Source: Mycolicibacterium alvei
Lineage (GTDB): Bacteria; Actinomycetota; Actinomycetes; Mycobacteriales; Mycobacteriaceae
Direction: 5' to 3'
Assembly: GCF_010727325.1 (NCBI RefSeq)
Contig: NZ_AP022565.1
Span: 1,736,001-1,800,000, forward strand
Length of the DNA: 64,000 nucleotides
Part shown: positions 1 through 64,000 of the stretch, in pieces
How positions within the stretch are numbered: the first letter of the stretch is position 1
How the letters are laid out: every line of letters begins with the position of its first letter
The notes under the pieces: model-generated
Database searches by the model: none
What the model was told of the DNA's origin: nothing
The model's input: only the letters and a program-made list of their open reading frames with translations
Made by a program: the position numbers and the translations under genes

Positions 1-943
1 ACGCGGTGGCCGCCGCCTCGGCGGACACCCCCAGTCCACCTTGGACGTGTACCGCCGTGGTGGCAGCCTTGGCGGCCTCCTCGGCCATGAATACGAACGC
101 CGAGGGGGCCAGTTCCGGCCGCTCGTCGGGCTCGTTGTCGAGGAACCATGCCGCCCGCCGCACCAGGCCCCGCCCGCTCTGGACGGTGATGGCGATGTTG
201 GCCAGCGGGTGGGAGATACCTTGCAGCGTCCCGATCGGCACACCCAGGGTGTAGCGCGACTTGGCGAACTCGGCGGCGATCGTCATGGTCTCCTCGACCA
301 GACCCACCAGCGCTGCTGCGGTCAGCAGACGCCATTCGTCCAAGGCCCGTTGGTATTCCGCCAGGGCGCCGGCACCGCTGGCCAACACCACGCGGGTGTC
401 CGCGGCGGCTGGGTCTACCCACGCCATCGGCAGCTTGCCGATGTTGTCGACCCGGGCCGGGCGCGTCGAGAAGCTCAACTGCACGACGTCGTCGCCGTCG
501 CGGACGACGATGTGGTCGGCGATCGACGCAGTCGGGATGAGGCGCGGCCCGGTCGGTGCGACCTGCGCGGGATCGAGCGCGATGATCTGGGTGCCCTGCA
601 CGATCTCTTCGGATTCGCACGCCCCCAGCCTGGCCAGCAACCGCCCCGCCACGACGTGGTCGATCCACGGCACCGGCGCCAGCGACCGACCCAGTTCCTC
701 GGCCACCAGGGTCAGATCCACCAGTGTCGCGCCGTCGCCGCCGACGGATTCCGGCAGCGCCATGGTGGTGGCGCCCATGGCGCACAACCGTTCCCACAGA
801 CTCTTGTCGAAGCCTGCCGGTTCGGCCGCACGTACGGTCTCGATGTCGGAGTGCGTCTTGAAGAACTGCCGGTACGCGGTCTGCAGGTCGACGTGGTCCT
901 CGGTGAGGCTGTAGTCCAGCCTGCGCAGTTCGTAGCGGTCCAT
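1..943 (-). CDS. acyl-CoA dehydrogenase, 3' part cut by window edge
   Basis: My translation of the minus strand gives an ATG at 943 and an open frame of 314 codons running off the left edge. The product starts MDRYELRRLDYSLTEDHVDL and reads as an acyl-CoA dehydrogenase: an alpha-helical N-terminal domain, a weakly conserved middle strand region, and near the edge the C-terminal signature VHVQGGLGVS. Only the last 50-70 residues should be missing, so the catalytic-base position is not visible. The ATG shares one base with the TGA of the upstream amidohydrolase (TGATG), implying translational coupling. It is the last visible member of the operon that begins at 8206. The divergent middle domain recalls the non-catalytic subunit of mycobacterial two-gene FadE pairs, but that is inference. 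Confidence 0.85.
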   Translation of the reverse strand, partial: MDRYELRRLDYSLTEDHVDLQTAYRQFFKTHSDIETVRAAEPAGFDKSLWERLCAMGATTMALPESVGGDGATLVDLTLVAEELGRSLAPVPWIDHVVAGRLLARLGACESEEIVQGTQIIALDPAQVAPTGPRLIPTASIADHIVVRDGDDVVQLSFSTRPARVDNIGKLPMAWVDPAAADTRVVLASGAGALAEYQRALDEWRLLTAAALVGLVEETMTIAAEFAKSRYTLGVPIGTLQGISHPLANIAITVQSGRGLVRRAAWFLDNEPDERPELAPSAFVFMAEEAAKAATTAVHVQGGLGVSAEAAATA

Positions 944-1779
944 CAGCTCTCCTGATTCTGGCCGAAGAAGAACTCCGCGGCATTGTTGTAGAGGTAGTTG
1001 TCCAGCACGTCTTCCGGCAGATCCAGCGCCAGTGCCTCGGGCACCACGCGTTGCATACGCAGCACGGGGAAATCCGAGGCGAAGATGACCTTGCCTTTCC
1101 CCCGGGTACGCATGAAGTGCAGCAGCGACTCCGGCAGCCGCTTCGGCGACCACGCCGACGTCATCAACCGTAGGTTCTGATACTTGATCAGCATGCGGAT
1201 CGCGATGTCCCACCACGGATCTGCCCCGTGGATCATGCACAGCTTCAACTCCGGGAACCGGACGCACACGCGGTCGAGGTGGATCGGATTCTGCACCTCG
1301 CCCGGGATCGGCGGACCGGGCAGGCCGGTGTTGACGCACAACGGCAACTCGAGTTCCGCGCACTTGGTGTAGAGCGGGTAGTACACCGCGTCACTAGGTG
1401 GGTACTGCCCGTCTCCCCAGAAACTGGGTCCGACAACGGTATAGGCCACCGGCAGGTCGGCGGCTATGGCAGCGAGTTCACGCAACGACGGGATGGGCCG
1501 CAGCAGGTTCACCCCGCCCATCGCCAGCGCGAAGCGGTCGGGATGCGCCTCGACGAACTTCCGCGCGGTGACCGACGGTTTGGCCAGCGAATCCATCAGG
1601 ATGGCCTTCTGCACCCCGTGGGTGTCCATCTCGTCGAGCATCTCCGACAGGTCGATGGGGTCATACATCGACGTCGGGCCCTTGAAGTAATCGTCACGCA
1701 CCTTCTTCATGAAGGTGGGCTGGTTCTGGGTCTCGCCGAAGTGCACGTTGGCCAGACAGTCAATCACCTTGTAAGTCAT
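943..1779 (-). CDS. amidohydrolase family protein (amidohydrolase_2 / ACMSD-like)
   Basis: 278 residues with the TIM-barrel amidohydrolase_2 pattern: a beta-1 segment VIDCLANVHFGE, a mid-barrel HGADPWWD, and the late FASDFPV motif with the metal-binding Asp. The first strand lacks a clear HxH pair, so metal binding may be altered. This superfamily includes hydrolases and non-oxidative decarboxylases of aromatic or ring-opened acids; which reaction applies here cannot be read. It overlaps the acyl-CoA ligase gene by 4 nt (ATGA) and is coupled to the downstream dehydrogenase. A second, longer amidohydrolase lies two genes upstream in the same operon, suggesting two related hydrolytic or decarboxylating steps. 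Confidence 0.8.
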   Translation of the reverse strand: MTYKVIDCLANVHFGETQNQPTFMKKVRDDYFKGPTSMYDPIDLSEMLDEMDTHGVQKAILMDSLAKPSVTARKFVEAHPDRFALAMGGVNLLRPIPSLRELAAIAADLPVAYTVVGPSFWGDGQYPPSDAVYYPLYTKCAELELPLCVNTGLPGPPIPGEVQNPIHLDRVCVRFPELKLCMIHGADPWWDIAIRMLIKYQNLRLMTSAWSPKRLPESLLHFMRTRGKGKVIFASDFPVLRMQRVVPEALALDLPEDVLDNYLYNNAAEFFFGQNQES

Positions 1780-3398
1780 GCCTTCATCTCCGCCTGTTGG
1801 GAGGCCAGGCCCTTGGCCCAGCGATAGTCAGCCTTGCCGTTGCCGAGCCGGCGGATCTCCTCGACGAACAGCACATCCTTGGGGAGTTTGAACCGGGCCA
1901 ACCGGGTGGCGCAGTGCTCTCGAAGCGCGGCCGCGTCGACCGTGTCCCGCACCGCCACCAGCGCCACGACCTCTTCGCCCCACCGCTCACTCGGGCGGCC
2001 CACCGCCAGCGCATCCACCACGTGAGGATGTGCGCGCAGCACTTCTTCGATCTCCTCGACGAACACCTTCTCGCCACCGGTGTTCACCACCAACGAATCC
2101 CGGCCGAACAGGCGCAAGGTGCCGTCGGCCTCCAGCGAGGCGCGGTCACCCGAGACCACCACTCGTTCGCCGGCCACCTCGGGGAAGGTCTTCACCGTCG
2201 CGGCCTCGTCGTTGAAGTAGCCGAGTGGGATCCGGCCATTACGTGCAGCCCAACCGACCTCGGGGTCGCCGGGATCCAGAAAGCGGGAGTAGTCGTCGGC
2301 CAGGACCAGACCGCCGGCCCGCAGCTGGAAGGTCTCGGCAGTCGGAGTTGCCCGCTGCGTGTGACCGAACCCCATGTTGCCGGTTTCCGAGGAGCCGAAT
2401 CCGTTGATGACGGTGATCTGCGGGATGTGTTCCAGCAGTGCGCGTTGATGTTTCGGGTTGGTCGCAGCACCTCCGGTACCGATGGCGAACATCGCGGACA
2501 GGTCGTAGGACCGTCGGCCCAACTCCTCCACGATCGGCGCGGCGTAGGCATCGCCCACCATCGTCATCAGCCCGATCCTCTCCCGTTGCGCGGTTTCGAG
2601 CACGGTACGCGGATCGAATCGAGGTTTGGTGTCGTGCAGCACCACGGTCTGACCGGACAGCAGCCCGGAGAAGGCGGTCCACATTCCGGCGGCGTGCATC
2701 AACGGTGACACCGCGAACCACGGCGGCCCGGCGTGGGCGACCTTGTCGTGAATCTCGCTCACCTGATCGTGGTCAGCGCCGTTCATCGACGACACGTAGA
2801 TGTCGCCCTGGCGCCACATCACCCCTTTGGGACGGCCGGTCGTGCCGCCTGTGCAGACCATCAGTAGATCATCGGGGGAAGGGATGGCGCCTCGATCGGT
2901 ATCCCCTTGCGCCAGCGCCTCTTCCAGTGTCACCGAACCCGGTAGCTCGGCACCGTCGCCGTCGTCGATCGAGATCAACACCTCGGTCTGCAGCGCTTCA
3001 TCCCCCAATACGGAAGCGAACTTCGCCCCCAGGGAACGGTGGTAGATCACCGCACGGGGCTTCAGGTAGGCCAGCAGGTCGGCCACCTCACCCGGTGCGT
3101 AGTTGTAGTTCACATTCACCGGGACCGTGCGCGCCTTGAGACAGCCGATGACCATCTCGGGGTACAGGTCGTTGTGCATGACGAGCGCGACGACGTCCTG
3201 ACCGCATTCCCAACGGTTCAGATCCCGACGCTCCCGGTGGGCACCCAGCCCCCGCGAGGACAGGAAGTTCGCCAGCCGGCGGGTCAGGTCAGCACCCTGC
3301 GCGAAGGTGGTGCGGCGGGTGCCGCACACTGTCATCTCCCGGTCGGGTACCGCCTCGGCGATCGCGTCGACGACGGCGCCGATGGTCCATTCGCCCAT
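1776..3398 (-). CDS. acyl-CoA ligase, AMP-binding family (FadD-like)
   Basis: 540 residues, normal size for an adenylate-forming acyl-CoA synthetase. The phosphate-binding A3 motif TGGTTGRPKGV lies at about 183-193, the A5-type INGFGSSETG near 335, the A7-type SGDRAS near 418, and the catalytic A10 lysine in RRLGNGKADY near 523. It should activate a carboxylic acid to its CoA thioester via an acyl-AMP, feeding the crotonases, SDR and dehydrogenase of this operon. It lies 8 nt downstream of the longer amidohydrolase and overlaps the shorter one by 4 nt. The acid substrate is unknown; sandwiching between two amidohydrolases suggests a product of ring or amide cleavage rather than a simple fatty acid. 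Confidence 0.88.
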   Translation of the reverse strand: MGEWTIGAVVDAIAEAVPDREMTVCGTRRTTFAQGADLTRRLANFLSSRGLGAHRERRDLNRWECGQDVVALVMHNDLYPEMVIGCLKARTVPVNVNYNYAPGEVADLLAYLKPRAVIYHRSLGAKFASVLGDEALQTEVLISIDDGDGAELPGSVTLEEALAQGDTDRGAIPSPDDLLMVCTGGTTGRPKGVMWRQGDIYVSSMNGADHDQVSEIHDKVAHAGPPWFAVSPLMHAAGMWTAFSGLLSGQTVVLHDTKPRFDPRTVLETAQRERIGLMTMVGDAYAAPIVEELGRRSYDLSAMFAIGTGGAATNPKHQRALLEHIPQITVINGFGSSETGNMGFGHTQRATPTAETFQLRAGGLVLADDYSRFLDPGDPEVGWAARNGRIPLGYFNDEAATVKTFPEVAGERVVVSGDRASLEADGTLRLFGRDSLVVNTGGEKVFVEEIEEVLRAHPHVVDALAVGRPSERWGEEVVALVAVRDTVDAAALREHCATRLARFKLPKDVLFVEEIRRLGNGKADYRWAKGLASQQAEMKA

Positions 3399-3406
3399 CT
3401 CGGTGG

Positions 3407-4654
3407 CTACGCCGATACCAGACCGGAGACACCGGGCGCCGTGCGCGCGGGGTCACCGAGGAGTTCTAGTGCGTTGTCGCGCATGACCTTCCGGGTGTCC
3501 TCGAGGCTGAACTCCGGGAACTGTGGGATGTCCGCGGTGAAGGTGGTCGGGTCGGCCAGACCCTCGCCGTGCGGCCAGTCCGAGCCGAACAGAATCTTGT
3601 CGACGCCGATGGTGTCGGCGAGCAGTTTGACGTCGTCCTCGTAGTACGGCGCGATCCAGACGTTGTTGCGCAGCTGCTCTACCGGGTCCTCCGTGAAGTG
3701 GTACGGCGCGTTGTTGGCGGCCTTCTTCAGTCGCTTGATCAGCCGGTACACGAAGTAGGAGCCGTTCTCGATGCTCACGACCTTGAGCTTGGGGTGCCGG
3801 GTGAACACCTGGTGCACGATCATCGAGGCCATGGTGTCGTGGATGGCACGGTCGTCCATGATCACCATGTCGAGCGGATCGCGCTTGCCGAATCCCTTGA
3901 ACACTCCGCTGCCGCCCCACAGCGCTGGAACCGCCATGTATCCGGAGTCGGACAGATGGAAGACCACGGCGACACCGGCCTCGGCCAGGCGGGCCCACAC
4001 CGGATCGTGTGACGGGTCACCGAGGGACCGCGGCCGGACCGCACCCGGTACCGGAGCGGGCCGCACGCACACCAGCTTGGCCCCGCGGCCGATCACGAAC
4101 TCGACTTCCTCGACCGCCTTCACCGGATCCGCCAGCGAGATGATCGGCGCGGACACGAACCGTCCGTCGGGCCGGTCGAAGCCCCAGTCCTCGTCGAGCC
4201 ACAGGTTGAAAGCATGTACGGAGGCCATGGTGGCCTCGATATCGTGCTTGAGCCCCTCCTCCACGCCGCACGCGAAAGTCGGGAGCATGAACACGGTTTC
4301 GAGACGTTGGCGGTCGAGCACCTTGAGCCGCGCATCGCGGTTCTGGTACTCGGGGTGCTCGGCCAGGCGGTCGACCTTCATCAGGGAGGCAGGATCCACC
4401 CCTTCCGGGATCTCACCACGGAACAGCAGATCCAGGCAGCCCGGTTCGATGATCGGATCGAAGGTGGGGTTGGGGATGAAGTGATTGACCGTCCCGCCCA
4501 TCATCGCCAGGGTCCGTTTACCGTCGTGCACCATCTGGACACCGCGGCTCTTGAATTCCTTGGGCAGGTGCCGGGTGAACGCGTCCACCGGTTCGTAGTA
4601 GTGGTTGTCGACGTCTACGGCGAGGTACGGAAGCCGTTCGGGAGCTTCGGTCAT
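3407..4654 (-). CDS. amidohydrolase family protein
   Basis: 415 residues of the long actinobacterial amidohydrolase_2 type. Visible motifs are DVDNHYYEP near the N-terminus (the usual position of metal ligands), VVFHLSDSGY in mid-barrel, VVSIENGSYF, and the late FGSDWPHGEGL with the conserved Asp. Members of this group are metal-dependent TIM-barrel hydrolases or decarboxylases, often next to aromatic or terpenoid catabolism genes. Its ATG is 4 nt after the crotonase stop, so it is co-transcribed. It is only distantly like the 278-residue amidohydrolase at 943-1779, so this does not look like a recent duplication. Confidence 0.82.
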   Translation of the reverse strand: MTEAPERLPYLAVDVDNHYYEPVDAFTRHLPKEFKSRGVQMVHDGKRTLAMMGGTVNHFIPNPTFDPIIEPGCLDLLFRGEIPEGVDPASLMKVDRLAEHPEYQNRDARLKVLDRQRLETVFMLPTFACGVEEGLKHDIEATMASVHAFNLWLDEDWGFDRPDGRFVSAPIISLADPVKAVEEVEFVIGRGAKLVCVRPAPVPGAVRPRSLGDPSHDPVWARLAEAGVAVVFHLSDSGYMAVPALWGGSGVFKGFGKRDPLDMVIMDDRAIHDTMASMIVHQVFTRHPKLKVVSIENGSYFVYRLIKRLKKAANNAPYHFTEDPVEQLRNNVWIAPYYEDDVKLLADTIGVDKILFGSDWPHGEGLADPTTFTADIPQFPEFSLEDTRKVMRDNALELLGDPARTAPGVSGLVSA

Positions 4655-4658
4655 GTCA

Positions 4659-5480
4659 TCAACCTTCTTTCAGAGCCGGGAAATTCGGGGGCCGTTTTTC
4701 GAAGAATGCGGTGATGCCCTCGACGAGGTCGGGGCGGACCATGGACTCGTGCATGAGTTTCTCGGCGCGGTCACTGACGTCCATGACGTTGTCGTTGGCA
4801 TCGCCGTAGAGCTGACGCTTGATCACCGCCATCGACGCCGGCGAGCAGTTGCGGGCCAGATCCTCGGCGTACTCCAGTGCACGGGTCAGCAGATCCTCAG
4901 GTGCGACAACCTCTTTCACCAACCCGAGCGCAGCGGCCTCCTCGGCGAGGAAGGTCCGGCCGGACAACAGGAGGTCCGCCGAGGCACCCCAGCCGACCAG
5001 TCGCGGCAGGATCCAGGTGATGCCGTACTCGCCGATCAACCCGCGACGCGGGAACGCGGTGGCGAACTTCGCACCCGCAGCGGCGAATCGGACATCGCAC
5101 ATCAGCGCGTGGGTGAGACCGATGCCGACGCACGCCCCGTTGATGGCGGCGATGACCGGTTTGCGCAGTTCGGTGAGAAAGTGCGGGTGACGTTCGCCGA
5201 CGATCTTGCTGACGTCGGTGTCCTCGTTGATGCTCGCGCCGAGTTCCCGTACCGCGCCCATGTAGGCGCCGGCACAAAATCCGCGTCCGTTACCGGTCAG
5301 GACGATCGCCCGGACCGCCGGATCGGCTTCGGCGCGATCGAAACTCGCGTAGACGCCGGCGGAGATGTCCGCACCCCAGGAGTTCAGTCGATCGGGACGG
5401 TTGAGGGTGATCACCGCAACCCCGCCATCGGTGACCTCGTAGAGGACCGCCTCGGTTCCCACACTGTCAGCGACCGTCAC
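4659..5480 (-). CDS. enoyl-CoA hydratase/isomerase family protein (crotonase fold)
   Basis: The GTG at 5480 is preferred: it gives the standard crotonase N-terminus and is preceded by GGGAGG, while the longer in-frame ATG at 5555 adds an atypical tail. The 273 residues contain ITLNRPDRLNSW, the oxyanion-hole segment GRGFCAGAY and a second one at NGACVGIG. The two glutamates of classical enoyl-CoA hydratase are absent: the first falls at Thr in GIGLTHALMC and the second at Arg in PRRGLIGEYG, although a nearby Glu follows. An isomerase, hydrolase or C-C-cleaving activity on a CoA ester is therefore as likely as hydration. A 111-bp gap with its own AT-rich element separates it from the lyase gene upstream. 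Confidence 0.85.
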   Translation of the reverse strand: MTVADSVGTEAVLYEVTDGGVAVITLNRPDRLNSWGADISAGVYASFDRAEADPAVRAIVLTGNGRGFCAGAYMGAVRELGASINEDTDVSKIVGERHPHFLTELRKPVIAAINGACVGIGLTHALMCDVRFAAAGAKFATAFPRRGLIGEYGITWILPRLVGWGASADLLLSGRTFLAEEAAALGLVKEVVAPEDLLTRALEYAEDLARNCSPASMAVIKRQLYGDANDNVMDVSDRAEKLMHESMVRPDLVEGITAFFEKRPPNFPALKEG

Positions 5481-5523
5481 GCGCAGATACCTCCCGATGC
5501 CACACCAGCCGTTCAGACATACA

Positions 5524-5542
5524 TACTGTATACCTATCGGTA
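5524..5542. promoter_or_regulatory. AT-rich palindromic element upstream of crotonase gene
   Basis: The only AT-rich stretch in the 111-bp gap holds an ACTGTAT word followed by TACC-tatc-GGTA, a 4+4 inverted repeat, starting 44 nt upstream of the GTG at 5480. The ACTGTAW word recurs upstream of other crotonase genes in this window. Promoter or operator function is inferred. Confidence 0.35.
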
Positions 5543-5591
5543 GTGCATTCCGCAAGCTCGGTGTCAGTGCTACGACCTGCGCAAAGACGGT

Positions 5592-6599
5592 TCAGTCATC
5601 GATCAAACCGAGCTTGCGATAAGCGGCCTCGATCTGGGTCTTGGCAGCATCCGGCAGCATTGCCTGGGGCGGACGGGAATGCGGGTAGTCCCCGACCGGC
5701 AGCCCCAGCACCGAGGCCGCGTACTTGAACGCGTCGGCCCAGTGGGTGAAATAGTCGGCGCGGCCCGGGTAACAGGTGAACCAGGACCCCATGTCCACGC
5801 CGAACTGGTCCAACCCGGACTCCCGGCCGAAGTCCATCGCCTCGATGAGCCGGTCGGCGTACACCAGGTCCCAGTACTCGGTGAAGATGCGGCGTTGCGG
5901 GGTCTCGTAGAGGTATCCGGCCGTACCCAACTGGGCCGGGCAGACAATGCCGTCGCGTAGCCAACCGGCCCGGTACACGGTGGTGTCGCATTCCCAGACC
6001 GCCAGATACGGCGCCAGGTCATGCAACCGACGGCTCGCCGCGGGCCGGAACGCACCCTCCTTGGTGGCGCACACGGCCGGGATCGCCTCGGCAATCCGGG
6101 CGCTTTCGTCGGGTGTCAGCACGTACCCCGAGGACGGTGAGTTGAACATCCCCAGGGCGATATCCGTGCGGTCGGCGATGTAGGAGAAGAAGCGGAGAAC
6201 GCCCTCGCCCGCGTGCGCCTCCATCATCGGCGTCTGGATGTAGACGATGTCGGCGCCGGCCTGCTGCGCATGCAGCGTGAGTTCCAGGCAGTACTTGGCC
6301 GAGGTCGCCGCGGTGCAGGCCTGGACCACGACATCGGGGTTGGCGCGGCGCCCCTCCTCGATCGCCACCTCGAGCAACTGCTTGCGTTCGGCCAGCGTCA
6401 GCGCCCAGAACTCGGCCAAACCGCTGGTACACCAGAGCATCTGGTGGCCGAGGTCGCCGACGCAGTAACGCACGAGGTATCGGTAGGCATCCCAGTCGAT
6501 GTCGTCACCGTCGGTTCCGCAGAACGGGGTATAGAGCGAGTCACCGATCCCGCGCAGTGCACCTCGCGCCCAGTCCCGCGCTTCGGCTGCCTTTGCCAT
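5592..6599 (-). CDS. dihydrodipicolinate synthase/N-acetylneuraminate lyase family protein
   Basis: 335 residues with the DapA TIM-barrel layout. The Schiff-base lysine is K180 in VCATKEGAF, and PxxG-type strands flank it. The segment where DapA has its catalytic Tyr reads MFNSPSSGY, so Phe152 replaces Tyr, and the GTTGE substrate loop is replaced by CTSGLAEFWAL. Length and fold resemble the hydratase-aldolases of mycobacterial polycyclic aromatic catabolism (PhdJ/NahE type) more than lysine biosynthesis, and the CoA-catabolic operon supports a catabolic aldol cleavage. The substrate is unknown. It lies 9 nt downstream of the SDR gene and 111 bp upstream of the crotonase. Confidence 0.8.
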   Translation of the reverse strand: MAKAAEARDWARGALRGIGDSLYTPFCGTDGDDIDWDAYRYLVRYCVGDLGHQMLWCTSGLAEFWALTLAERKQLLEVAIEEGRRANPDVVVQACTAATSAKYCLELTLHAQQAGADIVYIQTPMMEAHAGEGVLRFFSYIADRTDIALGMFNSPSSGYVLTPDESARIAEAIPAVCATKEGAFRPAASRRLHDLAPYLAVWECDTTVYRAGWLRDGIVCPAQLGTAGYLYETPQRRIFTEYWDLVYADRLIEAMDFGRESGLDQFGVDMGSWFTCYPGRADYFTHWADAFKYAASVLGLPVGDYPHSRPPQAMLPDAAKTQIEAAYRKLGLIDD

Positions 6600-6608
6600 G
6601 TCGCCCCT

Positions 6609-7403
6609 TTAGATGAAGTCCGATCCGCCGTCCACATTGACGTTGGCCCCGGTCATGTAAGAGTTGCGCTTGGATGCGAGAAACGCTGCAACAGGTCCGA
6701 TTTCGCTGGGAAGCCCGGCCCGCGGTACGTGGGCGGGATGCCCGAAATGCTCGTCGATGGCCGCCATCAACGCGTACGGGTCATTACCGTCGACACCCAC
6801 CGTCTCGGCCCAGCCGCGCAGCGCCTCCGACGAGATGCTGCCCGGGGAAACCACATTGACCATGATCTCGTCCTTGGCCAACAACAACGACAGGTTCTTC
6901 GACACGCTGTTCACGGCCGCCTTGGCTGCCGTGTAAGCCGGCAACCGGGTGCTCTGCCGCTGGGTGGAGTGGGCCGAGAAGTTGACGATGCGCGCCCATT
7001 CGGCCTTGCGCAGCAACGGCAGTGCGGTACGCACACAGCGCACCATGCCCATCAGGCCCGTGTCGAACGCTTCTTGCCACTGGTCGTCGGTCAACTCCTC
7101 GAAGTTGCCCGCGGCCCCGGGGCCGACCGTGTTGATCAGCGCGTTGAGCTCGCCCCAACGCTCACCCACCTCGACGAAAGCCCGCTCGACCTGGGCTCCG
7201 TCCGAGGTGTCGGCGACGATCCCGACCGCCTCCGGCGATCCCAGCCGACCCAGCTCCGTTGCGGCAGTATCGAGTACGTCCTGGGACCGACCGACGATCG
7301 CTATGCGCGCGCCGTCCTCGGCCAGACACTGGGCGGTTGCGAAACCCATCCCACGGCCACCGCCCACGACAACGGTGGCCGCACCTGCGAAACCGAGATC
7401 CAT
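6609..7403 (-). CDS. SDR family NAD(P)-dependent oxidoreductase
   Basis: 264 residues, classical SDR length. The cofactor-binding glycine motif is VVVGGGRGMGFA near the N-terminus, the NTVGPG segment matches the NNAG position, and the catalytic YTAAK follows at about 160. The C-terminal GANVNVDGGSD is the usual SDR ending. It would oxidise a hydroxyl or reduce a keto group on a CoA ester or free intermediate. It sits between the crotonase at 7445 and the DapA-like lyase, so it fits the 3-hydroxyacyl dehydrogenation step after hydration. The substrate is not deducible. Confidence 0.88.
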   Translation of the reverse strand: MDLGFAGAATVVVGGGRGMGFATAQCLAEDGARIAIVGRSQDVLDTAATELGRLGSPEAVGIVADTSDGAQVERAFVEVGERWGELNALINTVGPGAAGNFEELTDDQWQEAFDTGLMGMVRCVRTALPLLRKAEWARIVNFSAHSTQRQSTRLPAYTAAKAAVNSVSKNLSLLLAKDEIMVNVVSPGSISSEALRGWAETVGVDGNDPYALMAAIDEHFGHPAHVPRAGLPSEIGPVAAFLASKRNSYMTGANVNVDGGSDFI

Positions 7404-7444
7404 GGCCAGTTACTCCCCGGTCGCTTCGCTCCTGCCCGCCGGTC

Positions 7445-8206
7445 TCAGGAACCCGTCCAATTGGGCGCCCGCTTCTCGGCGAAGGCGATCGCCCCCTCCT
7501 TGGCGTCATTGGAGGAGAACACCGGTCCGAGCAGTTCGCCCTGCTTCTTCCACATCTCGTCGGCCGACCACTCCGACGACGACGCGATGATCTCCTTGGT
7601 CACGGCCACGGCCAGCGGGCCGTTGGCGGTGATCCGATCGGCGAGTTCGAGCGCACCGTCAAGGGCCTCACCCGGCTCGGTCAGTTTGTTGACGAAACCC
7701 CACGCGGCGGCTTCCTCGGCGGTGAAGCTATCACCGGTGAGCGCAAGCTCCATCGCCTTCTGGTACGGGATGCGCTGGTGCAGCCGCAGCAGGCCACCGC
7801 CACCGGCGACCAGACCCCGCTTGACCTCGGGGATACCGAATTTGGCGACCTTGGAGGCAACCACCAGGTCGGTCGCCAGGACCAACTCGGTACCACCGGC
7901 GAGGGCGAACCCCTCCACAGCGGCGATCAGCGGCTTGCGCGGTGGACGCTCGGTGAAGCCGGCGCCGCGACCGGGCACGTAAGGCAGTTCCCCCGATGCG
8001 AACGCCTTGAGGTCCATGCCGGCGCAGAAGTTTCCGCCCGCGCCGGTCAGGACGGCCACCGACAGTTCTGGGGTGTCGTCGAGTTCGTCCATGGCATCGG
8101 CGAGGCCCTGGACCACCGCGAGATTGAACGCGTTGCGTGCTTCCGGACGATTGATCGTGATGATGAGCGTGCGACCCCGACGCTCCCGCAGAACTACTTC
8201 CGACAC
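7445..8206 (-). CDS. enoyl-CoA hydratase
   Basis: Start set at GTG 8206, giving VSEVVLRERRGRTLIITINR; the longer in-frame ATG at 8287 would add 27 residues through the promoter region. The 253 residues are a canonical crotonase: oxyanion-hole segments FCAGMD and EGFALAGG, first catalytic Glu in GGTELVLA and second in IPEVKRG. This is the only crotonase in the window in which I see both hydratase glutamates, so hydration of a 2-enoyl-CoA is a fair call. It is the first gene of the leftward operon and is divergent from the TetR gene at 8483. Confidence 0.9.
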   Translation of the reverse strand: MSEVVLRERRGRTLIITINRPEARNAFNLAVVQGLADAMDELDDTPELSVAVLTGAGGNFCAGMDLKAFASGELPYVPGRGAGFTERPPRKPLIAAVEGFALAGGTELVLATDLVVASKVAKFGIPEVKRGLVAGGGGLLRLHQRIPYQKAMELALTGDSFTAEEAAAWGFVNKLTEPGEALDGALELADRITANGPLAVAVTKEIIASSSEWSADEMWKKQGELLGPVFSSNDAKEGAIAFAEKRAPNWTGS

Positions 8207-8247
8207 CAACTGCCCCTTCGCTTGCGGCCCAATTACCCGGAAAAGCC

Positions 8248-8266
8248 TACTATAGGGGTTACAGTA
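8248..8266. promoter_or_regulatory. imperfect palindrome between crotonase and TetR genes
   Basis: Read on the minus strand the site is TACTGTA, five spacer bases, then TATAGTA: 7-bp arms with one mismatch. It lies 42 nt upstream of the crotonase GTG in the 276-bp divergent gap and is the most AT-rich patch there, so it is a reasonable operator or promoter candidate for the adjacent TetR protein. The rest of the gap up to the TetR gene shows no other clear element. Confidence 0.4.
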
Positions 8267-8482
8267 AAAAGCCGGAACCCCGTCCAATACCTCCGAGCGA
8301 CGCCTCGGCGCCCACTGTGGACGGCAGCAACAGAGAGGCTACCGGTAAGCTCGACAGCGACAAGACCCCGCGACACGCGCACATTGGCGCAGTTCAGGTG
8401 GTGGCCGGCGGTAAATTCACCTGCGATTGACCCGCGCCACAGGACGGCTTGAGCAGGATCGATTTCGATGGAGGTGCCCGCA

Positions 8483-9208
8483 GTGGCAAAGCAACCGACC
8501 GCTGAGAAACGTCAACGGCGCGAACGCGGGTCCATCAATCCCGAAGACATCATCAAGGGTGCATTCGAACTCGCCGAGCAGGTGTCGATCGACAACCTCA
8601 GCATGCCGCTCTTGGGCAAACATCTCGGCGTCGGCGTCACCAGCATCTACTGGTACTTCCGCAAGAAGGATGACCTGCTCAACGCGATGACCGACCGCGC
8701 ACTCCGCGAGTTCGTGGTCGCCACTCCTTACGTCGAAGCGAAGGACTGGCGCGAGTCGTTGGCCAACCACGCCAGGACCATGCGAAAAGCTTTCATGGGC
8801 AACCCGATTCTGTGTGATCTCATTCTCATTCGCTCCGCCCTGAGCCCGCGTGCCGCACGCCTCGGCGTGCAAGAGATGGAGACCGCGATCTCCGGCCTGG
8901 TGGAGGCCGGATTGCCAGTCGAGGACGCCTTCGACACCTATTCGGCCGTCTCCGTACACGTGCGCGGCTCGGTGGTGCTGCACCGCCTCTACGAAAAGAA
9001 CCGGGCCAACGACAACGCACCGGGCGACTACGAAGAGACCATGGTCATCGACCCGGAAGTCACGCCTCTGCTCGCACAGGTCACCACCGAGGGACACCGC
9101 ATCGGCGCGGCCGACGAGAAGAACTTCGAGTACGGCCTTGAGTGCATCCTCGACCACGCGGCCGCACGGATCGCACAACCGACGGCGACCAAGTCCAAGC
9201 GCAAATAA
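8483..9208 (+). CDS. TetR/AcrR family transcriptional regulator
   Basis: The N-terminal helix-turn-helix reads LGKHLGVGVTSIYWYFRKKD, the standard TetR recognition region, at about residues 45-65. The start is set at GTG 8483, giving VAKQPTAEK, because GGAGG lies 8 nt upstream; an ATG at 8468, itself part of that ATGGAGG, would add five residues. The 241-residue length is on the long side for TetR, and the C-terminal ligand domain is not recognisable by eye. It is transcribed away from the 8206 operon and next to the 9409 operon, so it probably represses one or both in response to a pathway CoA ester or acid. Confidence 0.85.
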   Translation: MAKQPTAEKRQRRERGSINPEDIIKGAFELAEQVSIDNLSMPLLGKHLGVGVTSIYWYFRKKDDLLNAMTDRALREFVVATPYVEAKDWRESLANHARTMRKAFMGNPILCDLILIRSALSPRAARLGVQEMETAISGLVEAGLPVEDAFDTYSAVSVHVRGSVVLHRLYEKNRANDNAPGDYEETMVIDPEVTPLLAQVTTEGHRIGAADEKNFEYGLECILDHAAARIAQPTATKSKRK

Positions 9209-9365
9209 GCGCAACCTTCACCTGAGCCGAAGTCGCCCCTGGCACTCCGGCCATCTCCGTGCGCCACCAATCCGGAATTCCGTTCGCGGCCGGGCGATTT
9301 CGCGCACCCACCGCTTCCCGGTGAGCCGGCACCCAGCTCACCTGGCCCGTGACGTCATCGCCGAT

Positions 9366-9387
9366 TGTTACATTGACAAATGTAACA
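9366..9387. promoter_or_regulatory. 22-bp palindromic operator upstream of esterase gene
   Basis: TGTTACATT-gaca-AATGTAACA is a perfect inverted repeat with 9-bp arms and a 4-bp spacer, ending 21 nt before the GTG start at 9409. A TTGACA -35-like hexamer straddles its centre (9374-9379), so a bound repressor would block the promoter. Symmetry and size suit a TetR dimer; the TetR gene ending at 9208 is the nearest candidate. Confidence 0.65.
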
Positions 9388-9408
9388 GTCTGTGGTGACG
9401 TACCCCTC

Positions 9409-10401
9409 GTGACCGCAGTTGCCTCACCCGACCTGCCGGCTGTGCCCAGTGGCCGTTCCCTGCGCGCCGTCGTCGCGGCCGCCACCACCCGGTGGACGTT
9501 GGGTTGCCTCACCGGCGTGATCCCGATGAACCGTCCGGGAGTGTGGTTCTCCCGCGGACTGATCGCCACCATCATGGGGACGTTAGGATCGATGCCCGAC
9601 GGCACCAGGGTCATCCCGGTCCGCCGGCCCGGACTGCGCGGCGAATGGGTGATCGGCCCGGGCGTGAAGTTCGGCACGCGCGCCGGCTATTACATCCACG
9701 GCAGCGCCTACGTGATCTGTTCGGCACACACGCACCGTAAGCTGGTGGCACGGCTTTCCCAGGCCACCGGCATCCCGTTCTTCTCGGTCGACTACCGCCT
9801 GGCTCCCGAACACCGATTCCCGGCCGCCGCCGACGACGTCGAAGCGGGCTATCGGTGGTTACTCGCGCAGGGATATTCGGCATCGGACGTCGTGATCGGC
9901 GCGGACTCCGCGGGTGGCCACCTGACCTGCGACCTGCTGCTCCAGCACGCCGACGAACCCGGTTTCCAGCCCGCCGGAGTCGTGCTGTTCTCCCCTCTGA
10001 TCGACCTCACCATGGCACTCGCGCTCCAGCAGGAACAGGTGCGCCGTGATCCGGCGATGTCGGCGACGGCGGCGCGGCAGTTGGTCGGGCTGTACACGGC
10101 GGCACAGAACCCGGACCAGCCGCGGCTGCGCCTCGACTTCGAGAAGGCGGATCGCCTGCCACCCATGCTGATCCAGGTCGGCGAGTTCGAAATGCTCAGC
10201 GCGGACGCGCGCTACCTCGATACCGAGGTCACCCGGAACGGAGGGGTGAGCACCCTCGAGGTCTGGCCCGCCATGGTGCACGTTTTCCAGGCACTGCCCC
10301 GGCTGGCGCCCGAAGCAGCGACGGCGCTGCGGCGGGCGGCGGGGTTCTTCTCCGCCGTGCTCGCGGACGGCCGACCCGATACCCAGATGGAGGTGTGCTG
10401 A
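9409..10401 (+). CDS. alpha/beta hydrolase, hormone-sensitive-lipase family esterase
   Basis: The start is placed at GTG 9409 because the longer in-frame ATG at 9349 would translate the 22-bp operator. The 330 residues carry the HSL layout: an oxyanion segment YYIHGSAY near 95-100 (HGSA instead of the usual HGGG), the nucleophile elbow GADSAGGH with Ser near 165, a LAPEHRFPAA motif, and a late His in MVHVFQAL near 288. The family hydrolyses esters of short acyl chains, steroids or terpenoids. Its TGA overlaps the next ATG by one base. Order and partners recall LipR in the mymA locus of M. tuberculosis, but orthology is not shown. Confidence 0.85.
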   Translation: MTAVASPDLPAVPSGRSLRAVVAAATTRWTLGCLTGVIPMNRPGVWFSRGLIATIMGTLGSMPDGTRVIPVRRPGLRGEWVIGPGVKFGTRAGYYIHGSAYVICSAHTHRKLVARLSQATGIPFFSVDYRLAPEHRFPAAADDVEAGYRWLLAQGYSASDVVIGADSAGGHLTCDLLLQHADEPGFQPAGVVLFSPLIDLTMALALQQEQVRRDPAMSATAARQLVGLYTAAQNPDQPRLRLDFEKADRLPPMLIQVGEFEMLSADARYLDTEVTRNGGVSTLEVWPAMVHVFQALPRLAPEAATALRRAAGFFSAVLADGRPDTQMEVC

Positions 10402-11258
10402 TGTTCGGAATCGACATGCTGCTCAACGCTTTTCGTGGCGATCGGCGTTGCACCGACGCGAAGGCGGTCGTGACCGGCGCAGGTAGCGGCATCGGGCGGT
10501 CGTTCGCCCTTGAGCTCGCCCGGAGGGGTGGCGAGGTCATCTGTGCCGATATCGATTCCGACCGGGCCGACGAGACGGTGGCGCTGATCGAGGAACTCCG
10601 CACCGGGAAGGGCCACGCCGTGGTCTGCGACGTATCCGATCGCACCGCAGTCGAGCAGTTGGCCAAGCAGGCCGCCAGTGTTTTCGGCGGTCCACCGACC
10701 CTGGTGATCAACAACGCCGGCGTCGGCGTCGGCGGCAAGCCCGTCGGCGCCATCGGATTCGAGGACTGGGACTGGGCGCTCGGAATCAACCTGTGGGGTG
10801 TGGTGTACGGGTGTGAGGTCTTCACGCCGATCCTGCGCGAGGCCGGCCGAGGCGGGATCATCAACGTGGCCTCGGCAGCGGGATTTGCTGCGGCACCGTC
10901 GATGGCGCCGTACAACGTCTCCAAAGCGGGCGTCATGTCGCTGTCGGAGACACTGGCCGCCGAGCTCGCGGGCACGGGTGTCGCGGTGACAGTGCTGTGC
11001 CCGACCTTCGTGAAGACCAACGTCTTTCAGGACGGCCGCATCACCCCCGGCTCGATGAACCTCAGCCAGCAACTGGCCCGGTGGACCGGGCTGTCTCCCG
11101 AGAACGTCGCAGCCCGCACCTTGGACGCGCACGACAGCGGCCGCCTGTACGTGGTGCCCCAGATCGACGCCACTGTCATCTGGCACCTGAAGCGGCACTT
11201 CCCCGGTCTCTACGTCCGGGGCGCCGGACTGCTCGGCCGAGTTCTCCCCAAAGACTGA
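10401..11258 (+). CDS. SDR family oxidoreductase (SadH-like)
   Basis: The ATG at 10401 is chosen because it overlaps the upstream TGA and has GGAGG 8 nt before it; an ATG at 10395 adds two residues. The 285 residues show TGAGSGIGRS, NNAGVG, the catalytic Ser in NVASAAG and YNVSK. The C-terminal extension with KRHFPGLYVRGAGLLG, beyond a typical 250-residue SDR, is seen in mycobacterial SDRs that pair with flavin monooxygenases. It probably oxidises an alcohol freed by the esterase or presents a ketone to the Baeyer-Villiger enzyme two genes downstream. Confidence 0.86.
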   Translation: MFGIDMLLNAFRGDRRCTDAKAVVTGAGSGIGRSFALELARRGGEVICADIDSDRADETVALIEELRTGKGHAVVCDVSDRTAVEQLAKQAASVFGGPPTLVINNAGVGVGGKPVGAIGFEDWDWALGINLWGVVYGCEVFTPILREAGRGGIINVASAAGFAAAPSMAPYNVSKAGVMSLSETLAAELAGTGVAVTVLCPTFVKTNVFQDGRITPGSMNLSQQLARWTGLSPENVAARTLDAHDSGRLYVVPQIDATVIWHLKRHFPGLYVRGAGLLGRVLPKD

Positions 11259-11295
11259 ACTCTTTCCGACACCCGCTCTACCGAAAGGACGCACC

Positions 11296-12216
11296 ATGGC
11301 GATGGATCTCGACAACATGCTGCAGATGATCAAAGACAGGCAATGGGCTCTGATCGACATCGACTGGGACGCACCGGGAGCCGAGCTGATCGAACCCGAA
11401 CTGCACGCCAAGCTCAAGCCGTTCATGACCGACCTGATGTGGATCGAGAACGTCGGCGCCCGCGGCTTTGCCGCGCTGGCGAAGAAGGCACCGAATCCGA
11501 CGCTCAAGAGCATCTATGAGCATTTCCACGCCGAGGAACAGAAGCACGCCAATGCCGAACTCGCCTTGATGCGCAGGTGGGGCATGCTCGAGGACGACGA
11601 GATCCCACCGCCGAACGTCAACGTCCAGTTGGTCATCAACTGGCTCGACAAGCATTCCGACGGAATGGGTCTGACATTCCTCGGCACCGTCATCCCCATG
11701 CTCGAGGTCGCGCTGGACGGGGCATTGATCAAGTTCATCACCGACGAGGTCAAAGATCCGGTGGCACAGGAGGTGTTCAAGCGGATCAACTCCGACGAGT
11801 CCCGGCACCTGGCCGTCGACTTCGAGGTGATGGACATCCTCGGGCATGCCGATATGCGCAAGCTGCTGATCGAGCTGGTGGGCGGCTGGATCAAGCCCAC
11901 ATTCCTGGTCGGAGTGCTCAGCTACTTCCCGCTGCTGAACAAGATGCGCGACAACATCGTCGAGATGGGTGTCAACGAGGACCGGCTGTACCAGGCGATG
12001 CGCAGGTTCCAAAGCGTCGGCGAGCGCAGCGAATTCGCCCGCCGATTGCCGATGTACCGCATCATCTCGTGGCAGAGCCGCAAGGTGATCGACCGGACCT
12101 CCAAGTACCACTGGCTGGCCGATTCACTGGTCAAGATCACCGGAGTGATTCCGATGTCGTTGGTCGAGAACACCCCGACCTGGTCGCAGGAACTGACCTA
12201 CGAACCCGTCGCCTGA
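11296..12216 (+). CDS. ferritin-like diiron protein, probable oxygenase
   Basis: 306 residues, all-helical, with a complete diiron ligand set in order: E51 (WIENVG), E81xxH84 (HAEEQKHA), E136 (PMLEVAL) and E167xxH170 (SDESRHLA). That E...ExxH...E...ExxH order defines a carboxylate-bridged diiron four-helix bundle as in ferritin-like oxygenases and N-oxygenases. Mycobacterial homologues are often annotated only as hypothetical or reductase. It starts with AAGGA 6 nt before ATG and sits between the SDR and the flavin monooxygenase. A hydroxylation role in the same pathway is inferred; the electron donor is not in this operon. Confidence 0.75.
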   Translation: MAMDLDNMLQMIKDRQWALIDIDWDAPGAELIEPELHAKLKPFMTDLMWIENVGARGFAALAKKAPNPTLKSIYEHFHAEEQKHANAELALMRRWGMLEDDEIPPPNVNVQLVINWLDKHSDGMGLTFLGTVIPMLEVALDGALIKFITDEVKDPVAQEVFKRINSDESRHLAVDFEVMDILGHADMRKLLIELVGGWIKPTFLVGVLSYFPLLNKMRDNIVEMGVNEDRLYQAMRRFQSVGERSEFARRLPMYRIISWQSRKVIDRTSKYHWLADSLVKITGVIPMSLVENTPTWSQELTYEPVA

Positions 12217-12229
12217 AGGAATCCCTGAC

Positions 12230-13768
12230 ATGACTTCTTCTTCCATCTCTGTTGCCATCATCGGTGCCGGATTCGCCGGCATCGGCGCGGCCATCCGGCT
12301 CAAGGCCGAGGGCGTCGAGGATTTCGTGATATTCGAGCGCGATTCCCGAGTCGGAGGGACCTGGCGCGACAATACCTATCCCGGTGCGGCGTGCGACATT
12401 CCGTCCCGGCTGTATTCGTATAGTTTCGCTGCCAACCCGGACTGGTCACACACGTACTCCGGCAGTGCCGAGATCCTCGAGTACATCGACGGCATGGTCG
12501 AGTCGTCCGGTATCGGCCCGACGATCCGGTTCGGCCACACCGTCCTCGGCATCTCCTACGACGCGGAGGCCGGCGAGTGGACCGTCGACCTCGAAGGCCG
12601 CGAACCGGTACAGGCCCGGAGTGTGATCGTCGCTGCCGGTCCGCTGGCCAACGCCAGCTTCCCGAACATCCCCGGGATCGACACCTACGAGGGCCACAAG
12701 ATCCACAGCGCCCGATGGGACCACGACTACGACTTCGCCGACAAACGGGTCGCGGTCGTCGGGACCGGTGCCAGCGGCGTGCAGATCGTGCCCGAACTGG
12801 TGAAGACGGCGAAGTCGGTCAAGGTCTTTCAGCGGACCCCCGGGTGGGTACTGCCGCGGATCAACACTCCCACCAGTGGCTGGCTGAAGCGCCTCTACCG
12901 CAACCTCCCGGTGACCCAGAGCCTGATGAGAAGCGCCTGGTACTGGGGACACGAGTCGGTTGCCCTCGGCGTCGTCTGGGACACCCCGTTCACCCGGCTC
13001 GTCGAGGCGGTCAGCAGCGCCAATCTCCGTCTGCAGGTGAAGGATCCGTGGTTGCGGCGCCAGCTGACGCCGGATTTCTCCGCCGGATGCAAGCGGCTCC
13101 TGATGACCAGCGAGTACTACCCCGCCTTACAGGCCGACAACTGCAAGCTGGTCACCTGGCCCATCGCTCGGCTGTCCCCCAACGGGATTCGCACCGTCGA
13201 GGGCATCGAGCACCAATTCGACTGCATCGTGTTCGCCACCGGGTTCGATGTCTGTAAGACCGGCACCCCGTTCCCGATCACCGGCATCGAAAGCCGTGAA
13301 CTGGCCGCCGAATGGAGTCGCGGTGCCTACGCGTACCGCAGCGTCGCGGTATCGGGTTACCCGAACCTGTACTTCACCTTCGGCCCGAACTCCGGTCCCG
13401 GACACAGTTCGGCACTGGTGTACATGGAGGCTCAGATCAATTACATCGTCGAGGCGATCTCGACGCTCCTGCGGCACGACTGGAAGTCTCTGGACGTCCG
13501 CCCGGAGGCCCAGAACCGGTACAACGAGGACATCCAACGGCGCCTGGTCTCCACCACATGGAACTCCGGTTGCCAGAGCTGGTATCTGACCGAGGACGGT
13601 TTCAACGCGACCATGTATCCGGGGTTCGCCACCCAATACGTCAATCAGCTGAAGACGGTGAACCTGCACGACTACAAGATCACTGCGCGTCGCGACAACG
13701 AGCCCGCGGCGGGCCGCGACATGAGCCCCCTGGCGCAGGTCAGCGGCAGCCCCGCGGCCACCGGATAG
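12230..13768 (+). CDS. flavin-containing monooxygenase, Baeyer-Villiger type
   Basis: 512 residues, typical for single-component Baeyer-Villiger monooxygenases. The FAD Rossmann motif is IIGAGFAGIG at 9-18, followed by RVGGTWRDNTYPGAACD, which is diagnostic of this group. The fingerprint FxGxxxHxxxW appears as YEGHKIHSARWD near 153, and the NADPH Rossmann motif is VVGTGASGVQ near 178. It uses NADPH and O2 to insert oxygen next to a carbonyl, giving esters or lactones. Gene order esterase-SDR-diiron-BVMO parallels lipR, sadH and mymA (Rv3083-Rv3085) in content. The start has AAGGA 9 nt upstream. Confidence 0.9.
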   Translation: MTSSSISVAIIGAGFAGIGAAIRLKAEGVEDFVIFERDSRVGGTWRDNTYPGAACDIPSRLYSYSFAANPDWSHTYSGSAEILEYIDGMVESSGIGPTIRFGHTVLGISYDAEAGEWTVDLEGREPVQARSVIVAAGPLANASFPNIPGIDTYEGHKIHSARWDHDYDFADKRVAVVGTGASGVQIVPELVKTAKSVKVFQRTPGWVLPRINTPTSGWLKRLYRNLPVTQSLMRSAWYWGHESVALGVVWDTPFTRLVEAVSSANLRLQVKDPWLRRQLTPDFSAGCKRLLMTSEYYPALQADNCKLVTWPIARLSPNGIRTVEGIEHQFDCIVFATGFDVCKTGTPFPITGIESRELAAEWSRGAYAYRSVAVSGYPNLYFTFGPNSGPGHSSALVYMEAQINYIVEAISTLLRHDWKSLDVRPEAQNRYNEDIQRRLVSTTWNSGCQSWYLTEDGFNATMYPGFATQYVNQLKTVNLHDYKITARRDNEPAAGRDMSPLAQVSGSPAATG

Positions 13769-13777
13769 GATTCCGGG

Positions 13778-14617
13778 GTGACCGAGTATCGGATTGACGA
13801 CCTCGCTCGGGAGGCGGGGACAACAACCCGGAACGTACGCGTATACCAGGACAACGGGCTCCTGCCCCGGCCCCAGCGTCGGGGCCGGGTGGCCATCTAC
13901 ACCGATCGGCACCTGCGTCAGCTGCGCGCCATCACCCGGTTGCTCAGTGAGGGCTTCACGCTCAAGCACATCATGAAATTCCTGACGGGGTTGCAGCCCG
14001 GACAGAACCTCGTCGATGTGCTGGACCTGTCCGACCTCGAGGAACTGGTCACCGCACCGTGGTCGCACCCGCAGCCGCGCACCATGTCCCTCGAGGAGCT
14101 GGAAGGACGGCTCGGCGACCTGGACACATCGATGCTGCGCCGGCTGACCAACCACGGAATGATCGCGCCGACGGCCGATGCGAATATCTACTCGGTCCCC
14201 GATGTACGGCTCATCGATGACTTCGGCTCACTCGTATCCCGCGGAATGCCGCTGGAGATACTTCTGAAAACCAGCACCGCGGTCGACAAGAAGCTCGACG
14301 CCGCCGCCCGTGAGCTGACCCGCGGCGGTCATACCGAAGTTGTCCGCCAGCGGGGTCCGGGCTGGCTGCCCACCAATGATGCCGAGCTCGCTTGGGCGGC
14401 CGACCTGGTGGACACCATGCGGAGGGCCGCCAGACGACTTGCGCATGCCAGCCTGGACCGCGCCTTCGACGAAGCTGTTCGTGCCGAGTTGCACGAGTAT
14501 CAGGCAGCGGGCAAGGCCGAGGCCGGCCCGGAGACCGCTGCCGGACCTGAGCCAGACGGGGAGACCACACCGGATCGCCCCCGCCGGGCTCAGGTCAAGC
14601 GATCTAAACCTCGATGA
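13778..14617 (+). CDS. MerR family transcriptional regulator
   Basis: 279 residues starting at GTG 13778, 9 nt after the monooxygenase stop. The N-terminal winged helix reads YRIDDLAREAGTTTRNVRVY with the follow-on DNGLLPRPQRRGRVAIYTD, a clear MerR head. A second helix-turn-helix-like half, LTNHGMIAPTADANIYSVPD, follows at about 125-145. The tail after residue 245 is a charged, Pro/Ala-rich low-complexity segment. There is no Cys pair for metal sensing, so a small organic effector is likely. Co-transcription suggests it controls the esterase-monooxygenase operon. Its last 14 bp overlap the convergent thiolase gene. Confidence 0.86.
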   Translation: MTEYRIDDLAREAGTTTRNVRVYQDNGLLPRPQRRGRVAIYTDRHLRQLRAITRLLSEGFTLKHIMKFLTGLQPGQNLVDVLDLSDLEELVTAPWSHPQPRTMSLEELEGRLGDLDTSMLRRLTNHGMIAPTADANIYSVPDVRLIDDFGSLVSRGMPLEILLKTSTAVDKKLDAAARELTRGGHTEVVRQRGPGWLPTNDAELAWAADLVDTMRRAARRLAHASLDRAFDEAVRAELHEYQAAGKAEAGPETAAGPEPDGETTPDRPRRAQVKRSKPR

Positions 14618-15785
14618 CGACCGCGCCGCCCTGACCGCCGCCGGCGCACATCGCCGCGACGCCGATGCCGCCACCACGGCGCTGCAGCTCGTAGACCAGC
14701 GTGGTGACCATGCGGGCACCGGAAGCGGCGATCGGATGTCCGAGGCTGCAACCGCTGCCGGAGAAGTTCACCAACTCCTCGTCGATGCCGTACTTGCGCA
14801 CCGCGGCGATCGGCACCGAGGCGAACGCCTCGTTGATCTCCCACAGCGCCACATCGGAGGGCTTGAGCCCGGCCCGGCCGAGAACCTTGCCGATCACCTC
14901 GACGCCGCCGAGGCCGGTGTCCTTGGCGGGAACGCCGACCGCACCCCAGGCCCTGACCTTGGCCAGCACGTTGAGATTCTCCGCGGCCGCATAGTCGTCG
15001 CCGACGAGCGCGACAGCAGCGGCAGCGTCGTTGGTACCGCTGCTGTTGCCCGCGGTGATGGAGAATCCTTCGATCTCCGGGTGCAGGACCTTGAGTTCGG
15101 CGAGCTTCTCGGCCGTGGTGCCGCGGCGCGGATGCTCGTCGACACTGAACTCGATGACCGAGCCGTCCGGCTGGGACACCTTCAACGGCACGATCTCGTC
15201 GAGGAACTTGCCGGCGTCGATCGCGGCGATGGCGCGCTGGTGCGACCGCGCCGCCCAGGCATCCATGTCCTCACGGGAGATCCCGGCGGACTGCGCGGTG
15301 TTCCAACCGACCGTGATCGACATGTCGCGCATCGGTGCTTCCGGCGTCTCGACATGCGTCGGGGTCATCCACGGCTCGATGAACTCGATCTCCGGCCCGA
15401 ACCCGGGCACCCGCCACTTCATCAGCGGCGACGAGGACAGCGACTGCACACCGCCGGCCACCAGGACTCGTTCCATGCCCGAGCCGATCTGCGCGGACGC
15501 GTTGCCGATCGCGGTCAGCGACCCGGCACAGTGCCGGTTGACGGCCTGCCCGGGTACCGACTCCCAGCCCAGCGCGTCGGCCGCGTAGCGCGCGATATCA
15601 CCGCCGCCGTAGTTGGATTCGGCGAAGATCAGATCGTCGATCGCCTCCGGGTTGATGCCGGCCCGGCGCACGACCTCCGGCAGGACGGTGGTGATCAGGG
15701 TTTCCGGTGGTGTGTTGACCAGCGTCCCTTTGAAGGAGCGGCCGATCGCTGTGCGGGCAGCGCCCACGATGACGGGTTGGGGCAT
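14604..15785 (-). CDS. thiolase / acetyl-CoA C-acyltransferase
   Basis: 393 residues with all thiolase landmarks: nucleophilic C86 in NRHCAGSL, the GSGCSLGHPIAASG His motif near 350, and the second active-site Cys in MCAGGGQGG near 382. It should catalyse CoA-dependent cleavage of a 3-ketoacyl-CoA, the last step of a beta-oxidation cycle. It lies 52 bp downstream of the crotonase at 15838 and ends the leftward GntR-crotonase-thiolase operon. The 52-bp gap holds an AT-rich CTGTAAC-containing patch (15797-15822) that could be a secondary promoter. Confidence 0.92.
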   Translation of the reverse strand: MPQPVIVGAARTAIGRSFKGTLVNTPPETLITTVLPEVVRRAGINPEAIDDLIFAESNYGGGDIARYAADALGWESVPGQAVNRHCAGSLTAIGNASAQIGSGMERVLVAGGVQSLSSSPLMKWRVPGFGPEIEFIEPWMTPTHVETPEAPMRDMSITVGWNTAQSAGISREDMDAWAARSHQRAIAAIDAGKFLDEIVPLKVSQPDGSVIEFSVDEHPRRGTTAEKLAELKVLHPEIEGFSITAGNSSGTNDAAAAVALVGDDYAAAENLNVLAKVRAWGAVGVPAKDTGLGGVEVIGKVLGRAGLKPSDVALWEINEAFASVPIAAVRKYGIDEELVNFSGSGCSLGHPIAASGARMVTTLVYELQRRGGGIGVAAMCAGGGQGGAVVIEV

Positions 15786-15837
15786 GGTTTCACCTTTACG
15801 CTATATCGTTTTTCTGTAACGGTATCAGGACGGGTTT

Positions 15838-16734
15838 CTACTGCGGTTCCGGGACGTGGAAATGCTCGTCACGCAGCCGGAACGCCTCCTTGGTGCCATG
15901 TTGGGCCCGGGTCTTGACGAAGTTGAACTCCCCCGGGGAGAACTGCAGGTTGGTGCCGTAAGCATGGAAGAGATAGCTGGCCACCTCTTCCCCCTGATAG
16001 GCCTGGCTCTGCTCGACGAGCCGGAAGGCCTCCTTGGCGATCACCACCCCGTCGGCGGGCATCTTCGCCGCCTTGGCCGCCCAGTACTGCGCCCGCGCCG
16101 TTACCTGGTCGGCCGCACAGGTGTCGGTGAAGATCCCGAGGTGCTCGACGGAGCCCGCCTCGATGATGTCCCCGGTGAGCAGCATCCGGCGGGCCAGTAC
16201 CGGACCGAGCCGGTGGAAGAACATGTGCAGGCTGCCCAACGCCGGGCCGAGGAACCTCGCGGCCGGCATCCCGATCTTGGCATCGCGGGCGATCACCGAG
16301 ATGTCGGTCATCAACGCCATCTCGAATCCACCCCCGAGTGCGTAGCCGCTGATCTCGCCGACGGTGACCTTCGGGAAGCCCATGAAGTTGTGGTAGAAGC
16401 CAAATGACTTGCGGTCCACGGTAAGTCGACGACGCTGGCTGGGACGGGACTTCCGAGAAGCCTCTTTCGCTCCAGCACTTTGCTCTTCGCGCGAGCGTTC
16501 ATCGCCGTACCAGCCGTACGCGTTGTTCATGTCTGCGCCGGTGCTGAACACCCCCTCGGCCCCGCGCAGCAGCACCACGGTCAGGTCGTCGTCGTCGGCG
16601 ACGACGTCGAGACAGCGGGCGACCTCGTCGCGCATCGCCGCGTCATAGGAGTTGCGCTGCTTGGGATTGTTCAGCGTGATGGTGGCGATGCGGTGGTCAG
16701 CATCGACCTCGAAGAGCACCCGGTCATCTGTCAT
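15838..16734 (-). CDS. enoyl-CoA hydratase/isomerase family protein
   Basis: 298 residues, about 35 longer than typical because of a charged insertion around 80-110 (DERSREEQSAG, RPSQRRRLTV). Crotonase features are ITLNNPKQRNSYD, FSTGADMN and the second oxyanion loop SGYALGGG. The first catalytic Glu is kept (GGGFEMAL), but the second falls at Ala in MPAARFLG, so simple hydratase chemistry is doubtful. The insertion lies where some crotonases build the acyl pocket. Its ATG overlaps the GntR gene end by 11 bp, a strong sign of coupling to that regulator. Confidence 0.85.
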   Translation of the reverse strand: MTDDRVLFEVDADHRIATITLNNPKQRNSYDAAMRDEVARCLDVVADDDDLTVVLLRGAEGVFSTGADMNNAYGWYGDERSREEQSAGAKEASRKSRPSQRRRLTVDRKSFGFYHNFMGFPKVTVGEISGYALGGGFEMALMTDISVIARDAKIGMPAARFLGPALGSLHMFFHRLGPVLARRMLLTGDIIEAGSVEHLGIFTDTCAADQVTARAQYWAAKAAKMPADGVVIAKEAFRLVEQSQAYQGEEVASYLFHAYGTNLQFSPGEFNFVKTRAQHGTKEAFRLRDEHFHVPEPQ

Positions 16735-17497
16735 GCGAAATCAGCCTCGCTTCAATCGTTTTGTCGTTACCGGCGGCCAGCGTCGTGCTCCGCGCGGCGG
16801 TGAGATGGTCGGCCGAGAGCTTGGTTGCCCTGGCTGAGTTGCCGTCGGCGATCGCCTCCAGCAGTCGCTGGTGATCGCGCAGCGCCGCCCGCATGGTCTT
16901 GGCCGACATCCCGACACCGTCTTCCCCGGTCCACACCGACGATTCGTGCGCCGACCAGATCAGCTCCAGCGAGCCGATCAGCAGGATCATCGGCTCGTTG
17001 CCGCATCGGGACACCAGCGCCTCGTGGAACCTTCGCGCATTCGGCACATACTGCGAGGTGTCCTCGAACTGTGCTGCCTGAAGGTCGATCTCGGCCTGGA
17101 GGTAGGGCACCACCTCGGTGGCGCGGTCAGTGCGGTCCGCGCACATGCCCGCGCAGATCGGTTCCAGGCGCAGCAGGGCCTCGCTCACATCGGCCGGCGT
17201 GGCAGCGCGGGTCTGCAACACCATGCCGATCATGTGGGCGGTGCGGTCGGCCGAGGGCATCTGCACCACGGCACCGCCGACATTTCCGCGGCGTACCGAG
17301 ATCAACCCGTCGGTCTCCAGCAGATGGATGGCCTCACGCAACGCGGGCGGACTGACCCCGAACTCACCGAACAGGCTCTCCTGGGTGGGCAGGATGTCGC
17401 CTTCACGCAGACGTCCGGACAGGATGTCGTCGCGCAGCTTGGACGCGACGATCTCGGCAACCCGTGGCTGCCGGATGCGCCTCGCGTGTCCTTCCAT
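16724..17497 (-). CDS. GntR family regulator, FadR (FCD) subfamily
   Basis: ATG 17497 is preferred over the longer in-frame start at 17641, which would run through the divergent promoter and into the neighbouring crotonase gene. The 257 residues start MEGHARRIRQPRVAEIVASK, then the winged-helix core ILPTQESLFGEFGVSPPALR and RRGNVGGAVV, followed by an all-helical C-terminal domain with a metal/ligand-type RRFHEALVSRCGN segment, as in FCD proteins. It probably represses its own operon and the divergent crotonase-ligase operon in answer to an acyl-CoA or acid. The CTTGTACAAG palindrome upstream fits the FadR-subfamily GT-N-AC operator rule. Confidence 0.88.
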   Translation of the reverse strand: MEGHARRIRQPRVAEIVASKLRDDILSGRLREGDILPTQESLFGEFGVSPPALREAIHLLETDGLISVRRGNVGGAVVQMPSADRTAHMIGMVLQTRAATPADVSEALLRLEPICAGMCADRTDRATEVVPYLQAEIDLQAAQFEDTSQYVPNARRFHEALVSRCGNEPMILLIGSLELIWSAHESSVWTGEDGVGMSAKTMRAALRDHQRLLEAIADGNSARATKLSADHLTAARSTTLAAGNDKTIEARLISHDR

Positions 17498-17517
17498 CAG
17501 CGCCCTTTCCTTGCTAA

Positions 17518-17527
17518 CTTGTACAAG
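17518..17527. promoter_or_regulatory. palindromic GntR/FadR-type operator
   Basis: CTTGTACAAG is a perfect 10-bp palindrome with the core TTGTACAA, matching the FadR-subfamily pattern T-GT-n-AC-A with no central spacer. It is 20 bp upstream of the GntR start and 61 bp upstream of the divergent crotonase GTG, so one site could govern both operons. Confidence 0.55.
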
Positions 17528-17545
17528 ATAGTAACCGCATCGCCT

Positions 17546-17564
17546 ACTGTATGGGCAACTGTAT
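17546..17564. promoter_or_regulatory. direct repeat ACTGTAT in divergent promoter
   Basis: ACTGTAT occurs twice with a 12-bp period (17546-17552 and 17558-17564), 24 nt before the GTG at 17589. The period is near one helical turn, so one protein face could contact both. It could also be two overlapping -10-like elements. Confidence 0.35.
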
Positions 17565-17588
17565 AGATTGGGAAAGGCTGGAATCCAG

Positions 17589-18383
17589 GTGAGTGACGGT
17601 TCGGTGACCACGTCCCGCGCGGACTCCACCCTGCGCATCACCCTCGACCGCCCATCGCGGCGTAACTCGTTGAACCATCAGATGATCGACGAGCTGGTCA
17701 GCATCTTGTCGGCGGCTGCCTACGACGATTCCCTGCGGGCGATTGCCCTCACCGGCGCCGGTGAGGACTTCTGCGCCGGAGCCGACTGGGTCGCCACCAA
17801 CAGCACCGGGCAGCGCCCTCGGACCGGTGACCTGGTCCGGAGAATCCCGCACACCGCGCACCGCGTCATCGAGTTGGTGGCCACCATCCAGCTTCCGGTG
17901 GTGTGCACGGTGCGCGGCTGGGCGGTTGGGTTGGGCTGCAACCTGGCACTGGCCGCCGACTTCACGATCGCCGACACCGGGGCCACCCTCTGGGAACCGT
18001 TCATGAACCGTGGATTCACCCCCGACTCCGGGGCGACCTGGCTGCTGCCGCGACTGGCCGGGGTGGCCCGCGCCAAGCGGATGCTGCTGCTCGGCGAGAA
18101 GGTCAGTGGATCGCAGGCGGCCGACTGGGGACTGATCCACAGCGCAGTCCCCGCCAACCAGTTGGATACGGCAGTGGACTCCCTATTGGCGCAGCTGGCC
18201 GCCGGGCCGACCGTCGCCATCGGACTGGCCAAACAGGCCATCGCCTACGGCCAGCACGCGACCCTGACCCAGTCCATGAACCAAGAATTGTCCAACCTGG
18301 AACTCTCTTGCCGCGCAGGCGATTTCAAAGAAGGCCTGGCCGCGTTCCGGGAACACCGCGATCCGGACTTCACCGGACGATAA
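17589..18383 (+). CDS. enoyl-CoA hydratase/isomerase family protein (PaaG-like)
   Basis: GTG 17589 is chosen for its GG-rich leader (GGAATCCAG) and good crotonase N-terminus; an upstream TTG at 17568 lies in the promoter. The 264 residues carry ITLDRPSRRNSL, EDFCAGADW and RGWAVGLG. Both hydratase glutamates are replaced (Asn in GLGCNLAL; Phe in EPFMNRG), but the Asp of FTPDSGATWLLPRL is present, as in PaaG-type isomerases, where that Asp acts. Isomerisation or ring-expansion chemistry on a CoA ester is therefore more likely than hydration. It opens an operon of three crotonases followed by three ligases. Confidence 0.86.
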   Translation: MSDGSVTTSRADSTLRITLDRPSRRNSLNHQMIDELVSILSAAAYDDSLRAIALTGAGEDFCAGADWVATNSTGQRPRTGDLVRRIPHTAHRVIELVATIQLPVVCTVRGWAVGLGCNLALAADFTIADTGATLWEPFMNRGFTPDSGATWLLPRLAGVARAKRMLLLGEKVSGSQAADWGLIHSAVPANQLDTAVDSLLAQLAAGPTVAIGLAKQAIAYGQHATLTQSMNQELSNLELSCRAGDFKEGLAAFREHRDPDFTGR

Positions 18384-18392
18384 GAGGAATCG

Positions 18393-19199
18393 ATGACTGA
18401 TTACGAGACCATCAAATACGAGGTGGACGGCCACAAGGCCACCATCACGCTGAATCGACCCGACGCGCTCAATGCACTGTCGCCGCACATGATCACCGAA
18501 CTGCGGGCCGCCTACGACGAAGCCGAGAACGACGACAACGTCTGGCTGATGATCGTCACCGCCGCCGGACGGGCCTTCTGCACCGGCGCCGACGTCAAGG
18601 AGATCCCCGGCGACGGCAAGGTCATCAACGAGCGGCCCTACCTGTCCACCTACGAGCAGTGGGAAGCACCGCAGGAGGGCACCCCGCCGTTTCGCACCAT
18701 GGCCAAGCCGGTCGTGGTGGCGATCAACGGAATCTGTTGCGGCGCCGGGCTGGACTGGGTCACCACCGGCGATATCGTGATCGCCTCGGACAAGGCGACG
18801 TTCTTCGACCCTCATGTGAGCATCGGTCTGGTTGCCGCCCGCGAAATGGTGCGCCTGGCCCGCGCCCTCCCCCGGTCGGTGGCGCTGCGGATGGCGCTGA
18901 TGGGCAAGCACGAGCGGATGACGGTCGAGCGCGCATACGAACTCGGGTTGATCACCGAGATCGTCGAACACGCTCACCTGCTCGAGCGTGCCCACGAGAT
19001 CGCCGACACCGTCTGTCTCAATGCCCCGCTGGCGGTACGCGGAACCCGGTTGGCCATTCACAAGACGCTGGATCTGCCGCTGCACGAGGGCGAGATCCTG
19101 GCCGAGACGTTCCGCGAGCGCGTGGTCCGCACCGAGGATGCCCTGGAAGGACCGCGGGCGTTCGTCGAGAAGCGCAAGCCCAACTGGCAGGCACGCTGA
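18393..19199 (+). CDS. enoyl-CoA hydratase/isomerase family protein
   Basis: 268 residues with AAGAGGA 6-12 nt before ATG. Crotonase marks: ITLNRPDALNALS, RAFCTGADVK and NGICCGAG. The first catalytic Glu position holds Asp (GAGLDWVT) and the second His (FDPHVSIG). The next gene shares the DxHVSxGLV signature, so the two are a divergent tandem pair of one subfamily. The unusual His could act as a base in a hydratase, hydrolase or lyase reaction; I cannot assign which. Confidence 0.86.
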   Translation: MTDYETIKYEVDGHKATITLNRPDALNALSPHMITELRAAYDEAENDDNVWLMIVTAAGRAFCTGADVKEIPGDGKVINERPYLSTYEQWEAPQEGTPPFRTMAKPVVVAINGICCGAGLDWVTTGDIVIASDKATFFDPHVSIGLVAAREMVRLARALPRSVALRMALMGKHERMTVERAYELGLITEIVEHAHLLERAHEIADTVCLNAPLAVRGTRLAIHKTLDLPLHEGEILAETFRERVVRTEDALEGPRAFVEKRKPNWQAR

Positions 19200-19201
19200 C
19201 A

Positions 19202-19975
19202 GTGGAAACCATCCTGCTCGACCTGGACCACGAGACCCGTGTCGCTACGGTGACGCTGAATCGCCCCGATTCACTGAATTCGTTCAACCGGGCCATGTGT
19301 CACGAAATGCGCGACGCCTGGCACACGATCAAAGATGACGAAGGCATCAACGCGGTGGTGTTGCGGGCAGCCGGTGACCGGGCGTTCAGCGCCGGACTCG
19401 ACGTGAAATCAAGCTACGGACAACCCGAGATCGTGTGGAACCACGAGGATCCCGGTGAACTGCTCAGCCCCAAATGGCAGAAGATGTGGAAACCGGTGGT
19501 CTGCGCGGTGCAAGGCATGTGCACGGCCGGGGCGCTGTATTTCGTCAACGAGGCCGACGTGGTGATCTGCTCGCAGGAGGCCACCTTCTTCGATTCCCAC
19601 GTCAGCGCCGGACTGGTGTCGGCGCTCGAGCCGATCGGGCTGATGCGCCGGGTCGGGCTCGGTGACACCTTGCGAATGGCGTTGATGGGCAACGACGAAC
19701 GCGTGGGCGCCGAGACCGCGCTGCGCATCGGACTGGTCACCGAGGTGGTGGCCAGAGATCAGCTGTGGGCCCGCGCGCACGAGATCGCCGCCACCATCGC
19801 CGCGAAGCCGCCGACGGCGACGCAGGGCACGGTGAAGGCCATCTGGGAGTCCCTGGACAAGCCTTACCGCGCCGCCATGGACCAGGGTCTGATCTACACC
19901 AGGCTGGGCAATCCGATCGCCAAGACCGAGCTGGCCGAACGCCCGCTGCCCAAGACTGCGCCGCGGGTCCGCTGA
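19202..19975 (+). CDS. enoyl-CoA hydratase/isomerase family protein
   Basis: 257 residues from GTG 19202, 2 nt after the previous stop. It shares with its neighbour the VTLNRPDSLNSF head, the RAFSAGLDVKS oxyanion segment and FDSHVSAGLVSALEP, again with His where hydratases have the second Glu. The first Glu position falls at Tyr (GALYFVNE), a more drastic change than in the neighbour. It may act as a partner subunit or on a different substrate. Its TGA overlaps the ATG of the ligase gene by one base. Confidence 0.85.
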   Translation: METILLDLDHETRVATVTLNRPDSLNSFNRAMCHEMRDAWHTIKDDEGINAVVLRAAGDRAFSAGLDVKSSYGQPEIVWNHEDPGELLSPKWQKMWKPVVCAVQGMCTAGALYFVNEADVVICSQEATFFDSHVSAGLVSALEPIGLMRRVGLGDTLRMALMGNDERVGAETALRIGLVTEVVARDQLWARAHEIAATIAAKPPTATQGTVKAIWESLDKPYRAAMDQGLIYTRLGNPIAKTELAERPLPKTAPRVR

Positions 19976-21420
19976 TGGTGCATCCACTTTCACGGCGCAT
20001 CGACGAGGTCCTCGATCTGGACCCGGCCGCACGTGCCATCCAGTACGACGGCCAGTGGTCCACCTGGGGCCAGGTCGCGACGCTCGCGCGGCGCATCGGC
20101 GCGTTGTCGGCCGGCGCGCGGGTCGGAATCATGCTGCGCAACCAGCCCGCCCACGTAGCAGCCTTACTCGGTGTGCTGGGTGCCGGCGGCACCGTCGTGG
20201 TGATCAACCCGTCCCGCGGAGACGAGCGCACCCGTGCCGACGTCGAAGCGCTGCACCTACCTGTGCTGATCGGCCTGACCGAGGACATCGCCACGTTGGC
20301 GACGCCCTCCCCGACGACCACGACGGTGACGATCCGCGATCTCGACACCGCACCCGAGGTGGTCCCGGCCCCTGGTCCGGCTCACGATGCAGGTCGGCCG
20401 GGCGTGGCGGTGTGGATGTTGACCAGCGGCACCACCGGCCCACCGAAACGGGTCGATCTCACCTACGACATGCTGGCTCGCAGCGTCATGGGCGCCGACC
20501 CGGAGAATGCCCCGGCACCAACCGAACTGCGACGCGGGGTGGCTATCGTCAACTCCCCGCTGGTTCACGTCGGCGGAGTCTTCCGGGTGTTGTTGTGTAT
20601 CGCCGAGGCCCGGACGTTCTTGCTGCTGCCCAAGTTCGAGCTTCACCGCTGGGCCGACGCCGTGCGAGAGCATCAGCCGCGGGCCGTGTCGCTGGTGCCT
20701 GCGGCACTGCGCATGGTGCTGCACTCCCAGCTCACCCGCGACGACCTCGCCGGTATCCGCGCGGTCACCTCCGGCACCGCGCCGCTGTCGGCCGACGACG
20801 CCGACGCCTTCACCGAGAAGTTCGGCATCCCGGTGCTGACCTCCTATGCCGCCACGGAATTCGGCGGCGGTGTGGCCGGCTGGACGCTGGCCGACCACCA
20901 GAAGTACTGGAAAGCCAAGCGCGGCAGTGTGGGCCGGGCCAATCCCGGCGCGCGACTGCGCGTCGTCGACGAGGACGGCACACCGCTCCCACCGGATCAG
21001 CAAGGCTTGCTGGAGGTCAAACCTGCACAGTTCGACGCCGACGCGGACTGGTTGCGTACCACCGATCTGGCCCGCATCGATACCGACGGATTCGTATGGA
21101 TTCTCGGGCGCGCCGATCAGGCCATCATCCGCGGCGGATTCAAGGTGATGCCCGACGACGTCCGCACAGCGCTGGAGAGCCATCCCGCAGTGCGCGGCGC
21201 GGCGGTGATCGGCGTACCGGACGAGCGATTGGGCGAGACACCGGTGGCGATGGTCGAGTTGCGCACGCCTGCCCCCGCGGCCGAGCTCACCGACTATCTG
21301 CAGGGCCGGCTGGCCCGATACGAGATCCCCACCAGGATCGAGATCGTCGACACCATCCCGCGCACGCCGTCGGGCAAGGCTGATCTAGGTGCCGTCCGTG
21401 AGCACTTCGCCACCGGCTGA
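19975..21420 (+). CDS. AMP-dependent acyl-CoA ligase family protein
   Basis: 481 residues from the ATG that overlaps the upstream TGA. The A3 motif is TSGTTGPPKRV at about 144-154, A5 is SYAATEFGGG, A7 TTDLARID, and the catalytic lysine lies in PRTPSGKADL near the C-terminus. The N-terminal region is short for a FadD. It is most like the ligase at 34328 (both have TSGTTGPPKR followed by V/I), suggesting an old duplication inside this island. It is the first of three consecutive adenylate-forming enzymes whose genes overlap end to end. Confidence 0.87.
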   Translation: MVHPLSRRIDEVLDLDPAARAIQYDGQWSTWGQVATLARRIGALSAGARVGIMLRNQPAHVAALLGVLGAGGTVVVINPSRGDERTRADVEALHLPVLIGLTEDIATLATPSPTTTTVTIRDLDTAPEVVPAPGPAHDAGRPGVAVWMLTSGTTGPPKRVDLTYDMLARSVMGADPENAPAPTELRRGVAIVNSPLVHVGGVFRVLLCIAEARTFLLLPKFELHRWADAVREHQPRAVSLVPAALRMVLHSQLTRDDLAGIRAVTSGTAPLSADDADAFTEKFGIPVLTSYAATEFGGGVAGWTLADHQKYWKAKRGSVGRANPGARLRVVDEDGTPLPPDQQGLLEVKPAQFDADADWLRTTDLARIDTDGFVWILGRADQAIIRGGFKVMPDDVRTALESHPAVRGAAVIGVPDERLGETPVAMVELRTPAPAAELTDYLQGRLARYEIPTRIEIVDTIPRTPSGKADLGAVREHFATG

Positions 21421-22858
21421 CACGCTGGCCGCTCTGCTCGCGGGCCTACGCGACCGGGCCGACCATCCCCTGCTGATCTGCGACGACGAGCGGATCAGCT
21501 ACGCCGAGGCCGACATTCGCTCGGCCTCCGTCGCGTGCGGCCTGATCCGGCTAGGCGCAGGCAAGGGCACCCATATCGGGGTGCTCTATCCCAACGGCGT
21601 CGACTTCGTGGTGGCCGCGCTGGCCGCGGCACGAATCGGCGCGGTCGTGGTGCCCTACTCGACCTTTCTCACCGCGGCCGAGCTGGAGACCCAGCTACGT
21701 GACAGCGATACCGCGATCCTGCTCTCGGCACGCTCCTACCGGAATCACGAATACGCGCAACGCCTTTCCGATGTCGACACCCCGTGTCTGAGACACGTGT
21801 TGTTCGATCTCCCTTGCGCTGACGTCCCGGCGCCGGCCGACATCGAAGACGATGTCGACGGCTCCGATCCCCTGGCCATCATCTACACCTCGGGCTCAAC
21901 CGGTCCGCCCAAGGGAGCGGTACACACTCACGCATCGCTGATCGGCCATCAACGCCACCTCAACGCGATCCGAGGCTTGACCGCGACCGACCGGCTCTTC
22001 TGCAATTCGCCGTTCTTCTGGATCGGTGGTTTCGCATTCGGTCTGCTGGCCACGGTGTCCGCCGGTGCCACGCTGATCTGCTCGAATGCCACCGACCCGG
22101 CCATCACCCTCGACCTCATCGAAGCCGAGAGGCCCACCGTCACCAATGGTTTCGCCGCCGGGATCGCGCATCTCACCCGCCACCCGTCCTACCCCGACCG
22201 GCGCTTCACGGCCCGCCGCGGCAACCTCTACCCGATCATGGCGCCCGAGGTTCGTCCGACCGATCCCGAGCTTCGCCACAACATGCTCGGCATGACCGAA
22301 GCCGGCAGCGTGGTGTTGATCGACGGGGACGAAACCGATCAGCCCGAACACCGGCGCGGCTCCTACGGTCGCCCGGCGGCCGGGTTCGAGACCAAGCTGC
22401 TCAACACCGGCGAACTGTGTATCCGCGGACCTCATCTGATGCAGAGCTACTACGGACGCACCAGGGAAGACTGCTTCGACGCCGACGGCTGGTTCCACAC
22501 CGGAGACCTGGTGCGCGTGGACCCGGAGGGGTACTTCTACTTTCTGGGACGCGCAGGCTCGATGATCAAAACCTCGGGCGCCAATGTGACACCTGGCGAG
22601 GTGGAAAAAGCCCTCGCAACACTGGGATTCACTGCGCATGTGCTCGGTCTGCCCGATGAGGTGCGCGGCCAGGTCGTCGCCGCCGTCATCGTCGCCGATC
22701 GGCGGGTCGACTTCGACGCCCTACGTCAGGCGCTGCGAGCAGAGTTGTCCGCATACAAGATTCCGCGGGCATTCGCGGTATGCCCACCCGCCCAGGTGCC
22801 GATGCTGTCCAGCGGCAAGGTCGACATGCCGGCATTGGCGAGGCTGTTCGGTGCCTGA
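21389..22858 (+). CDS. AMP-dependent acyl-CoA ligase family protein
   Basis: 489 residues; GTG 21389 (or 21398) lies inside the previous gene, a 32-bp overlap. It has A3 YTSGSTGPPKGA near 172-183, the LGMTEAGSV segment as A5, A7 HTGDLVRVD, and the late lysine SSGKVDM. An unusual feature is the compact, Pro-rich stretch between A3 and A5, including a PFFWIGGFAFG segment. The same PFFW-GGF signature recurs in the third ligase, so these two are the closer pair. Likely a CoA ligase for a branched or cyclic acid. Confidence 0.87.
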   Translation: MPSVSTSPPADTLAALLAGLRDRADHPLLICDDERISYAEADIRSASVACGLIRLGAGKGTHIGVLYPNGVDFVVAALAAARIGAVVVPYSTFLTAAELETQLRDSDTAILLSARSYRNHEYAQRLSDVDTPCLRHVLFDLPCADVPAPADIEDDVDGSDPLAIIYTSGSTGPPKGAVHTHASLIGHQRHLNAIRGLTATDRLFCNSPFFWIGGFAFGLLATVSAGATLICSNATDPAITLDLIEAERPTVTNGFAAGIAHLTRHPSYPDRRFTARRGNLYPIMAPEVRPTDPELRHNMLGMTEAGSVVLIDGDETDQPEHRRGSYGRPAAGFETKLLNTGELCIRGPHLMQSYYGRTREDCFDADGWFHTGDLVRVDPEGYFYFLGRAGSMIKTSGANVTPGEVEKALATLGFTAHVLGLPDEVRGQVVAAVIVADRRVDFDALRQALRAELSAYKIPRAFAVCPPAQVPMLSSGKVDMPALARLFGA

Positions 22859-24329
22859 GCCAGGACCTGACACCATCGATGCGCTGCTTCATCACCATGC
22901 GGCGTCCACCAAACCCATGGTGATCGATCCCGATACCCGCATCAGTTACGCCGAACTCGACGCCGGCACCCGCGAACTGGCCGCCGGACTCATTCGCGCC
23001 GGTATCGCCAAGGGGTCTCGGGTCGGCCTGATCATGCCCAACTCCGCCGACTGGGTACGGATTGCCCTGGCAATCACCAGAATAGGGGCGATCCTCGTCC
23101 CGCTGAGCACACTGCTGACCAGCCGGGAACTCACCGCACAGCTGCGGACCGCCTCCGTGCAGTACCTGATCGCCGTCGAACAGTTTCGCGGCCGCCGTTA
23201 CCCGCACGATCCGGTGCCGTCGCTGCGCGAGACCTGGACACCCGATGACATCCTGGCCTTCACCGGCAGCGCGTCACTGCCGCCCGTGCGGCCCAGCGAC
23301 CCATTGGTCATCATGTTCACCTCGGGCAGCAGTGGCGCACCGAAAGGCGTCGTCCACTCCCACCTGAACGCCTTGGCTGCGGTGCGGTCCGGGCTCCATG
23401 CCCGGTGCATCGACACCGAGACCCGGCTGTATCTGCCGATGCCGTTCTTCTGGGTAGGCGGTTTCGGCGCAGGCGTCCTGTCGGCACTGGTGGCCGGGGC
23501 CACGCTGGTGACCGAGCCTGTTCCCCACCCCGAGGCCACCCTGAAACTCCTTCAGCGTGAGCAGGTTACGTTGTTCCGCGGGTGGCCCGAGCAGGCCGAG
23601 GCGCTCGCCCGCCATCCCGCGGACGTCGACCTGTCTGCGCTACGAGCGGGGAGCCTGGAGGCCCTGCTCCCCGCCAACCTACGTTCTGAGCCCGGCGCGC
23701 GGGCATCGCTGTTCGGGATGACCGAATCGTTCGGGCCCTACTGTGGCTATCCGGCGGATGTCGACATGCCCCGTTCCGCGTGGGGAAGCTGCGGTAAACC
23801 GTTCCCGGGAATGGACGTTCGCATCGTCGACTCCGCAACCGGTCAGCCGCTGCCCTCCGGCGCGGTCGGCGAGATCCAGATCCGCGGGCGCCATGTCATG
23901 CGCGGGATCTGCCGACGCAGTCGCGAAGACGTCTTCACCCGGGACGGCTACTACCCCACGGGCGATCTCGGGTACCTCGACACTGACGGATTCCTGTTCC
24001 ATCGCGGCCGCTCCGACGACATGTTCAAAGTCCGCGGCGCGACCGTATACCCGAGTGAGGTGCAGCGGGCGCTTCGGTGCCTGCCCGGAGTCCGGGCAGC
24101 TCACGTCGTGAACGTTCCTGACGGTCAGGCCAATCGGGTGGGCGCCGTGCTCGTCGGCGACCGACTCTCGGTGGAGACGCTGCGGACCGCGACACAGGCC
24201 GCCATCAGCTCGTTCAAGGTGCCCACGCTCTGGCTGCTGCTCGACGACGAGGACGCGGTTCCGCGCGGAGCCACCGGGAAGGTCGACAACACCGCCCTGC
24301 GCGCCATGCTGAGGGACGGTGCGCTCTAG
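22851..24329 (+). CDS. AMP-dependent acyl-CoA ligase family protein
   Basis: 492 residues from GTG 22851, overlapping the previous gene by 8 bp; a longer in-frame start exists but lies deep inside that gene. Motifs: A3 FTSGSSGAPKGV near 157, PFFWVGGFGAG as in the second ligase, FGMTESFGPYCG as A5, A7 PTGDLGYLD, and the late lysine GATGKVDN. It should form an acyl-adenylate and a CoA thioester. Its 3' end overlaps the convergent TetR gene by 4 bp. Three ligases in a row suggest different acids from one parent compound, or ligases acting before and after side-chain removal. Confidence 0.87.
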   Translation: MPEPGPDTIDALLHHHAASTKPMVIDPDTRISYAELDAGTRELAAGLIRAGIAKGSRVGLIMPNSADWVRIALAITRIGAILVPLSTLLTSRELTAQLRTASVQYLIAVEQFRGRRYPHDPVPSLRETWTPDDILAFTGSASLPPVRPSDPLVIMFTSGSSGAPKGVVHSHLNALAAVRSGLHARCIDTETRLYLPMPFFWVGGFGAGVLSALVAGATLVTEPVPHPEATLKLLQREQVTLFRGWPEQAEALARHPADVDLSALRAGSLEALLPANLRSEPGARASLFGMTESFGPYCGYPADVDMPRSAWGSCGKPFPGMDVRIVDSATGQPLPSGAVGEIQIRGRHVMRGICRRSREDVFTRDGYYPTGDLGYLDTDGFLFHRGRSDDMFKVRGATVYPSEVQRALRCLPGVRAAHVVNVPDGQANRVGAVLVGDRLSVETLRTATQAAISSFKVPTLWLLLDDEDAVPRGATGKVDNTALRAMLRDGAL

Positions 24330-24922
24330 CGGTTCCCGGTATTCCAGGGCGCCAGTAGCAGTTCACAGGCATACCGCACGTCCGCTACCGCGCTCTGTGC
24401 ATCGAGTTGCCCCGCCGTGGCCCAGGTCAGAATCCCGTACATACATTGCTCGACCATCCGGGCCAGCCGATGATCTTCATCGGCGGGTTCGACGACTCCT
24501 GCGACCGCCAGGATCCGCTCCCGCGTCGACAGGTCTGCCGGTGCGTCTGCCGACGACCGAATCGCGTTGATCGAAACCAACATCGCCCGGGCCAACGGCG
24601 GCTGCGCCAGCAGCCAGTTGGCGGCCTCGCCGAGGAAGTCACGCACTGCCGCGACGGGATCGTCCGGGATACCTGCCGGTTCGGGCATCGCTCGGACCGA
24701 CTCGACGAGCGCCGCGGCGAACAGATGATGTTTGGACGGGTAGTAGCGATAGAGCGTGCCGAGCGCAACGCCTGCCTCAGCGGCGACGTCTGCCATCTGG
24801 ACCCGCTCGAGCCCGTTCAACGCCCCCAGCCGGACCGCCGCGCGCAAGATGGCGGCATTGCGTGCCAGTTGACGGGGCGTCGACGCGTGCCCGGGTTCCC
24901 GTGGCGTTCCGATGCGCGGCAT
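24326..24922 (-). CDS. TetR family transcriptional regulator (KstR-like head)
   Basis: 198 residues. The recognition region VALGTLYRYYPSKHHLF near 52-68 is close to the corresponding segment of the cholesterol regulator KstR (VGTLYRYFPSK), and the size matches. The rest differs, and the usual KstR gene neighbours are absent, so it is a paralogue rather than KstR. It is divergent from the SDR operon, and a 16-bp palindrome resembling a KstR site with altered inner bases lies 22 bp upstream of its start. Probably a repressor of the 24992-27137 operon and of itself. Confidence 0.85.
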   Translation of the reverse strand: MPRIGTPREPGHASTPRQLARNAAILRAAVRLGALNGLERVQMADVAAEAGVALGTLYRYYPSKHHLFAAALVESVRAMPEPAGIPDDPVAAVRDFLGEAANWLLAQPPLARAMLVSINAIRSSADAPADLSTRERILAVAGVVEPADEDHRLARMVEQCMYGILTWATAGQLDAQSAVADVRYACELLLAPWNTGNR

Positions 24923-24943
24923 CGTGTCGAACTCCTCACATAA

Positions 24944-24959
24944 CTAGAATTGATTCTAG
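24944..24959. promoter_or_regulatory. palindromic operator, KstR-site-like
   Basis: CTAGAAT-tg-ATTCTAG is a perfect inverted repeat with 7-bp arms, 22 bp upstream of the TetR ATG and 33 bp upstream of the SDR GTG. The KstR consensus TnnAACnnGTTnna is matched except that the inner C and G are T and A, in line with a KstR paralogue of altered specificity. Confidence 0.6.
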
Positions 24960-24991
24960 AAATTTGGACAGGGCGATGCTACAACAGACTG

Positions 24992-25834
24992 GTGACCGAA
25001 CAAGAAGCCCAGCTCGGCATGACTGCATTCGACGCCCGCAAATACGGTCCGTGGGCCGTCATCACCGGCGGCTCGGAAGGTGTCGGCAGATCTTTCGCGC
25101 TCCGACTCGCCGCGGCCGGAATCCATCTGCTCCTACTCGCCCGCAGGTCAGGGCCACTGGAGGAGACGGCCGACCGCTGTCGCGCACTCGGGGTCGAGGT
25201 TCGCACCCTGAGTCTCGACCTCTCGGAGCCGTCCTCGGTCGATGCCGTCGCCGAGGCGGTCGCCGATGTCGAGGTGGGCCTGCTGGTCCACAACGCCGGC
25301 GCCAATACGCACAGCGCGGAGTTCCTCGACGGCGACCTTGCCGCGTTCCAACGGGTCATCGATCTGAACATCACCACTCCGCTGGCGTTGGTTCATCATT
25401 TCGGGGCCGCGATGCGCAGCCGCCGCCGTGGCGGCATCCTGCTGGTCGGGTCGATGGCCGGGTATCTCGGATCGAACCGGCACACGGTGTACGGCGGCGT
25501 CAAGGCATTCGGCAGGATCTTCGCCGAAAGCCTGTGGCTGGAATTGCGGGACGACAACGTCGACGTGCTCGAACTCGTCCTCGGAGTGACCCGAACCCCG
25601 GCGATGGAACGCGTCGGACTGAACTTCGACATCCCCGGAATGGTGGTATCCGAACCTGACGACGTCGCCGCAGAAGGTCTCGCCGCGCTCGGCAACGGCC
25701 CCGTGCACGTCGTATCGCAGCACGCGAAAGTTGCTCTTGCCCACAATAATCCGGACCGCGCCGCAACGATCCTGCGATCCGACAAGATGATGCGTCGGCT
25801 GATCGGCGCCGAAGGTCCGGACGACGCACGGTGA
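24992..25834 (+). CDS. SDR family oxidoreductase
   Basis: The start is placed at GTG 24992; a TTG at 24950 lies inside the palindrome and is unlikely, and ATG 25019 is an alternative. The 280 residues show ITGGSEGVGRS as the cofactor loop, HNAGAN, a catalytic Ser in LVGSMAGYL and Tyr-Lys in VYGGVKAF. The group resembles fatty-acyl or 3-ketoacyl reductase-type SDRs. The stop overlaps the next start (GTGA), so it is tightly coupled with the F420-type oxidoreductase, consistent with consecutive redox steps. Confidence 0.84.
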   Translation: MTEQEAQLGMTAFDARKYGPWAVITGGSEGVGRSFALRLAAAGIHLLLLARRSGPLEETADRCRALGVEVRTLSLDLSEPSSVDAVAEAVADVEVGLLVHNAGANTHSAEFLDGDLAAFQRVIDLNITTPLALVHHFGAAMRSRRRGGILLVGSMAGYLGSNRHTVYGGVKAFGRIFAESLWLELRDDNVDVLELVLGVTRTPAMERVGLNFDIPGMVVSEPDDVAAEGLAALGNGPVHVVSQHAKVALAHNNPDRAATILRSDKMMRRLIGAEGPDDAR

Positions 25835-26658
25835 AACTCGGCCTGGCCACCCCCGTCGTGATCCAGCAGCCCGGTGTCGCCTCACCGTGGGAAGCGACTG
25901 CCGGACCCGACGAACTCGCGCTGATCGCCGAGGCTGCCGACGGACTGGGCTACGACCACCTCACGTGTTCGGAGCACATCGGTGTGCCCGCGCCGGCCGC
26001 CACGGTGCGCGGTGCGACGTACTGGGATCCACTGGCCACCCTCTCGTTCCTGGCCGCACGGACCCGGCACATCCGGTTGGCCACGTCGGTACTGGTCCTC
26101 GGCTACCACCATCCGCTTCACCTGGCCAAGAGCTACGGAACGCTCGACCGCCTCAGTCAGGGACGGGTGGTTCTCGGCGTCGGGGTCGGTTCACTGAAGG
26201 AGGAGTTCGATCTACTGGGCGCCGAGTGGGCCGATCGCGGCGCCGCGGCCGACCGTGCCATCGAGCAGCTCCGGGCGGCGTGGGGGCAACGCGAGGTCGA
26301 CGGTTTGATCATCGAACCGCACGCGCTCGCCACCGATCCGCCCATCTGGGTGGGTGGCCGGACACCACGCTCGTTGCGACGGGCCGTCCACTTCGGAACG
26401 GGGTGGGTGCCGTTCGGCCTTCGTCCCGAGGCGATCTCGGAGTTGCTCGCCAAGTACGCACTGCCCGACGATTTCGAGGTCGTGCTGTCGCCCGGTCCGG
26501 TGTTGGACCCGATCGGAGCGGCCGCCGCGGCACGTCGCGAAATCGAACGGCTCCGCGACGTCGGCGCCACCATCGTCACCTGCCGCCTGCAGGCGACGGA
26601 TGCCGGCCACTACTGCGACCAACTGGCCGCCCTGCAATCGATAGCGACACCACTGTGA
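25831..26658 (+). CDS. LLM class (F420-dependent type) oxidoreductase
   Basis: 275 residues with the luciferase-like TIM-barrel marks: ADGLGYDHLTCSEHIGVP near the N-terminus, DPLATLSFLAARTRHI, GVGVGSLKEEFDLLG and PPIWVGGRTPRSLRR. In actinobacteria such short LLM proteins usually use cofactor F420 rather than FMN. It would catalyse hydride transfer to or from an alcohol, ketone or enone. The GTG start overlaps the SDR stop, and the TGA overlaps the next GTG, so the three genes form one coupled unit. Confidence 0.86.
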   Translation: MKLGLATPVVIQQPGVASPWEATAGPDELALIAEAADGLGYDHLTCSEHIGVPAPAATVRGATYWDPLATLSFLAARTRHIRLATSVLVLGYHHPLHLAKSYGTLDRLSQGRVVLGVGVGSLKEEFDLLGAEWADRGAAADRAIEQLRAAWGQREVDGLIIEPHALATDPPIWVGGRTPRSLRRAVHFGTGWVPFGLRPEAISELLAKYALPDDFEVVLSPGPVLDPIGAAAAARREIERLRDVGATIVTCRLQATDAGHYCDQLAALQSIATPL

Positions 26659-27137
26659 CGTCACATCAAGGAGATCCCATCGAATCCCGGCTTCGTGAAC
26701 TCGAACAGCGTCTGCAGCTACTCAGCGACCAGGTCGAGGTGACACAGCTGATCGCCTCCTACGGTCCGCTCGTCGACGCCGGCGTCGCCGGTGCCGTCGC
26801 GGCACTGTGGAGCGAGGACGGCAGCTACGACGTCGAAGGCTGGCAGATGCGCAGCCGCGCCGATGTCGAGGCCATGGTGAACTCGGATGCGCATCAGACC
26901 CTCATCGGCCGGGGCGCCTGCCATTTCCTCGGGCCCGCCCGAGTCACGGTCGACGGCGACACCGCACAGGCGGTGTGTGCATCCCTACTGGTGGTGCACC
27001 GCGACGGAAAGTGGATCGTGGCACGCGCCGGTGCCAACCAATTCACCCTGAACCGCATCGACGGCCGCTGGCAGATCGTGATCCGCACCACCCGGGCACT
27101 GAACGGGAGCCCCGAGGCGCGGGCGCTACTGGGTTAG
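26655..27137 (+). CDS. SnoaL-like/NTF2-fold protein
   Basis: 160 residues from GTG 26655, overlapping the upstream TGA. The helix ESRLRELEQRLQLLSDQVEV precedes the NTF2-like cone: VTQLIASYGPLVDAG, ALWSEDGSYDVEG, CHFLGPARV and a final strand WQIVIRTTRALNG. The pattern fits the SnoaL_4 group used by ring-hydroxylating or steroid-modifying systems as small dehydratases or isomerases. Without an identified catalytic His-Asp pair the reaction cannot be given. The 3' end overlaps the convergent CoA transferase by 4 bp. Confidence 0.75.
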   Translation: MTSHQGDPIESRLRELEQRLQLLSDQVEVTQLIASYGPLVDAGVAGAVAALWSEDGSYDVEGWQMRSRADVEAMVNSDAHQTLIGRGACHFLGPARVTVDGDTAQAVCASLLVVHRDGKWIVARAGANQFTLNRIDGRWQIVIRTTRALNGSPEARALLG

Positions 27138-28330
27138 ACGATCGCGTTCGCCCGGAGCTCCGTGATCTGCGTTGCGTCGTAACCGATCTCACCCAGTACC
27201 TCATCGGTGTGCTCCCCCAGCAGCGGAGCCCGTCGCCGGATCGTGCCGGGCGTCGCCGACATCCGGAACGGCGTTTCGATGATCGGCACATCCCGCGGCG
27301 CCCCGGGAAACGGCACCCGCCGGAGGTAGCCCATGGCCTGCACGTGCGGGTCATCGAGGACGTCCTGGGTGGAATACAGCGGCGCGGCAGGCATTTTCGC
27401 CTTCTCCAGGAGTTCGAGTACCTGCTCCTTGGGCTTGTCGGCACACCAGTCGGCCATGATGTCGTTGAGGATGTCGCCGTTGGCCCAGCGGATGTCGTCG
27501 TTGGCGAACCGGGGATCGTCGAACAGTTCTTCCCTACCCACCAGGCGGCACCACCGCTTGAACATGGGCTGTCCGGCCACCTGCAGCAACACCCATTGGT
27601 CATCGGCAGTGCGGTAGAGATCGCACGGCGCCACCGACGCCCCCTTGTTGCCCATCCGGGGTTTGTCCACCTGCAGCAATTCCCGCTCGATCAGGAACGC
27701 GTTCGAGAGCATCAGCGCGGTCGGCAGCAGCGCCCCCTCGACATGCTGGCCCTCCCCTGTCTTGTCCCGGTGATACAGCGCCATCATCACACCGATCGAC
27801 AAGGTGAGTGCCGTCCCGAAATCCGCATAGGGCACCACCGTTCGGATCGGCTGATCCGGCAGGCCCTGCCGGTAGACCGCTCCCGACATCACCTGGCCCG
27901 CCCCGTCGAAGCCGATCTTCTCGCTGTACGGACCGCCCTCGCCGTAGGCGGTGGCACTGGCCAGGATGATGTCGGGTTTGACCGCCCTGAGTGTCTCGTA
28001 ATCCAGTCCGTTGGCGCGCATCCCGGCCGCAGGCATGTTGGCGACCACGATATCGGCCTGCGCCACCAGACGTCGGGTGATCTCGGCGCCCGCTGCGGTG
28101 GTGGAGTCCAGCGTCAGTGACCGCTTGTTGCGGTTGCACTGCAGGAACGTGCCGCCCTCACCGCCCTCGGTGACGGCCTGCACCCAACGGTCCTCCCCGC
28201 CTTCACGTTTCTCCACCCGCAGCACATCGGCACCCATGTCGGCCAGGATCGCGCTGCACCACGGCGCGGCGATGAACCGGCCGTAGTCCAGTACCCGGAT
28301 CCCGTCGAGAACTCCTGGCGTACCTGGCAT
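27134..28330 (-). CDS. CaiB/BaiF family CoA transferase
   Basis: 398 residues with the class III CoA-transferase head GIRVLDYGRFIAAPWCSAIL and ADVLRVEKREGGEDRW, and the FANDDIRWANGD segment. The nucleophile position normally reads GxGQxVD; here it is GEGQHVEGALL, so Glu stands where CaiB-family enzymes use Asp. Glu could still form the anhydride with CoA, or activity may be changed. It is the distal gene of the SDR-thiolase-dehydrogenase-GntR operon, 22 bp after the GntR stop. Likely moves CoA between pathway acids. Confidence 0.85.
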   Translation of the reverse strand: MPGTPGVLDGIRVLDYGRFIAAPWCSAILADMGADVLRVEKREGGEDRWVQAVTEGGEGGTFLQCNRNKRSLTLDSTTAAGAEITRRLVAQADIVVANMPAAGMRANGLDYETLRAVKPDIILASATAYGEGGPYSEKIGFDGAGQVMSGAVYRQGLPDQPIRTVVPYADFGTALTLSIGVMMALYHRDKTGEGQHVEGALLPTALMLSNAFLIERELLQVDKPRMGNKGASVAPCDLYRTADDQWVLLQVAGQPMFKRWCRLVGREELFDDPRFANDDIRWANGDILNDIMADWCADKPKEQVLELLEKAKMPAAPLYSTQDVLDDPHVQAMGYLRRVPFPGAPRDVPIIETPFRMSATPGTIRRRAPLLGEHTDEVLGEIGYDATQITELRANAIV

Positions 28331-28352
28331 TACCCCACCCTTCTACTGAGCT

Positions 28353-29021
28353 CTACTGGATCACGCCGAGGCGCTCGAGGTGATCGGTGAGCGGCTTGGA
28401 GGCCGCGCACAGGTGCTCGGCCATTGCCGCACGCGCCACCTCCCCGTCATGTTCTTCCAGAGCCGCCAGGATGCGGCGGTGATCATGGGTGGCCTGCTCG
28501 GGCCAACCTTCGGCCATCGGGTACACCGATTCCAGTGCGTACCTGGTGATCTGGGACATCAACTGCGCCAGTTTCGGTGACTCTGCGGCCCGGTTGACGA
28601 GCCGATGGAACGCGTGGTTGAACCGGACCGCTCCATCGTGGTCACCCTGCGCGTACGCACCCTCCAGTTGCCGCTGGATCTGATCGAGCTCTAAGAGCTG
28701 CTCGTCGGTGATCTGGCCTGCCGCCCGGGCCGCGAGTTGTCCGCCGATGTGCGCCTGCACTCCGGCCACGTCGTCGATGTCCCGGCGGGTGACCGGCAGC
28801 ACCAGAAACCCGCGCCGGGGCTGCTGGGTCAGCAGCCCCTCGGTGCGCAGGCCGAACAACGCCTCCCGCACGGGGGTCACGCTGATCCCCAATTCGGCCG
28901 CCAGCTGTTCGAGCCTGATGTACTTCCCCGCCGGATACGTGCCGTCGAAGATCCGCCGTCGGATCAGCCGGGCGACATCCTCGGCCAGCTGCGGCCGCGC
29001 GGTGAAATCGGGTGCGGACAC
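28353..29021 (-). CDS. GntR family regulator, FCD subfamily
   Basis: 222 residues, standard FCD size, from GTG 29021. The winged helix is LEQLAAELGISVTPVREALF with the wing QPRRGFLVLPV; the helical effector domain carries RFNHAFHRLVNRAA and the THDHRRILAAL motif, whose Asp and His positions bind metal in many FCD proteins. It starts 3 nt after the dehydrogenase stop, so it is an autoregulated operon member. Likely target: the AT-rich divergent promoter near 32216. Confidence 0.87.
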   Translation of the reverse strand: MSAPDFTARPQLAEDVARLIRRRIFDGTYPAGKYIRLEQLAAELGISVTPVREALFGLRTEGLLTQQPRRGFLVLPVTRRDIDDVAGVQAHIGGQLAARAAGQITDEQLLELDQIQRQLEGAYAQGDHDGAVRFNHAFHRLVNRAAESPKLAQLMSQITRYALESVYPMAEGWPEQATHDHRRILAALEEHDGEVARAAMAEHLCAASKPLTDHLERLGVIQ

Positions 29022-29024
29022 GGT

Positions 29025-30218
29025 TCAGACCCGGTAGTCGGACAGCAGCCGCTTGCTGATGATGTTCTTCTGGATCTCGCTGGTGCCCTCACCGATCAAC
29101 AGGAACGGTGCGTCACGCATCAGCCGCTCGATCTCGTACTCCTTGGAGTAGCCGTACCCGCCGTGGATACGGAAACTCTGCTGGGTGACCTCCGAACAGA
29201 ACTCGCTGGCCAGGTATTTGGCCATGCCGGCGGCCACGTCGTTGCGTTCCCCGGAGTCCTTGAGCCGGGCGGCGTTGACCATCATCAGATGCGCGGCCTC
29301 GACTTTGGTTGCCATCTCGGCCAATTGGAACGCCACCGCCTGATGCTCGGCGATCGGCTTGCCGAACGTCTCGCGCTGCTGCGCGTAACGCACGGCCAGC
29401 TCGAACGCGCGGATCCCTACGCCGCAGGCCCGCGCCGAGACGTTGACGCGACCGACCTCGACCCCGTCCATCATCTGGAAGAAACCCTGACCGGTGACGC
29501 CGCCCAGCACGTCGTCGGCGCCGGCCCGGTAGCCGTCGAAAATAAGCTCGGTGGTGTCGATGCCCTTGTAGCCCAGCTTGTCGAGCTTGCCCGGAATCGT
29601 CAGCCCCGGAACGACCTCGCCGAAACCGGTGGGCTTCTCGACCAGGAAGGCGGTCAGGTTGCGGTGCGGCTTGTCGGCCCCCTCGTCGGTACGCACCAGC
29701 GCGGCCACCAGCGTGGAACTGCCGCCGTTGGTGAGCCACATCTTCTGGCCGTCGATCGTGTACGTGCCGTCGCCGTTGTTCTTGGCCCGGGTCCGGATCG
29801 CGGCCACATCAGAGCCCAGCTCGGGCTCGGACATCGAGAAGGCTCCCCGTGTCTCACCAGTCGCCATGCGCGGCAGGAAGTTCTGCTTCTGGGCGTCGGT
29901 GCCGTGCTGCCGGATCATGTAGGCGACGATGAAGTGGGTGTTGATCACCCCGGACACACTCATCCAGCCCCGGGCCAGCTCCTCGACGCACAGCGCATAG
30001 GTGAGCAGCGACTCGCCGAGCCCGCCGTATTCCTCGGGGATCATGAGCCCGAACAGGCCCATGTCCTTCATCTGGTCGACGATGGCCTGCGGGTAGGTGT
30101 CGGAGTGTTCCAGCTCCTGGGCCGTCGGGATGACCTCTTTGTCGACGAATTGCCGTACGGTCGAGACGATCTCGGTCTGGAACTCGGTGAGCCCCAGAGT
30201 CTGGGCAAGCCTGGTCAT
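29025..30218 (-). CDS. acyl-CoA dehydrogenase
   Basis: ATG 30218 is set because it overlaps the thiolase TGA (ATGA). The 397 residues are a full single-gene acyl-CoA dehydrogenase: IPEEYGGLGES, FSMSEPELGSD for FAD, WLTNGGSS, RETFGKPIAEHQA, FRIHGGYGYSKEYEIE, and the C-terminal catalytic Glu in IGEGTSEIQKN. It makes the 2-enoyl-CoA, passing electrons to ETF. It is paired with thiolase and SDR upstream, giving three beta-oxidation-type activities in one transcript. Confidence 0.92.
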   Translation of the reverse strand: MTRLAQTLGLTEFQTEIVSTVRQFVDKEVIPTAQELEHSDTYPQAIVDQMKDMGLFGLMIPEEYGGLGESLLTYALCVEELARGWMSVSGVINTHFIVAYMIRQHGTDAQKQNFLPRMATGETRGAFSMSEPELGSDVAAIRTRAKNNGDGTYTIDGQKMWLTNGGSSTLVAALVRTDEGADKPHRNLTAFLVEKPTGFGEVVPGLTIPGKLDKLGYKGIDTTELIFDGYRAGADDVLGGVTGQGFFQMMDGVEVGRVNVSARACGVGIRAFELAVRYAQQRETFGKPIAEHQAVAFQLAEMATKVEAAHLMMVNAARLKDSGERNDVAAGMAKYLASEFCSEVTQQSFRIHGGYGYSKEYEIERLMRDAPFLLIGEGTSEIQKNIISKRLLSDYRV

Positions 30219-31432
30219 GACAGCCTCTCGAAGATTGCGGCGAGCCCCTGGCCACCGCCGATGCACATGGTCTCCAGCCCGAAGCGGGCCTGACGCCGAT
30301 CCAGTTCCCGGGCCAGGGTGGCGAGCATCCGCCCGCCGGTCGCCCCGACCGGATGTCCCAGCGAGATACCCGACCCCCGGACATTGGTGCGTTCGAAGTC
30401 GGCCTCGCCGAACTTCCACTCCTTCATCACAGCCAGCGCCTGCGCGGCGAACGCCTCGTTGAGCTCGATCAGGTCGATATCGCTCAGTTGCAGATCGGCC
30501 TTGGACAGGGCCACCTCGGTGGCGGGCACCGGGCCGATGCCCATGACGTTCGGGGCGACGCCTGCCGAGCCCCACGAGACCATCCGGACCAGGGGCCGCA
30601 GGCCCAGCTCGGCGGCCTTCTCCGGGGTGGTGACGATGCACATGGACGCGGCGTCGTTCTGGCCACTGGAATTGCCTGCGGTGACGGTGGACTCCGGATC
30701 CTGCTTGACGAGAACGGGTTTGAGCTTGGCCAGCGCCTCGACGGTGGTGTCGGCACGGGGGTGCTCGTCGGTGTCGATCACCGTCTCGCCCTTACGATCG
30801 CGGACCGTCACCGGGATGATCTCCTCGGCCAGGACCCCGGACTGCTGGGCCGCCACGGCACTGCGATGCGAGCGGACCGCGAGTTCGTCCTGCTCGGCGC
30901 GGGTGATGTCGTATTCGCGACGCAGGTTCTCCGCGGTCTCCAGCATCCCGCCCGGCACCGGGTAGAACTGCCCGCCGGCCGTGGTTCGTCCCCGCGCGAG
31001 GCCGTCGTGAATCTGCACCCCGCTGCGCGACCCGCCCCACCGCATGTCGGTCGAGTAGAACGCGACGTTGCTCATGCTCTCGGCGCCGCCGGCCACCACC
31101 AGGTCGTTGTCCCCGCTGCGCACCTGCAGGCAGGCCTGGATCACGGCCTGCAGGCCGGAACCGCATCGCCGGTCGACCTGCATGCCGGGAACCGTCACCG
31201 GCAAACCGGCATCAAGGGCCACCACTCGACCGATGGCCGGAGCCTCACTGTTGGGATAGCAGTGGCCGAGAATCACATCCTGCACCTGCTCGGGTGCCAC
31301 ACCGGTGCGCTCCAACAGACCTCTCAGTGCGGCGACCCCGAGTTCGACCGCCGACAGGGACGCGAACATGCCGCCGTAGCGGCCGATCGGGGTGCGGACC
31401 GGTTCGCAGATGACCGCCTCGCGGGTACTCAT
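30215..31432 (-). CDS. thiolase / acetyl-CoA C-acetyltransferase
   Basis: 405 residues. The nucleophilic Cys is C90 in [11 protein letters not shown]; the [15 protein letters not shown]is motif and terminal CIGGGQG with the second Cys are intact, as is [10 protein letters not shown]. It is therefore an active-looking biosynthetic/degradative thiolase of the FadA group. It overlaps the SDR gene by 4 bp and the dehydrogenase gene by 4 bp. It is more like canonical acetyl-CoA acyltransferases than the thiolase at 14604. Confidence 0.92.
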
Positions 31433-32169
31433 ACGTGCCGACCACCGGTCACCTCGAGCACGGTGCCGGTCATGTACGACGACAGGTCGCTGGCCAGGAA
31501 GAGTGCCACCTTGGCCACCTCGTCGGGCTCACCGGCGCGACCCATCGGGATCTCAGCCAGCTTCTCATCCCAAATCCGTTGCGGCATGGCCTCCGTCATG
31601 GCCGAGCGGATCAGGCCCGGCTGGATGGCGTTGACCCGTACCCCGAGGTGGGCGAGCTCCTTGGCCGAGGCTTTGGTCATGCCGACGATGCCGGCCTTGG
31701 CGGCCGAGTAATTGGTCTGGCCGATCAGGCCGACCTTGCCCGAGATCGAGGACATGTTCACGATCGCGCCGCGCTTGTTCTCCCGCATGATCGCCGCCGC
31801 CGACTTGGTGCCGTTCCAGGTGCCCTTCAGGTGCACCGCGATGACCTGATCGAACTGCTCCTCGGTCATCTTGCGCAGCGTCGCATCGCGAGTGATGCCG
31901 GCGTTGTTGACCATGATGTCCAGCCCGCCGAACCGCTCGACGGCGGCCTGCACGAGTGCCTCGACCTCGGCCGACGACGTCACGTCGCACCGCACCGCGG
32001 TCGCGACCTCGGGCCCACCCAACTCCAGGGCAGCCGCCTCGGTGGCCTCCAGGTTGACGTCGCCGAGTACCACCCGGGCGCCTTCATCGATGAAACGCTT
32101 CGCGATGGCCAGGCCCAGACCCTGGGCACCGCCTGTCACCACTGCAGTCTGACCGGTCAGCAACGACAC
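31429..32169 (-). CDS. SDR family oxidoreductase, FabG-like
   Basis: GTG 32169 is preferred: it gives [20 protein letters not shown], the normal FabG-type beginning, while the ATG at 32217 would translate the promoter. The 246 residues include [14 protein letters not shown] and [11 protein letters not shown], ending [12 protein letters not shown]. It probably acts as a 3-hydroxyacyl-CoA dehydrogenase or 3-ketoacyl reductase for the thiolase next to it. First gene of the leftward operon, divergent from the dehydrogenase at 32285. Confidence 0.88.
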
Positions 32170-32215
32170 CTGATCACCTAACTTTCGGTCGTGGGGGCTC
32201 CGTCTGAGCCAGATC

Positions 32216-32233
32216 ATATTTCATATACGATAT
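32216..32233. promoter_or_regulatory. AT-rich divergent promoter/operator
   Basis: ATAT-ttcatatacg-ATAT sits in the 115-bp gap between the SDR (32169, minus) and dehydrogenase (32285, plus) genes and is its only AT-rich patch. Short ATAT arms around a TATACGATA core are compatible with a GntR dimer site, and the GntR gene at 28353 belongs to the leftward operon. Confidence 0.4.
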
Positions 32234-32284
32234 TGGAGATTCATCAGCCCCGCGAATCTCGGCGCGACGAAATGGAGCTTCCCT

Positions 32285-33478
32285 GTGACCATCACTGCGG
32301 CCCCCGCCGAAGTCAGCGACGACGATTTTCGGGAGATCCTGGCGCAGACCCGCAGCTTCATCCGCACCGCCGTGGTGCCCCGCGAGAACGAGATCCTGGC
32401 CACCGACCGGGTGCCCGACGATCTCCGCGACCAGGCCAAGAACATGGGGTTGTTCGGCTACGCGATTCCGCAGGAGTGGGGCGGCCTCGGGCTCAACCTG
32501 GCTCAAGATGTCGAGCTGGCAATGGAATTCGGCTATACCTCCCTGGCACTGCGGTCGATGTTCGGCACCAACAACGGCATCGCCGGGCAGGTGCTGGTGG
32601 GGTTCGGCACCGATGAGCAGAAGACCCGGTGGCTGGAAGGCATCGCCTCCGGCGACGTCGTCGCCTCGTTCGCCCTGACCGAACCCGGCGCCGGATCCAA
32701 CCCGGCGGGCCTACGCACCAAGGCCGTTCGCGACGGGTCGGGAGATGACGCGGGCTGGGTGATCAACGGCCAGAAGCGGTTCATCACCAATGCCCCCACC
32801 GCGAATCTGTTCGTCGTGTTCGCCCGCACCCGGCCCGCCGACGACGCCGGCCCGGGAATCGCTGTCTTTCTCGTGCCGGCCGAGGCAGCCGGTGTCGAAG
32901 TAGGCGCCAAGGACGCCAAGATGGGCCAGGAAGGCGCCTGGACCGCCGACGTCAACTTCACCGACGTGCGGGTGCCCGACAGCGCCCTCGTCGGCGGCAG
33001 TGAGGATGTCGGCTACCGGGCCGCGATGACCTCACTGGCCCGCGGCCGGGTCCACATCGCCGCGTTGGCGGTGGGAGCAGCCCAGCGCGCCCTCGACGAG
33101 TCGGTGACCTACGCCGCCGCGGCCACCCAGGGCGGCCAACCGATCGGCAGCTTCCAACTGGTGCAGGCGATGATCGCCGACCAGCAGACCGGGGTGATGG
33201 CCGGACGCGCGCTGGTACGCGACGCCGCGGCCAAGTGGGTGTCCGGCGAGGACCGCCGCATCGCACCCTCGGCGGCCAAGCTGTTCTGCACCGAAATGGC
33301 AGGCAATGTCGCCGATCTCGCGGTGCAGATCCACGGCGGTAGCGGTTACATGCGTGAGGTTCCGGTCGAGCGGATCTACCGGGAAGTCCGGCTGCTACGT
33401 CTGTACGAGGGCACCAGTGAGATCCAGCGGCTCATCATCGGCGGTGGGTTGGTCAAGTCCGCCCAGCGTCAACTCTGA
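32285..33478 (+). CDS. acyl-CoA dehydrogenase
   Basis: 397 residues from GTG 32285. Full signature set: IPQEWGGLGLNL, FALTEPGAGSNPAG, FITNAPTANLF, a QPIGSFQLVQAMIAD motif, the HGGSGYMREVPVERIYRE region, and the catalytic Glu in RLYEGTSEIQRL near residue 375. It is a second complete FAD-dependent dehydrogenase facing the one at 29025 across the divergent promoter, so two different chain lengths or positions may be handled. Followed by a mycofactocin-type SDR and a ligase. Confidence 0.92.
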   Translation: MTITAAPAEVSDDDFREILAQTRSFIRTAVVPRENEILATDRVPDDLRDQAKNMGLFGYAIPQEWGGLGLNLAQDVELAMEFGYTSLALRSMFGTNNGIAGQVLVGFGTDEQKTRWLEGIASGDVVASFALTEPGAGSNPAGLRTKAVRDGSGDDAGWVINGQKRFITNAPTANLFVVFARTRPADDAGPGIAVFLVPAEAAGVEVGAKDAKMGQEGAWTADVNFTDVRVPDSALVGGSEDVGYRAAMTSLARGRVHIAALAVGAAQRALDESVTYAAAATQGGQPIGSFQLVQAMIADQQTGVMAGRALVRDAAAKWVSGEDRRIAPSAAKLFCTEMAGNVADLAVQIHGGSGYMREVPVERIYREVRLLRLYEGTSEIQRLIIGGGLVKSAQRQL

Positions 33479-33503
33479 AATACCTATCCCCCAAGGAGAA
33501 TCC

Positions 33504-34325
33504 ATGACCGAGCGGCTCGCCGGAAAAGTTGCCTTCATCACCGGGGCTGCCCGCGGCCAGGGACGCGCGCATGCGGTCCGGATGGCCAAGGAGGGCGCCG
33601 ACATCATCGCGGTCGACATCGCCGCGCCACTGCCGCCGAGCGTGCCCTATGACTCGGCGACACCCGAGGATCTGGCCGAGACCGTGCGCCTGGTCGAGGC
33701 CACCGGCAAGCGGATCCTGGCGGTCGCCGCCGACACGCGTGATCTCGACGCCCTGCGAGCGGTGGTGGACAAGGGGGTCGCCGAGTTCGGCCGGCTCGAC
33801 GTCATCATCGCCAACGCCGGCATCACCGTGCCCGAAGCCTGGAACGAGACGACCCCCGAATCGTTCCGCGATGTCATCGACATCAATCTCACCGGGACCT
33901 GGAACACCGTGATGGCCGGCACCCAACACATCATCGACGGCGGCCGCGGTGGCTCGATCATCCTGATCAGTTCGGCCGCCGGCATCAAGATGCAGCCGTT
34001 CATGGTGCACTACACGGCCAGCAAGCACGGTGTCACCGGCATGGCCCGCGCCTTCGCCGCCGAGTTGGGCAAGCACCGGATCCGGGTCAACAGCCTGCAT
34101 CCCGGCGCGGTCAACACCCCGATGGGCACCGGCGACATGATGACCGCGCTCAACCGGGCCAACGAGACCAACCCCGGCCTGATGCAGATGGTGACCCCGT
34201 TCCTGCCTGATTGGATCGCCGAACCCGAGGACATCGCCGACGCCGCATGCTGGCTGGCCAGTGACGAATCTCGGTTCGTCACCGCCAGCAAGGTAGCCGT
34301 GGACCTGGGCTCGACCCAGTTCTAG
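33504..34325 (+). CDS. mycofactocin-type SDR oxidoreductase
   Basis: 273 residues from ATG 33504, with AAGGAGA 6 nt upstream. The cofactor loop ITGAARGQGRAHAVRMAKEG and the adjacent ADIIAVDIAAPLP are the hallmark of the mycofactocin-coupled SDR family, which carries an insertion and holds NAD(H) without exchange so that electrons go to the peptide cofactor mycofactocin. Catalytic residues lie in SSAAG and YTASKHGVTGM. It should oxidise an alcohol intermediate. The mycofactocin biosynthesis genes are not in the window. Confidence 0.85.
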   Translation: MTERLAGKVAFITGAARGQGRAHAVRMAKEGADIIAVDIAAPLPPSVPYDSATPEDLAETVRLVEATGKRILAVAADTRDLDALRAVVDKGVAEFGRLDVIIANAGITVPEAWNETTPESFRDVIDINLTGTWNTVMAGTQHIIDGGRGGSIILISSAAGIKMQPFMVHYTASKHGVTGMARAFAAELGKHRIRVNSLHPGAVNTPMGTGDMMTALNRANETNPGLMQMVTPFLPDWIAEPEDIADAACWLASDESRFVTASKVAVDLGSTQF

Positions 34326-34327
34326 GC

Positions 34328-35818
34328 ATGCCCGGCCCTCTGAGCACGGACTTCGCTGACGTCCTGGCGGCCGGGCTTCAGGCGTACGGCGACCGGCCGT
34401 TCATCGAGTTCGCCCGAAAGTGGTATTCGGGCAACGAGATCACGCAGTTCATCGAGCAGATCTCGGCCGCGTCGGACGAGGCCGGCGTACTGCCCGGCGA
34501 ACCGGTCGGCATCGTCGTGCGGAACCGGGTGGCCCACGCCGCGACAATCCTCGGGTTCATCGCGACGCGACGCCCCGTGGTGATGATCTACTCGTACCAG
34601 TCCGCCGCCGCGATCGCCCGGGACGTCGGCAGCCTTGCGTTGCCGGCAGTTCTGGCCGATGTCGACGACTGGACGCCGGAACTCAACGCCGCCGTGCGTG
34701 CGGCCGGGTCGGCCGGTCTCTCCCTGTCCGGCGATCCGCTCCGGGTCGGCGTGACAGTGACGCGGCAACCGGGCAGCAGGCACGACCCGGCGCTGGAACA
34801 GTCCGGCCTGCACATTCTCACCAGTGGCACCACCGGACCGCCCAAGCGAATCCCGGTCGCCACCAACGTACTTGAGCACACCGTCCTGAGCACGACGATC
34901 GGTGCGGGCACCGAGGCTGTCGACCCCGACACGCCGCCCGCGTTGGTGTACTGGCCGTTCGGCAGCATCGGTGTCTGCCAACTACTGGCCGCGCCGTGCG
35001 CCGGCAAGCGCATGGTGCTGCTGGAGAAGTTCAGCGTCACCGAGTGGGTTCGTGCGATCAAGACCTACCGGATCACCCGGGCCGGGGTGCAACCCGCAAT
35101 CCTGCGAATGCTGCTGCAGGCCGACGTTCCACCCGAGGATCTGGCCTCGCTGGAGGGGTTGTCCGGGGGCTCCGGTCCGTTGGAGCCGGAATTGCGGGCA
35201 GAGTTCGAGGGGCGTTACGGGATTCCGTTGTTGTGGGCCTATGGGGCAACTGAATTCGCCGGATCGGTGTGCAGCTGGACCCCTGAGCTGTACCACCGGT
35301 ACGGCGCGGACAAACCTGACAGCGTCGGACGACCACTGCCCGGCGTGCGGGTCCGCATCGTCGACCCCGACACCGACACCGAAGTGCCCACCGGCACCAT
35401 CGGAATGCTCGAAGCCGCCGTCGCAGTCATCGGACCGGATTGGGTGCGCACCACCGATCTGGCTTCCGTCGACGACGACGGCTTCGTCACTCTGCACGGG
35501 CGCGGTGACGGTGCGATCAACCGGGGCGGCTTCAAGGTCCTCCCGGAAGCGGTACGGCGGGTGTTGATCTCGCATCCCAGCGTGCTCGACGCCTGTGTCG
35601 TGGGGGTTCCGGATTCCCGGCTCGGCGCGGTTCCGTTCGCCGCGGTCGAGCTACGCCGGGATGCCGTCACACCCACCGAGGCCGAACTGAAGGACCTGGT
35701 GCGCGAGGAACTGCCGAGCCATCACGTGCCGGTGGCCGTGGCGGTCGTCGATGCACTCCCCCGCAATCCCGCGCTCAAGGTGCGTCCGGGAGACGTCGCG
35801 GCGCTGTATCGCCCCTGA
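34328..35818 (+). CDS. AMP-dependent acyl-CoA ligase family protein
   Basis: 496 residues, ATG 34328 placed 2 nt after the SDR stop. The A3 motif is ILTSGTTGPPKRI near 161-173, A5 WAYGATEFAG, A7 TTDLASVD, and the C-terminal lysine sits in PRNPALKVRP, where the usual Gly before Lys is Leu. The closest relative in the window is the ligase at 19975. It completes the dehydrogenase-SDR-ligase operon. The preceding alcohol oxidation could provide the acid it activates. Confidence 0.85.
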   Translation: MPGPLSTDFADVLAAGLQAYGDRPFIEFARKWYSGNEITQFIEQISAASDEAGVLPGEPVGIVVRNRVAHAATILGFIATRRPVVMIYSYQSAAAIARDVGSLALPAVLADVDDWTPELNAAVRAAGSAGLSLSGDPLRVGVTVTRQPGSRHDPALEQSGLHILTSGTTGPPKRIPVATNVLEHTVLSTTIGAGTEAVDPDTPPALVYWPFGSIGVCQLLAAPCAGKRMVLLEKFSVTEWVRAIKTYRITRAGVQPAILRMLLQADVPPEDLASLEGLSGGSGPLEPELRAEFEGRYGIPLLWAYGATEFAGSVCSWTPELYHRYGADKPDSVGRPLPGVRVRIVDPDTDTEVPTGTIGMLEAAVAVIGPDWVRTTDLASVDDDGFVTLHGRGDGAINRGGFKVLPEAVRRVLISHPSVLDACVVGVPDSRLGAVPFAAVELRRDAVTPTEAELKDLVREELPSHHVPVAVAVVDALPRNPALKVRPGDVAALYRP

Positions 35819-35837
35819 CGTCTCCCGCGAGCAGACA

Positions 35838-36740
35838 TCAGCCCAACGTCCGGGCGAGGAACCTCACCTGATCCTCGACGGCCGTATCGAACCAGTCGTG
35901 GCCCGGCCACACATCGAAGTGGTCGCACGGGTAGTGATGGACCTGGGCCCTGGCCTGCACGGCCGTCTTCATCACCGAGTTGGCCGGCACGAACCGGTCG
36001 AAGTCGGCAACCTGAATCAGCACAGGACATTTCAGTGTCTTGGCAGCGGCCCCGGTCCGAATCTGCACCAGCTCCATGCCGATGGCCGAATCGACCTCGT
36101 TGCGCCACGTCGGCCCGGCGATCGCGCGGTAGCTGTCATATGCCCCGTCGAGGGCCAGTGCACCGGCCTCCCCTGGTTCGGCCGCCAACGGCATCAGTGT
36201 CGGCGCCCGGCCCGCCGCTACAGCTACGCGACTCTTCACGCCCGCCAGGGTCCAGCGCAACGCCGATGCGATGTCGCGGTGTGCCACGGCCGCCCGACTG
36301 GCGGCCAGCCCACTCGTCAACGGAGTCATGCCGATCACGGCGGCCACATCGGCGCACTGCGCGGCCACCCGCAGGACATGGCTACCGGAGAACGACGATC
36401 CCCACAGCACCACCCGCCGAGGGTCCACGCCCGGCAGTTGTTGGGCCGCCGCGATGGCCGCACCGTAATCCGCCATCTGACGCTCGACCGAAACACTCTG
36501 CCGCGGTGTTCCGTCCGAGGCCCCGAAGCCCCGATAGTCGAAGGCCACCGCGTCGAGGCCGGCCGCACTGAACCGCTCCGCGAAGGGTTGTAGACCGGAG
36601 TCCTTGGTGCCGCCGAAGCCGTGAGCCATCACCACCACGGGCCGGCCCGCCGGGCCGGTGAAGTCGTCGCCCGCGGCGGGGAAATACCATGCGCTGCAAC
36701 GGTCACCGGCCGAATGGAACGTGAGCTCGGTGTAGGTCAC
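35838..36740 (-). CDS. alpha/beta hydrolase
   Basis: 300 residues of the prolyl-oligopeptidase/DUF-type alpha/beta hydrolase group: MAHGFGGTKDSGLQPFAERF, the FDYRGFGASDG strand, nucleophile elbow WGSSFSGSH with Ser116, Asp in VADFDRFVP, and His in CDHFDVWPG. No signal peptide or membrane anchor. It overlaps the upstream flavin monooxygenase by 4 bp (ATGA). A Baeyer-Villiger-type ester or lactone made by that enzyme is a logical but unproven substrate. Confidence 0.85.
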   Translation of the reverse strand: MTYTELTFHSAGDRCSAWYFPAAGDDFTGPAGRPVVVMAHGFGGTKDSGLQPFAERFSAAGLDAVAFDYRGFGASDGTPRQSVSVERQMADYGAAIAAAQQLPGVDPRRVVLWGSSFSGSHVLRVAAQCADVAAVIGMTPLTSGLAASRAAVAHRDIASALRWTLAGVKSRVAVAAGRAPTLMPLAAEPGEAGALALDGAYDSYRAIAGPTWRNEVDSAIGMELVQIRTGAAAKTLKCPVLIQVADFDRFVPANSVMKTAVQARAQVHHYPCDHFDVWPGHDWFDTAVEDQVRFLARTLG

Positions 36741-38089
36741 GCCGGCACTCCCACGATCAGGCCGGCACCGTCGGCGGCACGCTCGGCCCCCGCAGGTAGC
36801 TCGCGCACGCGGAGGTCATGCTCGTAGATGAAGTAGTCCACCTGTTGGGTGTGCCGAGGCCGGTCGGTGCAGTGTCCGGCGTGTAGCTGTTGATCGGCAT
36901 CGATCACCCGCTCCATCTCTGCCACCGGCGGCAGACCGTACCGCCCCACCGCATAGGCCGCCAGCAACCGCGACTGGCTCTCCACGAACGGGAACAGTGT
37001 CGGAATCGCCTGGGCGAAACCCATGAACACCAGATCGTTCATTCCGGGTTTGAACATCCGCTTATAGAGTCGGATGTGGTTGCCGGGGGCATCGACGACA
37101 TCCCGGTCGAAGAACGGGAAGGTGATGTTGTAGCCCGTCGCGTACACGATCACGTCGAAGACGTCGCTTGTGCCGTCCTCGAAATGCACCGTGTCACCGT
37201 CCAACCGGGACACATTCGGCTTGGGAACGACATCACCGGACCCGAGCCGCAACGGCAGTTCTACCGATTGTGTCGGGTGCGCTTCGAAGAGCTTGTGATT
37301 CGGAGCCGGCAGTCCGTACATCGTCGGATCGGTGCCGAGCACGGGCGCAAGCATCTGCGCGAACTTGCGCTGCCACGACAACGGCAGATAGGGATTGGTG
37401 CGGAAGTATTTGTCACCTGGCTGTCCCGCAATGTATTTCGGCACGATCCAGGCGCTCGATCGGGTGGACAGCGTCACCTGGTTCTGCAGGGACTTGGATG
37501 ACAACTCGACGGTGATGTCGGCGGCGCTGTTCCCGATACCCACCACCAGAATCCGCTTGCCGGTCAGCTCCAGCGGTTCGGTGGGGTCGATGTAGTGGTG
37601 CGAGTGGATATGTTCACCGGTGAACGTCCCGGGAAAGTCCGGCAGCCGGGGATCCCAGTGATGGCCGTTGGCAACGACGAGCAGATCGAACTCGCGGCGG
37701 GCGCCGGCCTGATCCTCGATCTCCCAACCACCCCCGTCGACGCGGGCCGCGTGCACCACCCCGTTGTTGAACTCGATGTTCTCCAACAGCCCGAAGGCAT
37801 TCGCGTAGGCATCGAGATAGGCCTTGATGTCGGAGTGGTGCGGGAACGACGGGAATTGCTCGGGGATCGGAAAGTCCTTGAACGACAATCGATGCTTGCT
37901 GGTGTCGATGTGCAGTGAGCGGTACGCGCTGCTGTGCCCGTTCGGATTGCCGAAGGCCCAGTTTCCACCGATGCGGTCCGATCCCTCGAACGTGGTGTAG
38001 GGAACCCGGTAGTCCTTGAGCATCTTTCCGGCGGTGAGCCCGCTGATGCCCGCGCCGATGATCGCGGTCCGCGGCAGTGAACGCTGCAA
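36737..38089 (-). CDS. flavin-containing monooxygenase (FMO type)
   Basis: 450 residues: FAD motif IIGAGISGLTAG at 10-21, RIGGNWAFGN, the FMO signature FTGEHIHSHHY (FxGxxxHxxxY form) and the NADPH motif VVGIGNSAADI, followed by VYATGYNITFPFF. This is the classical FMO/BVMO-II layout that oxygenates soft heteroatoms or ketones. It is shorter than the Baeyer-Villiger enzyme at 12230 and not its close relative. The 148-bp upstream gap carries two palindromes. Confidence 0.88.
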   Translation of the reverse strand: MQRSLPRTAIIGAGISGLTAGKMLKDYRVPYTTFEGSDRIGGNWAFGNPNGHSSAYRSLHIDTSKHRLSFKDFPIPEQFPSFPHHSDIKAYLDAYANAFGLLENIEFNNGVVHAARVDGGGWEIEDQAGARREFDLLVVANGHHWDPRLPDFPGTFTGEHIHSHHYIDPTEPLELTGKRILVVGIGNSAADITVELSSKSLQNQVTLSTRSSAWIVPKYIAGQPGDKYFRTNPYLPLSWQRKFAQMLAPVLGTDPTMYGLPAPNHKLFEAHPTQSVELPLRLGSGDVVPKPNVSRLDGDTVHFEDGTSDVFDVIVYATGYNITFPFFDRDVVDAPGNHIRLYKRMFKPGMNDLVFMGFAQAIPTLFPFVESQSRLLAAYAVGRYGLPPVAEMERVIDADQQLHAGHCTDRPRHTQQVDYFIYEHDLRVRELPAGAERAADGAGLIVGVPA

Positions 38090-38135
38090 AACAGTGCTCC
38101 TTCTACATTGTGATGCAGAACACTAACAGCGGACT

Positions 38136-38171
38136 TTGACGGACGTCAACGAATTCTGACAAGTGTCAGAA
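38136..38171. promoter_or_regulatory. two adjacent palindromes upstream of flavin monooxygenase gene
   Basis: TTGAC-ggac-GTCAA (38136-38149) and TTCTGACA-ag-TGTCAGAA (38154-38171, 8-bp perfect arms) lie 47-82 nt upstream of the ATG at 38089 in the gap before the MaoC gene. The second is long enough for a dedicated repressor; no regulator gene is adjacent. It has no T-run, so a terminator is less likely. Confidence 0.5.
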
Positions 38172-38237
38172 ACGCCGCGAGCAGTCCCCCGGACGGGAGA
38201 CTGCTCGTCGGAAAGGTACCGGGAACCCGGCCGCAGA

Positions 38238-38696
38238 TCAGCCGATGAAACGGACGATCGACTCGGCGACCGCAGCGGGCTTGTCCGAACCCTCGATCTC
38301 GACCGTCACCGTCATGGTGGCCTGGACCGCGCCGTCGAGTTGCGCGACGTCGGCGATCGCCGCCCGCGCCCGCACATTGGCCCCGACCCGCACCGGCGTG
38401 ATGAACCGAACCTTGTTGTAGCCGTAGTTGACCGCCAACTTGACGTTGTCGACGCGATACAGCTGGTGGGTGAAATGTGGCAACAGCGACAGGGTCAGCA
38501 GACCGTGCGCGATGGTCCCACCGAACGGCCCATCGGCCGCCCGCTCGGGATCGACGTGAATCCACTGATGGTCATCGGTGGCATCGGCGAACAGGTTCAC
38601 CCGATCCTGGGTGATCTCCATCCACTCGGTCGGGCCCAACTCGCTACCCGCCGCCGCCACGAACTCATCAAGACCATTGAAGACCTTCACGCTCAA
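38238..38696 (-). CDS. MaoC family (R)-enoyl-CoA hydratase-like protein
   Basis: 152 residues, single hot-dog domain of the NodN/MaoC type. The catalytic-loop signature reads FADATDDHQWIHVDPERA, with the Asp and His of R-specific hydratases, followed by GTIAHGLLTLSLLPHF. Predicted reaction: hydration of a 2-enoyl-CoA to the 3R-hydroxyacyl-CoA, or dehydration. It is 17 bp downstream of the purU-like gene and is probably the second gene of that transcript. Confidence 0.87.
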   Translation of the reverse strand: MSVKVFNGLDEFVAAAGSELGPTEWMEITQDRVNLFADATDDHQWIHVDPERAADGPFGGTIAHGLLTLSLLPHFTHQLYRVDNVKLAVNYGYNKVRFITPVRVGANVRARAAIADVAQLDGAVQATMTVTVEIEGSDKPAAVAESIVRFIG

Positions 38697-38713
38697 CTCC
38701 TCCCGAACCGTGG

Positions 38714-39604
38714 TCAGAAGACTACGGTCTGATTCCCGAACCGGATTACGCGGTCCTCACAGTGCCACAGGACCGCCCGAGACAACACCAGCCGTTCGAC
38801 ATCGGCACCCAGACGCCGTAGATCACCGACCGAGTGCCGGTGGTCCACCCGGACCACGTCCTGCTCGATGATCGGGCCCTCGTCGAGATCGCCGGTCACG
38901 TAATGCGCTGTCGCACCGACCAACTTGACCCCGCGTTCCTTGGCCCTGCGATACGGCGCCGCACCGATGAACGCCGGCAGGAACGAATGGTGGATGTTGA
39001 TCAGCGGACAGCCCACGCCGTCGAGGAACTCCGGGGTCAGAATCTGCATGTACCGGGCCAGCACCACCAGATCGACGTTGCCGCGCAACAACTCCAGTAA
39101 TCGTTGCTCGGCTTCGGCCCGGTTGTCCGGCGTCGCGGGAACGTAGAGGAACGGCACACCGAACGCGCGCACCTGATCGGCGAGATCGGGATGGTTCGAG
39201 ATGACCATGACGACGGACATGTCGAGCTCACCGCGCCGGTTGCGCCACAACAGATCGAGTAGACAGTGGTCCTCGCGGGAGGCCATCAGCGCCACGCGCT
39301 TGGGTTTGGAGGCCTCCGTGAGACGGAAGTCCATCTCGAACGGATCGGCCACCTGCTGCCGGAAATCGCGCTCGAGTTCGTCGCGCACCGCAGCCAGGCC
39401 CGGCAGGTGGAAGATCGTGCGCTGAATAAAGGTGCCGCCGGTCTGCTCGGTGGAGTGCTGATCCAACGACACGATGTTGGCACCGGCGCCGGTGAGGAAG
39501 CCGCTGATGGCCGCAACCAGACCCGGGCGGTCTCCGCAACGCAACAAGAGCCTGCCGACATCCCGGGCCGGCAAGGCAGTTGTTTTCGGGTACTCCTCGG
39601 TCAT
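38714..39604 (-). CDS. purU: formyltetrahydrofolate deformylase
   Basis: 296 residues from ATG 39604; a GTG at 39610 is possible. The N-terminal ACT domain covers about 15-90 (LLRCGDRPGLVAAISGFL). The formyltransferase domain carries the active-site Asn-His pair in LINIHHSFLPAFIGAAPY and the Asp in DLDEGPIIEQD. PurU hydrolyses 10-formyl-THF to formate and THF and balances one-carbon pools. Length is within the usual 280-300. No formate-dependent purine gene is adjacent, so its place here is likely incidental or linked to formate/formaldehyde from catabolism. Confidence 0.9.
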   Translation of the reverse strand: MTEEYPKTTALPARDVGRLLLRCGDRPGLVAAISGFLTGAGANIVSLDQHSTEQTGGTFIQRTIFHLPGLAAVRDELERDFRQQVADPFEMDFRLTEASKPKRVALMASREDHCLLDLLWRNRRGELDMSVVMVISNHPDLADQVRAFGVPFLYVPATPDNRAEAEQRLLELLRGNVDLVVLARYMQILTPEFLDGVGCPLINIHHSFLPAFIGAAPYRRAKERGVKLVGATAHYVTGDLDEGPIIEQDVVRVDHRHSVGDLRRLGADVERLVLSRAVLWHCEDRVIRFGNQTVVF

Positions 39605-40061
39605 CGACACCAGAATCTCATCCCGCCTCCATCCACCGGCACACGGCCCGCCATTGCGCAGGCGATCCGAAAGACCCAACGCCCCGCCGAGGCGATCGGC
39701 ATTCACCGCCGATGCGCAATCCCAACCGGGCCGACCGAGAACCTTCGCAGCAAAATTCCGCGGCGCCGCCGGACCGCCACCCATTCGACATCAACATCAA
39801 ATCATAATTTTTGCCATGCGCTCGAACCACACGCTTATTCGGCGTAAATAGCGATTTTCGAATTTGCCATAATTGCACGGATCGGTGCGAAAATCAGTGA
39901 CCGCCATGCAAAGTGCATCCCGTGTCCAGACAAGATTTCCCGGCTTGCTGGAATTCACTATGGGGCAGCGCAATACTCGTCACGTATTCGCTACGCCGTG
40001 CCCCTCACCGAAATCAGCCGTCCAGTCGGAAGGCACGGCTGACCGACGAAATGGATTCCAG
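39605..40061. other. 457-bp intergenic region, AT-rich by local standards
   Basis: No supported gene. The span between the purU-like start and the acyltransferase-like ATG holds the most AT-rich sequence near it (39800-39885), with two related words ATTTTTGCCAT and AATTTGCCATAATT. A GCAC-ggatcg-GTGC inverted repeat lies near 39875-39890 and ATGCA-aag-TGCAT at 39906-39918. It probably holds promoters for both flanking transcripts and may give a structured leader for the operon starting at 40062. I found no match by eye to a c-di-GMP riboswitch core. Confidence 0.4.
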
Positions 40062-40817
40062 ATGACCGCTCCCCAACTCAATGCCGTCGCCCGCCAGAAC
40101 GTGACGTTGGAAAAATCCCCGAATTGGTGGGACCCCGACAGTGAGTGCACGATCATCGTGACCCGGCCGTCCGCCGAGCGCGAACTGTGGAACGAATACG
40201 TCCGCGGAGCCGAGACGAACTACCGCAAGCACGGCGTGGAAAAGGCATTGGACCCGAAAGCGCTACAGACAGGCGCAGATACGGCGCTGTTCTGTGTCGG
40301 AATCAACGACGCCGGCCGGGTTGTCGGCGGCCTGCGTGCCAAGGGGCCACACCGAAGCGTCGAAGAAAGCCACGCGATCGTCGAATGGAGCGGGCAGCCC
40401 GCACTCGACTCGGTGCGAAAAATGATCGAAGACCGCGTGCCATTCGGAGTGGTGGAGATGAAGACGGCCTGGGTATGCGACGACCCCGAACAGAGTCGCG
40501 CACTCACCGATACGCTGGCACGTACGCCGCTGCATGCCATGACGCTGTTGGACATTCAGTTCGTCATGGCCACCGCGGCGGCCTATGTACTGAAACGCTG
40601 GTTGTCTTCGGGCGGTGTGCTTGCCGCCAAGATCCCGGCGACACCCTATCCGGACCAGCGGTACCAGACAAAGATGATGTGGTGGGACCGAAGAACTTTC
40701 GCCAGCCACGCCGATCCGGGCCAGCTGTCGCGCTACTTCGCCGAGGCCCGGCGAATTGGCACCAACCCCCCAAGCGCCGATTTCGACGCCCTCACCTCCA
40801 CCCTGGCAGGACGATGA
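40062..40817 (+). CDS. protein of unknown function, GNAT/autoinducer-synthase-like
   Basis: 251 residues from ATG 40062, preferred over longer in-frame starts that run into the AT-rich leader. I do not firmly recognise it. The layout WNEYVRGAETNYRKHGV, then GRVVGGLRAKGPH near 86-98, the acidic HAIVEWSGQP, FGVVEMKTAWVCDD and HAMTLLDIQFVMATAAAYVL resembles LuxI-like or N-acyl amino acid synthases (GNAT fold: central G-G-x-R, then a Glu-rich strand and the helix before the acyl-carrier groove). No signal peptide. The stop overlaps the MoeY-like start, so it belongs to that operon. An acyltransferase role is inference. Confidence 0.6.
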   Translation: MTAPQLNAVARQNVTLEKSPNWWDPDSECTIIVTRPSAERELWNEYVRGAETNYRKHGVEKALDPKALQTGADTALFCVGINDAGRVVGGLRAKGPHRSVEESHAIVEWSGQPALDSVRKMIEDRVPFGVVEMKTAWVCDDPEQSRALTDTLARTPLHAMTLLDIQFVMATAAAYVLKRWLSSGGVLAAKIPATPYPDQRYQTKMMWWDRRTFASHADPGQLSRYFAEARRIGTNPPSADFDALTSTLAGR

Positions 40818-42964
40818 TCCCCGACGTGAGCGATCACAACGACCCCGACCAATACCGAGCGATATTCGTCGACCACGATGACCATTCGGGTGGCACCCTC
40901 GACCAGCTGCGCCGGGATCCGCGTATCACCGTCATCGACGAATGCCGCCAACAGCAGGCTGCGCTGCGCACGCTGGTGCCTGCGGTCGACACCGAGATGC
41001 TCGACGAGCCGACCCGGTGGGCGTACTACCCGTGGCGCCGGTGCCTGGTCCATATTCTGGGGCCGGCCGCGTTCACCCGGCTACGGCTGGATCGCAACCG
41101 CAATCTGATCAGTGCCGACGAGCAGCGCCGCCTTTCCACCCGGAAGATCGGCGTCATCGGCCTCAGCGTCGGCCATGCCATCGCCTACAACCTCGCCACC
41201 GAGGGACTGTGCGGCGAGATTCGACTCACCGACTTCGACGAGCTGGAGTTGGCGAACCTCAACCGGGTCCCGGGCACCGTGTTCGACCTGGGTGTGAACA
41301 AGGCCGTGGTGGCCGCCCGCCGGATCGCCGAGATCGACCCGTATATGAAGGTCCGTATCGATCGCAACGGCGCAGTGGCCGAGTCCATCGATCAGTTCCT
41401 GCGTGGCCTCGACGTCGTTGTCGAAGAATGCGACTCGCTGGACGCGAAAGTCCTTGTCCGCGAGGTCGCCCGAGCCCGGCGGCTGCCGGTGCTGATGACC
41501 ACCGGCGACCGTGGGCTGCTCGACGTCGAGCGGTTCGACCTGGAACCCGCGCGGCCGATCCTGCACGGTCTGCTCGGCGACATCGCCGCCCGCGACCTGA
41601 CCGGACTCAGCAGCAAGGACAAGGTGCCCCATGTCCTGCGGATCCTCGACGCGGCCCAACTCTCTCCCCGGATGGCGGCATCGCTGGTGGAGGTCGGCAA
41701 GACACTGAGCACCTGGCCCCAGCTCGCCGCCGAGGTCGTACTCGGGGCCACCGTCGTCGCCAATGCCGTGCGGCGCATCGGTCTCGGTGAGCCGATGCCG
41801 TCCGGGCGCGTGCGCATCGACGTCGCCGAAGCGCTCGACCGCATCGACGATCCACTGCGCAACGGATCCGCACTTCCACCCGTCGACGTCCCCATCGAAG
41901 TCCACACCGAACCGACCCGGCTGGCAGACATCCTCACCAACGCAGCGATACGCGCCCCGTCGGGCGGCAATGTCCAACCGTGGCTCATCGAGGCCAGCGA
42001 CGACCGGATCAATCTGCGCCTGGCGACGACGTGCACGACCACCATGGACGTCGGCTACCGCGGCAGCGCGGTGGCGCTGGGAGCGGCCGCATTCAATGTC
42101 CGGATCGCCGCGGCCGCTCACAACCTGACCGGGCACGTGCAGTGGTCCCGCGGCGACGAAGGCACGCCGCTGTGCGGAACCGTGGATTTCGTGCCCGGTA
42201 GCGCACCGCAGTTGGCCGAACTCTACGAACCGATGCTGGCCCGGGAGACCAATCGACTCCGGGGCACCTCGGCACCCATCGGCGCCGCCGTGATCGACGA
42301 CCTGCGGGATGCCGCCCGAAACGAGGGTGCCGAACTGAGGATCCTCGACGGGCGGGCCGAGATCGAAACCGCCGCACGCCTACTCGCCGAAGCAGACCGA
42401 ATCCGCTACCTCACCCCGACCCTGCACCGCGAGATGATGTCGGAGCTGCGCTGGCCCGGCGATCCGGACGCCGATACCGGTCTCGACGTGACCACACTCG
42501 GGTTGGATCCGGCCGACATGGTGATGCTCGATATTCTGCGTCGGCCCGACGTGATGGCGAAGCTGTCGGAGTGGAACGCCGGCGCGGCTCTCGGCGACGA
42601 CACCCATGAACGGGTCACCTCGAGCTCGGCGCTGGCCGTCGTCTCGGTTCGGGGCCGCCGGCTGACCGACTACGCGCTGGCCGGATCGGCGGTCGAGGCC
42701 GTCTGGGTCCGCGCCCAACGCCACGGGCTGGCGGTTCAACCGGTGTCGCCGGTGTTCCTCTACGCCCATGACGATGACGACCGCCAACTGCTCTCGCCCG
42801 ACCACGCCGACGCACTGGGCGACCTGCAGTACGCTTTTCGCAGGTTGACCGGCACCGAGCGCGACGAATCACTGGCGCTGGTGCTCAGGTTGTCCTACGC
42901 GCCGCGTCCGACCGTGCGCAGCAGACGTCGAGCCCGATCGGGTTCGGCACCGCAGTACGGCTGA
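40814..42964 (+). CDS. moeY: E1-like (ThiF) and nitroreductase fusion, Rv1355c/MoeY type
   Basis: 716 residues, the same size as M. tuberculosis Rv1355c (recalled as 715). The N-terminal 100 residues are unassigned. The ThiF-like adenylating domain spans about 105-330: RKIGVIGLSVGHAIAYNLA, LTDFDELELANLNRV (the Asp-x-x-Asn-x-x-Arg set) and EECDSLDAK. It lacks an obvious catalytic Cys after MTTGDRG and any CxxC zinc pair. A nitroreductase-like FMN domain follows from about 365 with IRAPSGGNVQPW. Despite the name there is no sign of molybdopterin synthesis nearby. ATP-dependent activation followed by a flavin redox step on a peptide or small molecule is the reading I favour. Confidence 0.8.
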   Translation: MIPDVSDHNDPDQYRAIFVDHDDHSGGTLDQLRRDPRITVIDECRQQQAALRTLVPAVDTEMLDEPTRWAYYPWRRCLVHILGPAAFTRLRLDRNRNLISADEQRRLSTRKIGVIGLSVGHAIAYNLATEGLCGEIRLTDFDELELANLNRVPGTVFDLGVNKAVVAARRIAEIDPYMKVRIDRNGAVAESIDQFLRGLDVVVEECDSLDAKVLVREVARARRLPVLMTTGDRGLLDVERFDLEPARPILHGLLGDIAARDLTGLSSKDKVPHVLRILDAAQLSPRMAASLVEVGKTLSTWPQLAAEVVLGATVVANAVRRIGLGEPMPSGRVRIDVAEALDRIDDPLRNGSALPPVDVPIEVHTEPTRLADILTNAAIRAPSGGNVQPWLIEASDDRINLRLATTCTTTMDVGYRGSAVALGAAAFNVRIAAAAHNLTGHVQWSRGDEGTPLCGTVDFVPGSAPQLAELYEPMLARETNRLRGTSAPIGAAVIDDLRDAARNEGAELRILDGRAEIETAARLLAEADRIRYLTPTLHREMMSELRWPGDPDADTGLDVTTLGLDPADMVMLDILRRPDVMAKLSEWNAGAALGDDTHERVTSSSALAVVSVRGRRLTDYALAGSAVEAVWVRAQRHGLAVQPVSPVFLYAHDDDDRQLLSPDHADALGDLQYAFRRLTGTERDESLALVLRLSYAPRPTVRSRRRARSGSAPQYG

Positions 42965-42996
42965 GTCACGTGCTGAGGTATAGGCGGAGGTATCTG

Positions 42997-44844
42997 GTGC
43001 CAGGCAGCCTCGAACTACTGGTCACATCGGTGGCCACGCAACTGATGGCGGTTGATGCCGCGACCTCGGTCCCGGTGAGCCAACAGGTGCTTGCCGAACT
43101 GATCTCGTTCTTCGACGTGGACGTGAGCTTCCTGCGTCACAACGATCATGCGGCGCACGCGACGCGGCTGGTGGCCGAGTGGCCGCCGCGCCCACCCGAC
43201 GCCCAGGCCGACCCGCTTGCGGTCATCCACTTCGCCGATGCCGATCCGGTGTTCGCGATGGCCGAGCACCTCAAGGAACCGGCGGTGTTCCGTCCCGAAC
43301 CGGCCACCGACGACTACCAGCGCACGATCGAGGCCGGACGCCACATCGCGAGCACCTCGATGGCCTGTGTGCCGTTGTTGTCCGCCGACATCACCACCGG
43401 TGTCCTGGGGTTCGTCAAGTTCGGCGACCGCGAATGGTTGCCCGCCGAACTCAACGCCCTCAAGGCGATCGCCTCCTTGTTCGCCCAGGTGCAGGCGCGC
43501 ATCGAGGCCGAGGACCGGTTGCGTTACCTCGCCGATCACGACCACCTCACCGGTCTGCACAACCGACGAGCGCTGATGGCCCACCTGGAGGCGCGGCTGG
43601 CACCGGGCCAACCCGGCCCGGTCGTGGTGATGTTCTTCGACCTGGACCGGCTCAAGGCGATCAACGATTACCTGGGACATACCGCCGGGGATGCCTTCAT
43701 CAGCATCCTGGCCGAACGGTTGCAGCACGGGGACGACCAACCCAAGCTCATCGCGCGGCTAGGCGGTGACGAGTTCGTCGTCGTCCCCGCGGCGTCGATG
43801 ACCGCCGAGGCGGCCACCGCACTGGCCTACCGGCTCCAGTCGGTGCTGCGCGAACGGGTCACCATCGACGGCGAGATGCTCACCCGCACCGTCAGCATCG
43901 GCTTGGCCGAGGGAATGCCAGGCCGCGACTCCACCTCCGATCTGCTCAACCGGGCTGACCACGCAGTGCTGACCGCCAAGAACTCCGGCGGCAATCAGGT
44001 CGCGGTGTTCTCCGATGCGATGGCGATGGAAATCGACTTCCGCAACGACATCGAGTTGCACCTGCAGAGCGTCATCGAGAGCGGGGCGCTCGTGTTGCAC
44101 TACCTGCCCGAGATCGACATGCGTACCGGCGAGGTGCTGGCCGCCGAGGCCCTGGTCCGCTGGCAGCACCCGACCCGCGGCCTGCTGTCCCCCGACTCGT
44201 TCATCGGCGTGGCCGAATCCATAAACCTAGCAGGCGAATTGGGGCGCTGGGTGCTGCGGAACGCGTGCGCCGAGTTCGCCCGGTGGCGGTCCAACGGTGT
44301 CGGCCGCAACATCGTGCTGCGGATCAACGTGTCGCCGGTGCAGCTGGTGACCGACGGATTCGTCGAGTCGGTGGCCGGCGTCATGAAGGAGTTCCGTCTG
44401 CCCCGCGGATCGGTCTGTCTGGAGATCACCGAGAGCATCGTGGTGCAGGACATCGAAACCACCCGTTCGACCTTGACCGGACTGCACAAGGTGGGCGTGC
44501 AGGTGGCCATCGACGACTTCGGCACCGGATACAGCGCGCTGTCGCTGTTGAAGTCCCTGCCGGTGGACACGCTCAAGATCGACCGCAGCTTTGTCGCCGG
44601 ACTCGGTTCAGACCCGGGCGATCTACCGATCGTGCGTGCGGTGATAGCCCTGGCCGGAGCCTTCGGGCTCCAACTGGTGGCCGAAGGCGTGGAGACCGAG
44701 CGGGCCGCGCTGACGTTGTTGCGGCACGGCTGCTACCGCGCACAGGGCTTCCTGTTGTCCAAGCCGATCCTCGGCCACGAGATGGCTGCGCTACTGACCA
44801 AAGGTCGGGTGGCAGTGCACTTCTCAGCCGCGCCGCGGACGTGA
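42997..44844 (+). CDS. dcpA: GAF-GGDEF-EAL c-di-GMP synthase/phosphodiesterase, DcpA type
   Basis: GTG 42997 is chosen for GGAGG 7 nt upstream; GTG 42970 would add nine residues. The 615 residues contain a GAF sensor at about 20-165, a GGDEF domain with intact LGGDEF near 256, and an EAL domain with intact AEALVRW near 382, KIDRSFVAGL and VAEGVETE. Both active sites look functional, so it can make and break cyclic di-GMP, as reported for M. smegmatis DcpA and Rv1354c. It follows the moeY-like gene by 32 bp, as in M. tuberculosis. Cytosolic: I see no membrane segment. Confidence 0.93.
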   Translation: MPGSLELLVTSVATQLMAVDAATSVPVSQQVLAELISFFDVDVSFLRHNDHAAHATRLVAEWPPRPPDAQADPLAVIHFADADPVFAMAEHLKEPAVFRPEPATDDYQRTIEAGRHIASTSMACVPLLSADITTGVLGFVKFGDREWLPAELNALKAIASLFAQVQARIEAEDRLRYLADHDHLTGLHNRRALMAHLEARLAPGQPGPVVVMFFDLDRLKAINDYLGHTAGDAFISILAERLQHGDDQPKLIARLGGDEFVVVPAASMTAEAATALAYRLQSVLRERVTIDGEMLTRTVSIGLAEGMPGRDSTSDLLNRADHAVLTAKNSGGNQVAVFSDAMAMEIDFRNDIELHLQSVIESGALVLHYLPEIDMRTGEVLAAEALVRWQHPTRGLLSPDSFIGVAESINLAGELGRWVLRNACAEFARWRSNGVGRNIVLRINVSPVQLVTDGFVESVAGVMKEFRLPRGSVCLEITESIVVQDIETTRSTLTGLHKVGVQVAIDDFGTGYSALSLLKSLPVDTLKIDRSFVAGLGSDPGDLPIVRAVIALAGAFGLQLVAEGVETERAALTLLRHGCYRAQGFLLSKPILGHEMAALLTKGRVAVHFSAAPRT

Positions 44845-45687
44845 GCGATACGACTCACGCTTCGCGTCGCGCACTCCCCCGGAGCTGCAGTCGCCCGACG
44901 CCGCTCCGTCCCGACTGAGTTCCAGCAGTTCCACCCGGCCGAATCTGCTCGCGCTGTAGCCGACCAGGCCCACCTGCAGCGGTTTACCGGGCTCGAGGAG
45001 CTGATCGGTCACCGAGCCCGCACCACGGGGTTCGGTCGACAGGGCCACGCCGTGGCGGGCCCGCAGGGTCAATGGACCGTCGGCGGTGTCGATCACCGCG
45101 CCCAGTACCTCGCCCTCCTCGAACACAAGGCGCTGCAGGGTGGCGTTGTCCAGGGTGGGGATCTGCCGGTCTTGCACCTGTGCCGACAACCAGTCTCCGA
45201 GCACCGCCGCGGGACCTGCGGCCGGTTCGACCTCGACTGCGCCCAGCATCTTGACCTGGATCTCGTCGCCGGCGCCGGACGCCATCGAGGTGGTACCCCG
45301 GTCCGTCAACCGCGTGTAGAGCACGCCGTAGGAAGAAGTCAGGCATTGTTGCGCCCAGTCCTGTAGCCGGGCGCCGTAGAACGGCGCGATCCGGCCGCGT
45401 CCGGTGACCGGGGTCCATTCGCTGACCGTCCGCACCGTCGGAGCGGTGTCGGACTCGGAGTCGTCGAGCGGTGTCAGATCCGCAGCCAATGCGTCGAGGT
45501 ACTCGCGGGTCTCGACATCCTCGATGCCCGCACCCAACCACGGTGTCTCCGGTCCCGACGGTACCGAGGGCAATGCTCCCGGACGCACGATATGCACGTC
45601 CAGCCCGGCATCCGCCGCCGCGACGGCCGCGGCCAACGCCCCTAAGCCTGAGCCACAGCAAACGACGTCGACTTCGTCATCCCACAT
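44824..45687 (-). CDS. short FAD-binding protein, Rossmann type
   Basis: 287 residues. The N-terminus VDVVCCGSGLGALAAAVAAA is a GxGxxG dinucleotide fold of the fumarate reductase/3-ketosteroid dehydrogenase flavoprotein group, and VLGAVIDTADGPLTLRARHG is the typical FAD-domain beta hairpin. At under 300 residues it lacks most of the substrate-capping domain of those enzymes, which run near 500. It may be a reduced oxidoreductase or a decayed gene; the reading frame is intact. The C-terminal 40 residues are hydrophilic (RDAKRESYRSRPRRG) and the gene overlaps dcpA by 21 bp, convergent. Confidence 0.72.
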   Translation of the reverse strand: MWDDEVDVVCCGSGLGALAAAVAAADAGLDVHIVRPGALPSVPSGPETPWLGAGIEDVETREYLDALAADLTPLDDSESDTAPTVRTVSEWTPVTGRGRIAPFYGARLQDWAQQCLTSSYGVLYTRLTDRGTTSMASGAGDEIQVKMLGAVEVEPAAGPAAVLGDWLSAQVQDRQIPTLDNATLQRLVFEEGEVLGAVIDTADGPLTLRARHGVALSTEPRGAGSVTDQLLEPGKPLQVGLVGYSASRFGRVELLELSRDGAASGDCSSGGVRDAKRESYRSRPRRG

Positions 45688-46056
45688 CGGCTAGCGGCAC
45701 TCCGGCTGAACTACGGGGTGCCCCATCAGGGTCGAATCACCTTGGTAGGCACCAGAATTTGGGGTCGCCATGGCCCGCACCGGGATTCGAGGGGGATTGC
45801 CGGTGCAGGCCATGGCAACGCTTCCACGATAGCCCTTGGCTACTGCCGACCGCCACATGACGGTGTTCGCCGCGGCTCCCGCGGCCGTGGCAGATGCCAC
45901 CGCCGAGCGGACAACCCGCGACGAACCAAGAGTTATCACCCTAAGCACGATACATACCTTTAGAATGTTATGCACATATGGCGAAGACTTTGAGTCTGCA
46001 GGTCGCGACGATGAAACAGGACACGTCGGCCTGCCGACCAGAGGCAGGAAGGCCCC
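45688..46056. other. 369-bp intergenic region before tandem TetR genes
   Basis: Between the divergent flavoprotein and TetR starts. Apart from the doubtful small reading frame on the minus strand, it holds an AT-rich patch at 45945-45985 with ACATAC at 45952-45957 and a partial inverted GTTATG at 45967-45972. ACATAC is the half-site word of gamma-butyrolactone receptor operators, so this may be the target of the TetR proteins that follow. Probably a divergent promoter. Confidence 0.35.
45691..45939 (-). CDS. possible small protein upstream of flavoprotein gene
   Basis: 82 codons from GTG 45939, ending TAG three nucleotides before the flavoprotein ATG and in the same frame. The product is Ala/Ser-rich with a basic start (GSSRVVRSAVASATAAGAAA) that could be a weak export signal, then an uncharged tail. 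Codon third positions are less G/C-biased than in the neighbours, so this may be non-coding. No family recognised. Confidence 0.25.
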   Translation of the reverse strand: MITLGSSRVVRSAVASATAAGAAANTVMWRSAVAKGYRGSVAMACTGNPPRIPVRAMATPNSGAYQGDSTLMGHPVVQPECR

Positions 46057-46761
46057 GTGGTGACTGAGCAGCTCGACCGCCGAGCAGAGCTGACGCGCCT
46101 TCAGATCCTGCAAGCGGCTGCGCGACAGTTCGCCCGCACTCCCTACAGTCTGGTCAGCCTCGACGACATCCTGGCCGATGCCAACGTCACCAAGGGTGCG
46201 CTGTACTTCCACTTCCGGTCCAAGCACGCATTGGCGCTCTCGATCGTCGAGCGCCGGGTCACACTGGCCAAACGAGCCGTGGAGGACGTCCTGGCCCGCA
46301 ATCTATCCGGTGCGGAAACGCTGATCGACCTGTCGTGCCTGGCGGCCGCCGAGGACATCGGCGATCCGATCGCCCGGGCCTGCCTGAACCTCATAGAGTC
46401 CATCGGCCACGCCGACGGCGTGCGCGCCCGGACCCTCGACTCATGGGTGCAGGGCTTCGCCGGGATCGCCAAGCGGGCGATAGGCGAAGGCGATTTCACC
46501 GCCGACACCGACCCCGAAGCGGTCGCCCGGTTGCTGGTCTCGATCCACCTGGGTGTGCGTCAAACCAGCGACCTCGACGATCCGCATCGCTTCCTTTCCG
46601 ATCTGGAACACACCTGGCGGCTGGTATTACCCGGGTTCGTCGAACCGGAGCGGCTCGGTTACCTCACCCAGTACATCCAGCGTCGCACCGCGATGGGCCG
46701 AAGAAACGTGACCCCGCTATACGTCGCAGGCCCGACCGAGCACCCAACGCAGCAGGACTGA
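46057..46761 (+). CDS. TetR family regulator, gamma-butyrolactone-receptor-like
   Basis: 234 residues from GTG 46057 (or the next GTG), with AGGAAGG 5 nt upstream. The head LTRLQILQAAARQFARTPYS and recognition region NVTKGALYFHFRSKHALALS match the ScbR/ArpA group of TetR proteins, which answer gamma-butyrolactones or related small lipids in Streptomyces; mycobacteria have such proteins without a known lactone. The C-terminus adds a basic tail. It sits three genes from dcpA, where M. tuberculosis has the TetR gene Rv1353c. Ligand unknown. Confidence 0.84.
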   Translation: MVTEQLDRRAELTRLQILQAAARQFARTPYSLVSLDDILADANVTKGALYFHFRSKHALALSIVERRVTLAKRAVEDVLARNLSGAETLIDLSCLAAAEDIGDPIARACLNLIESIGHADGVRARTLDSWVQGFAGIAKRAIGEGDFTADTDPEAVARLLVSIHLGVRQTSDLDDPHRFLSDLEHTWRLVLPGFVEPERLGYLTQYIQRRTAMGRRNVTPLYVAGPTEHPTQQD

Positions 46762-46771
46762 GGTCGCCACC

Positions 46772-47425
46772 ATGGCACGTCAAGCCCGATCCGAGATGAC
46801 CCGGCACAAGATCATCACCGCGGCCGTCGGCCTGTTCAACGAACGGGGGTATCCGGGGACTGCGCTGGGAGACATCATCGCGCGGGCCAAGCTGACCAAG
46901 GGCGCGTTCTACTACCACTTCGATTCCAAGGAATCGCTGGCCGAGGCGATCATCGACGAGGGTTGCGGCGCAACGCTGGCCACCTTCCGGGCCGTCACCG
47001 AATCGCCTTCCCCGGCGCTGGAGAACACCATCCACGCACTGTTCGAGGTCGCCGATTTCACGCGTACCGACAAAATCGCCCGCATCGGTGTCCAGCTGCT
47101 GCGAACGTTCTGCGGTATCAATGCCGTCGCCACCGACGTCTATATGAGTTGGATCAACGAGATCACCGAGCAATTGAGCCAGGCTGCCGAGGACGGCGAT
47201 CTCCGGGACAACCTGGACTTCGTGGGCACCGCCGGAGTCATCCTGGGATCCATGCTGGGCGCCGAGGCCATCTCGCGCGCCACAGCGAACGGCACCGACT
47301 TTCGCGACCGGGTAGCGCACACCTGGGATCTGCTGTTGCCCGCGATCGTCGCCCCGGATTCGATGGGCTACTTCCGGGAATTCCTGGCGCGGGAATCGCT
47401 GCGGCGCTCCCAAGCCGCCGGTTGA
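46772..47425 (+). CDS. TetR family regulator, gamma-butyrolactone-receptor-like
   Basis: 217 residues, starting 10 nt after the previous stop. The recognition segment AKLTKGAFYYHFDSKESLAE and NERGYPGTALGDI again match the ScbR-like subgroup. Resemblance to its neighbour is confined mainly to the DNA-binding head, so the two may respond to different ligands or form heterodimers. No target site between the two genes. Followed convergently, after 7 bp, by the PAS protein gene. Confidence 0.84.
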   Translation: MARQARSEMTRHKIITAAVGLFNERGYPGTALGDIIARAKLTKGAFYYHFDSKESLAEAIIDEGCGATLATFRAVTESPSPALENTIHALFEVADFTRTDKIARIGVQLLRTFCGINAVATDVYMSWINEITEQLSQAAEDGDLRDNLDFVGTAGVILGSMLGAEAISRATANGTDFRDRVAHTWDLLLPAIVAPDSMGYFREFLARESLRRSQAAG

Positions 47426-47432
47426 CCAGCGC

Positions 47433-47834
47433 CTATAGTTCGTCGGCCCACAGCTGTTCGGTGAGGTCCTGGAACGTGGCCAACGCAACCGGATCATCAC
47501 CGCGCAGTAGCGCCGATTTGCTCATCCGGGCCCGCACGACCGACCCGTCGTGGTGCATGAGCGCGACGAGCAGACCGGCATGAGCGCGCATCACCGAGAC
47601 CGCCGAAGCACCGGCCGGCAACTCGTGGAACACGCCGGCAAACGGCATGTTCATCAGGTCCTCGGTGCTGCGACCCACCATCTCGCCGAAGGCACTGTTG
47701 GCGAACAGGATGGTGCCGGCCTCGGCAATCGCCAACACCGGCACCGGGAACCTCTCCAGCACCACCAGGGCAGGAAGGTTCTGCAGCAGTGCCATCGGAG
47801 ATTGGGGGTCCTGACCGCTTTGGCGACGATCCAC
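47433..47834 (-). CDS. small PAS domain protein
   Basis: 133 residues from GTG 47834; longer in-frame starts reach into the promoter of the next operon. One PAS fold occupies nearly the whole chain: VLAIAEAGTILFANSAFGEM, GRSTEDLMNMPFAGVFHE, then the strand VALMHHDGSVVRARMSKSAL and a short exit helix FQDLTEQLW. No output domain, so it must act by binding a partner. Divergent from the acyl-CoA dehydrogenase pair and convergent with the TetR gene. A sensor for a redox or small-molecule signal is likely, but no cofactor ligand is evident. Confidence 0.78.
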   Translation of the reverse strand: MDRRQSGQDPQSPMALLQNLPALVVLERFPVPVLAIAEAGTILFANSAFGEMVGRSTEDLMNMPFAGVFHELPAGASAVSVMRAHAGLLVALMHHDGSVVRARMSKSALLRGDDPVALATFQDLTEQLWADEL

Positions 47835-47996
47835 GCCCTCGATTATCGCCTGTGACCTCGGTCGGGCACCACCTCCACCCAGCAACCTCGGACCGCATCG
47901 CACTCGCATCGGGTCGGCCGCAGGTTGCGGGGTGGCCTGCGCCACTTGACTAACTAGGTTTACTCTGTGGAGCGACATCAGCAGACAGGGGCAGGC

Positions 47997-49235
47997 ATGG
48001 ACCTGAAGTGGTCGACGAGCGACCAGGAATTCCGCGACGAGGTTCGCGACTTTCTCGCCACGAATCTGACTCCCGAACTCCGGCGCGCGGGCCAGTTGAT
48101 GACCAGCGTGTATGCCGATCACGACGCCAGCATGGCCTGGCAGAAGATCCTGCATGAGCGGGGATGGGCAGCCCCGGCGTGGCCGGTGGAACACGGCGGC
48201 TGCAACTGGAGCTTGACCCAGCATTACATCTTCAGCCGCGAATCGACCCTGGCCGGTGCCCCGTCACTCTCGCCGATGGGCATCCGCATGGTGGCCCACG
48301 CCATCATCAAATTCGGCACGCAGGCGCAGAAGGACTACTTCCTTCCCGGCATCCTGACCGGTGACGTGTTCTTCTGCCAGGGCTACTCCGAGCCCGAGGC
48401 CGGCTCGGACCTGGCGGCGCTGTCGATGGCCGCGGTCGTGGATGAAGCGGCCGGGGACCTCATTTGCACCGGCAGCAAGATCTGGACCACCCACGCCCAG
48501 GAAGCCAACTGGATGTTCGCGCTGGTACGCACCACCCGGGGCGCCAAGAAGCAGCAGGGCATCACTTTCGTGCTGATCGACATGAACTCCCCCGGCATCG
48601 AAATCCGCCCGCTGGTCATGACTTCCGGCGAAGAGGTCCAGAATCAGGTCTTCTTCGACGAGGTCCGGGTACCGAAGGCCAACGTGATCGGCACGATCGA
48701 CGACGGCTGGACGGTGGCCAAGTACCTGTTGGAATTCGAGCGCGGCGGTGGCGCCAACGCGCCGGCCCTTCAGGTGCTGGGCGACGAGATCGCCGCGGTT
48801 GCCGCCGAGCAACCCGGACCGTCCGGTGGCCGGCTCATCGACGACCCGGCATTCAGCCGTCGGCTTGCCGACGCCCGACTCCGCACCGATGTGCTGGAAA
48901 TCCTGGAGTACCAGGTGCTCGCCGCGGTCGCCGAGGGCGGTCATCCCGGCACGGCATCGTCGATGCTGAAGATCCTGAGCACCGAACTGAGCCAGACATT
49001 GACCGAACTGTCGATGGAGGCCGCGGGCCCGCTCGCCCGCGCCTACCAGCCGCACGCCACCTTCCCGGGCGGCCCGGTGGCCGACTACGAACCACCCGCC
49101 GACGGCTATCACAGCGGAGCGCCCTGGCAGGCGGTCGCTCCACTGCGCTACTTCAACGACCGGGCCGGCTCGATCTATGCCGGTAGCAACGAAATTCAGC
49201 GAAACATCCTCGCCAAGGCGGAACTGGGGCTCTAG
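47997..49235 (+). CDS. acyl-CoA dehydrogenase, catalytic (alpha-type) subunit
   Basis: ATG 47997 is preferred, giving MDLKWSTSDQEFRDEVRDFL; a longer start at 47967 adds ten residues. The 412 residues carry YSEPEAGSDLAAL and ICTGSKIWTTHA for FAD and substrate. At the usual catalytic Glu the sequence is IYAGSNEIQRN, so Ala replaces Glu, but LLEFERGGGA near residue 246 supplies a Glu at the isovaleryl-CoA dehydrogenase-type position. This matches the alpha chains of FadE heterotetramers used for steroid side chains. It precedes its partner by 0 bp; a TTGACT hexamer lies at 47947. Confidence 0.9.
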   Translation: MDLKWSTSDQEFRDEVRDFLATNLTPELRRAGQLMTSVYADHDASMAWQKILHERGWAAPAWPVEHGGCNWSLTQHYIFSRESTLAGAPSLSPMGIRMVAHAIIKFGTQAQKDYFLPGILTGDVFFCQGYSEPEAGSDLAALSMAAVVDEAAGDLICTGSKIWTTHAQEANWMFALVRTTRGAKKQQGITFVLIDMNSPGIEIRPLVMTSGEEVQNQVFFDEVRVPKANVIGTIDDGWTVAKYLLEFERGGGANAPALQVLGDEIAAVAAEQPGPSGGRLIDDPAFSRRLADARLRTDVLEILEYQVLAAVAEGGHPGTASSMLKILSTELSQTLTELSMEAAGPLARAYQPHATFPGGPVADYEPPADGYHSGAPWQAVAPLRYFNDRAGSIYAGSNEIQRNILAKAELGL

Positions 49236-50369
49236 ATGGACTTCAACCTGACCAACGAACAGGAACTGCTGCGCGACGGGCTGACCAAGTTTTTGGCCAG
49301 TCGCTACGACCTGGCATCCAGCCGGGCCGCGGCCAAGACCGGCCCCGGCTGGCAGCCCGAGATCTGGCGCAGCTTCGCCGACGAACTGGGAATCCTGGGC
49401 GCCACCCTGCCCGAGGAGGCCGGTGGCATCGGTGGCGGCCCGGTCGAAACCATGGTCATCGCACAAGCTTTGGGTCATGCCCTGGTGATCGAGCCGTTCA
49501 TCGACACCGTGGTCGTCGCCGGCGGACTGCTGCACCGGTCCGGCGCCGCGGCCCTGCTGGAGAACATCGTGGCGGGTTCGGCGATCGTCGCACTGGCGGC
49601 CACCGAGCCGACGTCTGGGGACAACTGGCGTGACGTGTCCACCACCGCGCGCCGTGACGGTGACGAGTGGGTGCTCGACGGTGCGAAGATCATGGCCGTC
49701 AGCGCGCCCCTTGCCACCCACCTACTGGTGACCGCACGTACCTCGGGGGAACGCGCCGACACCGAGGGAATCTCCCTGTTCCTGGTCGATATCGCCTCGC
49801 CGCCAACGGGATTCACCGCACACTCGTACCGGACGGTGGACGACCGCAGGGCGTCGGACCTGACGTTCGCCGACGTTCGGTTGCCTGCCGGGGCGTTGCT
49901 GGGCACCGAGGGTCAGGCCTGGCCGTCGCTGGAGCTGGCCCGTGACGAGGGCGCGGCGGCCGTGTGCGCCGAGGCCGTCGGCGGAATGCGCAAGGTGCTG
50001 GCCGACACGGTGGAGTACTGCAAACAACGCCAGCAGTTCGGTCTTCCCATCGGCAGCTTCCAGGCGCTGCAGCACCGGATGGTCGACATGCACATGGAAG
50101 TCGAACAGGCTTCGGCGGCGGTCTATCTCGCCGTACTGAACCTCGATGCCGAGCCCGCGCAACGGGCCAAGGCGGTGTCGGCGGCCAAGGCCACCATCGG
50201 ACGGGCCGCGCGCTTCGTCGGGCAGAACTCCGTGCAGTTGCACGGCGGCATGGGCATGACGGAGGAACTGGCGATCGGTCACTACTTCAAGCGGCTCACC
50301 GCGGTGCAGTACGAGTTCGGCTCAACCGATTACCACGTCGCCCGCTACGCAGAGTTGACGCGGGCTTGA
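49236..50369 (+). CDS. acyl-CoA dehydrogenase, beta-type subunit
   Basis: 377 residues, beginning immediately after the previous stop. It has the dehydrogenase fold (MDFNLTNEQELLRDGL head, QRQQFGLPIGSFQALQHRM, LHGGMGMTEELAIGHYFKR), but the C-terminal catalytic segment reads VQYEFGSTDYHVAR without a base, and the alternative IVD-type position is not a Glu. It therefore looks non-catalytic and should pair with the upstream subunit, as in FadE26-FadE27 or FadE28-FadE29 complexes, to give an alpha2beta2 enzyme for a bulky acyl-CoA. Confidence 0.9.
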   Translation: MDFNLTNEQELLRDGLTKFLASRYDLASSRAAAKTGPGWQPEIWRSFADELGILGATLPEEAGGIGGGPVETMVIAQALGHALVIEPFIDTVVVAGGLLHRSGAAALLENIVAGSAIVALAATEPTSGDNWRDVSTTARRDGDEWVLDGAKIMAVSAPLATHLLVTARTSGERADTEGISLFLVDIASPPTGFTAHSYRTVDDRRASDLTFADVRLPAGALLGTEGQAWPSLELARDEGAAAVCAEAVGGMRKVLADTVEYCKQRQQFGLPIGSFQALQHRMVDMHMEVEQASAAVYLAVLNLDAEPAQRAKAVSAAKATIGRAARFVGQNSVQLHGGMGMTEELAIGHYFKRLTAVQYEFGSTDYHVARYAELTRA

Positions 50370-50446
50370 GCGGCCGGCCTATTTGGTGTTGATGACGCGG
50401 GCGACCCGCACACCCCGCGACCCCGATCCGCAGACCGAAGCCGAAA

Positions 50447-52033
50447 TCAGCCGCGCAGGCCCGCGCTGAGCATCTCCTCGACCGACACGAACTTCACCCG
50501 CGGCCGTGCGGCCTGCACGCCACGGTCCCGTTCCGCGGCGTCGATCGCACGCCATCCCGGCCAGCCGAGCGGCTCGGCACCCCGCGCCGCTAACAGCGCA
50601 TCGAGCGACTCGCGGCCCTCGACCTCACGGGCCAACAGGCCGGCATCGACATCCGCCCACAACTGGGCCACGGTCTGCTCGGCGCACAGCCGGTTCGTAC
50701 CGATCACCCCGCTCGGTCCGCGCTTGATCCAACCCGTCACATAGGTGCCGGGCACGACACGGCCCGAGTCGTTGGGCACGGTCCCGGAGTCGTCGTCGTA
50801 GGGCAGCCCGGAGACGGGCAGGCCGCGGTAGCCGATCGACCGCAGGATCAGCGACGTCTCGATCACCTCGGTACCGCGGACGTCGCTGCCGACCTCCAGC
50901 CCTCCGGCACGATCGGTTCCGTGGATGGCGACCGGGGTGGTGCCGAATCGGAACACCACCCGCCTGTTCCCGGGAGTCGGGCTGCGTTGGGCGTATTCGC
51001 GCGCGACAGCCAACTTGAACGAGGTCTCGACGTCGTCATATTCGTCATCGGCCGGTAGGTCCTGCGGGTCCACGATCACGTCGACCCCGTCGAGATGCCC
51101 CAGAGCCAGGAACTCCCCCGCCGAGAACGCGGCGTGCCCGATGCCGCGGCGTGCCAGGATCACCACTTCCCGGATTGCGCTGTCGGCCAAGGCATCCAGG
51201 GCGTGCTGGGCAATATCGGTGGCCTCGAGCGCGGCCCTGTCCATCAACAGCACCCGGGCGACATCGAGCGCGACGTTGCCGTTGCCGACGATGACCGCGC
51301 GCTCGCCCGACAGGTCGAACTGGTGCGCGGCGTGGTCGGGATGCCCGTTGTACCAGCCGACGAACTCGGCCGCGGCGTGGTGACCGAGGAGATCCTCGCC
51401 ATCGATACCCAATCGCCGGCTGGTGGCCGCACCCACCGCGTAGATCACCGCGTGGTGATGGGCCAGCAGCTCGTCGTGGTTGATGGTGCGGCCGACCTCG
51501 ACGTTGAAATGGCCGGCGAACCGCGGGCTGGTGAACACCCGCTCGAAGATGTCGACCACCGACTTGGTGTGTTGGTGGTCCGGTGCCACGCCCGCCCGGA
51601 TCAGACCGAACGGCGTGGGCAGCCGCTCGAACAGGTTGATCTCCACACCGTCGACGTCGATCAGCTCGGCGGCGGCGTAGCAGGCGGCCGGACCCGATCC
51701 GACGATCGCCACCCGCAGTGATCCGGCTTCAACCACTGCGCGGGAAGTCGGCGCCGGTACGGTCACCGGTTCGAGCGGATGGCGCTCGAAATAGGCGGCA
51801 TTGAGGTCCTTGAACCGCTGCAGTTCCCCGGGCAGGTCCTCGTCGTAGTAGATCGCGCCGACCGGGCATTCCTCGTAGCACGCGCCGCAGTCGATGCACG
51901 ATTCCGGATCGATGTACAGCATCTCGGCCGACGCGGAATCCAGCCCGCCCTCGGCAGGACGGATGCAGTCCACCGGGCACACCGGAACACAGCTGGCGTC
52001 CTTGCAGCAGTTCTGCGTGATCACATAAGCCAT
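50447..52033 (-). CDS. ferredoxin-NADP+ reductase with N-terminal ferredoxin domain (FprB-like)
   Basis: 528 residues. The first 75 residues are a two-cluster ferredoxin: CCKDASCVPVCPVDC and CIDCGACYEECP. An adrenodoxin-reductase-like part follows: FAD motif IVGSGPAACYAAAEL near 115, the ERLPTPFGLIRAGVAPDH segment, NADP motif IVGNGNVALDVARVL and the late GWIKRGPSGVIGTN. It moves electrons between NADPH and a ferredoxin for monooxygenases or P450s and resembles mycobacterial FprB (Rv0886). The start at 52033 has GGGGAGG just upstream. Two identical palindromes lie between it and the divergent TetR gene. Confidence 0.93.
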   Translation of the reverse strand: MAYVITQNCCKDASCVPVCPVDCIRPAEGGLDSASAEMLYIDPESCIDCGACYEECPVGAIYYDEDLPGELQRFKDLNAAYFERHPLEPVTVPAPTSRAVVEAGSLRVAIVGSGPAACYAAAELIDVDGVEINLFERLPTPFGLIRAGVAPDHQHTKSVVDIFERVFTSPRFAGHFNVEVGRTINHDELLAHHHAVIYAVGAATSRRLGIDGEDLLGHHAAAEFVGWYNGHPDHAAHQFDLSGERAVIVGNGNVALDVARVLLMDRAALEATDIAQHALDALADSAIREVVILARRGIGHAAFSAGEFLALGHLDGVDVIVDPQDLPADDEYDDVETSFKLAVAREYAQRSPTPGNRRVVFRFGTTPVAIHGTDRAGGLEVGSDVRGTEVIETSLILRSIGYRGLPVSGLPYDDDSGTVPNDSGRVVPGTYVTGWIKRGPSGVIGTNRLCAEQTVAQLWADVDAGLLAREVEGRESLDALLAARGAEPLGWPGWRAIDAAERDRGVQAARPRVKFVSVEEMLSAGLRG

Positions 52034-52067
52034 CGACCTCCCCTTTCAGATCTGGGCAGATCCTACT

Positions 52068-52079
52068 GGACACATGTCC
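52068..52079. promoter_or_regulatory. palindrome GGACACATGTCC, site 1
   Basis: GGACA-ca-TGTCC, perfect 5-bp arms, preceded by CT. It is 35-46 nt upstream of the FprB-like start, where it would overlap that promoter. An identical copy lies 143 bp away at the TetR start. Confidence 0.6.
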
Positions 52080-52210
52080 GGTTTATCGACCCGAATGTCT
52101 CGCTCGCATTTTCACCGATGATCGAACTGCACAGATGACACCGCTGAATATGAGTCAATTACGTGCAGTTTCACTGATTGATTGCCAATCGCTCCGCCGA
52201 TCGATACCTT

Positions 52211-52222
52211 GGACACATGTCC
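52211..52222. promoter_or_regulatory. palindrome GGACACATGTCC, site 2
   Basis: Exact copy of site 1, overlapping the ATG of the TetR gene (52217), where a bound dimer would block both transcription and initiation. Two identical sites in one divergent gap are strong evidence for autoregulation by the TetR protein. The 183-bp gap between the genes holds no other clear element. Confidence 0.65.
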
Positions 52223-52795
52223 AGGCCAGCAGTGCCTACGGTCACCCATCTCCACGACGCACAGGGTCGACGCATCCGCACGCAGCGTCGTGTCTTCGGT
52301 GCGGCAACACAACTTCTCGACGCGCACAACGATGTCTCGGTGCCGGCCCTGGCCGCGCGCGCGAAGCTGGCACCCGCCGCGCTCTACGCACACTTCCCAT
52401 GCATCGAGGTGGTATTCGCCGAGCTCTACCTGGACCGGGTCATTCAGCTGCCGCTCGACGTCGATCCCGCTGCCGGTGCGACCAGCCGAGTCGTTGAGCA
52501 GCTCACGGCACTCACGCTGTTGATGGCCGATGAACCTCGCTTGGCACGTGCCTGCACTCACGCCTTGATGAGCACCGATGACGAGATCGTCTACGACGTG
52601 CGCGGGCGGATCGCCGCAGAGGTCACCCGCCGCATCTCGACGGCCCTGGGCGGCGGAGCCTGGCCGGAGGTACTCGCCACCCTGGAATCGGTGTTCTGGG
52701 GCGCACTGCTGCAGGCACAATCCGGCGCGATGAGTTACCGGCAGATGGCCCGTCAGCTCGAGACGATGGTCTCGTTGATCGTGCCCGGCGGCTGA
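52217..52795 (+). CDS. TetR family transcriptional regulator
   Basis: 192 residues from ATG 52217; a longer in-frame ATG at 52178 would shift the start ahead of site 2. The recognition region is ARAKLAPAALYAHFPCIEVV near 45-65, with the unusual Pro-Cys in place of the common Ser/Asn-Lys, and the rest is helical. Divergent from the FprB-like reductase and flanked by the twin palindromes, it is the obvious repressor of that reductase. The ligand may be a substrate or redox signal of the monooxygenase system it powers. Confidence 0.84.
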   Translation: MSRPAVPTVTHLHDAQGRRIRTQRRVFGAATQLLDAHNDVSVPALAARAKLAPAALYAHFPCIEVVFAELYLDRVIQLPLDVDPAAGATSRVVEQLTALTLLMADEPRLARACTHALMSTDDEIVYDVRGRIAAEVTRRISTALGGGAWPEVLATLESVFWGALLQAQSGAMSYRQMARQLETMVSLIVPGG

Positions 52796-52815
52796 CCCGC
52801 CGATCGGCCTGTCAC

Positions 52816-53238
52816 TCAATACCTTCCCGGGGCAGCCACCCATATTTGGTCGAAATCCAGTACCGATGCCGCAATCTCAAAGTCCGCGTCGTAATGCACC
52901 ACCGTCAACCGGTGACGACTTGCGATCACGGACGTCAACAGGTCGGAAATACCCACCGAGCGATGCCGGCCGGCTTGCGCCAAACGGAATTGCGCATCAA
53001 AGGCCGACTGCCAATGCTCATCGTCGGTCGGCAGATACTCGTACGCAGCGCGCCGGTCCGCGCGCAACTGCGCGTACTCATCCGCCGACCGGGCGCTGAA
53101 AAGCGCTTCGGCTTCAAGCACCGCACAGGTGGCCACCAGCCCCGCTTCGACCAACGGTCGGAGCCGTTCCGACACCTCCGGGTGTGCCATCCGTGCGGCG
53201 GCACTGGTGTCGATGAGGAACCGTGCCGTCAGCGCCAT
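52816..53238 (-). CDS. vapC: VapC toxin, PIN-domain ribonuclease
   Basis: 140 residues with the four acidic PIN residues: Asp9 in FLIDTSAAAR, Glu in VLEAEALFSAR, Asp in GISDLLTSVIA and Asp in HYDADFEI. Mycobacterial VapC proteins are Mg2+-dependent endoribonucleases that cut tRNA or rRNA and are held inactive by VapB. It overlaps the antitoxin gene by 10 bp in the standard vapB-vapC order. The acidic residues look intact, so the toxin should be active. Confidence 0.9.
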   Translation of the reverse strand: MALTARFLIDTSAAARMAHPEVSERLRPLVEAGLVATCAVLEAEALFSARSADEYAQLRADRRAAYEYLPTDDEHWQSAFDAQFRLAQAGRHRSVGISDLLTSVIASRHRLTVVHYDADFEIAASVLDFDQIWVAAPGRY

Positions 53239-53435
53239 ACCTCGTCCCGGTCACGTCGCTGCGCCAGGGCGGACAGTCCGCCGGCGGCGAGCCAATCCGC
53301 CTGCCGCACGCGGGCCGATCGTGTTGATGCGAGACGCAATGCCGACCGGACGGTGTCCGCGATTCCAGTCGTTTCGAGCTCTCGCTGAGCAGCGGCCAGT
53401 AGCGCGTCATCGATGTCGATCAGCCGCTTGGTCAT
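53229..53435 (-). CDS. vapB: VapB antitoxin, MT-VapB type
   Basis: 68 residues from ATG 53435, with GGAGG 5 nt upstream; a longer start at 53456 is unlikely. The head MTKRLIDIDDALLAAAQREL is the ribbon-helix-helix domain of the mycobacterial VapB (DUF2191) group; the tail RQADWLAAGGLSALAQRRD would fill the VapC active site, with its Arg residues. It represses its own promoter together with VapC. The TATATA-rich element just upstream is the likely operator. Confidence 0.88.
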   Translation of the reverse strand: MTKRLIDIDDALLAAAQRELETTGIADTVRSALRLASTRSARVRQADWLAAGGLSALAQRRDRDEVWR

Positions 53436-53445
53436 GGACACCTCC

Positions 53446-53477
53446 GATATATACATCAGGAACTCTCAATATATAGG
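53446..53477. promoter_or_regulatory. vapBC promoter/operator candidate
   Basis: GATATATA at 53446 and AATATATAG at 53469 form an imperfect inverted repeat with TATATA cores on both sides of a 15-bp spacer, 11-42 nt upstream of vapB. It overlaps the last codons of the upstream unknown gene. A ribbon-helix-helix protein bound here would cover the promoter; inferred from position only. Confidence 0.4.
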
Positions 53478-54445
53478 CTGACGCGCGAGCATGCGTCTTC
53501 GAACCTGCGCCACTGAGCCGGTGTTGGACGTGCGGGTGCACCCGTGACGGCCTCGGCACTGACCTGCAGGCCAGGAGCGAGCGGTGAAACGAGACTGGCA
53601 ATCCGCAGAATGGCACCTGCCGGCGAATCCTCGAAACTTTCGAATACGCGCTTATGTATCCAGTCTCGACCGCTGACGACGCCTTCCGCGAGATCCAATG
53701 TAGGCAGTCGCAGTGCGCCACCGCATCGTGCGGCATGCTCCTCGTAGCGGTCGTCCCAGCATTCGGTCTGCCACCCTGCCCACAGGTGCGGCAGCCGGTG
53801 GAACACGTTCTGTGGTTCGTCGGTGTACCAGACACCAATACGTCGCCTGCCGGCATCAATGTGAACCCCACCAACCGGAATCTGACCGAGACGCAAACGC
53901 GCAAAACCCTTGCCCGGAAGCAATTCCATGAGGCCTGACCCATGTCGGGCGGAACTCACTCCCCACCACAGCGGCCACAACCGCAGGTGGCCGGCGGTGT
54001 CGATCATCGACACCACTTGACATGGACCGGTGCCGTGTTTGCGCGCCAGTTTCAGGTCGGGGCCGCGAAGGTCGTCGTCCCACTTGCAGTCGGCGCCCAC
54101 ATAGCTCGCGAGTTCGTGAGTCCCGCCATAGGCCCATCCGACTTCGTAGTCGGGCCACATCGCAATCAGTACCACGAACATCGCACGCCGGATCGGCATG
54201 TCACACATGAGTTCATCACCGAAGAACAGGAGCCGCTTGCGGTCTACATCGATGACCGCGCCGCCGTCAGACCACAACGGACACGTCCAGTCGGTGCGTG
54301 GCAACGCCTCCAGCGCCTTGACGTAACGCAACGCGAATTCCGGGCCGAAGGCAAGCGCATCGAGCATTCGGCAACCCGCCCAATGGGAGTAATACAGCTG
54401 CCATTCACCGTTTTCGACAATCACAAAGTTGGCTCGGTTACCCAT
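53456..54445 (-). CDS. unrecognised protein with internal repeat
   Basis: 329 residues from ATG 54445, giving MGNRANFVIVENGEWQLYYS; a longer start at 54502 is less likely. I do not recognise the family. The chain contains two similar units: WSDGGAVIDVDRKRLLFFGDE near 60-80 and IPVGGVHIDAGRRRIGVWYTDE near 190-212, each beta-rich with the pattern GG-x2-ID-x3-RR/K. It is Trp-rich (WPLWWGVSSARHGSGL), and the second half ends in a helical segment. No signal peptide or membrane helix. It lies 20 bp upstream of vapB and may be part of a toxin-immunity or defence locus, but nothing proves that. Confidence 0.65.
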   Translation of the reverse strand: MGNRANFVIVENGEWQLYYSHWAGCRMLDALAFGPEFALRYVKALEALPRTDWTCPLWSDGGAVIDVDRKRLLFFGDELMCDMPIRRAMFVVLIAMWPDYEVGWAYGGTHELASYVGADCKWDDDLRGPDLKLARKHGTGPCQVVSMIDTAGHLRLWPLWWGVSSARHGSGLMELLPGKGFARLRLGQIPVGGVHIDAGRRRIGVWYTDEPQNVFHRLPHLWAGWQTECWDDRYEEHAARCGGALRLPTLDLAEGVVSGRDWIHKRVFESFEDSPAGAILRIASLVSPLAPGLQVSAEAVTGAPARPTPAQWRRFEDACSRVSLYIESS

Positions 54446-54571
54446 GTCGCGTCCCTTGTTCGCAGGAATGATTGCGACAACCGTCTCGCTGCACACCGAC
54501 AACCAACCCCGCGGAACGACGAGTTATCCCCAGCGCGGAGTTCATCCCCAGACGAGGTCGTCTCTTCCGCC

Positions 54572-56233
54572 TCACGCCATCGCAGCCAACCAACCCCGGT
54601 ATTCGGTGATGTCCCGACCTTGTGTGGGAGCGATGTGGTCACAACCGAAACCGGTGATCCAGCGGCCGTCGTCGAGCTCCACCTTCCCGAGCAACATCGG
54701 CGCGGGTAACTCAGCCAAGAACTCGCCCAGCGCGGCCGGGGACAACAGCCACCGCTCACCGACGATGGGTGCCCCGTCCTCGTAGACGCGGATCAGGCCC
54801 GGTTTGGGCGGAACCGTGTCGAGCGCAAACAGGCGGTAGTGGGGGGCCGTGGTGATGGGACCGGCCCAGCGCGCGCCCCGCCCGGTGAGCTGGTGCTCCA
54901 GTGGCTGCCCGCGCAGATGCGCACCGAACACCGCAAGCTCGGTCAGCGGCGCACCGCCCGACTCGGGCCAGGTCTCGGCCGAGGCACCGTCGACGAACCG
55001 GGCTGCCAGATCGGCGATGACGCCGTCGTGAAATCCCGGTGCCAGCAAGGTGATTCCGAACTGCGCGCCATCGGACACCGTGCCGGCGGGAACCGCGACG
55101 GCGCACATGTCGAAGAGGTTGCAGAAGTTCGTGTACCGACCCATCCGGGAGTTCACCGCGACCGGGTCCGCCGCGACCTCGTCGATGCGCGGATGCTCGG
55201 GAGCCGTCGGGACCATGAGTGCGTGACAGCCGGCGAGCTGGGCCACGGCTTTCACGCGGAGCTCCTCGACCCGCCGCCGGTCCCGCAAGAGATCGGCGGC
55301 CGGATGCGAGCCCGCCGCGGTGATGATCGCCGCCACGGTCGGGTCCAGCCGCACGTCAGAACCGGCCGCGCTGACGAACTCCCCTACCGCATCCCACCTT
55401 TCGGCGACAAGTGCGCCGCTGTAAAGCAGGCCGGCCGCGGCGAAGAAGTCATCCATCGGAATCGGGACCGTGTCGAATCCCGCGTCGTTCGCCTGGCGTA
55501 CGGCGGCGTCGAACGCGGCCCGCCATCCGTCATCGAGCCCGGGCAAGGTGTCCGGGATCGCGATTCTGGGAGTCACCGCCGCAGCGAAGGGAACATCGGT
55601 CGGCCACGGCCGTTGCGGCGCACCGGCACTCATCACGGCCATCGCCGACTGCGCGGTGGCCAGGTCGGCGGCGAAGATCGTCACACAGTCATAGCTCGCG
55701 CAGGCCGGGACGACCCCCTCGGTGGAGACCAGGCCGACCGTGGCCTTGATTCCGACGATGCCCTGCAGTCCGGCCGGGACGCGACCCGACCCTGCCGTGT
55801 CGGTGCCGATCGCGATATCGGCGAAGCCGAGCGCGACGGCCACCGCCGACCCCGAACTCGACCCGCCGGAGATGTAGTCCGGCCGGCGGGAATCCCGCAC
55901 GGCGCCATAGGGACTGCGGATCCCGACCAATCCGGTGGCGAACTGGTCAAGGTTGGTCTTCCCGATGACGACAGCACCGGCGGCCTTGAGAGCGGTCACC
56001 GCCGGTGCGTCGGCATCGGGAAGATAACTGAAATCTGGGCACGCCGCAGTGGTCGGGATGCCGGCCACGTCCACGTTGTCCTTGACCGCCAGCACCAGCC
56101 CGGCCAGTCGGCCGTCACCGGCAAGCGCCACACGGTGTTCGTCCTCCACCTCAGCCTGCGGACGTAGGTGGATGAACACCTCGTCGCGTCCGCTGGCTTC
56201 GATGTTCCGGTAGATCTCGGCAATCTTGCTCAC
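54572..56233 (-). CDS. atzF: allophanate hydrolase
   Basis: GTG 56233 overlaps the stop of the upstream gene, giving VSKIAEIYRNIEASG and 553 residues. The amidase-signature domain carries the catalytic Lys in VLAVKDNVDVAGIP, the cis-Ser in SGGSSSGSAVAV and the nucleophile Ser in GTDTAGSGRVPAG. The C-terminal allophanate-specific domain follows from about 435 (FGAHLRGQPLEHQLT, RVYEDGAPIVGERW). It hydrolyses allophanate to ammonia and CO2, the final step of urea or guanidine carboxylation routes, and is the last gene of the minus-strand operon. Confidence 0.92.
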   Translation of the reverse strand: MSKIAEIYRNIEASGRDEVFIHLRPQAEVEDEHRVALAGDGRLAGLVLAVKDNVDVAGIPTTAACPDFSYLPDADAPAVTALKAAGAVVIGKTNLDQFATGLVGIRSPYGAVRDSRRPDYISGGSSSGSAVAVALGFADIAIGTDTAGSGRVPAGLQGIVGIKATVGLVSTEGVVPACASYDCVTIFAADLATAQSAMAVMSAGAPQRPWPTDVPFAAAVTPRIAIPDTLPGLDDGWRAAFDAAVRQANDAGFDTVPIPMDDFFAAAGLLYSGALVAERWDAVGEFVSAAGSDVRLDPTVAAIITAAGSHPAADLLRDRRRVEELRVKAVAQLAGCHALMVPTAPEHPRIDEVAADPVAVNSRMGRYTNFCNLFDMCAVAVPAGTVSDGAQFGITLLAPGFHDGVIADLAARFVDGASAETWPESGGAPLTELAVFGAHLRGQPLEHQLTGRGARWAGPITTAPHYRLFALDTVPPKPGLIRVYEDGAPIVGERWLLSPAALGEFLAELPAPMLLGKVELDDGRWITGFGCDHIAPTQGRDITEYRGWLAAMA

Positions 56234-58224
56234 ACGGACTCCTTTCGTACGAATTCTCCTGCCGCCGCCCAACGCTCGCGCTCCTCACCGCGCGCCGCTT
56301 CCATCGTCGCGCGGGTCACCGCGATGTCCTCGGCATTGGCGGCCAGGAACTGCTCGTGCTCGGCAAGCGAGAATGTTCCGTCGGTGATCTCGACCTGACC
56401 GCGTCCGGCGGCCATATCGGCGCGCAGGTCCGACAGCTCCTCGGCGGACACCGGATACCACTGGATGCGGTCGAAAAACCGTAACAGCCAGGGGTGTTCG
56501 GGATCGAAGCCTTGGGCCACCAGCGGGTGACGGTGGTTCCAGATCTGGGTGGTGCGGCCGACGAACTGGTATCCGCCCGGTCCCTCCATCCCGTAGATGC
56601 ACAGGTATGCCCCACCGATACCGACCGCGTTCTCCGGGGTCCAGGTCCGCGCCGGGTTGTACTTGGTCGTCACCAGACGGTGACGCGGATCCAGCGGCGT
56701 GGCCACCGGTGCTCCCAGGTAGACGTCACCGAGCCCGACCACCAGATACTCGGCGTCGTAAACGATTCGGTGCACGTCGTCGACCGAGGCCAGGCCGTTC
56801 ATCCGCCGGATGAACTCGATGTTCCACGGACACCACGGCGCATCGGCGCGCACCCCGTGCATATAGCGGTCGATCGCTTCCCGCGTCGACGGGTCATCCC
56901 AGCTCAGCGGCAACCGCACGGTGCGACTGGGCACCACGAGATCCTGCGCGGCAGGTAGCGAGGCTTCGAGCTCGGCCAGCAGCGGCACCAGCTTGGCCTG
57001 CGGGAGCCGGGCCGGGTCCACCTTGACCTGCAGCGAACGGATCCCGGGTGTGAGGTCGATCAGCCCGTCGGGCCGGTGTTGTTCCAGCGCGTGGTGCAGC
57101 GCGTGGGCTCGGGCCCGCAGCGCCAGGTCCAGTCGCATCTCGCCGTACTCGACCAGGACATTGTCGTCCCCGATCCGGCGGTAAGTGACTGCCGTCGTGC
57201 CATCGGATGAGGTGGTGCCGGCGATGATTCCGTCGTCCTCGTCACCGCCGGCGGAGAACACCGCGGGGATCGAAGCGCGGCGGCCCGGGCCGAGAGTAGC
57301 GGGTTGTGGCGCCGCCGATGCCTGCACGGGGACGAACCGGATGGTGGCACCCGGGGCGAGTTGGCCCAGCTTCCAACGGTCGGCGGCAGTGACGGTGACC
57401 GGGCAGACGAAACCGCCGAGGCTCGGACCGTCCGGGCCGAGCAGGATCGGGGTGTCCCCGGTGAAGTCGAGTGAGCCCACCGAATAGGCGTTGTCGTGGA
57501 TGTTCGACGGATGCAGTCCGGCTTCCCCGCCGTCGGGGCGGGCCCATTCCGGCTTCGGCCCGATCAGCCGGACGCCGGTGCGGTCGGAGTTGAAGTGCAC
57601 CTGGTAGTCGTGGTTGAGGAGCGTGTGGATATCGTTGCGCGTGAAGAACTCCGGTGCGCTGTGCGGGCCGACGGTCACCGCGATGTACCAGTGGTTACCG
57701 ATGGCCGGCTGTTCCTCGAACAGGATGCGCCGCCGGGTTCCCACCGCCGCATCAGCAGTTTCGAGCTTGTCCCCCACCGCCAGCACCCGGCCCTCGTGCC
57801 CACCGAACCGGCCGAGGGTGAATGTCGATGCACTGCCCAGGTATTCGTCGGCTTGCAGTCCGCCGGCCATCGCGATGTAGACGCGCAGGCCCGGGCCGTC
57901 GACCATTCCCACGTCCAGGACCTGACCGGCCTTGACCAGGACGGGCACCCACTGCGCGACCCGCGTCCCGTCGACGGTCACCGGCGCGGGCGCACCGGTG
58001 ACACACACCCAGGTGTCGGTGTCGAACTGCACCGCCGGTCCACCCATCGTGGCCTCCAGACCTGGAGCGCCCTCCGGATTGCCCACCGCGACGTTGGCCA
58101 ACCGGAAGGACACGTCGTCCATCGGTCCCGACGGCGGCACCCCGATCTGCCAGTAGCCGGTCCGCCCCGGCCAATCCTGCACCGTGGTGGCCATGCCGGG
58201 CCGGATCACCTCAAGTGTGGTCAT
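56230..58224 (-). CDS. biotin-dependent carboxyltransferase part of urea/guanidine carboxylase (KipA-KipI fusion)
   Basis: 664 residues. The AHS2/KipA-like half at about 1-300 (RPGMATTVQDWPGRTGYWQI, NIHDNAYSVGSLDFTGDTPI) and the AHS1/KipI-like half at about 320-570 (GDDNVLVEYGEMRLDLALRA, LVVGLGDVYLGAP) stand in the order of the carboxyltransferase core of urea carboxylase. The linker that normally leads to the biotin-carrier domain follows (VSAEELSDLRADM, EREERWAAAGE-like), but the chain then stops. No biotin-carboxylase half and no AMKM biotin site is present. Partners must be encoded elsewhere, or it acts without biotin like the oxoprolinase PxpBC. Confidence 0.82.
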   Translation of the reverse strand: MTTLEVIRPGMATTVQDWPGRTGYWQIGVPPSGPMDDVSFRLANVAVGNPEGAPGLEATMGGPAVQFDTDTWVCVTGAPAPVTVDGTRVAQWVPVLVKAGQVLDVGMVDGPGLRVYIAMAGGLQADEYLGSASTFTLGRFGGHEGRVLAVGDKLETADAAVGTRRRILFEEQPAIGNHWYIAVTVGPHSAPEFFTRNDIHTLLNHDYQVHFNSDRTGVRLIGPKPEWARPDGGEAGLHPSNIHDNAYSVGSLDFTGDTPILLGPDGPSLGGFVCPVTVTAADRWKLGQLAPGATIRFVPVQASAAPQPATLGPGRRASIPAVFSAGGDEDDGIIAGTTSSDGTTAVTYRRIGDDNVLVEYGEMRLDLALRARAHALHHALEQHRPDGLIDLTPGIRSLQVKVDPARLPQAKLVPLLAELEASLPAAQDLVVPSRTVRLPLSWDDPSTREAIDRYMHGVRADAPWCPWNIEFIRRMNGLASVDDVHRIVYDAEYLVVGLGDVYLGAPVATPLDPRHRLVTTKYNPARTWTPENAVGIGGAYLCIYGMEGPGGYQFVGRTTQIWNHRHPLVAQGFDPEHPWLLRFFDRIQWYPVSAEELSDLRADMAAGRGQVEITDGTFSLAEHEQFLAANAEDIAVTRATMEAARGEERERWAAAGEFVRKESV

Positions 58225-58841
58225 GGGCGGGTCACGATCATTCGCACGGCGGTGGGGTCAAACCCATTGCAGGGGTTGTTGATCTGCGGACAGTTCGACA
58301 CCAGCACCAGGGTGTCGATCTCGGCGCGCAACGACACGGTCTTGCCCGGAGCCGACAGGCCGTCGACGATGCCCAACGCGCCGTCCGGATCCACCGGGAC
58401 GTTCATGAAGAAGTTGATGTTGCTGACGATGTCGGCCTTGGTCAGTCCCCAGCGGGCACCCTCGCCGATGAAGTTCTCCACGCAGGCGTGCTGGTGTTTG
58501 GTGTGGTGTCCGTAGCGCAGGGTGTTCGATTCCTGCGAGCAGGCCCCGCCGAGGGTGTCATGGTTGCCGACCTCGTCGTCGACGATGGTCAGCATCGGTG
58601 CACCGTCGCTGTCGCGCAGCACCGATCCGGTACTCAGGAAGATGTTGCCCTGAGCCGTGATCGTGACCGGGGCGCTGTAGCGCACGGTGTGGTCCTCGGC
58701 CCCGTAGAACAGGGTGTCCACAGCCTGGTTGCCGTGCAGGTCGACGATGGTGAGCACGTCTCCGGCGCGCACGATCTTCGACCAGGGGGCGCGGGGCGCG
58801 ACGATTTCATCGACCAGGGTGTGGGTGGCGGTGACGGTCAT
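58221..58841 (-). CDS. urea carboxylase-associated protein (carboxyguanidine deiminase subunit type)
   Basis: 206 residues of the UAAP family, DUF1989 fold, with VDLHGNQAVDTLFY and the conserved CSQESNTLRYGHHTKHQHAC, which holds Cys and His in a metal- or nucleophile-like pattern, then SNINFFMNVPVDPDG. UAAP pairs were shown in Pseudomonas to form carboxyguanidine deiminase (CgdAB), which converts carboxyguanidine to allophanate. It overlaps both neighbouring genes by 4 bp. Which of CgdA or CgdB it corresponds to cannot be judged by eye. Confidence 0.82.
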   Translation of the reverse strand: MTVTATHTLVDEIVAPRAPWSKIVRAGDVLTIVDLHGNQAVDTLFYGAEDHTVRYSAPVTITAQGNIFLSTGSVLRDSDGAPMLTIVDDEVGNHDTLGGACSQESNTLRYGHHTKHQHACVENFIGEGARWGLTKADIVSNINFFMNVPVDPDGALGIVDGLSAPGKTVSLRAEIDTLVLVSNCPQINNPCNGFDPTAVRMIVTRP

Positions 58842-59665
58842 CGGGCACTCCAGACATCTTCGGAATTCAGGTAGGCGCGTTGGTATTCGGGGTCGCGGTC
58901 ACTGACTCCTGCACCGATCTCGGCGAGGTCACCGGGCGCCGACCAGGCCAGCACCTCGAGCGAGCCGACGGTGAACTGCGGTGCCGGATCCAATGGATGG
59001 GCGGTATTGGCGATCGCCACGATCAGTGGCAGGTGGGTGACCAGTTCGACGTCGGTGCCGGCACCGGCCGACCCGGTGGACACCAACGTGCCGTCGAGGT
59101 CGACCCGCACACCGTGGAAGAACGACACGCTCGGTGCCACGTCGCGGCGGGTCAGCCCGTTCTTGAGCGCGGCCAGCGCGAGCAGTTCGCGCCCGGCGGG
59201 GCTGGCCGACTCCACCTCGCCCGCACCGTATTTGGTTGCGTTGCCGGTCAGGGTGCTGGTTCCGCACAGGGCGTCGTGGTGGCCGGAGGTGTCTGACACC
59301 AGGGTGGCCAGCACCCTGCCCTGGTCACTGAGTAGCGGGTGGCCCGTCGAAAGATAGGCCTGCCAGGGCACTTTCACCGTGTCGGCGACGTTGAGCCGCT
59401 CCCAGGGGGCGTCGGCCCGCCACAGCAGCACATGGGCGCACGCGGTGCCGTCCACATCGCGCAGACGCATCCGGGTGCCGCGGGCCAGCACCTTGCTGGT
59501 GTAGCGGCCGCCGGGAATCGTTTCGGCCCAGGTCAATTGCTCAGGAGACACGTTCCGCGGCGGTGTGGGCCACGCCGAGGCCGGTACGACCGGCATCGAA
59601 TCGGTGAGTGTCCCGGCCTGGGCCCGGGCATGATCGCGGGCGCCGGCGGTGGTTGCAGTGGTCAT
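58838..59665 (-). CDS. urea carboxylase-associated protein (carboxyguanidine deiminase subunit type)
   Basis: 275 residues; ATG 59665 overlaps the permease TGA, and longer in-frame starts lie deep within the permease gene. The UAAP signature is kept (VDGTACAHVLLWRADAPWER, LCGTSTLTGNATKYGAG, PSVSFFHGVRVDLDGTL), with only part of the Cys/His cluster of its neighbour. It has a 50-residue N-terminal extension, ending PRNVSPEQLTWAETIP. Adjacent paralogous UAAP genes are the rule in guanidine or urea clusters, and here they lie between transporter and carboxyltransferase, consistent with one complex. Confidence 0.82.
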   Translation of the reverse strand: MTTATTAGARDHARAQAGTLTDSMPVVPASAWPTPPRNVSPEQLTWAETIPGGRYTSKVLARGTRMRLRDVDGTACAHVLLWRADAPWERLNVADTVKVPWQAYLSTGHPLLSDQGRVLATLVSDTSGHHDALCGTSTLTGNATKYGAGEVESASPAGRELLALAALKNGLTRRDVAPSVSFFHGVRVDLDGTLVSTGSAGAGTDVELVTHLPLIVAIANTAHPLDPAPQFTVGSLEVLAWSAPGDLAEIGAGVSDRDPEYQRAYLNSEDVWSAR

Positions 59666-61206
59666 CAGCAGGCTCCGATCGTGACGGGTTTGGGGTGGGT
59701 CTTGCCGCGGGGGAAGCAGAGTGCGCCGAGGACTATCGCGGCCGCGATGCTCAGCGGACCGGCCCACTGCAGGATCGGCATGTCCCCTCCGGGGTTGAAG
59801 ATCTCGGCTCGGGGCCAACCGAGGTTGACGATCATCACCGTGCCGTAGAGCACCGCCAGGACGTTGACCGCGATGCCGAACTTGCCGAGCGAGAACAGCG
59901 GTAGCCCTTCGGCGTCGACCTGGTTGCGTTGAGCAGGCCAGCCTTTGATGCGTCGGTACAGCAGTGGCGCGGTCACCATCAGGTAGGCCAGGTAGATCAG
60001 GATGATGCAGACGCTGGCCAGGGTCGCGAAGATCGCCGAATTGCCGACATTGACCAGCAGCACGCCGATGCACAGCAGACCGATGAGCACCGACGGCCAG
60101 ATCGGGGTTCCGGTGCGGCTGTTGACCTTCGACAGGATCGCCGATGCCGGCAGCCGTCCGTCGCGGGCCATCGAGAACATCAGTCGGGAAGCTGCGGTCT
60201 GAATTGCCAAGGTGCAGATGGTGATCGCGATGCACACGTCGACCAGCAACACCGTTCCCCACGGTGAGGACAACACGGTGTCGAGTACGTACGGCAGTCC
60301 CTCGGTGGCCAGCCTGCCATCGGTCAGGCTCGGGGCGGCCATCAGCGCACCCAGAATCATCAGCCCGCCACCGAGCGCCGAGACCGACAACGCCATCCGG
60401 ATGGTGCGGGGCGCGACCCGGCGGGGATTGCGGGTCTCCTCGGCCAACTCGCCCGCCGACCCGAAGCCGACCATGACGTAGGCGGCCATCAGCCCCGACA
60501 TGATCCAGGCCCAGACATAGCCGGGTTGCCCTCCGGCGTGACCGGTGTCGAACACCACTTGCGGTCCACGCTGTGCGTGGGTGAAGAACACTCCGATGAC
60601 GGCGATGACACCGACGATCTCGCAGATCACCCCCGCGCTGTTGACCCGCGACATCCATTTGACGCCAAGGCAGTTGATCGTGGTGGTGAGCACCAGCAGC
60701 ACCGTGCCGAGCAGGACCGCGTTGGCCGCCCCGCTCGGTGAGGTCAGGGCCGGGTCCTCGCCGATGACCTGGAAGCCGGACCAGATCGTGGGGAGCACCA
60801 CCTGTAGCGCGATCGCCGCGGCCGAGGCGGTGACGATCTGGGCCAGGATCATGAACCAGCCGCCGAACCAGCCGATCACCTCGCCGCCCATCCGGCGGGA
60901 CCATTGGTAGATGGCCCCCGAGATCGGGTAGCGCGCGGCCAGTTCGGCGAAGCACAGCGCCACCAGGAACTGGCCGAGGAACACCGCGGGCCACGTCCAG
61001 AAGAAGGCGGGACCACCGAAGCCGAATCCCAGGCCGAACAACTGGAAGATCGTGGTCAAGATGGACACGAACGAGAAGCCCGCGGCAAAAGATTCGAACT
61101 TGCCGAGCCGACGGTGCAACTGCTGGTCGTAACCGAACTCGGCCAGGTCGTCGTGGTCGCCAAAACGGTCGGACACATCGCGTCCCGCGGTAGCGCTGCT
61201 GGTCAT
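59665..61206 (-). CDS. APC family amino acid/guanidine-type permease
   Basis: 513 residues from ATG 61206 with GAGAGA upstream; a longer start at 61257 is possible. About 12 hydrophobic spans are visible, beginning FVSILTTIFQLFGLGFGFGG. Family marks are YPISGAIYQWSRRMGG and GSAGELAEETRNPRRVAPRTI, typical of the APC (ACT subgroup) permeases for amino acids, choline, GABA or related cations. As the first gene of this operon it should import the nitrogen compound degraded by the downstream enzymes, possibly urea, guanidine or a guanidino acid. Confidence 0.88.
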   Translation of the reverse strand: MTSSATAGRDVSDRFGDHDDLAEFGYDQQLHRRLGKFESFAAGFSFVSILTTIFQLFGLGFGFGGPAFFWTWPAVFLGQFLVALCFAELAARYPISGAIYQWSRRMGGEVIGWFGGWFMILAQIVTASAAAIALQVVLPTIWSGFQVIGEDPALTSPSGAANAVLLGTVLLVLTTTINCLGVKWMSRVNSAGVICEIVGVIAVIGVFFTHAQRGPQVVFDTGHAGGQPGYVWAWIMSGLMAAYVMVGFGSAGELAEETRNPRRVAPRTIRMALSVSALGGGLMILGALMAAPSLTDGRLATEGLPYVLDTVLSSPWGTVLLVDVCIAITICTLAIQTAASRLMFSMARDGRLPASAILSKVNSRTGTPIWPSVLIGLLCIGVLLVNVGNSAIFATLASVCIILIYLAYLMVTAPLLYRRIKGWPAQRNQVDAEGLPLFSLGKFGIAVNVLAVLYGTVMIVNLGWPRAEIFNPGGDMPILQWAGPLSIAAAIVLGALCFPRGKTHPKPVTIGAC

Positions 61207-61377
61207 AGGCATTTCTCTCAGGCTCGGGGGCGGTGCTGCCAGCTTCTTAACTGTCACTCGATAGATAAGCCTCTTGGCGTGTCCGAGCTGTCACCCGCGT
61301 GTTTCGTTCATGTAGCGAGCGGTAAGCATTGCGTTGCCGAAACCTCACCGGCCCGGTGTCCTGTCACAATCACCGAC

Positions 61378-62394
61378 ATGGCTGTGGCTGCGTTGGACGA
61401 TGCCCGTCGGCGTATTGCGTCAGCGGCCGGCGAGAGCGAGCTGGTGGCGGCCACCGCCGCCGCCCACGATGCGGTGCGGAAGGTGGCCGACGCCCGGGCC
61501 GGGGCCGCCTCGCTCGCCGCGGCGTGGTCGGCCGTCGCCCGTGCCGCACTGACGACCGCGGCGCGATTGGTGGACCCCCGCGGCGGTTGGTACGCCTCGG
61601 GCAGCGTCGGCCGCGGCGACGCACTCCCCGGATCCGATCTGGAGACCCTGGTGGTCCGCAGCCCCGACGTCCCAGCAGACGCCGCCCTCGCTCAGGCGGT
61701 TCATGTGCATGAGCTGCTGGGCTGTTGCGGTTTCCGTGCCGACGACAACGGCGCGGTCGCATCCCGGGTGCGCTTCAACCGGACCGCCCAGGAGTGGGCG
61801 ATCGGCATCGGCCGGTGGGCCGCCGATGCTTCCGCCGACCGGGGCGTGGTGATGATCGGTCTGCTGGCCGACGCCGTCCCCCTCGGGGCATCGCCCGATC
61901 TGCGCGATCAAGCCGGCATCGCGGCGCGGGCTCAACCGTCGTCGCTGGCCGCGATGCTGCAGGATGCCACCTTCACCCGCGGCCACATCCCGTCCCGGCT
62001 GCGGGTACTGACGTCGGGTGACAGCCGCGTCGACGTCAAACTTGCCGCCGTCGACCCGGTGGTCCGGATCGCGCGCTGGGCCGCGCTCAGTTGCGGATCC
62101 GACGCGCTGCCCACCACCGAGCGGATCGCGTCCGCCGCCGGCACCCGCTATCTCGATCCCGATGACGCCAGGGTGCTGGCGAAATGTCACGCGATCGGAT
62201 CCAGCATCCGGTGGCGGCTGCGGGCCGCACGCTGGAACCCCGACGGTACCGAGGACCACGTCGACGAGCGTGTCGAGATGTCGGATCTGTCACCGCAGGA
62301 CCGCACCGCGCTGCGCAGCATCGACCGTGAACTCACCGGAGTCCGGCGAAAACTCGACTACCTGGCGTCGACCTCGACGTTCTCCACGTGGTAA
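61378..62394 (+). CDS. DUF294-type putative nucleotidyltransferase
   Basis: 338 residues. The nucleotidyltransferase head reads YASGSVGRGDALPGSDLETL near 71-90, close to the GlnD-like GSxGRxExxxxSDxD motif but with D-x-E as the second acidic pair. The second half is helical, with the RIARWAALSCGSD region and the RWRLRAARWNPDG terminus typical of the DUF294 C-terminal substrate-binding domain. No CBS or cNMP domain. It may transfer AMP/UMP or be inactive. Divergent from the permease gene (171-bp gap) and 7-bp overlapping with the Fic gene. Confidence 0.72.
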   Translation: MAVAALDDARRRIASAAGESELVAATAAAHDAVRKVADARAGAASLAAAWSAVARAALTTAARLVDPRGGWYASGSVGRGDALPGSDLETLVVRSPDVPADAALAQAVHVHELLGCCGFRADDNGAVASRVRFNRTAQEWAIGIGRWAADASADRGVVMIGLLADAVPLGASPDLRDQAGIAARAQPSSLAAMLQDATFTRGHIPSRLRVLTSGDSRVDVKLAAVDPVVRIARWAALSCGSDALPTTERIASAAGTRYLDPDDARVLAKCHAIGSSIRWRLRAARWNPDGTEDHVDERVEMSDLSPQDRTALRSIDRELTGVRRKLDYLASTSTFSTW

Positions 62395-63317
62395 CCACCA
62401 AGCCCGAGGTCGGGTGCCACGCCCTGACCCAGACCATCGCCGCCGAGCGGCTGGAAGGCTGGCAACCCACGGCCGAACAGATCGCCTCCCTGACCGCTCT
62501 GCTCGCCGGCGCGGTAAGTTTCGGCGAGTACCTCGGGCCGCAGCTCCCCACCACTGCCCCACCGCCGCGCCGGCGGGTGTTCGCCCGGCGTAGGCCGTAC
62601 TTCACCCCGGGAACAACGTTGCTGCGCAACAACTTCGGTATACAGGATGCCGCGCTGCTCGCACAGCTGGAATACGTGGCGACCGCGGGCCGGATCCTGC
62701 AGGTCCACCTGCATGCCCACGACACCGATCTGGACATCCGGTCGCTGCACCGGCATGTGTTCGGGGACGTGTACGCCTGGGCGGGCGAGCCACGCATCGT
62801 CGAACTGCGCAAGGGCGACAGCATGTTCGGCTCGTGCGCACGGATTCCACGCGCCCTGGAAGCACTGCAGGTCGAGATCAGCAGGCTCGTCGACGAGGGC
62901 ACCGAGATCGATGACGGCACGCTGTCCTATCGGCTGGCCCGAATCTATGCCGACTACAACCAGATCCACCCCTTCCGGGAAGGCAACGGACGCACCGGAA
63001 CCCTGCTGCTGCATCTTCTCGCCCACCGGGCCGGACGCCGCTTGTCTCTCGACGACCTGACCCGTGAGGAGTGGATCAGCGCGTCCCGCGACTCCATGCC
63101 GTTCCGGCGCGATGGCCGCGCCGACCCGCGGCCGTTCGTCGCGGTGCTGCGCGGACGGCTGCAGCTACGGATTCGGATCGGTCAGGTAGCGCTGGACGGC
63201 CGGCCCCATCCAGGCGACCAGATCGTCTATGCCGGCCGAGGCCAGCGGCTCGATCTTGAGTTGATAGCGGGCGAAGGCCAGACCGACCAGGTGGACGGTC
63301 ACCAACTCGACGCGTAG
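62388..63317 (+). CDS. Fic family AMPylating protein
   Basis: 309 residues. The Fic motif is complete, HPFREGNGRT near 194-203, with the preceding HRHVFGDVYAWAGEPRIVEL of the flap. The N-terminal segment with SFGEYLGPQLPTTAPPPRRR is not an obvious inhibitory (S/T)xxxE(G/N) helix, so I see no built-in inhibitor. The protein transfers AMP to a target hydroxyl. The last about 50 residues are encoded antisense to the TetR gene at 63165, a 153-bp convergent overlap, and look like a run-on tail after RPFVAVLRG. The functional protein may end before that in relatives. Confidence 0.82.
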   Translation: MVTTKPEVGCHALTQTIAAERLEGWQPTAEQIASLTALLAGAVSFGEYLGPQLPTTAPPPRRRVFARRRPYFTPGTTLLRNNFGIQDAALLAQLEYVATAGRILQVHLHAHDTDLDIRSLHRHVFGDVYAWAGEPRIVELRKGDSMFGSCARIPRALEALQVEISRLVDEGTEIDDGTLSYRLARIYADYNQIHPFREGNGRTGTLLLHLLAHRAGRRLSLDDLTREEWISASRDSMPFRRDGRADPRPFVAVLRGRLQLRIRIGQVALDGRPHPGDQIVYAGRGQRLDLELIAGEGQTDQVDGHQLDA

Positions 63318-63764
63318 CTCGGCATTGTCGACGCCGAATTCCCCAGCAACCCGCTGAGCCACCGGCCCCGCCAGAGAATCGTGTAAGAGCTTGCGTGCCA
63401 ACGGTTGAATTCCCGCCGATCGCCACACCGTCAGCAAGGGGTCGAAGGACCAGCCCTCGTCCCACCGGCCAATGACATCACGGATCAGGCGTGCGCCGAT
63501 GTCGCCGGTTCCCTCGTCGAGCAGATTCGCCAGCTGATGCAACGGGTGTTGGGGGGTGTCGAGTACCGACGCGGTGAACAGGCCCTCCTTGTTGCCGAAG
63601 AAGTAGTAGACCATCGCGACATCCACACCGGCATCGGTGGCGATCCCCCGCACCGTCGCGCGCTCATAACCGTCACGCATGAAGCGTTCGCGCGCGGCGT
63701 CGATAATCCGCTGCTTGTTCTGTTGGCCGGTGCGCCACCGGCCGCTCCGCCGGGTCTCCGACAT
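63165..63764 (-). CDS. TetR family transcriptional regulator
   Basis: 199 residues. The DNA-binding head runs NKQRIIDAARERFMRDGYER then GIATDAGVDVAMVYYFFGNK, a standard TetR HTH, and the C-terminal domain resembles TetR_C_33-like actinobacterial regulators. It lies head to head with the membrane-protein gene at 63854; the intervening 89 bp hold two related palindromes. Regulation of that membrane protein and of itself is the likely role. Its 3' end is overlapped antisense by the Fic gene. Confidence 0.87.
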   Translation of the reverse strand: MSETRRSGRWRTGQQNKQRIIDAARERFMRDGYERATVRGIATDAGVDVAMVYYFFGNKEGLFTASVLDTPQHPLHQLANLLDEGTGDIGARLIRDVIGRWDEGWSFDPLLTVWRSAGIQPLARKLLHDSLAGPVAQRVAGEFGVDNAELRVELVTVHLVGLAFARYQLKIEPLASAGIDDLVAWMGPAVQRYLTDPNP

Positions 63765-63778
63765 GGCGCGAAGTTTAG

Positions 63779-63793
63779 TTCAACAACCGTTGA
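63779..63793. promoter_or_regulatory. palindromic operator, site A
   Basis: TTCAAC-aacc-GTTGA, 5-bp arms that match the inner arms of site B, 15 nt upstream of the TetR ATG at 63764. Likely autoregulatory site. Confidence 0.55.
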
Positions 63794-63822
63794 CCTATGT
63801 GGAAGCCGAGGCGTAACGTTTT

Positions 63823-63840
63823 CTTCAACAGTCGTTGAAG
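63823..63840. promoter_or_regulatory. palindromic operator, site B
   Basis: CTTCAAC-agtc-GTTGAAG, perfect 7-bp arms, ending 13 nt before the ATG at 63854 and abutting its AAAGGAG ribosome-binding site. Shares TTCAAC-n4-GTTGA with site A 44 bp away, so one TetR dimer could bind each. Confidence 0.65.
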
Positions 63841-63853
63841 AAAGGAGTGCGAC

Positions 63854-64000
63854 ATGACCCAACGGCGACTCTGGTGGCGACACACCATCTCGGTGCTCAT
63901 CGCCCCCGCCACGATGACGATCTTCATTCCGGGCCTCATCATCTGGCTGACCGGCGTGAAACCCCCTGACCTGACCACGACTTCGGGTCTACTGCTCACC
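63854..64000 (+). CDS. N-terminal part of a membrane protein, cut by window edge
   Basis: 49 codons are visible from ATG 63854, with AAAGGAG 7 nt upstream, running open to the right edge. The start is basic (MTQRRLWWRH) and is followed by a hydrophobic span (SVLIAPATMTIFIPGLIIWL), one clear membrane helix, then a polar stretch and the beginning of a second apolar segment. This recalls the first helix of isoprenylcysteine-methyltransferase-like membrane proteins, but too little is visible to assign a function. Probably repressed by the divergent TetR protein. Confidence 0.7.
   Translation, partial: MTQRRLWWRHTISVLIAPATMTIFIPGLIIWLTGVKPPDLTTTSGLLLT

What the first reader, a model, noticed from the sequence alone, without database searches (positions are those of the whole stretch)
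40062..44844. Operon linking an autoinducer-synthase-like protein, an E1-like/nitroreductase fusion and a c-di-GMP enzyme
Seen: three genes in one direction with 4-bp and 32-bp junctions. The first resembles LuxI/N-acyl amino acid synthases. The second fuses a ThiF adenylating domain lacking the catalytic Cys and zinc pair to a nitroreductase with IRAPSGGNVQPW. The third has intact GGDEF and EAL sites. Known: moeY (Rv1355c) and dcpA (Rv1354c) are neighbours in M. tuberculosis. Inference: the first two make a small signalling molecule by acyl transfer, adenylation and flavin redox, and DcpA's GAF domain senses it or its pathway, giving an undescribed signal-c-di-GMP circuit. The moeY name is probably misleading.
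Basis: partly seen in the sequence, partly recalled or inferred. Interest (0 to 1): 0.75.

Follow-up and report, generated by a model that had tools for sequence, protein, structure and literature searches.

The report
Tryptophan-lipid operon tied to c-di-GMP
Three neighbouring genes in a fast-growing mycobacterium look set to make a recently described tryptophan-derived lipid and a c-di-GMP enzyme, and the two mostly stay side by side in the relatives examined even when the genes are rearranged, which suggests they work together.

Summary
The operon is real and as described: trzA (40062-40817), trzS (40814-42964, ATGA overlap) and dcpA (42997-44844, 32-bp gap). It notes next-door c-di-GMP genes in one sentence.

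New here is a census. In 118 Mycobacterium genomes, 62 of 69 trzS places have a GAF-GGDEF-EAL gene within 12 kb, 51 directly downstream. Of 32 selected trzS places elsewhere, 31 have a c-di-GMP gene close by, in changed gene orders and with different enzyme types. Seven selected loci with no oxidase domain in a 7-kb stretch keep acyltransferase, ThiF and a c-di-GMP gene. In the window's genome DcpA holds the only EAL domain found. The four rows outside the TrzS clade of the ThiF tree show no such gene, over short flanks in two.

That DcpA's GAF senses the product is not supported: M. smegmatis DcpA's GAF is reported to bind GDP, and some other linked cyclases lack a GAF. The direction of coupling is open.

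The parts
40062..40817 (+). trzA: N-acyl amino acid (tryptophan) synthase, 251 aa, LuxI/FeeM-type GNAT fold
40814..42964 (+). trzS: ThiF-like cyclase fused to flavin-dependent oxidase, 716 aa
   Evidence: NF005901, 1013.6 bits.
41066..41848 (+). ThiF domain of TrzS (adenylation/cyclisation); Asp207 conserved in at least 97% of 134 aligned sequences
   Evidence: Matching Asp207 to the tested Asp217 of M. smegmatis TrzS is by position (inference).
41879..42913 (+). flavin oxidase (nitroreductase/Acg-type) domain of TrzS, with IRAPSGGNVQPW at residues 379-390
42997..44844 (+). dcpA: GAF-GGDEF-EAL c-di-GMP enzyme, 615 aa; GGAGGT about 5 nt upstream of the GTG start
   Evidence: PDB 5yrp, which I take to be the M. 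smegmatis DcpA EAL domain, 494.9 bits.
43024..43491 (+). GAF domain of DcpA
43510..44001 (+). GGDEF domain, intact GGDEF (43762-43776), no RxxD at the inhibitory-site position (DQPK)
44044..44790 (+). EAL domain, intact EAL (44146-44154); the only PF00563 match (E <= 1e-5) in the window's genome

Best explanation
This is a trzAS-dcpA operon. TrzA acylates L-tryptophan from a short or medium acyl-CoA. TrzS uses ATP to activate and cyclise the carboxylate into an oxazolone and then FMN/O2 to desaturate it, giving an N-acyl tryptazolone. These steps are shown in print for orthologues and inferred here by orthology. The third gene makes and breaks c-di-GMP. The pathway and c-di-GMP turnover form one functional unit in the TrzS lineage (inferred from the census). 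My guess at direction is that local c-di-GMP set by DcpA, or by the cyclase that replaces it, gates the synthesis or use of the acyl-Trp/oxazolone, because the catalytic c-di-GMP domains stay while the sensor parts change. No direct evidence for direction exists.
For: Orthology: NF005901 at 1013.6 bits, TrzA fold FeeM/LasI, biochemistry read in PMC12856293. Link: 51 of 69 trzS places in 118 Mycobacterium genomes have a DcpA-like gene directly downstream (gap -1 to 131 bp) and 11 more have one within 12 kb in other arrangements. Of 32 selected trzS places outside the genus, 22 have a dcpA-type gene directly downstream, 3 have it directly upstream of a trzA-trzS fusion, and 6 have a separate GGDEF gene within about 1.5 kb. 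All 7 ThiF-only loci that I fetched at 7 kb have TrzA plus a GGDEF or GAF-GGDEF-EAL gene. Ten loci keep trzA next to dcpA with trzS moved, cut to a remnant or not in the stretch (L148, L151, L153, L155, L183, L184, L185, L209, L210, L211). In the ThiF tree, 110 of 117 rows of the TrzS clade have a GGDEF or EAL gene in the stretch held, and one more (L018) shows the DcpA-type GAF before its contig ends. The only EAL gene found in the genome is here. 11 of the 66 trzS genomes have exactly one EAL gene (E <= 1e-20), and in all 11 it is the one at the trz locus (for five of them the EAL place was not printed and follows from the EAL domain of the trz-locus gene).
Against: Six in-clade rows lack a c-di-GMP gene within 8.5 kb or to the contig end: two trzA-trzS pairs in genomes with no EAL match at E <= 1e-20 (G218, G254) and four solitary trzS copies (L117, L130, L131, L134). 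Thus the pathway can exist without the partner. Much of the Mycobacterium count is shared descent, not independent events (6 label changes on the DcpA tree against 31 in shuffles). Places outside the genus were a selection: 65 of the 85 full-length ones were not read. Gene linkage shows no direct contact, regulation or direction.
Confidence: 0.72

Rival explanations
1. Product sensing: acyl-tryptophan or tryptazolone binds the GAF of DcpA and switches c-di-GMP synthesis or breakdown.
For: The GAF is well conserved and folds as a small-molecule GAF. At equal EAL divergence, linked GAFs are more alike than GAFs of unlinked paralogues, while GGDEF shows no difference (disjoint pairs, 29 v 21, p = 0.016).
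Against: The GAF of M. smegmatis DcpA is reported to bind GDP and inhibit the cyclase (review passage; original not held). By EAL score that DcpA falls in the trz-linked range (v). The rate difference does not repeat over all unlinked lineages. Linked cyclases in G743, G696, G799 and G796 have a hydrophobic N-terminus and no GAF match.
Confidence: 0.2
2. Co-regulation only: the genes share a promoter because both are wanted in stationary phase, starvation or stress; no molecule of one path acts on the other.
For: Tight junctions. In BCG lacking the neighbouring EAL gene (Rv1357c homologue), the trzA homologue is up about twofold (PMC6005825 ratio 1.999, PMC11126594 log2 0.87; passages), which a cis effect of the deletion could explain.
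Against: In several loci the linked genes are divergent or on opposite strands (L137, L141, L264, L268, L271), which a shared transcript does not explain.
Confidence: 0.3
3. Simple vertical inheritance of an old gene order with no function in the linkage.
For: The linked label is strongly clustered on the trees.
Against: Order and partner change while proximity stays: dcpA upstream instead of downstream in f61, separate GGDEF and EAL genes in other genera, trzA-dcpA kept after trzS moved. In 13 groups of loci compared (10 of them Mycobacterium), no flanking gene family outside the trio recurs in more than 6.
Confidence: 0.06
4. TrzS acts as a true E1-like conjugating enzyme on DcpA, as Cap2 does on a CD-NTase in CBASS type II (comparison recalled).
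For: E1-type fold next to a cyclic dinucleotide synthase.
Against: No CxxC pair; measured activity of orthologues is on acyl-tryptophan (PMC12856293).
Confidence: 0.02

Closest known systems
TrzAS tryptazolone pathway (Rv1356c-Rv1355c; M. smegmatis; R. jostii RHA1), PMC12856293
   Same: Same two proteins by family, fold and order; the published text already notes adjacent c-di-GMP genes rv1354c and rv1357c.
   Different: No chemistry was done on the window's proteins. The breadth of the c-di-GMP link, the TrzA-TrzS fusions and the oxidase-less loci are not in the abstract, Results or Discussion that I read; its supplement was not seen.
TyzACB (M. tuberculosis) and OxzAB (P. rubra) acyl-oxazolone pathways, PMC10404671 (passages read)
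   Same: Acyltransferase, ThiF and nitroreductase-type oxidase.
   Different: The tyz and oxz loci themselves were not fetched. Two outgroup loci (Streptomyces L069, Gammaproteobacteria L070) have no c-di-GMP gene in the 22.0 and 16.4 kb held.
DcpA/MSDGC-1 (MSMEG_2196) and Rv1354c
   Same: GAF-GGDEF-EAL; the EAL is close to the solved domain 5yrp (that 5yrp is M. smegmatis DcpA is recalled, the call names only 'Sensory box/response regulator').
   Different: In print as a c-di-GMP enzyme with a GDP-binding GAF (via review); the passages I read do not tie it to trzAS.
LuxI/FeeM acyl synthases
   Same: Fold.
   Different: No sequence family match; the substrate is acyl-CoA plus Trp in the orthologue.

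Membership tests
TrzAS tryptazolone synthases | ThiF-oxidase fusion of the Rv1355c family | tested here: met
   NF005901 1013.6 bits against a cut-off of 476
TrzAS tryptazolone synthases | Adjacent N-acyltransferase of FeeM/LuxI fold | tested here: met
TrzAS tryptazolone synthases | Catalytic Asp (217) of ThiF and Arg (540) of the oxidase, M. smegmatis numbering | tested here: inconclusive
   Asp207, Arg529 and Arg531 are conserved in at least 97% of 134 sequences, but the M. smegmatis sequence was not at hand for exact numbering
TrzAS tryptazolone synthases | Makes N-acyl tryptazolone | not testable with these tools
   Needs LC-MS
Canonical E1/MoeB adenylating enzymes | Zinc-binding CxxC pair (recalled as defining) | tested here: not met
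   No CxxC anywhere in the protein
DcpA-type GAF-GGDEF-EAL enzymes | Three domains in order with intact GGDEF and EAL motifs | tested here: met
   motifs intact in 99 and 100 of 104 linked relatives
DcpA-type GAF-GGDEF-EAL enzymes | GAF binds GDP | not tested
   Reported for M. smegmatis through a review

The most novel reading that the evidence does not exclude
TrzA, a ThiF cyclase and a c-di-GMP enzyme form an ancient three-part signalling module of Actinomycetota, in which the flavin oxidase is an optional add-on. The acyl-oxazolone (or acyl-Trp) and c-di-GMP act in one circuit, and loci without the oxidase make a saturated, reactive azlactone as the active molecule.
Probability: 0.3. Interest if true: 0.85.

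Novelty: new variant of a known kind. Interest (0 to 1): 0.6.

Why it matters
The role of acyl-oxazolones is open (PMC12856293, Discussion), and so, as far as I know, is the main cue for c-di-GMP in mycobacteria. A persistent physical link, kept through gene rearrangement and through exchange of the c-di-GMP enzyme type, says the two questions may be one. Both can be tested at once in laboratory strains for which mutants or assays are already reported.

Tried and rejected
GAF relaxation test: linked GAFs looked slower than those of unlinked paralogues. Lineage by lineage, several unlinked rows were not raised (L199, L195, L207, L208, L226, L179 at or below the linked median of 1.56), and all but one of 15 unlinked rows tested (L171, 2.26) lay below the linked 90th percentile of 2.12. 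I treat it as inconclusive.

First count of loci 'without dcpA' outside the genus was an artefact of short flanks (about 0.9-1.5 kb): five of them (L017, L236, L237, L249, L250) have a GGDEF gene 0.9-1.4 kb from trzS. L248 shows the end of a GGDEF gene at its edge. L245 (G800:C33) has none in about 5 kb on either side, and its ThiF falls outside the TrzS clade. Short ThiF-only loci: L233 has a GGDEF gene, L234 none in its 4.1 kb, and L028-L030 (weaker NF005901 matches, below the cut-off) none in their stretches; L028-L030 are not in the tree. In one search the group label 'dcpA-type' was a default: L233 (separate GGDEF) and L234 (none) carried it wrongly; one search rechecked every row by HMM.

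In one search two rows (L064, L169) were labelled unlinked only because the trzS half beside them lacked ThiF; I relabelled them from then on. G223 counts twice among the 69 trzS places because its gene is cut by a contig end. Of the 69, 67 were mapped (the window itself and G223:C82 left out); of 62 DcpA-like places not beside trzS, 58 were fetched.

Promoter scan found none, chance mean 0.7: uninformative here. Pfam on 62 TrzA relatives gave nothing consistent. Not tested: an oxidase elsewhere in the genomes of the oxidase-less loci; HD-GYP-type enzymes; genome-wide GGDEF counts other than in the window's genome. Paper searches for the link.

Full report
Observation. The window (a 6.0-Mb, two-contig genome) belongs to a mycobacterium: the nearest named TrzS sequences are 79-86% identical, from M. 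peregrinum, septicum, porcinum, setense, houstonense and similar fast growers ('fast growers' is recalled).

How firm is the c-di-GMP link within the genus? In 118 Mycobacterium genomes, NF005901 (E <= 1e-100) gave 69 places in 66 genomes, and DcpA-like proteins (E <= 1e-120) gave 124 places in 92 genomes. 51 of 69 trzS places have a DcpA-like gene directly downstream on the same strand (gap -1 to 131 bp), 11 have one within 12 kb in another arrangement, and 7 have none near. Of these 7, one is half of a gene cut by a contig end (G223), whose other half sits beside a dcpA-like gene; two are trzA-trzS pairs in genomes without an EAL match at E <= 1e-20 (G218, G254); four are solitary trzS copies (L117, L130, L131, L134). 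I mapped 67 of the 69 trzS places with 8.5-kb flanks where the contig allows and 58 of 62 DcpA-like places not beside trzS. In ten loci trzA sits next to dcpA while trzS is several kb away (L148, L151, L153, L155), reduced to a remnant (L183, L184) or not in the stretch (L185, L209, L210, L211).

Chance. The window's genome has three GGDEF matches and one EAL match at E <= 1e-5, the latter in this operon, so a c-di-GMP gene within 4 kb is expected at about 0.6%. Across the 118 genomes the EAL count (E <= 1e-20) runs from 0 to 14. Even at 14 per 6 Mb, a 24-kb stretch would hold one about 6% of the time (my arithmetic), against 62 of 69 seen. 26 genomes have exactly one EAL gene; 11 of these have trzS, and in all 11 the sole EAL gene is at the trz locus. 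The listing was cut, so for G088, G209, G266, G274 and G293 this rests on the EAL domain of the trz-locus gene itself. EAL and trzS co-occur (63 both, 3 trzS only, 36 EAL only, 16 neither; Fisher p = 0.0002, not corrected for descent).

Outside the genus. NF005901 at E <= 1e-100 occurs in 111 of 251 genomes and 16 of 31 genera of the family (Mycobacterium included) and in 16 of 396 genomes of the phylum. I examined 32 full-length trzS places outside the genus (L007, L015, L017-L019, L021-L026, L228-L232, L235-L250). 22 have a GAF-GGDEF-EAL-type gene directly downstream; in four of these the stretch ends before the EAL (L021, L229, L232 show GAF and GGDEF, L018 only the GAF), and in L026 the gene lies in two frames. 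3 (f61) have it directly upstream, 6 have a separate GGDEF gene within about 1.5 kb, and one (L245) has none. Of those six GGDEF proteins I scanned five: four have 180-285 residues before the GGDEF with 4-6 hydrophobic stretches and no GAF match, one (L264) has a weak GAF match below the curated cut-off. Two of the six loci (G743, G796) also have a separate EAL gene. These 32 are a selection meant to spread over genera: by my count 65 of the 85 full-length places outside the genus, and 3 of 10 outside the family, were not read.

Variants. In ten loci TrzA and ThiF-oxidase share one stop-free frame of 951-1021 codons: L058, L059, L062, L071, L228-L232 and one Mycobacterium, L116. Of these, L058, L059 and L062 are named Acidimicrobiales or Acidimicrobiaceae MAGs and L071 an 'Actinomycetes' MAG. 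Start codons were not established. In seven ThiF-only places fetched at 7 kb (L267-L273, chosen from the ThiF-only rows) there is TrzA and a GGDEF or GAF-GGDEF-EAL gene but no oxidase domain in the stretch.

History. On a ThiF tree (121 rows, FastTree) Streptomyces L069, Gammaproteobacteria L070, L245 and L234 stand apart from a supported clade of 117 rows. In that clade 110 rows have a GGDEF or EAL gene in the stretch held, L018 shows only the GAF, and six have none (L112, L119, L117, L130, L131, L134); the four outer rows have none, though L234 and L245 are short stretches. Some rows may be the same species seen under a name and under a handle. On the DcpA tree (115 rows) the linked label needs 6 changes against 31 in shuffles, with one large unlinked paralogue clade in Mycobacterium. 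So the link is old and mostly inherited, but gene order and even the kind of c-di-GMP enzyme have changed under it. Among 13 groups of loci (10 Mycobacterium, Nocardia, Rhodococcus, Acidimicrobiia and allies), after removing the trio, no other gene family recurred in more than 6, all six of them mycobacterial.

DcpA. GGDEF is intact in 99 of 104 linked rows and EAL in 100 of 104; RxxD at the inhibitory-site position is rare (RPGD in 3 rows among the commonest forms listed). The PDB EAL domain 5yrp, which I recall as M. smegmatis DcpA, scores 494.9 bits against the window protein, as a linked orthologue does (M. wolinskyi 497) and well above unlinked paralogues (394 at most) scored with the EAL piece alone. 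The review PMC8846402 (passages) cites GDP as an inhibitory ligand of that protein's GAF; the original paper was not held.

Mechanism. Shown in print for orthologues: acylation, cyclisation, desaturation (PMC12856293); c-di-GMP synthesis and breakdown by Rv1354c and its M. smegmatis counterpart (PMC2994820, passages, and start of abstract). Inferred: the window proteins do the same; pathway and c-di-GMP form one unit. I lean to c-di-GMP acting on the pathway, since the catalytic c-di-GMP domains persist while the sensor parts vary. Product sensing and mere co-regulation remain open. The BCG data (trzA homologue up about twofold when the next-door EAL gene is deleted; PMC6005825 and PMC11126594, passages) cannot separate a c-di-GMP effect from a position effect.

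Novelty. The pathway is known. In an open-licence library (subscription papers mostly missing) I found no paper that examines the c-di-GMP link beyond the sentence in PMC12856293. The breadth of the link, the fusions and the oxidase-less loci are what this work adds.

Noticed in passing
   Followed up: partly
G264: C1:1032799-1034616, C1:2375088-2376905, C1:2846268-2848085 (L109, L196): Three DcpA-like copies with the same score in one small genome; the copy in L196 lies beside fragments of trzS and of another dcpA.
   Followed up: no
L063 and L064 (Mycobacterium sp. DL99, one scaffold); G223:C72/C82; G183:C12/C14: trzS is split near the ThiF-oxidase boundary. In DL99 trzA-ThiF and oxidase-dcpA lie over 2 Mb apart on one scaffold; in G223 both breaks, and in G183 at least one, are at contig ends.
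   Followed up: no
L117, L130, L134 with L183, L184: Three solitary trzS copies group together on the ThiF tree; in two of the genomes (G266, G293) the operon's own trzS is only a remnant, as if the solitary copy had replaced it.
   Followed up: partly
L056, L057, L060, L065, L068: In these Rhodococcus/Rhodococcoides loci the trio is flanked by a further divergent GAF-GGDEF-EAL gene upstream and another GGDEF-EAL gene downstream.
   Followed up: no
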